Positions 1 to 33,677 of a DNA stretch of 33,677 nucleotides are shown here, piece by piece (the first letter of the stretch is position 1; every line of letters starts with the position of its first letter). The DNA is taken from positions 1 to 33,677 of the IMG/VR virus record IMGVR_UViG_3300032331_002075. One strand, given 5' to 3'. Below the pieces are notes generated by a model. That model made no database searches. It saw only the letters and a list, made by a program, of their open reading frames with translations, and was not told the origin of the DNA. Both the position numbers and the translations under genes were made by a program. The DNA is from a virus.

Positions 1-107
1 CCGCCCTTGCGAAGAATCGAATCGACGAAGAGTTCGTCAGCACGAGGGTCGTTGTAAGCCCCTCGAAGCCCGGCATCGTAGGCACTCGCCGGGTTGAAGT
101 TAGCCAT
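1..107 (-). CDS. Hypothetical protein, 3' part outside window
   Basis: An open frame starts with ATG at 107 and runs off the left edge. The visible N-terminus begins MANFNPASAYDAGLRG and is polar, with no signal peptide or membrane segment in the 35 residues seen. It overlaps the stop codon of the upstream gene by 8 bases, the same close packing as the rest of the operon, which supports it as real. I do not recognise the family. Confidence 0.6.
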   Translation of the reverse strand, partial: MANFNPASAYDAGLRGAYNDPRADELFVDSILRKG

Positions 108-588
108 CGCTGCCGATCCCAAACGTGTGAGACAGGACGCCGCAGGCGACGATCAGGCGGGCCTTCTCCTCGTCGGTCATCTTCCGGGGCTCGTCGGTGC
201 CGAGAGCCGTCAGGAATGCCTTGTCGATGGCTTTGTCGAGCCCTGGGTACTTGCCGACCTTCGCCTTCTCGATGGCGAGCGTCAGCGTGCCGGCATGAAA
301 CGCGGCGAAGTCCTCGGTGGTCGAGATGATCGGATCGTCGCGATCCTTATCTCGAATAAGCACGAACGACATCGCGTCGTAGAGATTCGACAGATAGACG
401 CGGTCGCCTGGGAGCATCCCTGCGGCGATCGGCTTGACGTCGCTTGCCCACGCCTGGAGTTCCGGGGCCGGTGTGGGGGCAACGACGACGCTTCGAGCCG
501 CGGGCGGCCACGACAGGTCGAGCACGTTGCCCTTCCAGGCAAACAAGATCAGCGATGCCGCCACAATGTGCCTCAACTCGATCTTCAC
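100..588 (-). CDS. Hypothetical protein with N-terminal membrane anchor or signal
   Basis: The protein has 162 residues and a GTG start that overlaps the previous stop as GTGA. The N-terminus (MKIELRHIVAASLILFAW) has a short basic stretch then about 12 hydrophobic residues, so it is either a signal peptide or an anchor. A Pro/Ala-rich linker follows, then a soluble charged domain. There is no twin-arginine motif and no catalytic motif that I recognise. It sits at the left end of an operon of small accessory genes. Export to the envelope is inferred from the N-terminus only. Confidence 0.65.
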   Translation of the reverse strand: MKIELRHIVAASLILFAWKGNVLDLSWPPAARSVVVAPTPAPELQAWASDVKPIAAGMLPGDRVYLSNLYDAMSFVLIRDKDRDDPIISTTEDFAAFHAGTLTLAIEKAKVGKYPGLDKAIDKAFLTALGTDEPRKMTDEEKARLIVACGVLSHTFGIGSDG

Positions 589-872
589 TGGTCACTCCCC
601 GCCACGAGGGCGAGCGTCAGGACGTCAACAGCCTTCAGTTGCTCCTCGTGGAGACAATCAGTCATCTTCAGCCGAGTCCGCACGCAGGCAAGGTCGTCGA
701 TGGCCTGGGTGTAAGAAGGGGCGACAGCCTCCTCATGCGGCGTAGGCAGCGGGGGAGCCGGCTTGCGGAGCCCCTGCCAGAGGCCGGTCGCCCAAGTGAA
801 AGCAGGCACGGCGTGGGGCTTTGCCAGAACAGCAAGCCCGATCACGCCGGCGATGATTTGTGCAGCCGTCAC
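585..872 (-). CDS. Small hypothetical protein with N-terminal hydrophobic segment
   Basis: The GTG at 872 gives 95 residues and a GTGA overlap with the upstream stop; a longer in-frame reading would run back through the upstream gene and is unlikely. The N-terminus (VTAAQIIAGVIGLAVLAK) is hydrophobic, then comes a Pro-rich linker and a C-terminal part with two Cys (LACVRTRLKMTDCLHEEQLK). It is probably membrane-associated. It lies between two hypothetical genes in one overlapping run. Function unknown. Confidence 0.6.
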   Translation of the reverse strand: MTAAQIIAGVIGLAVLAKPHAVPAFTWATGLWQGLRKPAPPLPTPHEEAVAPSYTQAIDDLACVRTRLKMTDCLHEEQLKAVDVLTLALVAGSDQ

Positions 873-1162
873 TTCGTCACCTTCGCAACGAGCCAATCGA
901 AGAAGGCAGCCCCCTCGGGCGACTTCAAAACCGCCTCCAGATGAAAGAGAGCCTCGTCGTCGACCGTGGTGGCCGACTTGCCGGCAGCCCACTGAAGACC
1001 CTTGATGATCGCCTTGGCCCGCTCCTGCGCGGTCTTGGCGTCCATGACGGCCTGGAGGCGTCCGATGACCGGAGCCCACTCCGTCAGGAGTTGCAGTTTG
1101 TCGAACAGGGTCATCCCTGCCCCGAACTCGCCCTCTTCGTTAATTTCGATGTTCTCACCCAT
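869..1162 (-). CDS. Hypothetical phage protein
   Basis: It has 97 residues and starts at ATG 1162 with a good Shine-Dalgarno (AGGAGGG) upstream; it overlaps the previous stop by 8 bases. The composition is helical and charged with no membrane segment, and it ends with FFDWLVAKVTK. No motif identifies a family. Its conserved packing with the genes on both sides argues for a functional coding region. Confidence 0.65.
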   Translation of the reverse strand: MGENIEINEEGEFGAGMTLFDKLQLLTEWAPVIGRLQAVMDAKTAQERAKAIIKGLQWAAGKSATTVDDEALFHLEAVLKSPEGAAFFDWLVAKVTK

Positions 1163-1373
1163 TCGACCGGCCCTCCTTGTGCCGTTTAAGGAACTCGATG
1201 TATTGCGGACTCATCGTCCTCGCCTGACTCGTGGTGACGCCCCAATGACTTGGTGGCGGCTCCGGTACGCTTGCCATCAGCGGGGGCGTGTCGTTGCCGT
1301 AGCGGAATTCCGCCTCTTTCAATCGCGGGTTGTTCCCCACGAAAAGGTCTGGGATGTCGTCGTCAGTCGCCAT
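1155..1373 (-). CDS. Small hypothetical protein
   Basis: I chose ATG 1373 (MATDDDIPDLF), giving 72 residues; a longer reading to 1439 would run further over the upstream gene. The middle is Pro-rich (SVPEPPPSHWG) and the C-terminus is basic (FLKRHKEGRSNG). It overlaps both neighbours by about 10 bases. No family recognised. Confidence 0.55.
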   Translation of the reverse strand: MATDDDIPDLFVGNNPRLKEAEFRYGNDTPPLMASVPEPPPSHWGVTTSQARTMSPQYIEFLKRHKEGRSNG

Positions 1374-1554
1374 AGAGCGAAAACTGCATGAGGTCGTACC
1401 CCTCATCGAAAAGGATGCGTGCCAACTCCTTGGCATCACTCGCAGTCATGGCGGCGTCGAACTTCCAAAGTTCGTCCTCCACGACCTTGTCCCCGCTCGT
1501 GAGGATCAGGCGAGCCTCTTTCTTCGCGATGATTAATCGCACTTCAGAGGCCAT
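1363..1554 (-). CDS. Small hypothetical protein
   Basis: It has 63 residues from ATG 1554. The sequence alternates beta-like and helical stretches (VRLIIAKKEARLILTSGD) and looks like a small soluble fold. No usual Shine-Dalgarno precedes the start; instead a variant of the recurring CACGCC motif (CACGGC, minus strand 1565-1570) lies just upstream. Function unknown. Confidence 0.55.
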   Translation of the reverse strand: MASEVRLIIAKKEARLILTSGDKVVEDELWKFDAAMTASDAKELARILFDEGYDLMQFSLYGD

Positions 1555-1574
1555 GTAATGTCTCGCCGTGTGTA

Positions 1575-1985
1575 CTAATCCATCCTACCAAGTCCGGCAC
1601 CGCCGAGACGGGAATCCAGTTCACTTTGGGTCCACCCTGATCGAAGCCTCGCCGTCGCCAGCCTGATCTCCTCCGGCGTCGGCAGATAGCACTCCGGCTC
1701 GACCCGCTCGCCCAGGCCCATCTCCGCAGCCATCGCGGTAACGGCGTCCGGCGAGAGCCGCATCTCCTGCACCACGGCATCGACGTCGGCTTCGATACTG
1801 ACCCCCTCGGCCCGCATCGTGTCGATGGCCTTCTGGACGCCCTCGGCCGTCGGCTGCACGGCATCGAGGAGGTCGTCGAACTCGACATCCCCCACCCACA
1901 ACCGCCGGAGCGACCTCTTGATGTTTGCTCCGACCTTGGAACGCAGAAGTTCGTCCGGCGTCATCCGCCGGCGGGGAGGGCTCAT
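1575..1985 (-). CDS. Hypothetical phage protein with TPEEI-type C-terminal motif
   Basis: The start at ATG 1985 overlaps the previous stop as ATGA and gives 136 residues. The N-terminus is basic (MSPPRRRMTPDELLRSK), the middle is acidic and helical, and the C-terminus holds LPTPEEIRLATARLRSGWTQ. Related TPEEI..W motifs are common at the ends of small phage proteins of unknown role. A second TPEEI motif occurs in the protein at 4121-4465. The charge pattern could suit a DNA- or protein-binding accessory factor, but no function is assigned. Confidence 0.65.
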   Translation of the reverse strand: MSPPRRRMTPDELLRSKVGANIKRSLRRLWVGDVEFDDLLDAVQPTAEGVQKAIDTMRAEGVSIEADVDAVVQEMRLSPDAVTAMAAEMGLGERVEPECYLPTPEEIRLATARLRSGWTQSELDSRLGGAGLGRMD

Positions 1986-2638
1986 GGTGACATTTGGGCT
2001 TTGGCCGCCCGTAGCATCTCCATTTTGCTCTCGACCCCGACCGTCCAGTTCGCGTGCCACGCCACGCAGCCCGCCGGCACCTCGAACGGCTCCCCTGCCC
2101 ACACTGTCCGGTTGCCGATGGTGGCCCAGTTCGCCACAGCCGAGCCTGGGATCGTGGTCATCTTCACCGGCAGCGGGCCGCCGAGTTCTTTTGACTGCAT
2201 CCGCAGGGCGTGGATCGCGTCCTGATCCTGCGCACTCCAGATGATCGACATCTCGCGAACCAGGAGCCACCAGAGGGCGACCCGAGGCGTCGAGTGAAAG
2301 ACCATCACGCCGGCACACCACTGAACGATGTCGTCGGAGTAGGCGACGCAGTCCGGCTCAAGCGTGGCAGCGTACTCGCGAGCCCACTGTGCCATCCCGC
2401 TGGTCATCACTACGTCGGCATCGACGTAGAGCGTCGGCTTGCCGTCGTCCGGCAGAGCCAGGAGCGTGTCGATCTTGTCGACCATGCACTCGTTCCAGCC
2501 GGCCTGCTTGAACGAGGCACTCGGGCATTTCTGCGACACCTCGGCTACGACGACTTCGTCGAAGTCGCCGGTTCGAGGCGCGATGTACTCATCGAACATG
2601 GCTTTGTGGCTGGGCGTGTAGAACGACACGAGTCGCAT
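1982..2638 (-). CDS. Glycosyltransferase-like protein (GT-A-like fold, DxD)
   Basis: It has 218 residues from ATG 2638 (TGATG overlap with the upstream gene). The key feature is TLYVDADVVMTSG with a DAD triplet at residues 73-75, the metal and nucleotide-sugar site of GT-A glycosyltransferases. WCAGVMVFHSTPRVALWW and QDQDAIHAL further on resemble the acceptor-side part of small nucleotide-diphospho-sugar transferases. It is the last of three genes (with 2638-3291 and 3288-3815) that look like a glycan-modification cassette. It could decorate the virion or alter the host surface; the substrate cannot be told from sequence. Confidence 0.7.
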   Translation of the reverse strand: MRLVSFYTPSHKAMFDEYIAPRTGDFDEVVVAEVSQKCPSASFKQAGWNECMVDKIDTLLALPDDGKPTLYVDADVVMTSGMAQWAREYAATLEPDCVAYSDDIVQWCAGVMVFHSTPRVALWWLLVREMSIIWSAQDQDAIHALRMQSKELGGPLPVKMTTIPGSAVANWATIGNRTVWAGEPFEVPAGCVAWHANWTVGVESKMEMLRAAKAQMSP

Positions 2639-3291
2639 CAGGAAACCCTGGCCCTTTCGGCGTACTCGATCAGTTGGGACTCCGGGTAAGACTTCAGAAG
2701 AACCCCGCCAATGCCCTCGACGGTTGATAGTTCGGTGTAGCCATACGCGCCGCCAGGAGACTCCCGCATCAACTCGTTTAGTTCCTTGTGGACGTGCATC
2801 GTCTTGATGGTCAGGGACGGGTTCCAGACGGTCGCCCCGCTCATGGCGATCTCGGCCACGATCCGGCAGTCGCACCCAGGCTCCCCGAGCGGGATGTCTC
2901 CCATGCCCGCGAACATCCCACCGACGAAGCCCCACACGTCCTGCGTGCCGCTGTACCAGCGGTAGCCTTCGTAGTGGCCGATCATCCAAGGCGCGACGTT
3001 GTCATGCCACCTCGTGAGGACGACGAGTGCGGCACGCGACACGACCGTGCGCAGAAGTTCGCAAGACGGATGGCGGAACGAGATGTCGGAGTTCGCCAAG
3101 ACGCATTGCTGTCCGGCGTACTTCTCCGCGGCCATGTTGAAGAAGTCGACGTACCTCCACCGCTTCTCGTTGCCGTCGACCCACACGATCTCGTCGAAGA
3201 AGCCGCAGGCTTCGTTCTCGGCGGCGCACGTCGCCAACTCCGCATCGCGAGCGTCGTTGCCGGTCGTGTACTTCTGAACGAACAAGATCAT
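2638..3291 (-). CDS. Glycosyltransferase-like conserved protein
   Basis: It has 217 residues. Recognisable blocks are CVLANSDISF (residues about 63-72), VVLTRWHD, SGTQDVWGFVGGMF and GCDCRIVAEIAMSGATVWNP followed by IKTMHVHK. This order (SD-type acidic site, a QD loop, GCDxRIA, NPS...H.H) recurs in viral and bacterial proteins annotated as glycosyltransferase-like. There is no signal peptide, so it should act in the cytoplasm. It overlaps the methyltransferase gene upstream by 4 bases and the DxD transferase downstream by 1 base. Confidence 0.6.
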   Translation of the reverse strand: MILFVQKYTTGNDARDAELATCAAENEACGFFDEIVWVDGNEKRWRYVDFFNMAAEKYAGQQCVLANSDISFRHPSCELLRTVVSRAALVVLTRWHDNVAPWMIGHYEGYRWYSGTQDVWGFVGGMFAGMGDIPLGEPGCDCRIVAEIAMSGATVWNPSLTIKTMHVHKELNELMRESPGGAYGYTELSTVEGIGGVLLKSYPESQLIEYAERARVS

Positions 3292-3815
3292 TTGCTTGCC
3301 CCCACAAACAGGACTCGGCCCCTGGCGTCAGCGGATTCGTGAAGCGTCGACAGCACGGCCTCGACCCGTTCACGGTTGCCTGGACTCAACAACTCGAAGT
3401 CGTGGATCGCTACGATGCCGGCGACCTTCGCGCAGTCCATGTACTCCTCGATCACAGCGTCCCCGTGGGTGGCGTCGTGAAAGACCATAGCGAACCTCGA
3501 ACCCGAGGAGACTGCACCACGCAAGAACCCGCCGACCTCGGCCTGGATTTGTTGAATGGAGTAGGCCTGGATGCCGAAGCGACCCCAGAACTCCTTCCTG
3601 CCCTGCATCGTCTCGGCACCACCCCAATCGACAGCGATGACGTCGGCCTCGGGGGCTGCCAACGCGAGCGCCGCCGTAGCGATGCCCTGGTGCGTCCCTA
3701 GTTCGACGATGCTCTGGCACTTCGCGGCGTACTTCGCGAGCACGGCTATATGAACCGCCGCGGTCGTGTTGACGTCGGACTCGTCGATCGACGAGAGGTA
3801 CTCTTCAAGCGTCAC
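3288..3815 (-). CDS. Class I SAM-dependent methyltransferase
   Basis: It has 175 residues. Motif I of Rossmann methyltransferases is clear (SIVELGTHQGIATAALA, about residue 35), followed by an acidic strand end (DVIAVDWGG). Later MVFHDATHGDAVIEEYMDC and GIVAIHDFELLSPGN resemble the Methyltransf_24 / cephalosporin-hydroxylase-like group, which often methylates sugars or small molecules. It is the first gene of a three-gene set with two glycosyltransferase-like proteins, so sugar methylation is a fair inference. DNA methylation is less likely because no DPPY-type motif is seen. Confidence 0.75.
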   Translation of the reverse strand: MTLEEYLSSIDESDVNTTAAVHIAVLAKYAAKCQSIVELGTHQGIATAALALAAPEADVIAVDWGGAETMQGRKEFWGRFGIQAYSIQQIQAEVGGFLRGAVSSGSRFAMVFHDATHGDAVIEEYMDCAKVAGIVAIHDFELLSPGNRERVEAVLSTLHESADARGRVLFVGASK

Positions 3816-4105
3816 GCCACGGCCTCCAGAAACTCCTTGACCTCGGCTGCCGAGCGGCAGACGGTAGACGGGCAGCCGTGGCCCATGAGTTCGCCCAGGC
3901 GAACTTGTTGCAGTTTCGTCGGCTCCTCGCCGGGCCGCTTGAACTCAATGAAGTAGGCCCGGCCCTCTTTCAGACACATGACGTCGGGGATGCCGGCAAG
4001 CGAATACGCCGACCCGTGGAGTTTCACGGCGTAAAAGCCGAGACTCCTTGCGACTGCCATTCCCTTGGCGACGATGCTCTTTTCAGAAGGCCGTCGCTGC
4101 GTCAT
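3812..4105 (-). CDS. VRR-NUC domain nuclease
   Basis: It has 97 residues, the usual size of a stand-alone phage VRR-NUC protein. The PD-(D/E)xK-type active site is complete: Glu8 in PSEK, Asp41 in AGIPDVM, Glu54 and Lys56 in YFIEFKRPG, followed by EEPTKLQ. Known family members cut branched or structured DNA, so a role in replication or recombination intermediates is likely. The start ATG 4105 lacks a clear Shine-Dalgarno and lies just after a CACGCC motif. Confidence 0.85.
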   Translation of the reverse strand: MTQRRPSEKSIVAKGMAVARSLGFYAVKLHGSAYSLAGIPDVMCLKEGRAYFIEFKRPGEEPTKLQQVRLGELMGHGCPSTVCRSAAEVKEFLEAVA

Positions 4106-4120
4106 GTGGTGGCGTGTGGC

Positions 4121-4465
4121 CTAGTGGGACATCCTCGTGAAGGCCATGTCCCTGCCGTTAAACACGAAGGCCGGCATCTCCCAATCTGTTCGGCCGATCT
4201 TCTCGTTGCGAGCCTTCTCTTCTTTGCATCGCCTCGCACGGCATTCAGCGGCTCGCTCCGCGATCTCCTCGGGCGTCGGGTCTTCGGGGCGTCGAAGCGT
4301 GTCGCGGCGTGTGGCCTTCGGGCGAATCGGCAGGGCGTACTTCTTCCGCAGGCTCCACAGCGAGCCGCCAGTAATCTGAAAGTGCTCGCAGAGTTCGGTG
4401 TTCGTCATGTCTGTATTCCACAAACGAAACAGTTCCGCCACATCGACGTCTCGCATCCTTGCCAT
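4121..4465 (-). CDS. HTH DNA-binding-like protein
   Basis: I chose ATG 4465 with a strong Shine-Dalgarno (AAGGAGGTCGTG), giving 114 residues. Residues about 8-45 (VAELFRLWNTDMTNTELCEH then GSLWSLRKKYALP) fit a helix-turn-helix of the kind that scans a repeat of W and LRxK positions. A linker with DPTPEEIAERAAECRARR follows, and the C-terminus is MPAFVFNGRDMAFTRMSH. It may be a small regulator of the accessory operon. DNA binding is inferred from the pattern only. Confidence 0.6.
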   Translation of the reverse strand: MARMRDVDVAELFRLWNTDMTNTELCEHFQITGGSLWSLRKKYALPIRPKATRRDTLRRPEDPTPEEIAERAAECRARRCKEEKARNEKIGRTDWEMPAFVFNGRDMAFTRMSH

Positions 4466-4710
4466 CACGACCTCCTTGGTTTGAACGACAACTCGCTCCC
4501 GAGACAGCCTCGGAGGCACATGAGAAAACCGATGAACCCGATACCGTTTCGCCACTCGGCCGCCGGCCAGCCGAGCATCGGCGGGGCGAATAAATTCCAG
4601 AACTTGGCCGCCGCAAATCCGACGAAGAACACAAAAAAGACGCCAAGGAGCATCGTGGCGAGCACGATGCCGATGATGGCTGCGAGGTTTTCCTTGTCGT
4701 CGTCTGTCAT
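4465..4710 (-). CDS. Small membrane protein
   Basis: It has 81 residues from ATG 4710, which forms an ATGA overlap with the upstream Tat-substrate gene and has GGTGGAG upstream. One long hydrophobic segment (IIGIVLATMLLGVFFVFFVG) and a second weaker one (GIGFIGFLMCLRGCLG) suggest two membrane passes, with a basic C-terminus (SFKPRRS). It lies directly downstream of a protein with a twin-arginine signal, so it may work with it in the envelope. Holin-like or superinfection-exclusion roles are possible but not shown. Confidence 0.6.
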   Translation of the reverse strand: MTDDDKENLAAIIGIVLATMLLGVFFVFFVGFAAAKFWNLFAPPMLGWPAAEWRNGIGFIGFLMCLRGCLGSELSFKPRRS

Positions 4711-5114
4711 CGCCACTCCACCTGTATTTCGTAGGTTTGCTTAGTGGTGTCGTGCAAGTTCCACACGTCGATGTTGTCGTCAGCGACGCTGGTAACCATG
4801 ACGCTGACAGGCATCCTCGTCTCGTAAATCTCGTCGGCCTTGTCATCGAGGATTGTTCGCGGAGCGTCAGGATCGTGCCTGTAGGTGACTCGCCACGACG
4901 ACGCGGCCCGAATGTCGACGGACTCTTCAAGATTCAGCACACGACACTCCTTCAGCATTTCCATCACCGTCCGCTGCGCTTCGTTCTCGATGTTTTGACG
5001 AAGCGGCTGCGCGTTGACCTTTTGGGCGATTGCCTTGGGAGTCGCGACGGCCTTCGCACCGGCTAGAGCCGAGCCGGCGGCAAGGAGAGCCTGGAGGAAG
5101 TTACGTCGTTGCAT
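4707..5114 (-). CDS. Putative Tat-exported protein
   Basis: The 135-residue protein begins MQRRNFLQALLAAGSALAGA. Arg-Arg followed by NFLQ, then a moderately hydrophobic Ala/Leu/Gly stretch ending in AKA, is a classic twin-arginine signal (R-R-x-F-L-K type) with a plausible signal-peptidase site around residues 22-25. The mature part is soluble and beta-rich, ending QTYEIQVEWR, with no recognised domain. It is one of three Tat-signal proteins in 5 kb of a phage that also encodes a TatA-like subunit. Its start overlaps the coiled-coil gene upstream by 14 bases. Confidence 0.75.
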   Translation of the reverse strand: MQRRNFLQALLAAGSALAGAKAVATPKAIAQKVNAQPLRQNIENEAQRTVMEMLKECRVLNLEESVDIRAASSWRVTYRHDPDAPRTILDDKADEIYETRMPVSVMVTSVADDNIDVWNLHDTTKQTYEIQVEWR

Positions 5115-5376
5115 CGTTCGGCCTCGAAAGTGTGGACAACAGTTCCAGCGACAGCCTTGAAATCTTCTTCTGCTGTTCGCTGCACTCGTGCTGAAGGCGG
5201 TCGTTCCGGCCCTTCAGCAACTTTATCTCCTCTTTCAAACGCTCTACCTTCCTCTGAAGCCTCTCGGCCCCCTTGCTGGCAGACCTCGCACCTTCAGAGG
5301 CACGTCGAGACGTGACCTCCCAGTGATCGGCGGCAGCCCTGGCGGCGGCCAGTTCGAGAAGGACGTAGTCGGACAC
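5101..5376 (-). CDS. Coiled-coil protein
   Basis: It has 91 residues from a GTG start with GGGAG upstream. Residues about 36-80 form an almost continuous heptad pattern rich in Lys, Glu, Leu and Arg (RLQRKVERLKEEIKLLKG), strongly suggesting a coiled coil. There is no signal or membrane segment. It overlaps the following Tat-substrate gene by 14 bases. Function unknown; it could be a scaffold or dimerising regulator. Confidence 0.6.
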   Translation of the reverse strand: MSDYVLLELAAARAAADHWEVTSRRASEGARSASKGAERLQRKVERLKEEIKLLKGRNDRLQHECSEQQKKISRLSLELLSTLSRPNDATT

Positions 5377-5379
5377 GGC

Positions 5380-5577
5380 TCACTCCCCGGTGATCCACGA
5401 CCACCAACTAACGCTGGGGCGCGGCTCTTCGGTCTTGTAGACGGTCAACAGGCCCGGCCCCACTCGCTCCATCCGCTCGATCCGGCCGCGGAGTTCGGCG
5501 ACCTGTGCGATCAGTTGGTGCAGGAGTTCGTTCGTTGACGGTTTCTTGATTGGTCGTTTCGGTGTCATGTATCCCAT
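5380..5577 (-). CDS. Small hypothetical protein
   Basis: It has 65 residues from ATG 5577; an in-frame ATG at 5568 with GGGA upstream is an alternative start. The N-terminus is basic (MTPKRPIKKPS), followed by a short amphipathic helix (ELLHQLIAQVAELRGRIERM) and a Trp-rich end (VSWWSWITGE). It may be a small membrane-peripheral or oligomeric protein. It lies just after a hairpin terminator that ends the preceding unit. Confidence 0.5.
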   Translation of the reverse strand: MGYMTPKRPIKKPSTNELLHQLIAQVAELRGRIERMERVGPGLLTVYKTEEPRPSVSWWSWITGE

Positions 5578-5603
5578 TTCTGTGAATGAGCGTCAGAAAG
5601 GAA

Positions 5604-5647
5604 CGGCGACGGGTCGAAAGCAGGAAGGGCAATACGACCCGCCGCCG
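5604..5647 (-). terminator. Putative intrinsic terminator after the secreted Cys-rich gene
   Basis: Bases 5604-5616 and 5635-5647 can pair over 13 positions, with one position that is a G-U wobble in minus-strand RNA, around an 18-base loop. In the minus direction a pyrimidine-rich run (GTTCCTTTCT) follows. It lies 9 bases beyond the stop of the gene at 5656. The tail is not a pure U tract, so strength is uncertain. Confidence 0.5.
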
Positions 5648-5655
5648 AACGTAGA

Positions 5656-5976
5656 TCACTGATAGCGGATCACGGCGATCCAACGACGACGGACGGGCGA
5701 CCATGCCACGCCTTCGTCAACGATCCGGCGAGTGCCGAAGAAACAACAATTCCGCCTCGCGGCGTCCGGCGTCGAGCCGGTTCCGATACCCTCGCACTGC
5801 CCGCAGGACGAGTGATGGAAGGCACCGCGGCCGGCGAGGAACACAGCGTGATCCTGCGCGGAGGTGACGACGACAGCGGAGCGACGCATGACGCCGCGGT
5901 CAATGACGGTGACGTCGGCGGTTGCCGCAGAGGCGAGGCCGGCGACGAACGTGAGAGCCAGAAGGATAGAACGCAT
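5656..5976 (-). CDS. Secreted Cys-rich small protein (Sec signal)
   Basis: It has 106 residues. The N-terminus MRSILLALTFVAGLASAATA is a clean Sec signal peptide with cleavage likely after ASA or ATA. The mature part carries CGQCEGIG and RRNCCFFG, four cysteines that could form disulphides or bind metal, and ends in an aromatic basic stretch. The gene appears to have its own promoter (6017-6045) and terminator (5604-5647). That arrangement is typical of morons, accessory genes expressed independently. No known enzyme motif is seen. Confidence 0.65.
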   Translation of the reverse strand: MRSILLALTFVAGLASAATADVTVIDRGVMRRSAVVVTSAQDHAVFLAGRGAFHHSSCGQCEGIGTGSTPDAARRNCCFFGTRRIVDEGVAWSPVRRRWIAVIRYQ

Positions 5977-6016
5977 CAGAACACCTCGTATCTAGGAGGG
6001 AATCGAACCACGGCGT

Positions 6017-6045
6017 ATTTTCGCGGCGTGTAGATTAGTAGTCAA
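6017..6045 (-). promoter_or_regulatory. Putative sigma-70-like promoter with CACGCC motif
   Basis: On the minus strand TTGACT (6040-6045) is followed after 17 bases by GAAAAT (6017-6022). The spacer contains CACGCC (6025-6030), the recurring intergenic motif. The -35 lies inside the end of the upstream gene and the -10 about 40 bases before the start of the secreted Cys-rich protein. The -10 is a weak match (TATAAT consensus). Confidence 0.45.
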
Positions 6046-6301
6046 GGGGAAACTCCTCTTCCTCGTCTGCCAAATCCTCGTCCGACATAACGCGAAGAAC
6101 GTACACATTGAGTTCCTTGCTGTAGCCAATCAGGCTCTCGCGAACCATGTGAACGCTGAACGCGAGGCGGCTGGCCCCGACCTCCCGGCAGAGATCGGCT
6201 TGAGCCTCGCACGCCTCGAAGACCGTGCGTAATGTTTGCTGCATGGCGACAAGCCGGCTGGCGAAGTGTTTGCGTTCCTTGGGGGTCACGCCCGAACCCA
6301 C
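6035..6301 (-). CDS. Hypothetical phage protein
   Basis: It has 88 residues from GTG 6301 with AAGGTGAAGG upstream; GTG 6289, which forms a GTGA overlap, is an alternative. The body is helical (SRLVAMQQTLRTVFEACEAQ) and the C-terminus is strongly acidic (DEDLADEEEEFPLDY). No family recognised. Its last codons overlap the -35 of a promoter for the next gene. Confidence 0.55.
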   Translation of the reverse strand: MGSGVTPKERKHFASRLVAMQQTLRTVFEACEAQADLCREVGASRLAFSVHMVRESLIGYSKELNVYVLRVMSDEDLADEEEEFPLDY

Positions 6302-6729
6302 CCTTCACCTTGCTCGCGAAACAGCACCGGCCGCAGGCCGACCTTCTTCGCCAAGAGCATCATGTGGGGATGAAACACGGCGGCGTCCGAGTCGTTCTGA
6401 AACGCTGTCGTCACGAGCCCTGCCGCGGCGAATGTGGCGACTCCACGCCAGCGGTAGTCCTTGGCGACGAAGGCTTCGAGGGTGTGCCAGTGCAGGGCAT
6501 TCGGGCCGGCTCGCCACGAGTCTTGGTTAGGCTCGACCCACGGCTCCGTCCTGGCCCAACCGATCGTCTCGCCGAAGTCCTCGACCAAAGCGATGAAGCC
6601 GTCGATCTCTTCGCCGTCGATGAGGCGTCGCTGAAAGATGCTCCCAGGCTTGCAGAGTTTCCTCACCACGAAGAGCCTGTGCGGCTCGTCGGCAACGAAC
6701 TCCTCGCCTGTGATGATCCGGCATTTCAT
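6286..6729 (-). CDS. GNAT-like acetyltransferase family protein
   Basis: It has 147 residues starting with an ATGA overlap with PhoH. The central stretch DYRWRGVATFAAAGLVTTAF resembles the acetyl-CoA loop (R/Q-x-x-G-x-G/A) of GNAT enzymes, followed by a helix and a strand-rich C-terminus (KVGLRPVLFREQGEGWVRA). ALHWHTLEAFVAKDY upstream fits the preceding strand. The motif is weaker than in textbook GNATs, so the assignment is tentative. The acceptor is unknown. Confidence 0.45.
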   Translation of the reverse strand: MKCRIITGEEFVADEPHRLFVVRKLCKPGSIFQRRLIDGEEIDGFIALVEDFGETIGWARTEPWVEPNQDSWRAGPNALHWHTLEAFVAKDYRWRGVATFAAAGLVTTAFQNDSDAAVFHPHMMLLAKKVGLRPVLFREQGEGWVRA

Positions 6730-7403
6730 CGTTCCAACTCCCGCAGGACGCCCTCGATGATCGGATTCCTGACGATGTCGGACGCCTTGAACTCGACGAC
6801 TCCGACGCCCTTGATGCCCGACAGCCGCTGCATAACGTCGACAAGCCGACGCTCCTGCCGAGGAAGGTCGCTCTGATCGGCGTCGCCAGTGACGATGACT
6901 TGAGAGTTCTGGCCGATGCGGGTCAGGAAGAGTTTCAGTTGGGCGAAACTCGCGTTCTGCGATTCATCAAAGATCATCACGCTGTTGTGGTACGTCCGAC
7001 CTCGCATGAACGCGAGCGGGGCGACCTTGATGCACGCGGCGATCTTCTCGCGGTGCTGACCCCGCTTGCCGGCGATCCTGTCAACGGCATCGAAGAACGG
7101 CACGAGGTATGGCCCGACCTTCTCCTCGGCCGAGCCCGGCAGAAACCCGAGTTGCTCCGTCGCAACGCTGGGGCGTGTGATCACGATCTGTTCTGCCCGG
7201 CCGTCGAGCACCGCCTGGACGGCATAGCCGCTCGCTAAATGCGTCTTGCCAGTGCCCGCCGGCCCGAGGACGAACGAGATCGTCGAGCGGCCGATGACGT
7301 CCAGGGCGTGAGCCTGCGCTCGCGTCTTTGCCGAGTAGCCCTCGGGCGGCGGCGGCGGCGCGGGCTTCGTGCGGGTGATCTTCTTTCGTCTCGTCCGCTT
7401 CAT
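6726..7403 (-). CDS. phoH: PhoH-like ATPase
   Basis: It has 225 residues. Walker A is GPAGTGKT (residues 47-54), Walker B is MIFDESQNAS, and QVIVTGDADQSDLP matches the conserved PhoH TGD.xQ.DLP block. VITRPSVATEQLGFLPG is also typical of the family. Phage PhoH proteins are ATPases, likely RNA helicase/nuclease-related, widespread in aquatic phages; the exact role is unsettled. The N-terminus is basic and Pro-rich. It lies in an overlapping run with GNAT-like and conserved hypothetical genes. Confidence 0.92.
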   Translation of the reverse strand: MKRTRRKKITRTKPAPPPPPEGYSAKTRAQAHALDVIGRSTISFVLGPAGTGKTHLASGYAVQAVLDGRAEQIVITRPSVATEQLGFLPGSAEEKVGPYLVPFFDAVDRIAGKRGQHREKIAACIKVAPLAFMRGRTYHNSVMIFDESQNASFAQLKLFLTRIGQNSQVIVTGDADQSDLPRQERRLVDVMQRLSGIKGVGVVEFKASDIVRNPIIEGVLRELER

Positions 7404-7663
7404 CGAAGTACCTTGATGTAGATCGGGCCGTTGGGGCCGACGTAAGCCCCCAGAGTGTTGAAGCCGAGGAACTCGTCAGCATCCTCCGCGCTCATGCCGT
7501 CTCGCCTCACGAGCACGGCAACGCACTTGTCGTAGTCGTAAACAACGACTTGCGCGGAGTGGTGATTCATCGTGTAGCCGATCGCCGCGTCTTCGAGCCC
7601 GTCAGCGACGATGGCGTCGGGGTTCACTTCAGCGACGATTTCGGCGAGTTCGTCGAATGTCAT
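7400..7663 (-). CDS. Conserved phage hypothetical protein
   Basis: I chose ATG 7663 with GGGGGTG upstream, giving 87 residues; GTG 7678 is a possible longer start. The pattern is familiar from many phages: VADGLEDAAIGYT, VVVYDYDKCVAVLV, then FNTLGAYVGPNGPIYI at the C-terminus. The family has no assigned function that I know. It overlaps the phoH start as ATGA. Confidence 0.75.
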   Translation of the reverse strand: MTFDELAEIVAEVNPDAIVADGLEDAAIGYTMNHHSAQVVVYDYDKCVAVLVRRDGMSAEDADEFLGFNTLGAYVGPNGPIYIKVLR

Positions 7664-7678
7664 CTCACGCACCCCCAC

Positions 7679-7981
7679 TTATTCGGAGAGCATCTCCGCG
7701 ATCTCTCGGAGTTTCATCGCGACCAGTTCGTGATTCGGCACGATCGCCGACTCTTCGATCTCGTCGGCGGCGTCGAGTAGTTGGTCGGCAATGGCCTCGG
7801 CGGTGTCGTCGTCAACGTCGATTTCCGAATCTTCATCGTCGATGTCGATTTCGAGGTCGTCGTCGTTGTCGATGAGGATGGCCTCCTCGATGTCGATGAG
7901 TCTCAAGTCGATCGTCTTCAGGCGGTCAAGAACGTGGGCCAGGGTTGACATGATCAGGACGTGCGAATTGACGGAAACCAT
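7679..7981 (-). CDS. Highly acidic hypothetical protein
   Basis: It has 100 residues from ATG 7981 with GAGGTGAT upstream; ATG at 7951 is a later option. The centre (DNDDDLEIDIDDEDSEIDVD) is nearly all Asp and Glu with an imperfect internal repeat, flanked by helical parts. Such acidity is seen in DNA-mimic and inhibitor proteins and in calcium-binding regions, but no specific function follows. It lies between the phoH run and a Tat-signal protein. Confidence 0.6.
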   Translation of the reverse strand: MVSVNSHVLIMSTLAHVLDRLKTIDLRLIDIEEAILIDNDDDLEIDIDDEDSEIDVDDDTAEAIADQLLDAADEIEESAIVPNHELVAMKLREIAEMLSE

Positions 7982-7984
7982 GAA

Positions 7985-8380
7985 TCACCTCGTGCAGATG
8001 GAAAAAACAACTTCGACGCCGGAGTAACCGTTGAACACAATGACCTCGTCGACCACGATCAGGCCGCGGTCGTACATACCCATGAGCGTCTCGTGGCGAG
8101 GTTGCTCTGCCACCGCGCCGGGGATGGCCGGCAGATAGACGGCCCGGTAGTCGCCGTGAACGTGCGTCGTCACACCCAGGAGACGCATCGAGCCGTCGCG
8201 AAGGCAGTCGATCAGCGTCCGCTCGAAGATGCTTCGCTCGTCCAGCAACTTCGTCAGTTCGGCCGTGACGCCAGCCGGCTCGACTTTGTCGCAGCACGAC
8301 CAGTTCGGAGACGCAGCCTTTACGGCGGCCCCGGCGGCGGCAAACGATGCGATGGCGGCGAGAAAGTCGCGGCGAAGCAT
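7985..8380 (-). CDS. Putative Tat-exported protein
   Basis: I chose ATG 8380 (TGATG overlap with the 37-residue gene upstream), giving 131 residues. It begins MLRRDFLAAIASFAAAGAAV: Arg-Arg-Asp-Phe-Leu followed by an Ala-rich hydrophobic core and a KAAS cleavage region, a strong twin-arginine signal. The mature part has an adjacent Cys pair (WSCCDK) and a C-terminal beta-rich section (GLIVVDEVIVFNGYSGVEVV). No enzyme family recognised. It is the second of three Tat-signal proteins near the phage TatA-like gene. Confidence 0.75.
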   Translation of the reverse strand: MLRRDFLAAIASFAAAGAAVKAASPNWSCCDKVEPAGVTAELTKLLDERSIFERTLIDCLRDGSMRLLGVTTHVHGDYRAVYLPAIPGAVAEQPRHETLMGMYDRGLIVVDEVIVFNGYSGVEVVFSICTR

Positions 8381-8493
8381 CAGTCGTCGTCTCCCCAAAA
8401 AGTCGTGTTAGGAAGGAGCGTGATCCATACTGAAATGCCGACGAGCGAGAGCACGACGGCGATGTTCAGCCAGATATTCGTGTAGTCATCCAT
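8380..8493 (-). CDS. 37-residue single-pass membrane protein
   Basis: ATG 8493, preceded by AAGGA, encodes MDDYTNIWLNIAVVLSLVG then SVWITLLPNTTFWGDDD. There is one hydrophobic segment with an acidic C-terminus. The stop overlaps the start of the Tat-signal gene as TGATG, so the two are likely translated together. A small partner or regulator of export is possible. The gene is short, but the Shine-Dalgarno and coupling support it. Confidence 0.55.
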   Translation of the reverse strand: MDDYTNIWLNIAVVLSLVGISVWITLLPNTTFWGDDD

Positions 8494-8523
8494 GACGTTG
8501 TTCCTTGCGTGAGGTGCGGCCTA

Positions 8524-8560
8524 CGCCGGCGGTTGGTGGGAGAATCACCAACCGCCGGCG
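8524..8560 (-). terminator. Strong 15-bp hairpin downstream of the Ig-like gene
   Basis: Bases 8524-8538 and 8546-8560 are perfect inverted repeats (CGCCGGCGGTTGGTG and its complement) with a 7-base loop, starting 11 bases past the stop of the gene at 8571. No U tract follows on the minus strand, so it may end transcription weakly or protect the RNA 3' end. Confidence 0.5.
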
Positions 8561-8570
8561 GGCCTACGAA

Positions 8571-8864
8571 TCACTCCTCGCGAGCGAGGGTGACGCCGAA
8601 CGATCCCGGCTGGGCCGGCGGGATGGTGTCGGTCGCGACGAAGTCGAGGACCGCGGCCTGACTGCGATTCCCCGCGTCGTCGACATCAACGAGCGAGAGG
8701 GTGACGTTCGCGTTCTGCTCGACCTTCACCTCGCCCAGGTCGGTGGCCGACCCCGCGAGTTCGACGGTCGAGAGAACCTCGCCGTTTACCACAACCGTCA
8801 ACTGACGGCCGGTGACGTCAGCGTCAACGGCAGGACCGGCAGAAACCGAGTAAACAAGTGCCAT
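8571..8864 (-). CDS. Small Ig/Fn3-like protein
   Basis: ATG 8864 with AGGAG 9 bases upstream gives 97 residues. The sequence is beta-rich with a typical Ig/Fn3 end (VDVDDAGNRSQ, then TDTIPPAQPG), and the start MALVYSVSAG resembles small Ig-like proteins of aquatic phages. A longer frame back to 8990 exists, but it covers a 21-bp palindrome, so I take that part as non-coding. The gene has its own operator-like palindrome upstream and a hairpin downstream, suggesting a separately controlled unit. A virion decoration or adhesion role is possible. Confidence 0.7.
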   Translation of the reverse strand: MALVYSVSAGPAVDADVTGRQLTVVVNGEVLSTVELAGSATDLGEVKVEQNANVTLSLVDVDDAGNRSQAAVLDFVATDTIPPAQPGSFGVTLAREE

Positions 8865-8906
8865 ACTAGTTGGCTCCTGAAAAGACAATCGAACACAAAC
8901 CAATGG

Positions 8907-8927
8907 CTTGCGATGACTCATCGCAAG
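8907..8927. promoter_or_regulatory. 21-bp perfect palindrome (operator-like)
   Basis: CTTGCGATGA, one central base, then its exact complement form a 21-base perfect palindrome in the 122-base gap between MazG and the Ig-like gene. It looks like a binding site for a dimeric repressor. No consensus promoter is clear beside it. Confidence 0.5.
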
Positions 8928-8986
8928 ACCACGAATCGCGGAAGTGAGTGTGGCGATCTCACGAGAGAGGCCGCCGAAAAACCAGT

Positions 8987-9295
8987 TCATGCCTGTTTGA
9001 CGAATACGCCCTCCGGTGTGAGGAAGCCCTTGCGATCCCTGATCTGGTCGTAGGCTGCCTGAAGGGCCGTTTCGAGCGGCACAAACTGTAGTGCCGAGTA
9101 GATAATCAGCGTCACGAGGACGTCGCCGATGCCGTCGATGATATCCGCGCGGTCGTTCTTGAGCGTGGCGTCGGCCAGTTCGCCCAACTCCGACATGGTC
9201 TTCATCAGTTGCGGCATGGGCTTACTGTGCTGAAGGATGCTTCGATCCTCGGCCCATTGCTCGACGTTTTCGATGAGTTCGTCGATCTTGCTCAT
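8987..9295 (-). CDS. MazG-like nucleotide pyrophosphohydrolase
   Basis: ATG 9295 (ATGA overlap with the TatA-like gene) gives 102 residues. The all-alpha NTP-PPase motif is present: SELGELADA (Glu36, Glu39) and ADIIDGIGDVLVTL (Asp54, Asp58), the metal site of the MazG/dUTPase-like superfamily. Phage members cleave nucleoside triphosphates or alarmones; the substrate here is not known. It fits with the dNMP kinase and dCMP deaminase further right as a nucleotide-handling gene. Confidence 0.8.
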   Translation of the reverse strand: MSKIDELIENVEQWAEDRSILQHSKPMPQLMKTMSELGELADATLKNDRADIIDGIGDVLVTLIIYSALQFVPLETALQAAYDQIRDRKGFLTPEGVFVKQA

Positions 9296-9480
9296 GCCTG
9301 CACCTTGTGCTCGATGGCCTTCTCGATCTCCTTGCACTCGGCTTCGACTTCGAGGAAGCCCCGCTTGAACTCAACGATCGACTGTCCGACGCTGCGGGCC
9401 ACCTTCGGCAGCCGACCGCCGAACAGCATCACCGCGATGCTTCCGATCATCACCATCTCAACTGTTCCGATTCCGAACAT
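9292..9480 (-). CDS. TatA/E-like twin-arginine translocase subunit
   Basis: ATG 9480 has a strong Shine-Dalgarno (AAGGAGCGAGCA) and gives 62 residues. It matches TatA point by point: a short N-terminal membrane helix with polar Glu8 (MFGIGTVEMVMIGSIAVML), the FG hinge at 20-21, then the amphipathic helix RLPKVARSVGQSIVEFKRG and a charged tail. TatA oligomers form the transport path in the bacterial Tat system with TatC, which is not in this window and would be supplied by the host. Its start lies inside the end of a Tat-substrate gene (23-base overlap), and two further Tat-signal genes are close. A holin-like use of the membrane helix is an alternative. Confidence 0.85.
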   Translation of the reverse strand: MFGIGTVEMVMIGSIAVMLFGGRLPKVARSVGQSIVEFKRGFLEVEAECKEIEKAIEHKVQA

Positions 9481-9763
9481 TGCTCGCTCCTTCGATTTCA
9501 AAGACGTCCAACTCCAAATACTCCGGCAGGACGAACGCCATCGCGTCGGAGAATCCATGTGCATCGAGCATCGACCTGACTTCTGTCCGCAAGTTGTCGA
9601 TCGCGGCCTGCGGAGCCGGCCGAGTCAGCCGGAAGGCAAAGGCGACTCGGGTGTCCTTGCGATCGGGCGATGCCACCTCGGCCACGCTGGCCTTGACAGT
9701 GGCGAACGCACCTAGTGCGGTGAACGGGAGAGCCTTCAGGAGTGAGCGGCGTGCGTCGTTCAT
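9458..9763 (-). CDS. Putative Tat-exported protein, coupled to TatA
   Basis: It has 101 residues. The N-terminus MNDARRSLLKALPFTALGAF contains Arg-Arg-Ser-Leu-Leu-Lys, a near-ideal twin-arginine motif, then a hydrophobic stretch ending in KASVA, a likely cleavage site. The mature part is soluble with no cysteines and a beta-like end (LELDVFEIEGASN). It overlaps the TatA-like gene by 23 bases, so the two are probably translated together. That is the best clue that the phage TatA serves this cargo. Function of the cargo is unknown. Confidence 0.75.
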   Translation of the reverse strand: MNDARRSLLKALPFTALGAFATVKASVAEVASPDRKDTRVAFAFRLTRPAPQAAIDNLRTEVRSMLDAHGFSDAMAFVLPEYLELDVFEIEGASNVRNRNS

Positions 9764-10038
9764 TTCTTCAGCGACTCCATGAGCCTCTTGATCTCTTTCG
9801 CCTGTTCCTCGGGCGACAGCGGTCGGCGGCGCTCACCGTTGGCGTAGAGAAACTCGACCATCACGCAGCCGGCGGCGGCGACGACGGTCTTTCCGAACTC
9901 CTCTGGGCCGAGGAGCCCTTCCTGGCAGCGGTCGGCCATCGCGACGGACATCGCCTTGACCAGTTCAAAGAAGCGGTCGTCGCGCGGTTTCGGAACGTGC
10001 CAGTAGGAGTATGGAACAGTCGAGTAGTCGTAGTTCAC
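9760..10038 (-). CDS. Hypothetical protein downstream of csrA
   Basis: It has 92 residues with a GTG start overlapping the csrA stop as GTGA. The N-terminus is Tyr-rich (MNYDYSTVPYSYWHVPKP), the middle is helical with KTVVAAAGCVMVEFLYANG, and the end is a charged helix (EEQAKEIKRLMESLKK). No membrane segment or known family. Being coupled to csrA and the Tat cargo gene, it belongs to the same expression unit. Confidence 0.6.
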   Translation of the reverse strand: MNYDYSTVPYSYWHVPKPRDDRFFELVKAMSVAMADRCQEGLLGPEEFGKTVVAAAGCVMVEFLYANGERRRPLSPEEQAKEIKRLMESLKK

Positions 10039-10211
10039 GTCGCCGCCTCCTTGGCCTTCGCTCGAACGAGGAGTTCCTCGCGGACGATGTTGAGGTGCCT
10101 CGGAGCGTCGATGGCAATGCGAACGGCACCCTCTTCGATGCGAGTGACCATGACCCAGATACTGGGTCCGATCTTCACACGTTCTCCGACTCGGCGAGAA
10201 ATAACGAGCAT
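10035..10211 (-). CDS. csrA: CsrA/RsmA carbon storage regulator
   Basis: ATG 10211 with GGAG upstream gives 58 residues: MLVISRRVGERVKIG, IWVMVTRIEEGAVRIAI, DAPRHLNIVREELL. These are the hallmarks of CsrA: the MLV.(S/T)R(K/R)VGE start, IG, the VRI.I.AP strand and Arg44 in the REE region, a key RNA-contact residue. CsrA binds GGA in leader RNAs and blocks or stabilises mRNAs. A phage copy could reset host metabolism or regulate phage transcripts. It opens an operon with the hypothetical gene, a Tat cargo and TatA. Confidence 0.92.
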   Translation of the reverse strand: MLVISRRVGERVKIGPSIWVMVTRIEEGAVRIAIDAPRHLNIVREELLVRAKAKEAAT

Positions 10212-10251
10212 TGCTGACTCCGTTCAGCGATCTAGTGTCGTGGCGTGAAGA

Positions 10252-10731
10252 TTAACTGACGGCCGCGACTCGGGTCAATAGGAACTTCTCGCAGGCTTCT
10301 CGAACCGACGGCCGCCTGTGCTCCTTGGCCGCCCACTCGACATAGTCGCGGCCTCGGGGGAGGTCGAAGGCTTCCTCAACCGTCTTGCCGGAGAAGCGGC
10401 CGTCGTTGAAGACGAATCCTTTCTCCCTCGGCTTCAGATGGCCGGCGATTGCAGGATGCCACTGTTTCAATCCGCAGAAGCAGCACTCGATCTGCCACTC
10501 CCGGCCCTCCTCCTCGACGATGTCCATGCAGGATGCCAGACAGCGGTGGCACTCCACGACGTTGTCGAGGCGTCCCAGGATCACCGCCGGGCGGGCCAGG
10601 AGTACCGCCAGGGCGTCGCCGACCGGCTGCGGCGGTTCGGGGGTGGTGGAGGGAACAGGGGCTGGCTTCTTGCGGCCCTTCCTCTTCGGCGAGGAGTCGG
10701 GATCGTCCGTTGGCGAGGTGTCGAAGAGCAT
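10252..10731 (-). CDS. Phage protein with zinc-ribbon-like Cys pairs
   Basis: ATG 10731 (MLFDTSPTDDPDS) gives 159 residues; a longer frame back past the intergenic region is not favoured. A Pro-rich basic linker (KRKGRKKPAPVPSTTPEPPQ) leads to VVECHRCLASCMDI and WQIECCFCGLKQW, four or more cysteines that could hold a zinc ion. The C-terminus (FNDGRFSGKTVEEAFDLPRG) resembles a small domain seen next to exonuclease folds and in phage conserved proteins. A nucleic-acid role is plausible, not shown. Confidence 0.6.
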   Translation of the reverse strand: MLFDTSPTDDPDSSPKRKGRKKPAPVPSTTPEPPQPVGDALAVLLARPAVILGRLDNVVECHRCLASCMDIVEEEGREWQIECCFCGLKQWHPAIAGHLKPREKGFVFNDGRFSGKTVEEAFDLPRGRDYVEWAAKEHRRPSVREACEKFLLTRVAAVS

Positions 10732-10894
10732 GGCTAGTCGTATTTGAGATCGTGCGGTTTTCGTGGATACGTTTCTGGGAGTGATATGCAGTTCTTGATA
10801 GCGGCGTGAATCAGCGTCTAGCGGCCGTTTTGCGCGAATCGGCGGCGTGATATGCAGCACGGGCGGCGACTATGCGGGTCTGCATAATCATTGG
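10732..10894. promoter_or_regulatory. Intergenic control region with two CACGCC motifs and repeats
   Basis: This 163-base gap holds two copies of GTGATATGCAG (10781-10791 and 10847-10857) and two minus-strand CACGCC motifs (10803-10808 and 10844-10849), the first followed by TATCAA. At its right edge, extending into the next gene's end, is a near-palindrome at 10882-10900 (GCATAA...TTATGC, one wobble). It looks like a regulatory region for the gene to its left. No perfect promoter is visible. Confidence 0.4.
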
Positions 10895-11188
10895 TTATGC
10901 GATTGTCTCGCGGTGACATGGGATGGTCAGATTCCCGGTTCGTTCGTCAAACGGCAGAGACTCGTCCGGCTGCGAATCGTCTGGCGTCAGCCAATCCCCG
11001 CAGTGTTCGCAAGCCTCGCCGGATGGCGAGCCGCAGTCCCTTGATGGCTGGCGAAACTTGACGCCGCATGATTCGCAACTGAAGTACCGCCACCCGCGCA
11101 TAACCACGCGATAGAGCAGACCCGCTTCAGCGTTCCTCATAGTGGCGTCTTCATGTGGCTGCGGGCTGCTCATCTCTGGCGTTCTCAT
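10895..11188 (-). CDS. Zinc-ribbon-like small protein
   Basis: It has 97 residues from ATG 11188 (ATGA overlap). The core YFSCESCGVKFRQPSRDC followed by GEACEHCGDWLTP gives two CxxC pairs, a typical zinc ribbon, and VMRGWRYFSCE is also common in phage zinc-ribbon proteins. It is probably nucleic-acid- or protein-binding. It is followed by the intergenic palindrome whose right half contains its stop codon. Confidence 0.65.
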   Translation of the reverse strand: MRTPEMSSPQPHEDATMRNAEAGLLYRVVMRGWRYFSCESCGVKFRQPSRDCGSPSGEACEHCGDWLTPDDSQPDESLPFDERTGNLTIPCHRETIA

Positions 11189-11451
11189 TTCGTCCGTTCT
11201 AGCAATCCGCGCACGACTCGCTCCGTCCTTTCCATCGCCCTGTAGGAGGCGTCGTCCGCAACGCGAGCCAATGCCACCCGCTCCTCGTCGGTGAGCGTGT
11301 GGTAACGGTAGAGCGGAACAACGACGCCATTACAACCCAGCGCAACGTCACCGGCAGTCGCGGCAGATGGGTAGACAAACTCGCAATCAATCTCTTCTCG
11401 CTTGCCTTTTGGCGTCACGGCCCATGCCACAGGCTCGTTTGTGTCGCTCAT
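11185..11451 (-). CDS. Conserved phage hypothetical protein (LT.EER...LLERT type)
   Basis: ATG 11451 (MSDTNEPVAWAVTPKG) gives 88 residues and an ATGA overlap with its upstream gene. The C-terminus TLTDEERVALARVADDASYR ending LLERTK resembles that of the neighbour at 11448-11693. The start pattern MSDTN.PVAWAV recurs in phage and planctomycete-like hypotheticals as far as I recall. Function unknown. Confidence 0.6.
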   Translation of the reverse strand: MSDTNEPVAWAVTPKGKREEIDCEFVYPSAATAGDVALGCNGVVVPLYRYHTLTDEERVALARVADDASYRAMERTERVVRGLLERTK

Positions 11452-11693
11452 CTCGTTCTCTCCAGAAGGGAGCGGAGCGTGGCGGAAAACTTGACCCACT
11501 CTGGCCCGCACCGCGTGTCACAGTGGCACGCCATCGCAAGGATCGCCTCCCGCTCCTCTGCGGTGAGCCGCAGACGCCTGATTTCGTCTTGCAGCCATGT
11601 GTTCGCCGCCGACAGCCTCGCCGTAGCCATGTGCGTGTTCTGAGAACCAGCGGATGCAGGAGACGGCTCGTTGATGTCGGTTTGCTTGTCCAT
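11448..11693 (-). CDS. Conserved hypothetical protein, paralogue-like to neighbour
   Basis: ATG 11693 (MDKQTDINEPSPAS) with GAGGGGC upstream gives 81 residues. RLTAEEREAILAMACHCDTR and the end ATLRSLLERTR match the LT.EER...LLERT frame of the gene downstream, suggesting a tandem duplication with divergence. It is helical and soluble. Function unknown. Confidence 0.6.
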   Translation of the reverse strand: MDKQTDINEPSPASAGSQNTHMATARLSAANTWLQDEIRRLRLTAEEREAILAMACHCDTRCGPEWVKFSATLRSLLERTR

Positions 11694-11733
11694 GATCTGC
11701 CCCTCGCCGCTCCTGATCCTGCGTGTTCTTTGG

Positions 11734-11922
11734 CTAAACCTCAACAATCGGCACAACCATGTAGGTGCCGTTTTCAATCTCGCACTCTTCGGCCAAATCG
11801 TTCCAATCCACTCGCCGCAGCCCTTCGGCCTTGCGTTGCGGCTCGCAGACGCGGTGATGCTTATCCGACTCGTAGTACCAGTAAACGCCCTTGTCGCTGT
11901 GTTCAATGATGAGTTTCGCCAT
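11734..11922 (-). CDS. Small hypothetical protein
   Basis: ATG 11922 with GGAGGA gives 62 residues starting MAKLIIEHSDKGVYWYYESD. It is a compact alpha-beta protein with a beta-like end (GTYMVVPIVEV). No domain recognised. It is the first gene to the left of a 213-base gap, so it may start a transcription unit. Confidence 0.6.
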   Translation of the reverse strand: MAKLIIEHSDKGVYWYYESDKHHRVCEPQRKAEGLRRVDWNDLAEECEIENGTYMVVPIVEV

Positions 11923-12135
11923 CACTTCCTCCAGTTGCTAAACCCCAGAGGACGAGCCGATGATCGCATCGTTCCGTCCCCTGGCGAGTCGAGCGTTGGC
12001 TGTCCGAAATCTCCACACTTTTTTCTGACCGACGCGGAGCCGGCAATGTCCTCGCTGACCGCATTTTCCGGCACCGGACAATCGCCCTTCGCGGACAATC
12101 ACAACCGCTCAATCTCGTCGTCTGTGGTGATCGGG
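11923..12135. other. Intergenic gap with a short direct repeat
   Basis: No credible gene with a ribosome site is seen here; the open frames crossing it overlap neighbours and have arginine-rich shadow composition. GGACAATC occurs twice about 20 bases apart (near 12077-12100). No clear promoter or terminator was found. Confidence 0.35.
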
Positions 12136-12504
12136 CTATGAAGCGATTCTGAGGCACCGATCGCACAGAGTCCTGATCCACCCGCCCTTGCGCTGCTCCC
12201 CAGGCTGCCCGCACACCTCGCAGATCGACCCGCTGATGTCCTCGGCCATGCGAACTACGCCGGCCATGTACTCACTGCCGCCAGAGTGGTAGACGCGCAG
12301 AAGGCCGAACTTCTCTTTGATCTGATCGAACCGAAAAGTCTTGGCCGTGTCCTTCTGATTGAGGATGAAGCACATCGTCGAGATGACGCCGGCCCAACCG
12401 TCGCCGACCGCCAGACCGAACTTCATCGGCGAGCCCCTCTGCCCGATGTTCGCAAAGAGATGCGGATACTTGTCGATGATCGACTTTTCGAGGTCTGGTG
12501 TCAT
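12136..12504 (-). CDS. Conserved phage hypothetical with zinc-binding C-terminus
   Basis: It has 122 residues. The pattern KYPHLFANIGQRGSPMKFGL, then GDGWAGVI, KEKFGLLRVYHSGG and a C-terminal CEVCGQPGEQRKGGWIRTLC with a further CDRC is a widespread phage family with no assigned function. The four Cys suggest zinc binding. It is preceded by a (GTAGT)6 repeat and a promoter candidate rather than a Shine-Dalgarno. Confidence 0.75.
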   Translation of the reverse strand: MTPDLEKSIIDKYPHLFANIGQRGSPMKFGLAVGDGWAGVISTMCFILNQKDTAKTFRFDQIKEKFGLLRVYHSGGSEYMAGVVRMAEDISGSICEVCGQPGEQRKGGWIRTLCDRCLRIAS

Positions 12505-12510
12505 GGTGGC

Positions 12511-12540
12511 GTAGTGTAGTGTAGTGTAGTGTAGTGTAGT
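12511..12540. repeat. (GTAGT)6 pentanucleotide tandem repeat
   Basis: Six exact copies of GTAGT sit directly upstream of the start codon at 12504 (ACTAC read in the gene direction). Because the unit is 5 bp, each added copy gives a new TACACT hexamer, a -10-like sequence. Such arrays are prone to slippage. Confidence 0.9.
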
Positions 12541-12562
12541 GGCGTGGAGAATGGCAAGTCAA
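12533..12562 (-). promoter_or_regulatory. Putative sigma-70 promoter running into the tandem repeat
   Basis: On the minus strand TTGACT (12557-12562) is followed after 18 bases by TACACT (12533-12538). The spacer contains CACGCC. The -35 overlaps the helicase stop codon. Transcription would start within the tandem repeat and read the gene at 12136-12504. Confidence 0.5.
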
Positions 12563-14199
12563 AATGGGAGGTTCATGGCATGGGCTTCGTCAGACTCGCA
12601 GACGATCAGCCTCTCCTTTGCCCGAGTAACACCGACGTACTCGATCCGACACTCCTCGTCGTGAGCCCTTGGGTCGATCTCGCGGGCGTTTTCGATCCTC
12701 CACGACGTCTCGGTGGCGAGGACGACGTCCTGGGCCTCCATTCCCTTTGAGCCGTGAATCGTCGAAAGACGCACGTTCGGCTTAGTTGCCTGATCGGCCC
12801 CGTGCTTCTTAGCGGCGGCGTACCATTTCTCGCCCCCAGGCAGGAGCGACGCCCACCGGCCCTCCTTGATCCTCGCGATCAGGTGCTCTGTAGGGCCGAA
12901 CTGGCCGATCTCGTCGGGGTGGATGTAGTCGATGTCCTCCCGCCGGCCGTCCTTCCAGGCAGCCTTGTGGCCCCTGGTCAGGAAGACTTCCTCGCCAAGC
13001 CCCTTGGCTGGCGTCAGGGTGATCGCAGCCTTCCACTGGTCACCAGAGATACCCGAGCCGTGCTGAAGCCTCCAGTAGGCGTTGAAGGCCGTCAGGGGGA
13101 CAGTGTCCTCGTCTTGGTTAATCCTGGCGTATGGAATCTTCCGTTGCTCCAGAATCGTGGCGTACTTCGCCAGCGAGTAGTTGCACCGAGCCAGAACCAG
13201 CGTAGTCCTCGACGGGTCGACGTTTTGCAGAGCCCGGTCGATCGAAGGCTCCCGAATGACGCGGCCGTCGTGATTGGCCGGGGCGATGCCGCGATCGAAA
13301 TAGCCCGTTTTCATACGCCGCAGGCACCGCTCGCCGAGTTCCATGATCGGCTTCGGGCATCGCCACGACTGCGGCATGGTCCGCTCCTTGTCGACATCCC
13401 ACGCCATGAAGTTCGTGTAGTCGGCCCCGCCGAAGCCAAAGACGCTCTGGAACGGGTCTGCGGCCAAATACGACCAGATGACGTCCGGCCCGCTTACGAG
13501 CCTCCGGCAGGCCAGATCGACCAGTTTCGACGAATCCTGATACTCGTCGAAAATCCAGACCTTCACGCCCGGCGGGAGTTCGCCGTGAGGCTCGACCATC
13601 TCTGGCCCCTCCAGCCCGAAATGCACCCCGGCAAACCGGCCGACGATGTCAACGAAATCGACTCTGTCGTGCAGTCTCTTCGCGTTCTCATACTTCTCGA
13701 TGAACTGCTTCACCTCACTGAAAGACGGCACGTCGGCCCCGACGCGAGCCATCTCCGCATGAATGACCGAGAGAGGCAAGACGCGGTTTCTGGAGATGTC
13801 CCAGAGGTTCAAGGCGGCTGCGGCGTCTTCGTCACCGACGTAGGTGGCGAAGCCGCTGTCATCGACCGCCTTCCGAGTGACGGTCACCCGGAGTTGGTCG
13901 GCGATCCACCTCGTCGACTTATCGTCGCCGGTCAGCAACTGGTCGTTCCTGATCTGGAGCGACCGGAAGCACGTCGAGTGAACAGTCCGAAACCACCCGT
14001 GCCTCGACAGGACGCTGGGATGAACGTCGAACGCCTCCGACGCCCTGTCGACCATCTCCTCCCTGGCAGCCCTAGTGAACGAGGCAAAGCCGATCAGCGC
14101 GGGGTCGCACTGGAGTTGGCTGACCGCGTTGACCATTGTCTGCTTCAACTCGGACGTTTTTCCCGTCCCGGCCCCGCCGATTAGTCTTGCCGTTTTCAT
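12559..14199 (-). CDS. UvrD/PcrA-like superfamily 1 helicase
   Basis: I chose ATG 14199 (AAGGAA upstream), giving 546 residues; a GTG at 14247 is an alternative. Walker A is GGAGTGKT (residues 8-15), Walker B is WIFDEYQDSS (DEYQD at 218-222), QSWRCPKPI matches motif IV, and LSTIHGSKGMEAQDVV and EYVGVTRAKERLIV match motifs V and VI. Together these define an ATP-driven 3'-5' SF1A helicase. It is downstream of the PrimPol primase, so it likely unwinds DNA in phage replication or repair. Confidence 0.9.
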   Translation of the reverse strand: MKTARLIGGAGTGKTSELKQTMVNAVSQLQCDPALIGFASFTRAAREEMVDRASEAFDVHPSVLSRHGWFRTVHSTCFRSLQIRNDQLLTGDDKSTRWIADQLRVTVTRKAVDDSGFATYVGDEDAAAALNLWDISRNRVLPLSVIHAEMARVGADVPSFSEVKQFIEKYENAKRLHDRVDFVDIVGRFAGVHFGLEGPEMVEPHGELPPGVKVWIFDEYQDSSKLVDLACRRLVSGPDVIWSYLAADPFQSVFGFGGADYTNFMAWDVDKERTMPQSWRCPKPIMELGERCLRRMKTGYFDRGIAPANHDGRVIREPSIDRALQNVDPSRTTLVLARCNYSLAKYATILEQRKIPYARINQDEDTVPLTAFNAYWRLQHGSGISGDQWKAAITLTPAKGLGEEVFLTRGHKAAWKDGRREDIDYIHPDEIGQFGPTEHLIARIKEGRWASLLPGGEKWYAAAKKHGADQATKPNVRLSTIHGSKGMEAQDVVLATETSWRIENAREIDPRAHDEECRIEYVGVTRAKERLIVCESDEAHAMNLPF

Positions 14200-14233
14200 G
14201 GCCCAGATTCCTTTCTTTATGTTTTTTTGGGCC

Positions 14234-14295
14234 GGTTTCTGGCCCACCGTAAGTGCTTGTAAATAAGGGACTTATGTCACGCTGGGCCAGAAACC
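14234..14295. repeat. 13-bp inverted repeat before the helicase gene
   Basis: GGTTTCTGGCCCA (14234-14246) and its exact complement (14283-14295) lie 36 bases apart around the primase stop and the helicase leader. The right arm also sits in a 7-bp hairpin (14279-14300). It may be an operator or a translation-control structure. Confidence 0.45.
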
Positions 14296-16025
14296 AGCGT
14301 TCCCGCGGTCGTTATTGTTTTTTCCAATTCAATTTGGCCCCTAATAATAAGGGCCGATTGCCCATCCACGCTGTCAGGATGGGCAATATTGGAAAGACAG
14401 TCAACGTGCTTCTGTGACCAGACGTAGTACCGACGGCGCACGCCGGCGTCCGTCCTGACCCGCTCGACCCGGAACTCCGACTCGCCGGCGGCAGCCAGGA
14501 TGCGTCTCTTCAGCGAGATCGCCTCGCCGTCGAACAGTTTCACCTTCCGGTTCTTCTGGACGTCCTCGAAGACCCTGTTCCACGAGAAGAACAGGAGCCA
14601 CCCCTCGTCGCCCCAGTTGACCCAGGACGGCTTCCCTGACGGATTCGGCTGGTTGTCCGACGACTCCGGGTCGGGCGGTGCGACGTTCGTCAGGGCGTCT
14701 AGAAGCCACCCGGCGACCTGGGCGTACCGCTGTTGCTCTACCGACGGCCATTCTTCCTGCCGGTCGTCCATCAACTTCACCTTTAGGCCGCGGATTTTTG
14801 TCGTCCCCTTCTCGCCCTCCTTCTTGAACGAGTAGCCGTTCCAGATTTTGGCCCACTCCTTCGGGTTCGGGTCTTGAACGTCGATCGTCCCGGTTGACTC
14901 CAGAATCTTCCTAGCAACCGACATTGGGCTTGCCCAATCGGCGCTCGACAAGGACACCGACACGACGTCTTTTTCGCTACTGCTTGCCCCGATGATCGGA
15001 ACGTGAATCCTGAACTCCTTGGGGTCGCCGTGAACGACCGTTAGCCGCCACATCCCAGGGAACCACTCGCCGGAGCGGAACTCCAGGCCACTGGCGGTGT
15101 GGACGCTCTCGGCCTTGGCCTCCTCGACCTTCTTGTCGGCATCGGGGTCGGTACTGGCAACCTTGAGCGATGGCGCTGAAGCCCGAGCCTTCATGCCCCA
15201 CCGCAACTGCGACTTCCAGATGCTCCTGATCTGCGAGTCGTCGAGTTCTTTTTCCAACTGCGTCTTGTTCAGCGACCGAAGCATGAGGAGGATATTCTGT
15301 TGCTCCACTGGGTCGTGCGGGTCACGCATTCGCATGACTTCCGACGAAATCCATGCGACGAGGGCATCGTTCCGCTCCCCTTCAACAATCTTCCTCTGCA
15401 TCAGCGTGTCCTTCGTGATGCTCCTCTCGTCTCCTTCTCCGCGGCACGCAGCCAAAACGGCCAGGACAAGCGCCTCCGGCATCCGCAGGAGTTCGACGTC
15501 GTCAGGCGACCGACCGTTGTCCCACTTATAGAGTTTGCCGGTGTGGTGCCGGCTTGGCGGAAAGATCGACTGTGTCTGCTTACCGCCGCCGCCGAATCGG
15601 ACCTCCAGGCCGCCGATCTTCTTGACGGCCCTTGGGATCGCCATGAGCCGTTCGTCAGGAATCCAGAGACGATGACCGCCCCTATTCGACGAGAACCCGG
15701 CCGTCTTGGCATCGACAAGCCCGAACTTCTTGGCCGTCGCGAAAGACTCCTCATCATCCCACTCGGTATCGGCAACGCCGCTCATCGCCCCGAGCGCGAC
15801 CCCGATGTTCCACTTCTCTCCGTCCTCGAACCACGTCGCAATCTTCTCCTCGTCGGATGTCGCCTCCGACAGCCAATCGTCGTAAATTGGATGCTTCCCA
15901 GGCGTCGCGCAGGCGTGGCCTTTACGGCACATGCACCTCTCGCCGTTCATTCCGTAGTTCTGCACGATCAACCACCCGAAATTGGATGCGTAGTGTGCGG
16001 CTGCCTTGAAGATGTCGTCGCTCAT
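14277..16025 (-). CDS. PrimPol-type primase (bifunctional primase/polymerase domain)
   Basis: It has 582 residues. The N-terminal part matches archaeo-eukaryotic primase/polymerase enzymes of phages and plasmids: CMCRKGHACATPGKHP (residues 32-46), GVADTEWDDEE with the likely metal-binding Asp86 and Glu88, RGGHRLW with His118, and FPPSRHHTGKLYKW. The C-terminal half has no Walker A motif, so this is a primase, not a primase-helicase fusion. It is followed by a separate UvrD-like helicase. It probably primes phage DNA replication. Confidence 0.82.
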   Translation of the reverse strand: MSDDIFKAAAHYASNFGWLIVQNYGMNGERCMCRKGHACATPGKHPIYDDWLSEATSDEEKIATWFEDGEKWNIGVALGAMSGVADTEWDDEESFATAKKFGLVDAKTAGFSSNRGGHRLWIPDERLMAIPRAVKKIGGLEVRFGGGGKQTQSIFPPSRHHTGKLYKWDNGRSPDDVELLRMPEALVLAVLAACRGEGDERSITKDTLMQRKIVEGERNDALVAWISSEVMRMRDPHDPVEQQNILLMLRSLNKTQLEKELDDSQIRSIWKSQLRWGMKARASAPSLKVASTDPDADKKVEEAKAESVHTASGLEFRSGEWFPGMWRLTVVHGDPKEFRIHVPIIGASSSEKDVVSVSLSSADWASPMSVARKILESTGTIDVQDPNPKEWAKIWNGYSFKKEGEKGTTKIRGLKVKLMDDRQEEWPSVEQQRYAQVAGWLLDALTNVAPPDPESSDNQPNPSGKPSWVNWGDEGWLLFFSWNRVFEDVQKNRKVKLFDGEAISLKRRILAAAGESEFRVERVRTDAGVRRRYYVWSQKHVDCLSNIAHPDSVDGQSALIIRGQIELEKTITTAGTLVSGPA

Positions 16026-16612
16026 GTTTCGTTCACTCCTGAAATGTCAAAGGATTCAATAAGTCGAATGTGCTTTGCCGCCTTTGCTCGCGGGATGAGT
16101 TTCTCGTCGATTGCGTCCCCTATCGACGAGTCGCCTTCCTGAAACAGTCGACGACCGCAGTCATCGCAAATTGAGTAGATGAACGACCGCGACTTGTTCT
16201 CCCTGGCGACGAGAAGCGGCGAGTTCCACACAACTCGATTCACAGCAACCCCGCCACACGAGAGGCATTCGTCGGTGGTCCCGCACAGCCCTCTCGCCAT
16301 CCCCAAGGACGTGATGCCTTTCGGAAGGACTTTCGTCGTCGTTCCGTCGGCATTGAGAATGAGCCGCTCCGGTCGCGTGAGCGGAGGAATCTCAAGCGAC
16401 TTGTCACGCTTGCTGCGATTGCACTCTCGGCAAGACGTAATCAGATTTGAGACGCGATCTGACCCGCCTTTTGCCTTGGGTACTTTGTGATCCACCTCAA
16501 GGATCGCGCCGTCCGATCTAGTCGTCCCGCAGTATTGGCACCGATAGCCGTCGCGAGCCAGAATCTGCGCCCGTCGTTTGCTGCCCAGCGATCTGCTTTT
16601 TTTCGCTGCCAT
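16022..16612 (-). CDS. HNH endonuclease
   Basis: ATG 16612 gives 196 residues; ATG 16624 is four residues longer. The HNH fold is complete: YRCQYCG (Cys25, Cys28), LEVDHKVPKAKGG (Asp41-His42), SNLITSCRECNRSK (Asn56, Cys61, Cys64). A second Cys-rich part follows (CLSCGG and ICDDCGRR), probably another zinc site. It overlaps the primase gene by 4 bases. It may act in DNA processing or be a homing-type nuclease; its operon position favours the first. Confidence 0.88.
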   Translation of the reverse strand: MAAKKSRSLGSKRRAQILARDGYRCQYCGTTRSDGAILEVDHKVPKAKGGSDRVSNLITSCRECNRSKRDKSLEIPPLTRPERLILNADGTTTKVLPKGITSLGMARGLCGTTDECLSCGGVAVNRVVWNSPLLVARENKSRSFIYSICDDCGRRLFQEGDSSIGDAIDEKLIPRAKAAKHIRLIESFDISGVNET

Positions 16613-16644
16613 AACGAAATCCATTTCGTGTGTGAGAAGAAAAC

Positions 16645-16682
16645 CCCTCTCCGGCCCCGCTATTCGCTGGGGCCGGAGAGGG
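16645..16682 (-). terminator. Intrinsic terminator or attenuator ahead of HNH-primase-helicase
   Basis: Bases 16645-16658 and 16669-16682 form a perfect 14-bp GC-rich stem with a 10-base loop. On the minus strand it is followed by GTTTTCTTCTC, a U-rich tract. It ends the transcript of the gene at 16820 or acts as an attenuator, as the HNH start is only 33 bases beyond it. Confidence 0.8.
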
Positions 16683-16819
16683 CAATGCGCCCGCTGCCGT
16701 GACGGGAAAAGGAACGCCAGAGGGTCAGACAGACTTCCGGTCGTTACGACGCCACGAACCGGCTAGGCGACCGGCCCACGAACCTGTGGGTTAAAGGCCG
16801 CCGGCCCGCGCCTTCGTGA
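16683..16819. other. Untranslated gap between ssDNA-binding-like gene and terminator
   Basis: No gene with a ribosome site is seen. GGTTCGTGG occurs twice on the minus strand, and short GC hairpins (CCCAC...GTGGG near 16777) are present. Since a strong terminator lies at its end, this stretch is a long 3' UTR or could hold a small RNA; I cannot tell which. Confidence 0.35.
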
Positions 16820-17620
16820 TCACTCGTCCTCGGCGGCGTGGTCGACGACGACTGCGGCACCGGCCGGAGGAGCGTTGAACATCCGCTTCAGCGGCTCGAC
16901 GTAAATGCGCCTCGCCACTTCGCCCTGCGCCTCGCTGACCATCCCGACGACTCTCGGAACGATCGTCGAGTAAGGCTGGCCGTTCTTCCCCTTGGCCTTC
17001 TCCAGACGCAGGCCGACGACGCACTCGTAGTGGAAACTGGGCAACTTCTTCGCGAACGGCCCCCAGGTCGCTAGGGAGCCCGGCCCGACCGTGACCAGCA
17101 CCGGCCAGACGTCACCCTCTCGAAGGATCGCCACGATGCGAGCCTCCTTGCACCTCTTGCCAGCGCCGCCTCGGGCAGAGCCGAAGCCGAACTCGGGGGA
17201 GTTCGACATCGCAACCCAATCGTATCGACGGTCGCCGATCCGATAGCGTTCAAGAGCCTTCGGGTCGATCGCCGGGCCAAGGTCGTCTGACACCCTGTAT
17301 CCGGTAATGAGGTCGCTCGTCACGATCACCGGCCGCTGATCCGTCGGATCGTCCTGCGGCCAGAGCACGCCACGCTTGGCAATGCAAACGCAGAGGCCGA
17401 CGATCTCGTCGGTGGGCTCGTCGTTGCCGTTGGTCGGCACGATCCACGTCGTGCCGCCGCCGGTCGGGGTCTTCACTCGCACGAGGTCGCTCTCGCGCAT
17501 CGGCTCACCGTCGAGGTTCGCCTCGATGATCCTCATCTGACGGCTGTCAGCATTGAGGGCGGGGAGGTCAATCAACGCCGGCGCGGAGGCCGGCTTCTGG
17601 GCCGTAAGAGTCTTCGACAT
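16820..17620 (-). CDS. ssDNA-binding-like phage replication protein
   Basis: It has 266 residues from ATG 17620 with AGGAG upstream. The block FGFGSARGGAGKRCKEARIV followed by GPGSLATWGPFAKKL matches a phage family seen next to replication genes and thought to bind single-stranded DNA. Near the N-terminus GGGTTWIVPT and later YECVVGLRLEKAKGKNGQPY are also typical. The zinc-type Cys positions of some relatives are absent. ssDNA binding is inferred from the pattern and from the helicase and primase neighbours. Confidence 0.55.
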   Translation of the reverse strand: MSKTLTAQKPASAPALIDLPALNADSRQMRIIEANLDGEPMRESDLVRVKTPTGGGTTWIVPTNGNDEPTDEIVGLCVCIAKRGVLWPQDDPTDQRPVIVTSDLITGYRVSDDLGPAIDPKALERYRIGDRRYDWVAMSNSPEFGFGSARGGAGKRCKEARIVAILREGDVWPVLVTVGPGSLATWGPFAKKLPSFHYECVVGLRLEKAKGKNGQPYSTIVPRVVGMVSEAQGEVARRIYVEPLKRMFNAPPAGAAVVVDHAAEDE

Positions 17621-17658
17621 GATGTCGTCTCCTGTAGGAAATCAAACCAGAAACATTC

Positions 17659-17683
17659 GCGGCATCAGACGCTCCGATGCCGC
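17659..17683 (-). terminator. Hairpin over the stop codon of the coiled-coil gene
   Basis: GCGGCATC (17659-17666) and GATGCCGC (17676-17683) form an 8-bp stem with a 9-base loop, covering the stop at 17665-17667. A partly U-rich run (TGTTTCTGGTTTG) follows on the minus strand. It could be a weak terminator or stop-codon structure. Confidence 0.35.
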
Positions 17684-18102
17684 AGGACGGGCCGGACATA
17701 CTCGCCGACCAGCCCATCAAACTCCGTCCCTGCCGAGAAAGGCTGGCGGGGGTCCGTCCCCGCCTCCTTCGCCCTCTCGACAAGCAGGGCTTTAAGCCGT
17801 GCCGTATTCACCATCGTGACCGCATCCAGCAGTCCGGCCTTCCTGGCCGCTTCCATGACGGCTTCCCTCCGCGCCTCCGGCGCAGAAAACGAGTGAGTCC
17901 ATTCCACTCGCCAGTTGCGGCCGGCGGTTTTGACGCCGTCGAGCCGCTGCGTGGTCAGTTCTTCGACGGCGATCTCTTCGAGCGAGTCGCGTCGTTCTTT
18001 GAGTTTGTCGAGTTCGCCATTGAGGGCGACCATCTTCTTGTCGATCTCGCTGATTTCAGCGAGTGCAGCGTGCAGTGGCCCGGTATCCATCGAGGATGAC
18101 AT
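17665..18102 (-). CDS. Coiled-coil phage protein of the replication block
   Basis: ATG 18102 with a strong AAGGAGGTCGTCA upstream gives 145 residues; the long frame further upstream lies in the helicase gene. Residues about 10-45 are coiled coil (ISEIDKKMVALNGELDKLKE). The rest (SAPEARREAVMEAARKAGLL, MVNTARLKALLVERAKEAG) resembles a family often found beside phage ssDNA-binding and helicase genes. The gene overlaps the SNF2 helicase by 47 bases. A replication or recombination cofactor is likely. Confidence 0.6.
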   Translation of the reverse strand: MSSSMDTGPLHAALAEISEIDKKMVALNGELDKLKERRDSLEEIAVEELTTQRLDGVKTAGRNWRVEWTHSFSAPEARREAVMEAARKAGLLDAVTMVNTARLKALLVERAKEAGTDPRQPFSAGTEFDGLVGEYVRPVLRHRSV

Positions 18103-19456
18103 TGACGACCTCCTTGCGTTCTGAAAGGGCTTCGTAGACACGGCCGTCCACCGTTTGGCGGCCGTTTTGTGTGGCGACGAGGTGATAAATGTGGGTGTGA
18201 TTCTTCTGGCCTGGACGATGCAGGCGAGCGACGGCTTGCTCGTACTCGGAGAGCGAATAGCCAAGCGAGTAGAAGAAGGCGTAAGACGCCATGCTCATGT
18301 CGACGCCGATGCCGCCTGACTGAATCTGCGTGATGAGGGTTGTTGTGGTGCCGTGCTGAAAAGCAGCAAGATCGTTCGCATTGCCGGAGAGTTCGCCGTA
18401 GGTGCGGCCGAGGGACTTGCAGACTTCAATGCAGGCCGTGATGTCGGAGCGGAAGCGGCAAAAGATCACGACCGGCGTCCCTGTGGGCAAGTCCTCCAGC
18501 ATATCCGCCAAGGTTGCCGCCTTGCTGGGAGTCTCCGCAATTTTCGTAGCCACCTCTTCGTCGTCGTATCGAATGTACCCACCGCAGACCTGTTGCAGCC
18601 GGAGGAGTTGCTCCAGTGCGTTTTTCGGCGTCACAGTGCCGGCCTCAACAACCGCGCAGAAGTCCGACTCGATCTCCCGGTAGAGCCGCGACTCTGACGG
18701 GCAAAGATCGCACGGGACGTCTTGATAGGTGATAGGCGGTAGGTCGAGCACGTCCAGGCTCTTCACCTGATGCGTCGTTGCAGCGACCTTCTCGTGAGCG
18801 TGTTCAAGGTTTCGATAACCCACGATCCAGTTCTGTCCGTTGGCGAGCACGGCGTAGCGAGCCTTATGGAGGGTGAAAGTCTCGCCCCAAGTCGCAAGAT
18901 TCGGCGATTCGAGGGCTCGATAGATCGCCCACAAGTCGAGAACAGAGTGTGGGATCAGCGTGCCCGACAGCCCGATCTTGATCGCCCCGGCGTTGCGCTT
19001 GCAGAGTTTCCCGGCCCAGCGGCTGGCCGCACCGGAAGGTGCCTTCAGCCGATGAATCTCGTCGTGAACAATCGCGCCCCACTGCGTCTTTTCAAGGATC
19101 GGACACCGCCACGCGGAGTCGTAGTTGATCACGACAATCAGCGGCGAGCGGTCGCAGAGGGCGGCCTCGACTTCCTTGGCTTTGTCCTTGGCGGTCCCCT
19201 TCGTGAGGAGAAGCACGCGGACTCCGGGGGTCCACATCCCAGCCTGCTTGAACCAAGCAGGGATCACGGCCTTGGGGCAGCAAACGAGCGTTCGCGTGAT
19301 GCCGCGAGCCTTCATCTGCCGGGCCAGAAACTCAAGCGTCGTGCGAGTTTTTCCGCTGCCCATGCCGTGGGCGAAGATGACGTAGCGGTGGCCGCTTTCG
19401 AGCCGGGCTTCCGCCCACTCGATCGCCTCTTCCTGATGTCGCCAAATCCGCGTCAT
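18056..19456 (-). CDS. SNF2-family superfamily 2 helicase
   Basis: It has 466 residues. Motif I is HGMGSGKTRTT (about 30-40), motif II is VHDEIHRLK (DEIH at 132-135), LSGTLIP is motif III, and QAVARLHRPGQKNHTHIYHL is motif VI of SNF2-type helicases. The start is ATG 19456 with AAGGAGG. A strong promoter (19481-19510) precedes it, making it the first gene of the replication operon. It is an ATP-driven DNA translocase used in replication or DNA remodelling. Confidence 0.9.
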   Translation of the reverse strand: MTRIWRHQEEAIEWAEARLESGHRYVIFAHGMGSGKTRTTLEFLARQMKARGITRTLVCCPKAVIPAWFKQAGMWTPGVRVLLLTKGTAKDKAKEVEAALCDRSPLIVVINYDSAWRCPILEKTQWGAIVHDEIHRLKAPSGAASRWAGKLCKRNAGAIKIGLSGTLIPHSVLDLWAIYRALESPNLATWGETFTLHKARYAVLANGQNWIVGYRNLEHAHEKVAATTHQVKSLDVLDLPPITYQDVPCDLCPSESRLYREIESDFCAVVEAGTVTPKNALEQLLRLQQVCGGYIRYDDEEVATKIAETPSKAATLADMLEDLPTGTPVVIFCRFRSDITACIEVCKSLGRTYGELSGNANDLAAFQHGTTTTLITQIQSGGIGVDMSMASYAFFYSLGYSLSEYEQAVARLHRPGQKNHTHIYHLVATQNGRQTVDGRVYEALSERKEVVNVILDGYRATARCTR

Positions 19457-19480
19457 GCCCGACCTCCTTGCCGGCCGGGC

Positions 19481-19510
19481 AGAATACGCGAAGGGTTATC
19501 TCCTCGTCAA
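19481..19510 (-). promoter_or_regulatory. Sigma-70 promoter of the replication operon
   Basis: On the minus strand TTGACG (19505-19510) is followed after 18 bases by TATTCT (19481-19486), both close to consensus. It lies 24 bases from the SNF2 start with an AAGGAGG ribosome site between. It is the best promoter seen in the window. Confidence 0.65.
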
Positions 19511-19515
19511 GACAT

Positions 19516-20085
19516 TCATTTGACTCGGAATTTTTTGCGAATCCTGCCGGGCTTTTTGCCGGCCGACTCAAGGGCTTTGATCTCCTTGACGTTCGCAAGG
19601 CATGACTTCCGCGACACGATCCAGACGCGGCTCGTGGACTTACCCCGCGGGTTCCAGGCGACGCGCCCGACGAGTTTCCCCTCGCGGAGCATCCGCGGCA
19701 CCAGGGTGTGATGGACACCTAGCAAGGCCGCCGATTCGCCCAGCGTGATTGCGTCGTCGAACGCGATCGGCGTCTCGACGCTGCGGAGGTGCGCGATGAC
19801 GTCGGGGCGAAGGTGGAGCCAGCCTCGGGGGCGGCGGTCAGACTTGCCGCCGCGGGCCGAAACTTTCTCGTCGTATTCCTTGTAGTTGGCGACGCACTCT
19901 TCGGAGTCGTAGAGAGCGTAGAACCGCTCCGGCTCCTCGACGTTGGCGCTCTGAGTGGCGACGTGAGCCGTCAGAACGCCCTTCTCGGCCATCCTTGCCG
20001 GCATGACGTGATGAAGCCCCATGAGGGCCGCTGCCTCGGCGACTCCGAGTGCCTGGGGCTCGACGTGATCCTTGGGCCGCCGCAT
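19516..20085 (-). CDS. Two-HTH excisionase/MerR-like DNA-binding protein
   Basis: It has 189 residues from ATG 20085 (GGAG upstream). Two similar units are visible: LGVAEAAALMGLHHVMPARM and ITLGESAALLGVHHTLVPRM, each a winged-helix-like DNA-binding module (xAA.LMG.H...P.R.). The C-terminus is very basic (KKPGRIRKKFRVK). It sits beside the integrase control region, so it may be the excisionase or a lysogeny regulator. The tandem repeat suggests recognition of a repeated site. Confidence 0.65.
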   Translation of the reverse strand: MRRPKDHVEPQALGVAEAAALMGLHHVMPARMAEKGVLTAHVATQSANVEEPERFYALYDSEECVANYKEYDEKVSARGGKSDRRPRGWLHLRPDVIAHLRSVETPIAFDDAITLGESAALLGVHHTLVPRMLREGKLVGRVAWNPRGKSTSRVWIVSRKSCLANVKEIKALESAGKKPGRIRKKFRVK

Positions 20086-20110
20086 CGGTCGTCTCCGGTT
20101 AGTTTCCTGA

Positions 20111-20136
20111 CTTGACCAGACATCCTATGTCAAAGT
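20111..20136. promoter_or_regulatory. Operator-like dyad over a TTGACA element
   Basis: GACATCCTATGTC (20119-20131) is a perfect inverted repeat, nested in an outer TTGAC/GTCAA pair. The minus strand carries a perfect TTGACA (20128-20133) inside it. A repressor bound here would cover a -35. No good -10 follows, so the promoter is incomplete. It lies in the divergent gap between the HTH gene and the plus-strand gene. Confidence 0.5.
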
Positions 20137-20190
20137 GTCCTCGGATTCTCCCAGCGTCGTTTTTTCCGTCAAAAACGCCTCGGCCGCAGG

Positions 20191-20210
20191 CTCCACTTGT
20201 CGAAGTGGAG
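20191..20210. other. 8-bp hairpin with GTCG tetraloop
   Basis: CTCCACTT, GTCG, AAGTGGAG form a perfect small hairpin 70 bases before the plus-strand gene. A T-rich stretch lies further along on the minus strand after another weak GC stem. It could end antisense transcription or shape the plus-strand leader. Confidence 0.35.
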
Positions 20211-20228
20211 GATAGGGGACTAGGATCA

Positions 20229-20286
20229 TTCGCATGGGGGCAGGGTCGCTCCCGAGGGTCTGAAAAGGAGTGTACCCCCATGCGAA
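20229..20286 (+). promoter_or_regulatory. Leader hairpin hiding the start codon of the 75-residue gene
   Basis: TTCGCATGGGGG (20229-20240) and its exact complement (20275-20286) can pair over 12 bases. The ATG at 20280 lies in the right arm and the ribosome site AAGGAG (20265-20270) in the loop. If it forms in RNA, it would block translation until opened. The GGA in the loop is a feature that CsrA-like proteins bind, so a regulatory role is possible but not shown. Confidence 0.5.
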
Positions 20287-20507
20287 ACAGGATTTTTCTG
20301 GTCGTGGTGATCTGGAATGACGGCGAGGTCGAGGACGCGGACGAAATCACGGTCTACGCGCCGACGACGGCCGAGGCCGAGAGGGAGGCGAGAAAACGAT
20401 GGCGACTCACGGTCGGGGTCCGGTGGCCCTCATGCGTGGTGCAGGAGGTGACCGTCACGGCCACGTCAGGACGCAAGGTTTACCAAGGCTGCGCGCCCCC
20501 CGTGTAA
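20280..20507 (+). CDS. Small phage protein on the integrase strand
   Basis: ATG 20280 with AAGGAG gives 75 residues; longer readings lie in the untranslated leader. It starts MRNRIFLVVVIWNDGEVEDA and is an alpha-beta protein with ADEITVYAPTTAEAEREARK. No domain recognised. It is the first plus-strand gene, followed by the integrase, and its start appears controlled by a leader hairpin. It could be a regulator of integration or a small DNA-binding protein. Confidence 0.6.
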   Translation: MRNRIFLVVVIWNDGEVEDADEITVYAPTTAEAEREARKRWRLTVGVRWPSCVVQEVTVTATSGRKVYQGCAPPV

Positions 20508-20516
20508 GGGGCGCGC
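20491..20516 (+). other. 9-bp GC hairpin spanning a stop codon
   Basis: GCGCGCCCC (20491-20499) and GGGGCGCGC (20508-20516) pair around the TAA of the small gene. No U tract follows. Further small hairpins lie at 20551-20567 and 20571-20585, giving a structured gap of 142 bases before the integrase. Confidence 0.45.
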
Positions 20517-20649
20517 GCGCTAACTGGAGGGGGTTGCGCGCTGGTCTGAATGGGGGATATTGCCCCATCTCACACCGATGGTGTGGGTGGGCGGCGAACT
20601 TGGGGGGTTTTGGTTCCCCACCAAACCGCCCGAGAAAAGCGGTGTCCCG

Positions 20650-21519
20650 ATGAAACTCGCAGCCCTTCTCCGAGACACCTACGCCCCGCTAAATGGGATC
20701 AGTGAGCGGACGATCCAGATTTACGGCTTCACCCTGAAAGCATTCGGCGAGTTCCTTGGCGAACAGGCCGGCGAGGGCTTTATCGAGCCCACGATCGACC
20801 ACCTCGAAGAGTTGGTCGTGGCCCGCTTCCTGGCCCACCGGCTGCGGACGCGGTCGGTCGGTACGGCGGCCAAGGATAGAGCCCAGTTACGCGCATTCTG
20901 GGAGTTCCTTTCAAGGCGTGGCGTGGTCAAAACGTGGCCGTCGATGCGACCGATCAGAGTGCCGGAGCGGGTGCCGAGGGCGTGGCTCACCGAGGAGTTC
21001 AAGGCTCTCCTGGCCTCTGCCGGCGAGGAGCGTGGCGAGATCGTGGGAGTGCCGGCGGCCAAATGGTGGAGGGGCATCTTGATTACGGGTTACGAGGTCG
21101 GCGAGCGCATTGGCGGCCTTCTGTCGATTGAGTGGGATGACGTTGGCCCCAACGGCATCACCGTCCGCGCCGAGGGCCGCAAGGGCCAGCGCCGCGACAT
21201 CTGGCGTGGCATCTCTCCCGACTGCTACGAGGCGATCATGGCGACGAAGACGGCCCGCAGGCTCGTCTTTGATTGGGACAAGTGCTACAGCATGATCTGG
21301 TACGACCTGGGACGAATCTGCGAGCGAGCCGGTCTACCCAACGACCGAATGAGCAAGTTTCATCGCGTCCGCAAGACGACGGCCTCCTATGCAGCCGCCG
21401 GCGGGCTCGACCCGCAGAAGGTGATGGATCACGCCTCGCCACTCACGACGCGCCGTTACCTCGACCCGAGGATCGTCCGGCAGCCCGAGGCCACCGACGT
21501 GCTTCCGAAGGTCAGTTAG
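20650..21519 (+). CDS. Tyrosine recombinase (phage integrase)
   Basis: ATG 20650 gives 289 residues; a frame from 20560 is possible but covers hairpin-rich DNA. The N-terminal part is a SAM-like core-binding domain (ISERTIQIYGFTLKAFGEFL). The catalytic residues are all present: Arg153 in YEVGERIGG, Lys178 in GRKGQRR, His238 and Arg241 in KFHRVRK, His261 in MDHASP, and the nucleophile Tyr270 in RRYLDP. It would integrate the phage into the host, so the phage is temperate or derived from one. No att site could be identified. Confidence 0.92.
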   Translation: MKLAALLRDTYAPLNGISERTIQIYGFTLKAFGEFLGEQAGEGFIEPTIDHLEELVVARFLAHRLRTRSVGTAAKDRAQLRAFWEFLSRRGVVKTWPSMRPIRVPERVPRAWLTEEFKALLASAGEERGEIVGVPAAKWWRGILITGYEVGERIGGLLSIEWDDVGPNGITVRAEGRKGQRRDIWRGISPDCYEAIMATKTARRLVFDWDKCYSMIWYDLGRICERAGLPNDRMSKFHRVRKTTASYAAAGGLDPQKVMDHASPLTTRRYLDPRIVRQPEATDVLPKVS

Positions 21520-21564
21520 GCTTCGGATCGCTCCGGTCGCGGGCTCACGCGGCCTCGGCAGGCA

Positions 21565-22920
21565 TCAGAATCTGGACGTCAGGGCCGACTGAATCGTCGT
21601 CGCCGCGAGAGCGCAGCCGGCGTCGTTCAGGTGGATACCGTCGCCCGTGTAGGTGTTGATCTGGGTGACGGGGTTGAACATTGAGCCTGTTCCCGACACG
21701 AACACGTTTTTCGATCCGCCGATCGACGACATCGTGGACGCGAGCGCGGTTCGCAACGTGGCGAGGTTCGTCTCGTTAGTTGTGTTGCCGGTTGGGAACG
21801 GCGACAGAACGACGCACCATGTCGACGGATAGAACGTGTTCCAGTAGTTCAGCCATGCCGTGAGGTTGGCCTGGGTGGTCGCGGTTGTAACGCCTTGGGC
21901 AATGTCGTTTATGCCGTGTTCCCAAAACACCATAAACGGAGCATCGTTCACGGTGTAGCGTCCATTGAATGCGCGCAGGTACTCGTGATGCGTTGAGTGC
22001 GATCCGCTGATTGCCTTATTGACAACCCTAGTAAGCACACCCTTTGTATCGCGAAACCAGTTACGCATCAGATATGGATACGATGCCGAATAAGACGAGC
22101 CGGTCCCTGCGGTGATTGAAGTGCCACACCAAACGATCGGGGCAAGATCGGAAAAAACATCAAAATCGGTCTGCCACCCGTGCGTTGAGTATGCAAGTTG
22201 GACAGCCGTTCGCGAACGAAGGGTAACCGTCAGGGCGGCAAACGAAGTGCCGGTGTCTTGGCTCGTTGTGCTTGTGGCGGTCATCACGCCGCCAGCAACG
22301 CTGGCCGTCCACCCAGTTCCAGACGTTGAAACTACGTCACAATCCGGAGGAATGTTGTCCGTAATCGTCGTAGTTCCAGACGCCGTTGATCCAGACGTGT
22401 TCGCAGCGGTCAACGTGTAGTAAAATGTTGAGTTTCCGTTGTCGGTTGTGGCGCTTTTTGTCACCGACAGATTTACGCCCCCGGAGTTTGAAACGAAAGA
22501 CCGCTGAACCGCCGGGTCTTGCGTCGGCACTGAGATCAGCGCCATATTCATCGCGGCAACATCCGCACCCCAGAAGGAGTTGACGGGAATAACTAGCCCG
22601 TTTGGGCCAACCGTGTACTGCGCCGATTGCACTTGCGTGCTGCCAAGTGGTGTTGATGTGCTTTGGTAAACAAGATACGGGCCTATCGTCTGTACAACGC
22701 ACGGGACGTTTGCTGTTACCGTGATGTTGTCGATCCATTGGCCGCGATATGCGTTGCCGATTCCAACGCTTCCAAAAACAGTTCCGCCGCCACCCTTTCG
22801 TCCGCTCCAGAAGTTGACGGAACTCCCTCCGGCCACAAACGGAATGCCCTCGCTTGTGATTCTATCGCGGATGAATGCGGGATTGCGAACAGGAAACCGC
22901 GATGGAAATCCGGTGGGCAT
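21565..22920 (-). CDS. Virion protein with DUF11-like and SGNH hydrolase domains
   Basis: ATG 22920 with GAGGA gives 451 residues. The C-terminal part is an SGNH/GDSL hydrolase: CGTSITAG (Ser268), EHGIND (Gly336, Asn338) and DGIHLNDAG (Asp427, His430). Residues about 148-235 resemble a DUF11 repeat (SVTKSATTDNGNSTFYYTLT, TTITDNIPP). N-terminal residues look like a beta-rich tail-attachment part. SGNH esterases deacylate sugars, so this may be a receptor-binding protein that trims host glycans. It converges with the integrase. Confidence 0.8.
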   Translation of the reverse strand: MPTGFPSRFPVRNPAFIRDRITSEGIPFVAGGSSVNFWSGRKGGGGTVFGSVGIGNAYRGQWIDNITVTANVPCVVQTIGPYLVYQSTSTPLGSTQVQSAQYTVGPNGLVIPVNSFWGADVAAMNMALISVPTQDPAVQRSFVSNSGGVNLSVTKSATTDNGNSTFYYTLTAANTSGSTASGTTTITDNIPPDCDVVSTSGTGWTASVAGGVMTATSTTSQDTGTSFAALTVTLRSRTAVQLAYSTHGWQTDFDVFSDLAPIVWCGTSITAGTGSSYSASYPYLMRNWFRDTKGVLTRVVNKAISGSHSTHHEYLRAFNGRYTVNDAPFMVFWEHGINDIAQGVTTATTQANLTAWLNYWNTFYPSTWCVVLSPFPTGNTTNETNLATLRTALASTMSSIGGSKNVFVSGTGSMFNPVTQINTYTGDGIHLNDAGCALAATTIQSALTSRF

Positions 22921-22934
22921 AGTAGTCCTCAGAT

Positions 22935-23789
22935 TTAGTCGGCAATCGCGGCGATCCAAAGCCGCGAGCCATTGGGCCAGAGTTGGTAAACAGTGTTCGC
23001 CGCGTTCTTATTCTCGTCTGCCGTTACTCTGACGGTGGTTAGGACGGCCGGCGTCCCAAGTGCGATCATGGCAGCGTAGGTGGATACTTGCGCGTAGGCC
23101 GCCTTTGTATCGAGGGCCGTCTGTAATCCCGATACCGTGGCAACATTAATCGCGGCCCATGTTTGATCGCCGCGTAGAAACGTCGAAGCCGATGCCGTGC
23201 CGGATGCAAGGCGAGCCGTCGCGATCGTTCCAGACGTAATCGAACTTGCGCCCAACGATACAGTAGTAGTGCCATTGACAACTAAACCTCCCTGTATGGT
23301 CATTGACCCAGAAAGAAACGCAGTGCCGTCTGCGACGACGTAAAAGTATGTAGCGCCCGCCCCCGTCCCTTTGCTTAAACTAATCAGGAAATAGTCAGAA
23401 GCATCGTCGCCCGCCGGGACGGTCACCGTTCTGATTATTTCACCCTGCGCATTTGTATTCACCACCGTAGATGGCAATCGAGCGGCATTGAGTGTGCCGC
23501 TTGTGATGGCGGTGGCCGCATGGGTGTGCGATCTATCGGCGCACTCTATTACGTTTGCTCTAGCATCACCCCAGCCGCCAGTTTCGTTGATGCTATCGAC
23601 GAGTGTGTTCAGGGCAGCGAGAGTACCCGGCTGTCCTCCCGTCTGCACTTGCGACGTCTTCAGTGATAAAGTGTCGCCTATCGCAACCTGAACAGCCGTG
23701 ACCGTCGCCGCCGAGACGTTGACCGCCCCGGCATCCGCCGACACGGTGACGTCAACAGGAGCGTCGGTAAGGGTTACGGAGATCGGCAT
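22935..23789 (-). CDS. Tail-fibre-like protein with repeats
   Basis: It has 284 residues. Fibre signatures are repeats AITSGTLNAARLPSTVV and SITSGTIATARLASGTASAS, then FLRGDQTWAAINVATV, typical of the stretched trimeric domains of phage tail fibres. The N-terminus MPISVTLTDAPVDVTVS is beta-rich. It sits between the SGNH protein and another structural protein. It likely contributes to host recognition or virion adhesion. Confidence 0.8.
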   Translation of the reverse strand: MPISVTLTDAPVDVTVSADAGAVNVSAATVTAVQVAIGDTLSLKTSQVQTGGQPGTLAALNTLVDSINETGGWGDARANVIECADRSHTHAATAITSGTLNAARLPSTVVNTNAQGEIIRTVTVPAGDDASDYFLISLSKGTGAGATYFYVVADGTAFLSGSMTIQGGLVVNGTTTVSLGASSITSGTIATARLASGTASASTFLRGDQTWAAINVATVSGLQTALDTKAAYAQVSTYAAMIALGTPAVLTTVRVTADENKNAANTVYQLWPNGSRLWIAAIAD

Positions 23790-23792
23790 GGG

Positions 23793-24674
23793 TCATACGT
23801 TTCTCGTCAGGGCGGTTTGGAATGCCTGCATTGCAGCGTTGTACGCAATCACTTGATCATCTGACATCTTTAGGCCGAACGAGTAACCGCCTAGCCTCGC
23901 GTCTGTTGGGACGCTAAACGATCCGCCGTCGTTCAACGCAAAAACAAAAATCTCTTGCGAACCCGGCGTCCTTGTTGTCAACGTCGTGGTAACTTTCCCA
24001 GTGCCATTGCGATACAGCGCTGACGTTGATGCGCCGGTAATGGTGCCAATGTAAAAGCCGCCGCCGTTGTTGGCTAACGGCAAACTTGAGTTGTTTTCGT
24101 AGCCGACCAAGGCATACTGCGAAGTGCTCGCCCAAGTTCCAAGGATAAAACAGCCTGTAGTCCCGGTGGTTCGGCATCCGATGCTTGTGCGAAAAGTCGC
24201 ACCGGCTCTGCTGATCTCATATGACGCAATATGCGAATCGTTTTGCGGCAGCGTGTTGTGAATGAAGCCAGTTTTTAAATATTTGGTACTGGCGTTCCCC
24301 GTCAGTCCACCCATCGCCCCCGTCTCCGCGTAGTCGGTGTCGACGCCAACAAATGCGTTGTTGTTGTTGGTGTCGGTGGTGTTGCCGTACTGAGTACCGC
24401 CGGGCGACGGTCCACGATAGAGCGGCACCAGTGCGGCGTTGAGATTTGAGCCCGCGAAGATGCCCATACGGTAGAACCGATCCCGAATGCTTGCCGCATC
24501 AATGGCCGCACAAAACTTAGACACGGCTGACAGGGTCGATCTCGACACGGTGCCGCCGTTTGATGCCACGCGAACCGCCCACGCAGCCGCTTCGGGGTGA
24601 AACGAAGCCCCGACCACAGACACCCTCGACTTCGAGGCTGCGATGCGGTCGCCGCTTAAAGACAAGAAGCCCAT
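23793..24674 (-). CDS. Structural protein of a conserved phage type
   Basis: It has 293 residues. The pattern ASFHPEAAAWAVRVASNGGT, LSAVSKFCAAIDAA, IRDRFYRMGIFAG, ALVPLYRGPSP, TDTNNNN and LTGNASTKYLKTGF matches a family often found in tail modules of aquatic phages. It has a beta-rich Gly/Ser/Thr C-terminal part. It has one base between it and the gene upstream and lies in the tail-fibre run. A carbohydrate-binding or fibre-tip role is likely; exact function unknown. Confidence 0.65.
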   Translation of the reverse strand: MGFLSLSGDRIAASKSRVSVVGASFHPEAAAWAVRVASNGGTVSRSTLSAVSKFCAAIDAASIRDRFYRMGIFAGSNLNAALVPLYRGPSPGGTQYGNTTDTNNNNAFVGVDTDYAETGAMGGLTGNASTKYLKTGFIHNTLPQNDSHIASYEISRAGATFRTSIGCRTTGTTGCFILGTWASTSQYALVGYENNSSLPLANNGGGFYIGTITGASTSALYRNGTGKVTTTLTTRTPGSQEIFVFALNDGGSFSVPTDARLGGYSFGLKMSDDQVIAYNAAMQAFQTALTRNV

Positions 24675-24675
24675 G

Positions 24676-24963
24676 TCAGTACGCCTGAACGGCGATGGTC
24701 GTTGTAGCGCCTGTGTCGCAGACGGCAGACACGCCGGCCACGAGGATCGGAGTCACGTCCTGATCGAGGAGCAACGACGCGCCGGACGCCAGGGGCACTC
24801 CGTTGCTGGCCGTCAGCGTAACAGTGGAGGGCACCATCTTTAGGTAGACGGTGCCGGAGCCGTTATTGGCGATGGCGATGAAGTTGTACTCGCCGCCAGT
24901 GGCGACGGGGACGACGGTGATGACCGACGTACCGACGGTCGACGAAGTGTGAACTAAGCCCAT
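24676..24963 (-). CDS. Small beta-rich structural-like protein
   Basis: It has 95 residues from ATG 24963 with AAAAGGGG. It is rich in Val, Thr, Ser and Gly with alternating beta strands (SVITVVPVATGGEYNFIAIA). It resembles small decoration or tail-accessory proteins of phage modules. No specific family recognised. Confidence 0.6.
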   Translation of the reverse strand: MGLVHTSSTVGTSVITVVPVATGGEYNFIAIANNGSGTVYLKMVPSTVTLTASNGVPLASGASLLLDQDVTPILVAGVSAVCDTGATTTIAVQAY

Positions 24964-25021
24964 GCGAAACCCCTTTTAGCATTTCAAGATGATCGACCCG
25001 TATCAATAAGTACCGACGATG

Positions 25022-25390
25022 TCAGGGATTGACGACCGTCAGGTCGCCGGACAGAACGGTCCTCGTGACGCTGCTTGTATCCATCCACCGCAGATACCAG
25101 CGGTATCCGACGCCCGGCGTCAGGAGGGCCGACTTATTCTCTGGCAAATCAAGGAGAATCTGGCCGTTCGCCGCGCTGGTAATCGTCTGGTCGAACGTCG
25201 TCACGGTCGCACCGATCGTGGTGACGAACCCATTGCCACCACCGTCAGAAGCGTAGACGGAAGTGACGTAAATCGAGTTTGTGATCGTATACCCAGTGAT
25301 ATTGACGTCGAAGTCACAGTTGACCTTGACCTGATCTCCCTGCACGAAAGTTAGGTTCAAGTCGCCTGGGAGTTGCGTGAACTCGGCCAT
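25022..25390 (-). CDS. Baseplate-like structural protein
   Basis: It has 122 residues. LNLTFVQGDQVKVNCDFDV and a beta-rich body with GYRWYLRWMDTS match small phage proteins related to the N-terminal fold of BppU-type baseplate proteins. It lies in the structural run, before a 57-base gap with only a weak promoter-like sequence. Assigned by pattern and context. Confidence 0.6.
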   Translation of the reverse strand: MAEFTQLPGDLNLTFVQGDQVKVNCDFDVNITGYTITNSIYVTSVYASDGGGNGFVTTIGATVTTFDQTITSAANGQILLDLPENKSALLTPGVGYRWYLRWMDTSSVTRTVLSGDLTVVNP

Positions 25391-25391
25391 G

Positions 25392-25700
25392 TCAGTTCAC
25401 CCCCTCGTCGCTCTCTCGTCTGGTGACGATGAACTTGAGTTCCTTCTGGCCGTCCGCGATTTCCTTCATGGTGTCGGCCTGTTGCGTCTGCGTTTTACTG
25501 ATCTCTGTCAGCGTCTCTCGCGTCGCGTCGAGGAACTCGGTGTGCGACTTCACGATCGGAACGACGACCGTGCCATTCAGCGACGTCGCCGCCTCGCGGA
25601 TCATCCAGAGGAGAACGACCAAGAGCACGACGGGAACGCCGAACCGCTCTGCCACTCGGAGGGCAATTTCAGCGGTCGTCTGGGGCGCTTTTTCGGTCAT
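25392..25700 (-). CDS. Holin-like membrane protein with coiled coil
   Basis: ATG 25700 with a very strong AAGGAGGGGCGCA gives 102 residues. One transmembrane helix (VPVVLLVVLLWMIREAATSL) is followed by a heptad-like helical tail (TLTEISKTQTQQADTMKEIA). This layout fits some phage holins or holin-associated proteins. No endolysin is recognisable next to it, so lysis function remains an inference. Confidence 0.55.
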   Translation of the reverse strand: MTEKAPQTTAEIALRVAERFGVPVVLLVVLLWMIREAATSLNGTVVVPIVKSHTEFLDATRETLTEISKTQTQQADTMKEIADGQKELKFIVTRRESDEGVN

Positions 25701-25732
25701 TGCGCCCCTCCTTGGGCGTGGCGGTAGCCTCC

Positions 25733-26299
25733 CTACATTATATCGGCGTGTAGACTCTCGATAACGGCGTCCACGCTCGACGCGAGGTCGTCGAGGGTGC
25801 CGTAGTTGCCGATACTCGCCAGGATGTGCTCGCGGCTGATCCCAGCCTCGCTGGCGTGCTGGGCGGCTGCCCCAGAGAGGCAACCGTCGCCCGGCCGCAC
25901 TACCTCGATGATGAAGCCGCCCTCCTCGCGGATGGCGGCGGCCTCGTTGTCGAAGCGAACGTCGGTGATGACGACCCCCGCGAGCCCTTCCTCCCTGGCC
26001 TTCTGGACCGACCGCATGGCCCGCATGACCCAGATGTCGGTGTGGATCATCTCGCGTCCGAACTCCGTCCCCAGGAGTTGGAGGAGTTCCCTTGGCGACT
26101 TTCCGCCACACCAGGGAATCGGCCGCTCCTTATGAACGCGGTCCTTCAGCCAATCGGCAGTCTTGCCGGTGATCGCCGCCACCGCGGCGTAGAGCGGGTC
26201 GGCAAAGGCCATCTCCAGAAAGCCGTGAGCGTTGACCAGCCGGTAGGCCGCGGACCCCTTGCCGCATCCAGCCGCCCCGCAGAGTCCAATCAGGATCAC
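25733..26299 (-). CDS. Deoxynucleoside monophosphate kinase
   Basis: GTG 26299 (GTGA overlap with the deaminase) gives 188 residues. The P-loop is GAAGCGKGS (residues 8-16), followed by FADPLYAAVAAITG, a typical dNMP kinase lid/core sequence, and GVVITDVRFDNEAAAI. It phosphorylates dNMPs to feed DNA synthesis. It belongs with the dCMP deaminase and MazG-like gene to a nucleotide-handling set. Confidence 0.85.
   Translation of the reverse strand: MILIGLCGAAGCGKGSAAYRLVNAHGFLEMAFADPLYAAVAAITGKTADWLKDRVHKERPIPWCGGKSPRELLQLLGTEFGREMIHTDIWVMRAMRSVQKAREEGLAGVVITDVRFDNEAAAIREEGGFIIEVVRPGDGCLSGAAAQHASEAGISREHILASIGNYGTLDDLASSVDAVIESLHADIM
25737..25750 (-). promoter_or_regulatory. TATAAT with adjacent CACGCC motif
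   Basis: On the minus strand CACGCC (25745-25750) is followed by GA and a perfect TATAAT (25737-25742). It lies within the last codons of the dNMP kinase gene, just upstream of the holin-like gene (start 25700). The -35 is weak (GTTATC at 17 bases). Confidence 0.4.
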
Positions 26300-26793
26300 A
26301 GTTGCATCTCCTTGCCGTCGAACTTGATCGTCACCCCGAGGGGCTCCGCGAGCCACCGCATCCCGACGCCAGCCTCCCGAAGCATTTGCTCACCGTCGTT
26401 GACGGCTTGGAGCCACCGCGACGGGGTCGCGTTTCTGGGCTTGATGTGGCCGACGACCTCGTAGATGCCGGCCTGAATGATCGCCCTGGCGCAGTCGGGG
26501 CAGGCGAACCAGAGGCAGTACATCGTCGAGCCTCCCGTCGCCCAGCCGGCCGCGGCGGCCCGGTAGATCACGTTGCGCTCCGCGTGCTCAATGAATCTGT
26601 ACTTCTCGGGCCTCTGGAGCCGGCAGTGCCGGGCCTCGACGCCAGACGGGAAGGAGTTGGCGGCCGTAAAGATGACGTCGTTGCGACGAGCGAGGGCTGC
26701 GCCGTTCTGCGTTGACGGGTCGCCGGAGTGGCCCACGGCCTCCCTGGCAGCCAGCCGGAGGATGTCGACCTCGGTCATTGGTGCTGCGATCAT
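26296..26793 (-). CDS. dCMP/cytidine deaminase-like protein
   Basis: It has 165 residues from ATG 26793; an internal ATG 26778 is possible. The zinc motifs are complete: FIEHAERNVIYRA (His70, Glu72) and FACPDCARAI (Cys98, Cys101). NGAALARRNDVIFTAANSFP also fits the deaminase fold. It probably converts dCMP to dUMP for thymidylate synthesis. It is coupled to the dNMP kinase. Confidence 0.88.
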   Translation of the reverse strand: MIAAPMTEVDILRLAAREAVGHSGDPSTQNGAALARRNDVIFTAANSFPSGVEARHCRLQRPEKYRFIEHAERNVIYRAAAAGWATGGSTMYCLWFACPDCARAIIQAGIYEVVGHIKPRNATPSRWLQAVNDGEQMLREAGVGMRWLAEPLGVTIKFDGKEMQL

Positions 26794-27818
26794 CAGGACA
26801 CGAATATTGGAAGGACTTTGGTGACTCTGTTGTGGTCGTGGTCGACGACGATCAGCGACTGCGACGGGGGCTGGTATTCAGCCTTAATCCTGTCCGCGAA
26901 GGCGTTGTGCCCGATGAGCGACCCGTTGGCGACGAAGCGGTAGGGAAGCCAACTAAAGCAATGCCAATGCCCAAACACGTCGAGCGAAACCCGTCTGGAA
27001 ATATTCCAGTTTGCGATCGCCTTGTTGGCTGGAATTGTCAGACCCCCCACGCCCCCGCCGAAACGCAGCGCATGGCCGTGTGAGAAGCGAACCAGAAAAC
27101 CGTCGAGGTCGACGATGTTGAGATAGCCCTTGCCTACTTGCCACTGAACGTGCTTCCGCTTCTCGGCGGCGGCCATCGTCAGGTAAAGGTGTTGCTCGAA
27201 AGAGTGCTCGTTCTCTGTGGCTATCCTGGGCTTGAGCGTCGTGCGGCCGTGGTTGCCGCTGGCCGTCGGCACAAGCACCGGAGCGATCTCGGCCATCGCG
27301 TCGATGACGCCGCCCAGGCGCTCGCCGGCCCATCGGGTGGCCGCCAGGGGTGCCAGTTGCGTCGTCTCAACTAGGTCGTCGTGGATATGGCCCGTCACAA
27401 AGTCACCGAGGGCGGCGACGACGATACGGCGAATGTTGGTCAGGGACTTCTCGTGCTCGATCAGCATTGAGGCCCGCTGAACCAGTTGCTTGATCCGCCG
27501 GTCGGCGATGTCGAGCGTGTACTCGTTTCCAGGGACGTTGGTCGCGGGGTCGACGTACTCCTCGACGTGCCAATCGGAGAGCACGAGGATCGCCGTCGCC
27601 TCGGGCCGCTTGCCGCCTTCAGACCGCGAGCGTGCGATCTTCTTCGGCTTGATGCCGGCCAGGGACGTCAGGCTCTCGTGGGCCTGCTTCTCGCGGTCGA
27701 GTTGCCCGAGGGCCGCCTCATACTTTTTGCGCAGGGCCGTCAGTTCGCCGCGGAGGCGGGCGGCCTCGGCGTCGGCGGCAACAGCGACGACGCGGTCCTT
27801 CAGTCGTGTAGGAGCCAT
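26793..27818 (-). CDS. Calcineurin-like metallophosphoesterase
   Basis: It has 341 residues. The two-metal motifs are clear: LSDWHVEE, ALGDFVTGHIHDD, SGNHGRTT, FSHGHAL and FGHWHCFSW. The first 70 residues are a coiled coil (LRGELTALRKKYEAALGQLD) with a basic linker. Phage members cleave phosphate esters of nucleotides or nucleic acids; the substrate is unknown. It precedes the deaminase with a TGATG overlap. Confidence 0.85.
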   Translation of the reverse strand: MAPTRLKDRVVAVAADAEAARLRGELTALRKKYEAALGQLDREKQAHESLTSLAGIKPKKIARSRSEGGKRPEATAILVLSDWHVEEYVDPATNVPGNEYTLDIADRRIKQLVQRASMLIEHEKSLTNIRRIVVAALGDFVTGHIHDDLVETTQLAPLAATRWAGERLGGVIDAMAEIAPVLVPTASGNHGRTTLKPRIATENEHSFEQHLYLTMAAAEKRKHVQWQVGKGYLNIVDLDGFLVRFSHGHALRFGGGVGGLTIPANKAIANWNISRRVSLDVFGHWHCFSWLPYRFVANGSLIGHNAFADRIKAEYQPPSQSLIVVDHDHNRVTKVLPIFVS

Positions 27819-28132
27819 TGGTTCATCGTGTGGAGGCTACAGAGGCGGGTGCCGCGTTTCTCGAAGTCGTCGAGGATCGCCCTTGCCAGGGTTCGCGCGG
27901 ATACGTTGAGGTCGCCAGCCAAAAGAGAAACTCTGATCGACAGGAGTTCCTCCATCACCTCGCGAGGCAGTTCGTCGTGCCACCGCTTGTACCGAGAGTC
28001 CTTCATCCCCGAGGCAGCCGAGATCACTCGATCACGAAGGAGGCTGCCGGTATCCGAGGCTCCAGAGGACGCGGGCGATGTCTCTGGCTGACTCGGTGAC
28101 CGATTCTTCTGACGTCTGGGGGTAGCAGGCAT
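27800..28132 (-). CDS. Small HTH-type phage protein, possibly terminase small subunit-like
   Basis: The ATG at 28132 gives 110 residues, but the first 33 overlap the zincin-like gene by about 100 bases. A GTG at 28027 beside that gene's stop is a plausible shorter start. The body (YKRWHDELPREVMEELLSIR, RTLARAILDDFEKRG, TMNQWLLHD) resembles small HTH phage proteins. No confident function. Confidence 0.45.
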   Translation of the reverse strand: MPATPRRQKNRSPSQPETSPASSGASDTGSLLRDRVISAASGMKDSRYKRWHDELPREVMEELLSIRVSLLAGDLNVSARTLARAILDDFEKRGTRLCSLHTMNQWLLHD

Positions 28133-28322
28133 GGAGGCACTCGTGGATCGTGGTTTCGAGGAGGGCGCGATTCTTGAGACGCTCGTCGATCAGAATCTTT
28201 CGCTTCATGCCTGGGTTTCGAGCGTCGGGCAGATAAGCCCAGCCGGCCGCCTGACCGCGGAGCCGCGTGAAGCGGAGGAGCCACTTGACGCCGGCCAGGG
28301 TGAAGTGATGGTCTGTCGGCAT
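28032..28322 (-). CDS. Zincin-like (HExxH) conserved phage protein
   Basis: It has 96 residues. The motif TTIHECLHACYP (HExxH) and the block ARDIARVLWSLGYRQPP match a widespread small phage family. ILIDERLKNRALLETTIHE is also typical. A zinc-dependent protease activity is predicted by the motif, but the family function is not established. The gene starts at ATG 28322. Confidence 0.75.
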   Translation of the reverse strand: MPTDHHFTLAGVKWLLRFTRLRGQAAGWAYLPDARNPGMKRKILIDERLKNRALLETTIHECLHACYPQTSEESVTESARDIARVLWSLGYRQPPS

Positions 28323-28343
28323 ACTAATATCGTGACGAGTGGA

Positions 28344-28721
28344 TTACTGGGAGTCAATGTGTTTTTCGGCGGCTGGGCCACCTATGCCGAACCATTTTTT
28401 ACCCTGTTCATTCATCCACTTCTGGCGTCTACCACACCCACAGTCCTTGACCCCTAGTTTCGTTGCGACCGACTGCGCCAGTTCCTTAGTGACCCCTACT
28501 GCGGACAGAGAGTCAGAGACGATGTCGCCAAGACCTCGCGATTGGGGGGGCTGCACAGGCGGGGGCAACGAAGGCTTCGTGCAAGCCACGAATGGCTTGC
28601 CCTTGGGGAACAGGCTCGCCTTAACCTTGAGGCCGCAGTTCTGGCACACAAGTCGATCTTCCTGAACCTCAAACTTGCACGCCATCGAAGGCGAAAGCGG
28701 TGCGTAGGATGTCCTTTGCAT
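28344..28721 (-). CDS. Cys-rich phage protein with zinc-ribbon-like motifs
   Basis: ATG 28721 with GGAGGAGTG upstream (TGATG overlap) gives 125 residues. VCQNCGLKVKASLFPKG near the N-terminus and GVKDCGCGRRQKWMNEQ near the C-terminus form two Cys motifs; the CGCG..R.K.MN type end occurs in small tail-region phage proteins. The middle is Pro-rich. Function unknown; perhaps a virion-assembly factor. Confidence 0.6.
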   Translation of the reverse strand: MQRTSYAPLSPSMACKFEVQEDRLVCQNCGLKVKASLFPKGKPFVACTKPSLPPPVQPPQSRGLGDIVSDSLSAVGVTKELAQSVATKLGVKDCGCGRRQKWMNEQGKKWFGIGGPAAEKHIDSQ

Positions 28722-29071
28722 CACTCCTCCTCGATTTTGAGTGTTCCGGTGTAGGCTGGTATCGGCTGCGTCGGACCCATAAGAAACAACGTCCATCTCC
28801 ACTCGCCTACTGGTGCCATCAGTGTGTCAAGCACTACTTGAACATGCCCGGCACCGGCGTCAACAATCGCGCACGGTATGGTCGTAGGAAGCCCATTCGG
28901 TGCTGTCTGACAGAAGACGTAGAGGATCACGGCTTGAATGTTGGTCAGGTCACGACCGCACATTACGTCTTGGACAAGAGTGGTGCCTTTCTTTGCGGTC
29001 CAATACCTCTTTGCGGGCAGTTGCGTAAATGGAATCCCGTGAACCGACGGAAAACGTGGAATGTCTTGCAT
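28721..29071 (-). CDS. Baseplate-like structural protein
   Basis: ATG 29071 (TAATG overlap with the large gene) gives 116 residues. PAKRYWTAKKGTTLVQDVMC and WRWTLFLMGPTQPIPAYTG, with beta strands between, resemble the N-terminal fold of small phage baseplate proteins. It follows the giant Cys-rich protein directly. Assigned by pattern and position. Confidence 0.55.
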   Translation of the reverse strand: MQDIPRFPSVHGIPFTQLPAKRYWTAKKGTTLVQDVMCGRDLTNIQAVILYVFCQTAPNGLPTTIPCAIVDAGAGHVQVVLDTLMAPVGEWRWTLFLMGPTQPIPAYTGTLKIEEE

Positions 29072-32000
29072 TAGTGGATGCTCCTCTCTCTTTCGTCGCC
29101 GTTGTCCACGGCATTGAAGTCCAGTGTTATCGGTCCATTGCCGAAGTTTAGATACATACTGCGGACAGGGAGAGCGCCGGTAAGGAAGCCCTCGCCAGAC
29201 CACGGCCACGACTGCTGTGCCTGTGTTGGAGCATTGTTTGACCAGCAAGCAACGTCGTGCGTCACCGCTGCCTCCGGATGCTCACACCACGATCCGAACC
29301 CATACATACAAATGTCGTCGCATGGGTCGTACTCAATGTCGGGGTTTATCAGGTGGATCGGGCCGTTCGTGCATTTTGAGTATAGGTTCCCGCCAACCGT
29401 GTTGCCCCACTCATCGACAGAGGTTGGCGTGTACGCCCACTGCCTCTCCTGGTTTTCTTTGCCTAACAGCGTCGGCGTGTTTGGCTGTTGGAGCATCTGT
29501 GCCTCCATCAGCATATCGTACTTTTTGAACAGGTCGTGCGGGCAATACTCTAGGGACCACAAGCCATCGCTTGGCACCTTACACGGCTTTGTCCTGTCTT
29601 CGCACTGCGATGACAGCGAGTCTGCAAAGCACTGTAGGTTTGGTACGTCGCAGGGGAACGTCGCAGGGAATCTATAGCCGTCCTTGTGCAGTATCGGAGG
29701 AAACTGACCACTAGTAATGTACTGTCCGTTTGGCAGATACATATCGTATGCAAACGACCAACTCGCTGTCGCCTTCCACATCCGATCGTACTCGTGGATG
29801 ACGTAGAACCACCCTTTCCCGTCGCCCCAAGTTCCTGCCTCTGGCTCAACGGAAGAAATCTGACCGAACGTATCGCTGTCTACATCAATGTCGACTTCTG
29901 CCTTTGCGTGCGCGTATAGGTCAAATGGATAGTTTGCCTTTACGTCTGCCCTCAAACCGTCCCACGCCGAACCAATGTATACCCGCAGGTTTTGATCTGG
30001 CTTCCACTCTTTCACGTCCGAATCCCACCATGCGTACCCTGCCCCTGGATCAGTAACCTCGTACAGCGAAATGCCGCCGAGCGGCCTTGCGTCCGGATAC
30101 TCAAATCCCTTCGCAATGAGGTAAAGCACCCCGAGCCAATAATCCAGATATCCTTCGTCTCCGCAAGTCTGGGAGGCACCTGCCCATCCGTCCGGAAGTT
30201 CATCGCACCTGTTCAGTATCTCTGACGCCTTCGCTGTAGCGAGCCGGGGCTGGTCATACCCTGGCGGTGTTATTGTGATTTTTACTGTAAGTAGGTCTGG
30301 ACCGTTCATGGACCCAAACAAATCTGGCGATTCCCCCGCCGGAGCCCAGTACATGATGTCTGCCATCGCGGCGTCAACCTCGTCCGCGGTTCCCTCGAAT
30401 GCTAGGTTCTTGTCCCTGGCGCCGGAGTCTCCGAATGCGATCTCTCCATACGTCACGCCCACCACTGCCGATACCTCCCATTCTCTCCCCACCCTGTCTT
30501 GGTTCGTTGAAACGCCTATGTTAATGCCTTCACTGCTCCCGCTTTCGGCTTCCTGCGGCCCAGGGACTTCCAAGAAGTCTCCTCCGTAGGTCGACGAAGG
30601 GACCGTGGGTATCTCTAGTGGAGTGGCCGGCGTAACACCCTCGGCGGGCACGACATGAATAACCACAACTTCGTGAGAGTCAAGCGGGCGAACATTTTGC
30701 GGAAGCGTGATGTCTACTGTCAGTCGCGTCTCTACATCGAAGATTTCAAACGTGATCGGTATCGTGTTGATTCCGCAGTAGTTTGCGAAACAAGCAGAGT
30801 CGCCGCCGCAACTACAGTCCCTATACGAACAGAGGTAACTGTTGCATAGGCTCTGAGCCCATGCCTCTCGGTGGGCGGTGGCTCGAAACCCAACATAGCC
30901 TTCATAGATAATCTTGCACCGCTCAATGCTAGTCACGTCTGAGTAGAGGCCGCGACAGTCAACGGCGGCTAGGTCAGACGTGCATGTCGGCGCATCATTG
31001 TGCTCCTCCTCGCACCACAAGTAGTTCTGCGTGTGCTCGTCGTCGCCGTCGCCGTGACGGGAGCCGCGAATGTGCCAATCAATGATCCCGCCGTTCTCAT
31101 CAACTTCCGTTACGATGGCCTTTGCCCGCTCGTACTCTTTAGCAACTCCACCGCCCAGTTCGGGCGGCTGGTCAACGATCACCCACTCGATCGTGTCCCC
31201 TTCGGAGTAGCCTGAACCACGCAGGGCTACGCCGTTCGGATGGCACAAGTTCCGACCGTAAAAAACCCTCTTCCCCTCGGTCGGCTCAACCAGCATGACT
31301 TGAAGCACTTCGCCAGAATCGCCAACAGATGTCACTACCACCGTCTGCGGTTCCTCCGCGTCCTTGTACTCGCCTCCGCGCGGAGGGTCTTCGTAGAAGT
31401 CGATTGTGAATACGTCGCCCTCTTCGTTTCCCGATCCTGCGGTCTTGATTGACACCTCTGCCACTTGCCATAGCGGATTCGTCGGTGACGAGCCTGTGCC
31501 TGGAACAGGAGCGATGGTGAACTCAATCTCGGCCCCGCCGCTTCCTCCGGTTGCCTGTAGTTTCGGAGGCGCTATGCCGCCGGGCGTCATGCACCAGTAT
31601 CTGAAGTTGCTGAAGTTTCCTTGCGCGTCTGGAGGGTAGTCCCGTGGGTTGCAAACGTAGTCGACCGAGTACCTTGCGGTCCTCCCATCGAAGTTGGAGT
31701 CAACGTCACCGTCACCGTTCCGGTCAGCCCACCCGAACTGAAACGGCCGGAGGTACACATCAAACAGGAGGTGGGCATCAGTAAACACTTCTCCAGTTTG
31801 CGGCGCCCTGCTTCGCGTGATCACAGGCCGCAGGACCGGCGGCATCACATTTGTCCTGCGCCGCAGGACCGCTGTCTGCCCGTCGAGATCGCCAGCGTGC
31901 GCGCCAATCAAATGGCATAGTGGTGCATAAGTATCGAACGAATAGACGCATGATGGCAGTTCCACCGTCCAGCCTTGAAGTGCCTGCTCAAAAGCCTCGT

Positions 32001-32574
32001 CCGTCGGTTCTTCATAGGCGTTAATCATCCTCGCTCGCCAATAAACGTCAAAACCGTGAACAAATGTTATCCCTTCGCTACACGATTCTGGAACATACGC
32101 GCAATCCCACGTTCCGTTGCTGACATAAATCGCGTCAGCCGTGATCGGCGTGGGCGGGTCGCCATCAAGCCCCGGAAAGAACTCCAGCATTTCTGGATTC
32201 TGGATGCACAGTTGAGCCGATCCGGTGTCAGTCGTCAGCGTGACCTCTCTGGCGGGATACCATGTCAAGTTCAGTAGACCGTCGGCGAGGCCGTCATACC
32301 ACGCAGATCGCACCATTGTCAGACAGGTGTATGCGTCTGAGTATGCGCACTCTTGGCCTGCGATGCCGATGTGGGTGCTGAAATAGTTGCCGCTGCGCTT
32401 CTGTGCCCACTCGCCCCAAAACCCGCCCAGGGTGACCGTGATCGTCTCCGGCATATGGCACTTCGCGGCGATGCAGCAACACCTCGGCTCGCCCCAGAGG
32501 TTGTACAGGTAGGCGAATACGTCGTCGCCGTATCGGCCCAACTTGAAGTCGTCTTCTATCGTTCCGTATGGCAC
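29071..32574 (-). CDS. Large Cys-rich tail-region protein with EF-hand-like loop
   Basis: GTG 32574 gives 1167 residues, the biggest gene in the window. It is notable for many cysteines in short clusters (CCCIAAKC near residue 32, CSYRDCSCGGDSAC further on) and a calcium-loop-like DRNGDGDVDSNFDG at about residues 285-298. No catalytic domain was recognised. The reading frame is intact over 3.5 kb. Its place between tail-region genes suggests a virion or tail-tip protein, possibly disulphide- or metal-stabilised. Base composition looks lower in G+C than in the left arm, as often in fibre-region genes. Confidence 0.65.
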   Translation of the reverse strand: MPYGTIEDDFKLGRYGDDVFAYLYNLWGEPRCCCIAAKCHMPETITVTLGGFWGEWAQKRSGNYFSTHIGIAGQECAYSDAYTCLTMVRSAWYDGLADGLLNLTWYPAREVTLTTDTGSAQLCIQNPEMLEFFPGLDGDPPTPITADAIYVSNGTWDCAYVPESCSEGITFVHGFDVYWRARMINAYEEPTDEAFEQALQGWTVELPSCVYSFDTYAPLCHLIGAHAGDLDGQTAVLRRRTNVMPPVLRPVITRSRAPQTGEVFTDAHLLFDVYLRPFQFGWADRNGDGDVDSNFDGRTARYSVDYVCNPRDYPPDAQGNFSNFRYWCMTPGGIAPPKLQATGGSGGAEIEFTIAPVPGTGSSPTNPLWQVAEVSIKTAGSGNEEGDVFTIDFYEDPPRGGEYKDAEEPQTVVVTSVGDSGEVLQVMLVEPTEGKRVFYGRNLCHPNGVALRGSGYSEGDTIEWVIVDQPPELGGGVAKEYERAKAIVTEVDENGGIIDWHIRGSRHGDGDDEHTQNYLWCEEEHNDAPTCTSDLAAVDCRGLYSDVTSIERCKIIYEGYVGFRATAHREAWAQSLCNSYLCSYRDCSCGGDSACFANYCGINTIPITFEIFDVETRLTVDITLPQNVRPLDSHEVVVIHVVPAEGVTPATPLEIPTVPSSTYGGDFLEVPGPQEAESGSSEGINIGVSTNQDRVGREWEVSAVVGVTYGEIAFGDSGARDKNLAFEGTADEVDAAMADIMYWAPAGESPDLFGSMNGPDLLTVKITITPPGYDQPRLATAKASEILNRCDELPDGWAGASQTCGDEGYLDYWLGVLYLIAKGFEYPDARPLGGISLYEVTDPGAGYAWWDSDVKEWKPDQNLRVYIGSAWDGLRADVKANYPFDLYAHAKAEVDIDVDSDTFGQISSVEPEAGTWGDGKGWFYVIHEYDRMWKATASWSFAYDMYLPNGQYITSGQFPPILHKDGYRFPATFPCDVPNLQCFADSLSSQCEDRTKPCKVPSDGLWSLEYCPHDLFKKYDMLMEAQMLQQPNTPTLLGKENQERQWAYTPTSVDEWGNTVGGNLYSKCTNGPIHLINPDIEYDPCDDICMYGFGSWCEHPEAAVTHDVACWSNNAPTQAQQSWPWSGEGFLTGALPVRSMYLNFGNGPITLDFNAVDNGDERERSIH

Positions 32575-32575
32575 T

Positions 32576-32959
32576 TTAGCATTCCGCTGTCATAAGGACG
32601 TTCGTGCCGTTGATGCTCGCGAAGGCACAGTATCTCACGCGGTCGTAGTTCGGTGGTATCGTCACAAAGATGTTTAGCACCGAGGCTGTTTCTGGGGAGC
32701 CGTTGCTGTACTTTGGAACAAGCGCGCCATTGCTGACTTCGTAAAGGTTCACTGTCTTAAACGTCCCCTTCTCCCACTGCGTGCCTGCGGTGCTATACGC
32801 TCCGATTTTTACCGACGAAGCGGCCTGTCGCAGGGTAGAGTCTTCAAACCGGGTAGGTATCTTACCGTCGCCAAATGAAAGCGACATCGCATCTACGCGA
32901 CGAACCGTCGTTGCGATTCGCTGCGCAAAACTCTCGGTGATCTTGACGCCTTGAGTCAT
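32576..32959 (-). CDS. Structural-like phage protein
   Basis: It has 127 residues from ATG 32959. It starts MTQGVKITESFAQRIATTVR and is beta-rich later (LNIFVTIPPNYDRVRYCAFA). No family recognised. It lies one base from the start of the large Cys-rich gene, in the virion run. Confidence 0.6.
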   Translation of the reverse strand: MTQGVKITESFAQRIATTVRRVDAMSLSFGDGKIPTRFEDSTLRQAASSVKIGAYSTAGTQWEKGTFKTVNLYEVSNGALVPKYSNGSPETASVLNIFVTIPPNYDRVRYCAFASINGTNVLMTAEC

Positions 32960-32963
32960 GGGA

Positions 32964-33677
32964 TCAATCTAGGCGAAGTCTCATAAGGCCCATGTTGAAG
33001 TCAGCGAATACTTGGCATCGCTGCACAAGTGGCATGAGAGTGAGTCTTCGCGGGCTGCCGTCAAAGTTGAGAGGCACGGGCTGGGCGCTGGGACGCTGCG
33101 CGGCTTTCGCGTTAGGCGCGGAAATGAGCACGTTGGCTCGGCTGTTTTGCCCCACCAGCGTCGGCTCAATGACAGCGTTTGCGAGGCTGGGATCAATGGT
33201 GCCCAAGTCCGTCAGTTTCAGAGCGAGTGCTCCCTTTTCTACATTCGCGTTTGCATTAGCGCCGGCCACGTTCTTCACGTTAAATCCCGACACAGGGATT
33301 GCGACGTCCCACCCGAGGAACTGATTAAGGTAACTATTGAACCCAGGCTTAAAAACGAACTCGTAGTTTGCCTTCCACCCTCGCCACCTTCTGTTCCCAA
33401 CGATCTCTGCGTGCGGCGTTGCGGTTATCCCTTTCAGCATCACGCTGCGGTCGCCGCACTGAAGTGCGCCTATGCGGAATGCGTTCGTGTTTACTTGCCC
33501 AACATACATGGCGAATACGTTTGGGTCGTTTGACTGAGTCTGCTCGACCTTGATCGTGACGATCGGCTGCATCGTCATTACGCCGTCGTACATATCGCCG
33601 GCTGGATTGACTGCCATACTCCACACACCAAAATTCGGTGCTTGTGCAGGCCAGATCGGCCGCCACTTCCAACTAGG
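32964..33677 (-). CDS. Structural-like phage protein, 5' part outside window
   Basis: The frame is open to the right edge, so the true start is outside. Visible residues include PIWPAQAPNFGVWSMAVNPA and NRRWRGWKANYEFVFKPGFN, of a kind seen in conserved phage structural proteins. The C-terminus is GLMRLRLD. I cannot name the family from this part. It continues the tail-region run. Confidence 0.65.
   Translation of the reverse strand, partial: PSWKWRPIWPAQAPNFGVWSMAVNPAGDMYDGVMTMQPIVTIKVEQTQSNDPNVFAMYVGQVNTNAFRIGALQCGDRSVMLKGITATPHAEIVGNRRWRGWKANYEFVFKPGFNSYLNQFLGWDVAIPVSGFNVKNVAGANANANVEKGALALKLTDLGTIDPSLANAVIEPTLVGQNSRANVLISAPNAKAAQRPSAQPVPLNFDGSPRRLTLMPLVQRCQVFADFNMGLMRLRLD

Follow-up and report, generated by a model that had tools for sequence, protein, structure and literature searches.

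The virus record analyzed here (linear, 33,677 bases over its whole length; hereafter, the window) probably carries a partial twin-arginine translocation (Tat) module, in which a phage-encoded TatA subunit and phage-encoded cargo proteins would work together with the TatC of the host. TatA is one component of the apparatus by which bacteria export proteins in folded form. The sequence comparisons support this reading well up to, and excluding, transport itself; what we infer is that export takes place, that the host TatC accepts the viral subunit, when this happens, and what the cargoes are for.

Organization of the Window and Its Accessory Operon

Nearly all genes of the window are located on the minus strand. 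The replication block comprises genes for a UvrD-like helicase, a Prim-Pol primase, an SNF2-like helicase, a 266-aa protein (termed SSB-like, as a label only), and an integrase. An apparent tail region with a GDSL hydrolase was also observed. The small-gene accessory operon extends from about 4.4 to 10.9 kb and contains tatA (9292..9480, 62 aa) and three genes for proteins with RR N-termini, designated cargo A (9458..9763, 101 aa), cargo B (4707..5114, 135 aa), and cargo C (7985..8380, 131 aa from ATG), all in a single minus-strand operon. Around tatA lie CsrA, MazG-like, and Tat-signal genes. The CsrA-like regulator (10035..10211, minus strand; Pfam CsrA, 64.9 bits) is the upstream neighbor in the operon and is kept in syntenic position in the relatives. 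Between csrA and cargo A sits a gene for a 92-aa protein with no assigned function (9760..10038, minus strand), which accompanies cargo A in the related records L004, L008, and L009. Hydropathy analysis assigned a 106-aa product (5656..5976, minus strand; MRSILLALTFVAGLASAATA) as a Sec-type exported protein; it has conserved cysteines and a signal more hydrophobic than the Tat-type ones, and its homologues adjoin tatA in L002, L003, and L013. By the same analysis, a 37-aa protein kept in the accessory region (8380..8493, minus strand) has a single membrane span, and an 81-aa protein (4465..4710, minus strand) has two; the latter adjoins cargo B, as do its homologues in records G011 and G014. 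Many genes of the accessory region differ among the relatives.

Identity and Conservation of the Phage TatA

A TatA-like gene with Glu8, an FG hinge, and an RLPKVARS helix had been predicted from the DNA alone, and all of these features were confirmed at 9292..9480 on the minus strand. In the product (MFGIGTVEMVMIGSIAVMLFGGRLPKVARSVGQSIVEFKRGFLEVEAECKEIEKAIEHKVQA), a short transmembrane helix at the N-terminus contains Glu8, and the Phe20-Gly21 hinge joins it to an amphipathic helix that opens with RLPKVARS and includes Phe38. The family match on which the prediction depended exists: the protein scored 35.3 bits against Pfam TatA_B_E (PF02416; cut-off 21), a model matched by all ten members of the viral TatA family alignment, and the only PDB entries matched by the TatA profile were those of TatA (7b7o, 9e07, 2l16, 2lzr, 2lzs, 2mn6, and 2mn7) and TatB (9e03). 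The score against NCBIfam tatAE (TIGR01411) was 38.1 bits, under its curated cut-off of 53.9, and that against the TatB model was 24.6 bits, also below the curated cut-off; since both are sub-threshold, the phage TatA is, by profile comparison, a member of the TatA/B/E family to which no curated subfamily was assigned. The 62-aa protein matched no PHROG and no Pfam holin, and a tblastn search with the window TatA against 50,697 isolated phage records gave no match. Other TatAs yielded weak matches in the isolated phages (best E 2e-4); most came from Listeria and Staphylococcus "phage" records that lack annotation and are possibly host DNA.

Relatives of the window TatA with 48–85% identity were found in IMG/VR contigs, and two more were recovered via a neighboring gene; the core TatA clade in further IMG/VR records shares about 71–85% identity. 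A helicase scan for further relatives returned nothing beyond an already known contig. Residues E8, F20, G21, L24, P25, and F38 were invariant in the window and nine viral contigs. In E. coli TatA, Gln8 and Phe39 are essential (PMC4148689), the latter corresponding to phage F38 in our own alignment, and a polar residue limiting the TatA helix has been described (PMC13186574). The pN/pS values over the helices ranged from 0.09 to 0.39, which indicates purifying selection on tatA. TatA was among the best-conserved proteins of the family loci, with 71–85% identity vs. 30–60% for several neighbors. In the TatA tree (57 columns), the core phage TatAs formed one clade (support 98/95) nested in the Planctomycetota TatAs, and the TatAs of L010 and L135 were placed outside it as separate viral cases; this tree is based on a short alignment and joins some of its long branches.

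Cargo Genes and Tat-Type Signals

The RR-x-F/L-L signals predicted at 4707, 7985, and 9458 proved to be real, on the minus strand, and located as predicted. The N-termini of cargo A (MNDARRSLLKALPFTALGAF), cargo B (MQRRNFLQALLAAG / MQRRNFLQALLAAGSALAGAKA), and cargo C (MLRRDFLAAIASFAAAG / MLRRDFLAAIASFAAAGAAVKAAS) each combine an RR-x-phi-phi motif in a short n-region with a mostly charge-free, moderately hydrophobic core; cargo C was recognized by its motif and hydrophobic core, and cargo A stands directly upstream of tatA. The signals of the 4707 and 9458 products fall under the membrane-span hydropathy threshold, which the Sec-type 5656 product passes; the 7985 signal passes it as well. Scanning the window revealed 3 Tat-type N-termini in 58 genes, with 0.13 expected from N-terminal shuffles. 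By the same rule, which allows alternative starts, 22 of 874 genes in 13 TatA-positive records were detected (1.7 expected by shuffling), against 1 of 609 genes in 13 TatA-negative relatives under the identical scan (1.0 expected). Every one of the 13 TatA-positive records carries at least one Tat-signal gene if the 9308 cargo of L006, which appears only in an alternative gene call of that contig, is counted. Matches in L174, L212/L213, G021, and G022 traced to ordinary proteins read from an alternative start and were left out of the cargo count.

Against the curated Tat-signal models, the 4707 product scored just below the cut-offs (TIGR01409, 15.7 vs. 16.7; PF10518, 15.2 vs. 22.7), and those of 7985 and 9458 matched neither TIGR01409 nor PF10518. 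Since these models were not passed, the three products are treated as Tat-type candidates, not as proven substrates, and their putative assignment rests on motif, low hydrophobicity, and conservation. The cargo A family has six members with 23–43% identity, encoded upstream of tatA in the window, L004, L008, L009, L013, and L033/L034, and its only invariant residues are R5, R6, and P80. In the cargo B family (seven members, 22–33% identity), R3, R4, F6, L54, Y78, and P102 are invariant. The expected conservation of the N-termini in relatives was therefore borne out for families A and B; no homologue of cargo C was found in the phage set. Twin arginines that persist where almost everything else in the sequence has changed are difficult to account for without selection for Tat targeting.

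The cargoes showed no recognizable family or fold. The mature part of cargo B was predicted by AlphaFold as an alpha-beta-beta-alpha-beta-beta structure (mean pLDDT 72), for which a fold search gave no relative at E <= 0.001 and a sequence search of the PDB gave no convincing relative; cargo A was predicted, in a weak model, as a small beta-alpha-beta unit (pLDDT 61). Since small membrane proteins and the Sec-type exported protein are among the cargo neighbors, a change of the envelope or the exclusion of other phages may be guessed as the purpose of the cargoes.

Linkage and Co-Occurrence of tatA and Cargo Genes

Conservation of the cluster in related phages, proposed as a check, was upheld by gene order: a Tat-signal gene immediately adjoins tatA in 10 of 11 non-redundant TatA-positive records; 200,000 simulations of random placement averaged 0.63 adjacent cases and reached at most 6. 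The cargo A gene of the window shares 23 bases with the start of tatA, and an overlap of the two genes was also found in L004, L008, and L009. The slot beside tatA holds differing cargo families, as a comparison of L005–L007 with the window, L004, and L008 demonstrates. In the unrelated L010, the gene immediately after tatA is the only one with a Tat signal in that record; a further viral TatA record, L135, had no credible Tat cargo.

The phage family was surveyed using the SSB-like protein as a marker, which yielded 60 loci, 52 of them in records with enough downstream sequence. Cargoes were present in 11 of 11 TatA-positive and 3 of 41 TatA-negative records (n = 52; Fisher p 6e-9 with relatedness ignored). 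On the SSB-like tree, the TatA state changes 8 times, and the cargoes never move in the opposite direction. In a small comparison of five supported independent pairs, cargo and TatA agreed in 3.9 of 5 pairs on average and never ran in opposite directions (median sign-test p 0.125). Whole-record searches of the TatA-negative records, many of which are fragments, detected no TatA; over the whole set, fragments make up the majority of records. A statement that Tat signals are exclusive to TatA-positive phages, based on a strict motif filter, was dropped: the filter had missed MDRRGFLQRLASAAAAM in the TatA-negative G014/L036, and its relaxation weakened the exclusivity. Tat-like cargo genes without a viral TatA occur in L036, L167, L181, and L191, so host TatA is presumably sufficient there. 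Because a few relatives have cargoes and lack TatA, the viral TatA is probably a helpful enhancer or adaptor and not a strict requirement.

Probable Host and TatC

In a complete (autonomous) Tat translocase, TatC is encoded together with TatA, which is not the case in the window. TatC (PF00902) was not detected in any of the 15 viral records tested, many of which are fragments; the search took in all TatA-positive records except the near-copy L034, and, as a control, TatC was recovered from 11 of 14 cellular genomes. Given the absence of viral TatC from the tested records, the TatC of the host would be needed, in agreement with the premise of the original prediction that the phage TatA works with it. 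All 12 bacterial matches of the phage TatA came from Planctomycetota MAGs. A relative prophage is located in a 7.77-Mb contig (chromosome) of a Planctomycetota genome and has homologues of the SSB-like protein, the primase, both helicases, CsrA, and a VRR-NUC protein; no TatA was seen among its genes. The TatA-carrying viruses probably infect planctomycete bacteria, and 355 of 392 Planctomycetota genomes encode their own TatA.

Alternative Explanations

A holin- or pinholin-like permeabilizer, acting in lysis or depolarization while the RR proteins use the host Tat system independently, would have the same outline as the TatA-like protein, namely a single short membrane-spanning helix with an amphipathic one after it, a layout shared by some sequence-unrelated holins (PMC9527704). 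The BhlA/TpeE-type holins (PMC9527704) resemble the phage TatA in size and helix layout but are unrelated to it in sequence, and TpeE differs at the TatA-essential positions (PMC9527704), which are invariant in the phage family. This explanation is very unlikely: the TatA-specific residues are strongly constrained, all family members match TatA_B_E, the window protein has neither a PHROG nor a holin match and lies outside any lysis cassette, and tatA tracks Tat-signal genes, not lysis genes. A decoy or dominant-negative TatA that binds host TatC and blocks or re-targets host Tat export, for instance so that surface proteins dependent on Tat are concealed from other phages, would fit the absence of viral TatC and the modular nature of the subunit, and the membrane helix can determine whether a heterologous TatA is inactive with a foreign translocon (PMC5562801). 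Both helices are, however, full-length and conserved, including the essential positions, and a pure inhibitor selected together with the phage's own Tat cargoes would work against itself, which makes such a role highly improbable.

It is also unlikely, if less remote, that TatA and the cargoes were acquired independently in a hypervariable region, with host type or shared gene exchange accounting for their association and the host Tat system alone serving the cargoes. The cargo-bearing records without TatA (L036, L167, L181, and L191), the variability of many genes of the region among relatives, and the low power of the independent-pair test speak for it. The adjacency in 10 of 11 records, the overlapping cargo and tatA reading frames, the differing cargo families beside tatA, and the same pairing in the unrelated L010 speak against it.

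Proposed Mechanism and Comparison with Known Systems

In the proposed partial module, the phage would contribute a TatA-family subunit and one to four small twin-arginine proteins, mostly from one translationally coupled operon. Host TatC, with any host TatB, would recognize the RR signals during infection or lysogeny, and the viral TatA would supplement or partly replace host TatA in the assembled translocon. Even with host substrates competing or host TatA declining, folded phage cargoes could then arrive in the planctomycete periplasm. A TatA supplied without TatC may enlarge the pool of TatA acting on host TatC or shift which substrates that pool prefers. The initial inference that the phage boosts or redirects Tat export for its own envelope proteins is supported in part, as regards the TatA family, the Tat-type signals, their linkage, and the absence of viral TatC from the tested records; boosting or redirection, and an envelope role of the cargoes, would be further steps. 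We infer that the phage TatA serves the phage cargoes. Tentatively, and with less confidence than for the module as such, a "borrowed-core" module may be envisaged, in which a virus-adapted TatA docks on host TatC and preferentially exports swappable folded viral effectors across the inner membrane during infection; if true, this would be a viral secretion strategy not previously described. No description of a phage TatA was found in the open-access literature searched, which agrees with the initial remark that no well-described phage system of this kind was known; "tata" text matches in two phage papers were promoter sequences. Phages are known to rely on the host Sec pathway for lysis and exclusion proteins. 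A phage with its own Tat component and Tat-addressed proteins implies a need for folded proteins outside the cytoplasm; TatA supply or specificity would become a trait under viral selection, offering a natural test for substrate preference among TatA paralogues and an opening into little-known planctomycete phage biology.

In Tat transport, TatC is needed to read the RR signal, and many TatA copies are recruited (PMC9527704). Like cellular TatA/TatE subunits (PF02416) of TatABC or minimal TatAC systems, the phage TatA has a polar position 8, the FG hinge, and the Phe of the amphipathic helix, and Planctomycetota cellular TatAs are its nearest relatives. It differs in being virus-borne and about 62 aa long with a short C-terminal tail, and the phage record has no TatC or other Tat gene and pairs tatA with viral cargo genes. 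Whether a foreign TatA is compatible depends on the helix with which it spans the membrane (PMC5562801). In Campylobacter jejuni, different substrates depend on the paralogues TatA1 and TatA2 (PMC4148689). The likeness is that a cell contains more than one TatA; in the present case, the additional one is phage-borne, and its presumed substrates are its genetic neighbors. The minimal two-component Tat system TatAd-Cd of Bacillus has PhoD as its substrate (cited in PMC9527704). It shares with the phage locus a translocase gene that adjoins a substrate gene and dedicated export; the Bacillus systems, however, carry TatC, which the phage module would have to borrow.

Accessory operon genes

The candidate Tat cargoes track TatA, whereas the Sec-type exported protein with conserved cysteines encoded at window positions 5656-5976 (minus strand) does not, being common to TatA-carrying and TatA-lacking relatives. 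In the TatA-carrying phage contig L013, the same accessory region encodes a trypsin-like serine protease that bears a Sec-type signal (8233-8952; assigned by eye). The accessory operon of the window also encodes a PhoH-like ATPase (6726-7403, minus strand) and a MazG-like pyrophosphatase (8987-9295, minus strand).

The tatA region is adjoined in nearly all relatives by a CsrA-like regulator gene (window 10035-10211, minus strand), whose product may exert post-transcriptional control of the tatA operon. This gene was also retained in a prophage relative of the window's phage family (loci L132/L133), which is integrated in the chromosome of a Planctomycetota genome (G339, contig C1, about 1.385-1.402 Mb). 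No TatA was seen in this prophage, and it could serve as a tractable TatA-lacking comparator.

TatA in other viral contigs

The 75-kb, AT-rich viral contig L135 contains a short TatA-like ORF (about 50 aa, about 3981-4130) with 62% identity to planctomycete TatA; no credible Tat cargo was found in the contig. Positions 9974-10669 of L010, a larger phage contig unrelated to the window phage, hold a TatA gene different from that of the window, with a Tat-signal gene directly after it. The gene content of L010, assigned by eye, includes sigma factor, deformylase-like, and ribonucleotide-reductase-like genes.
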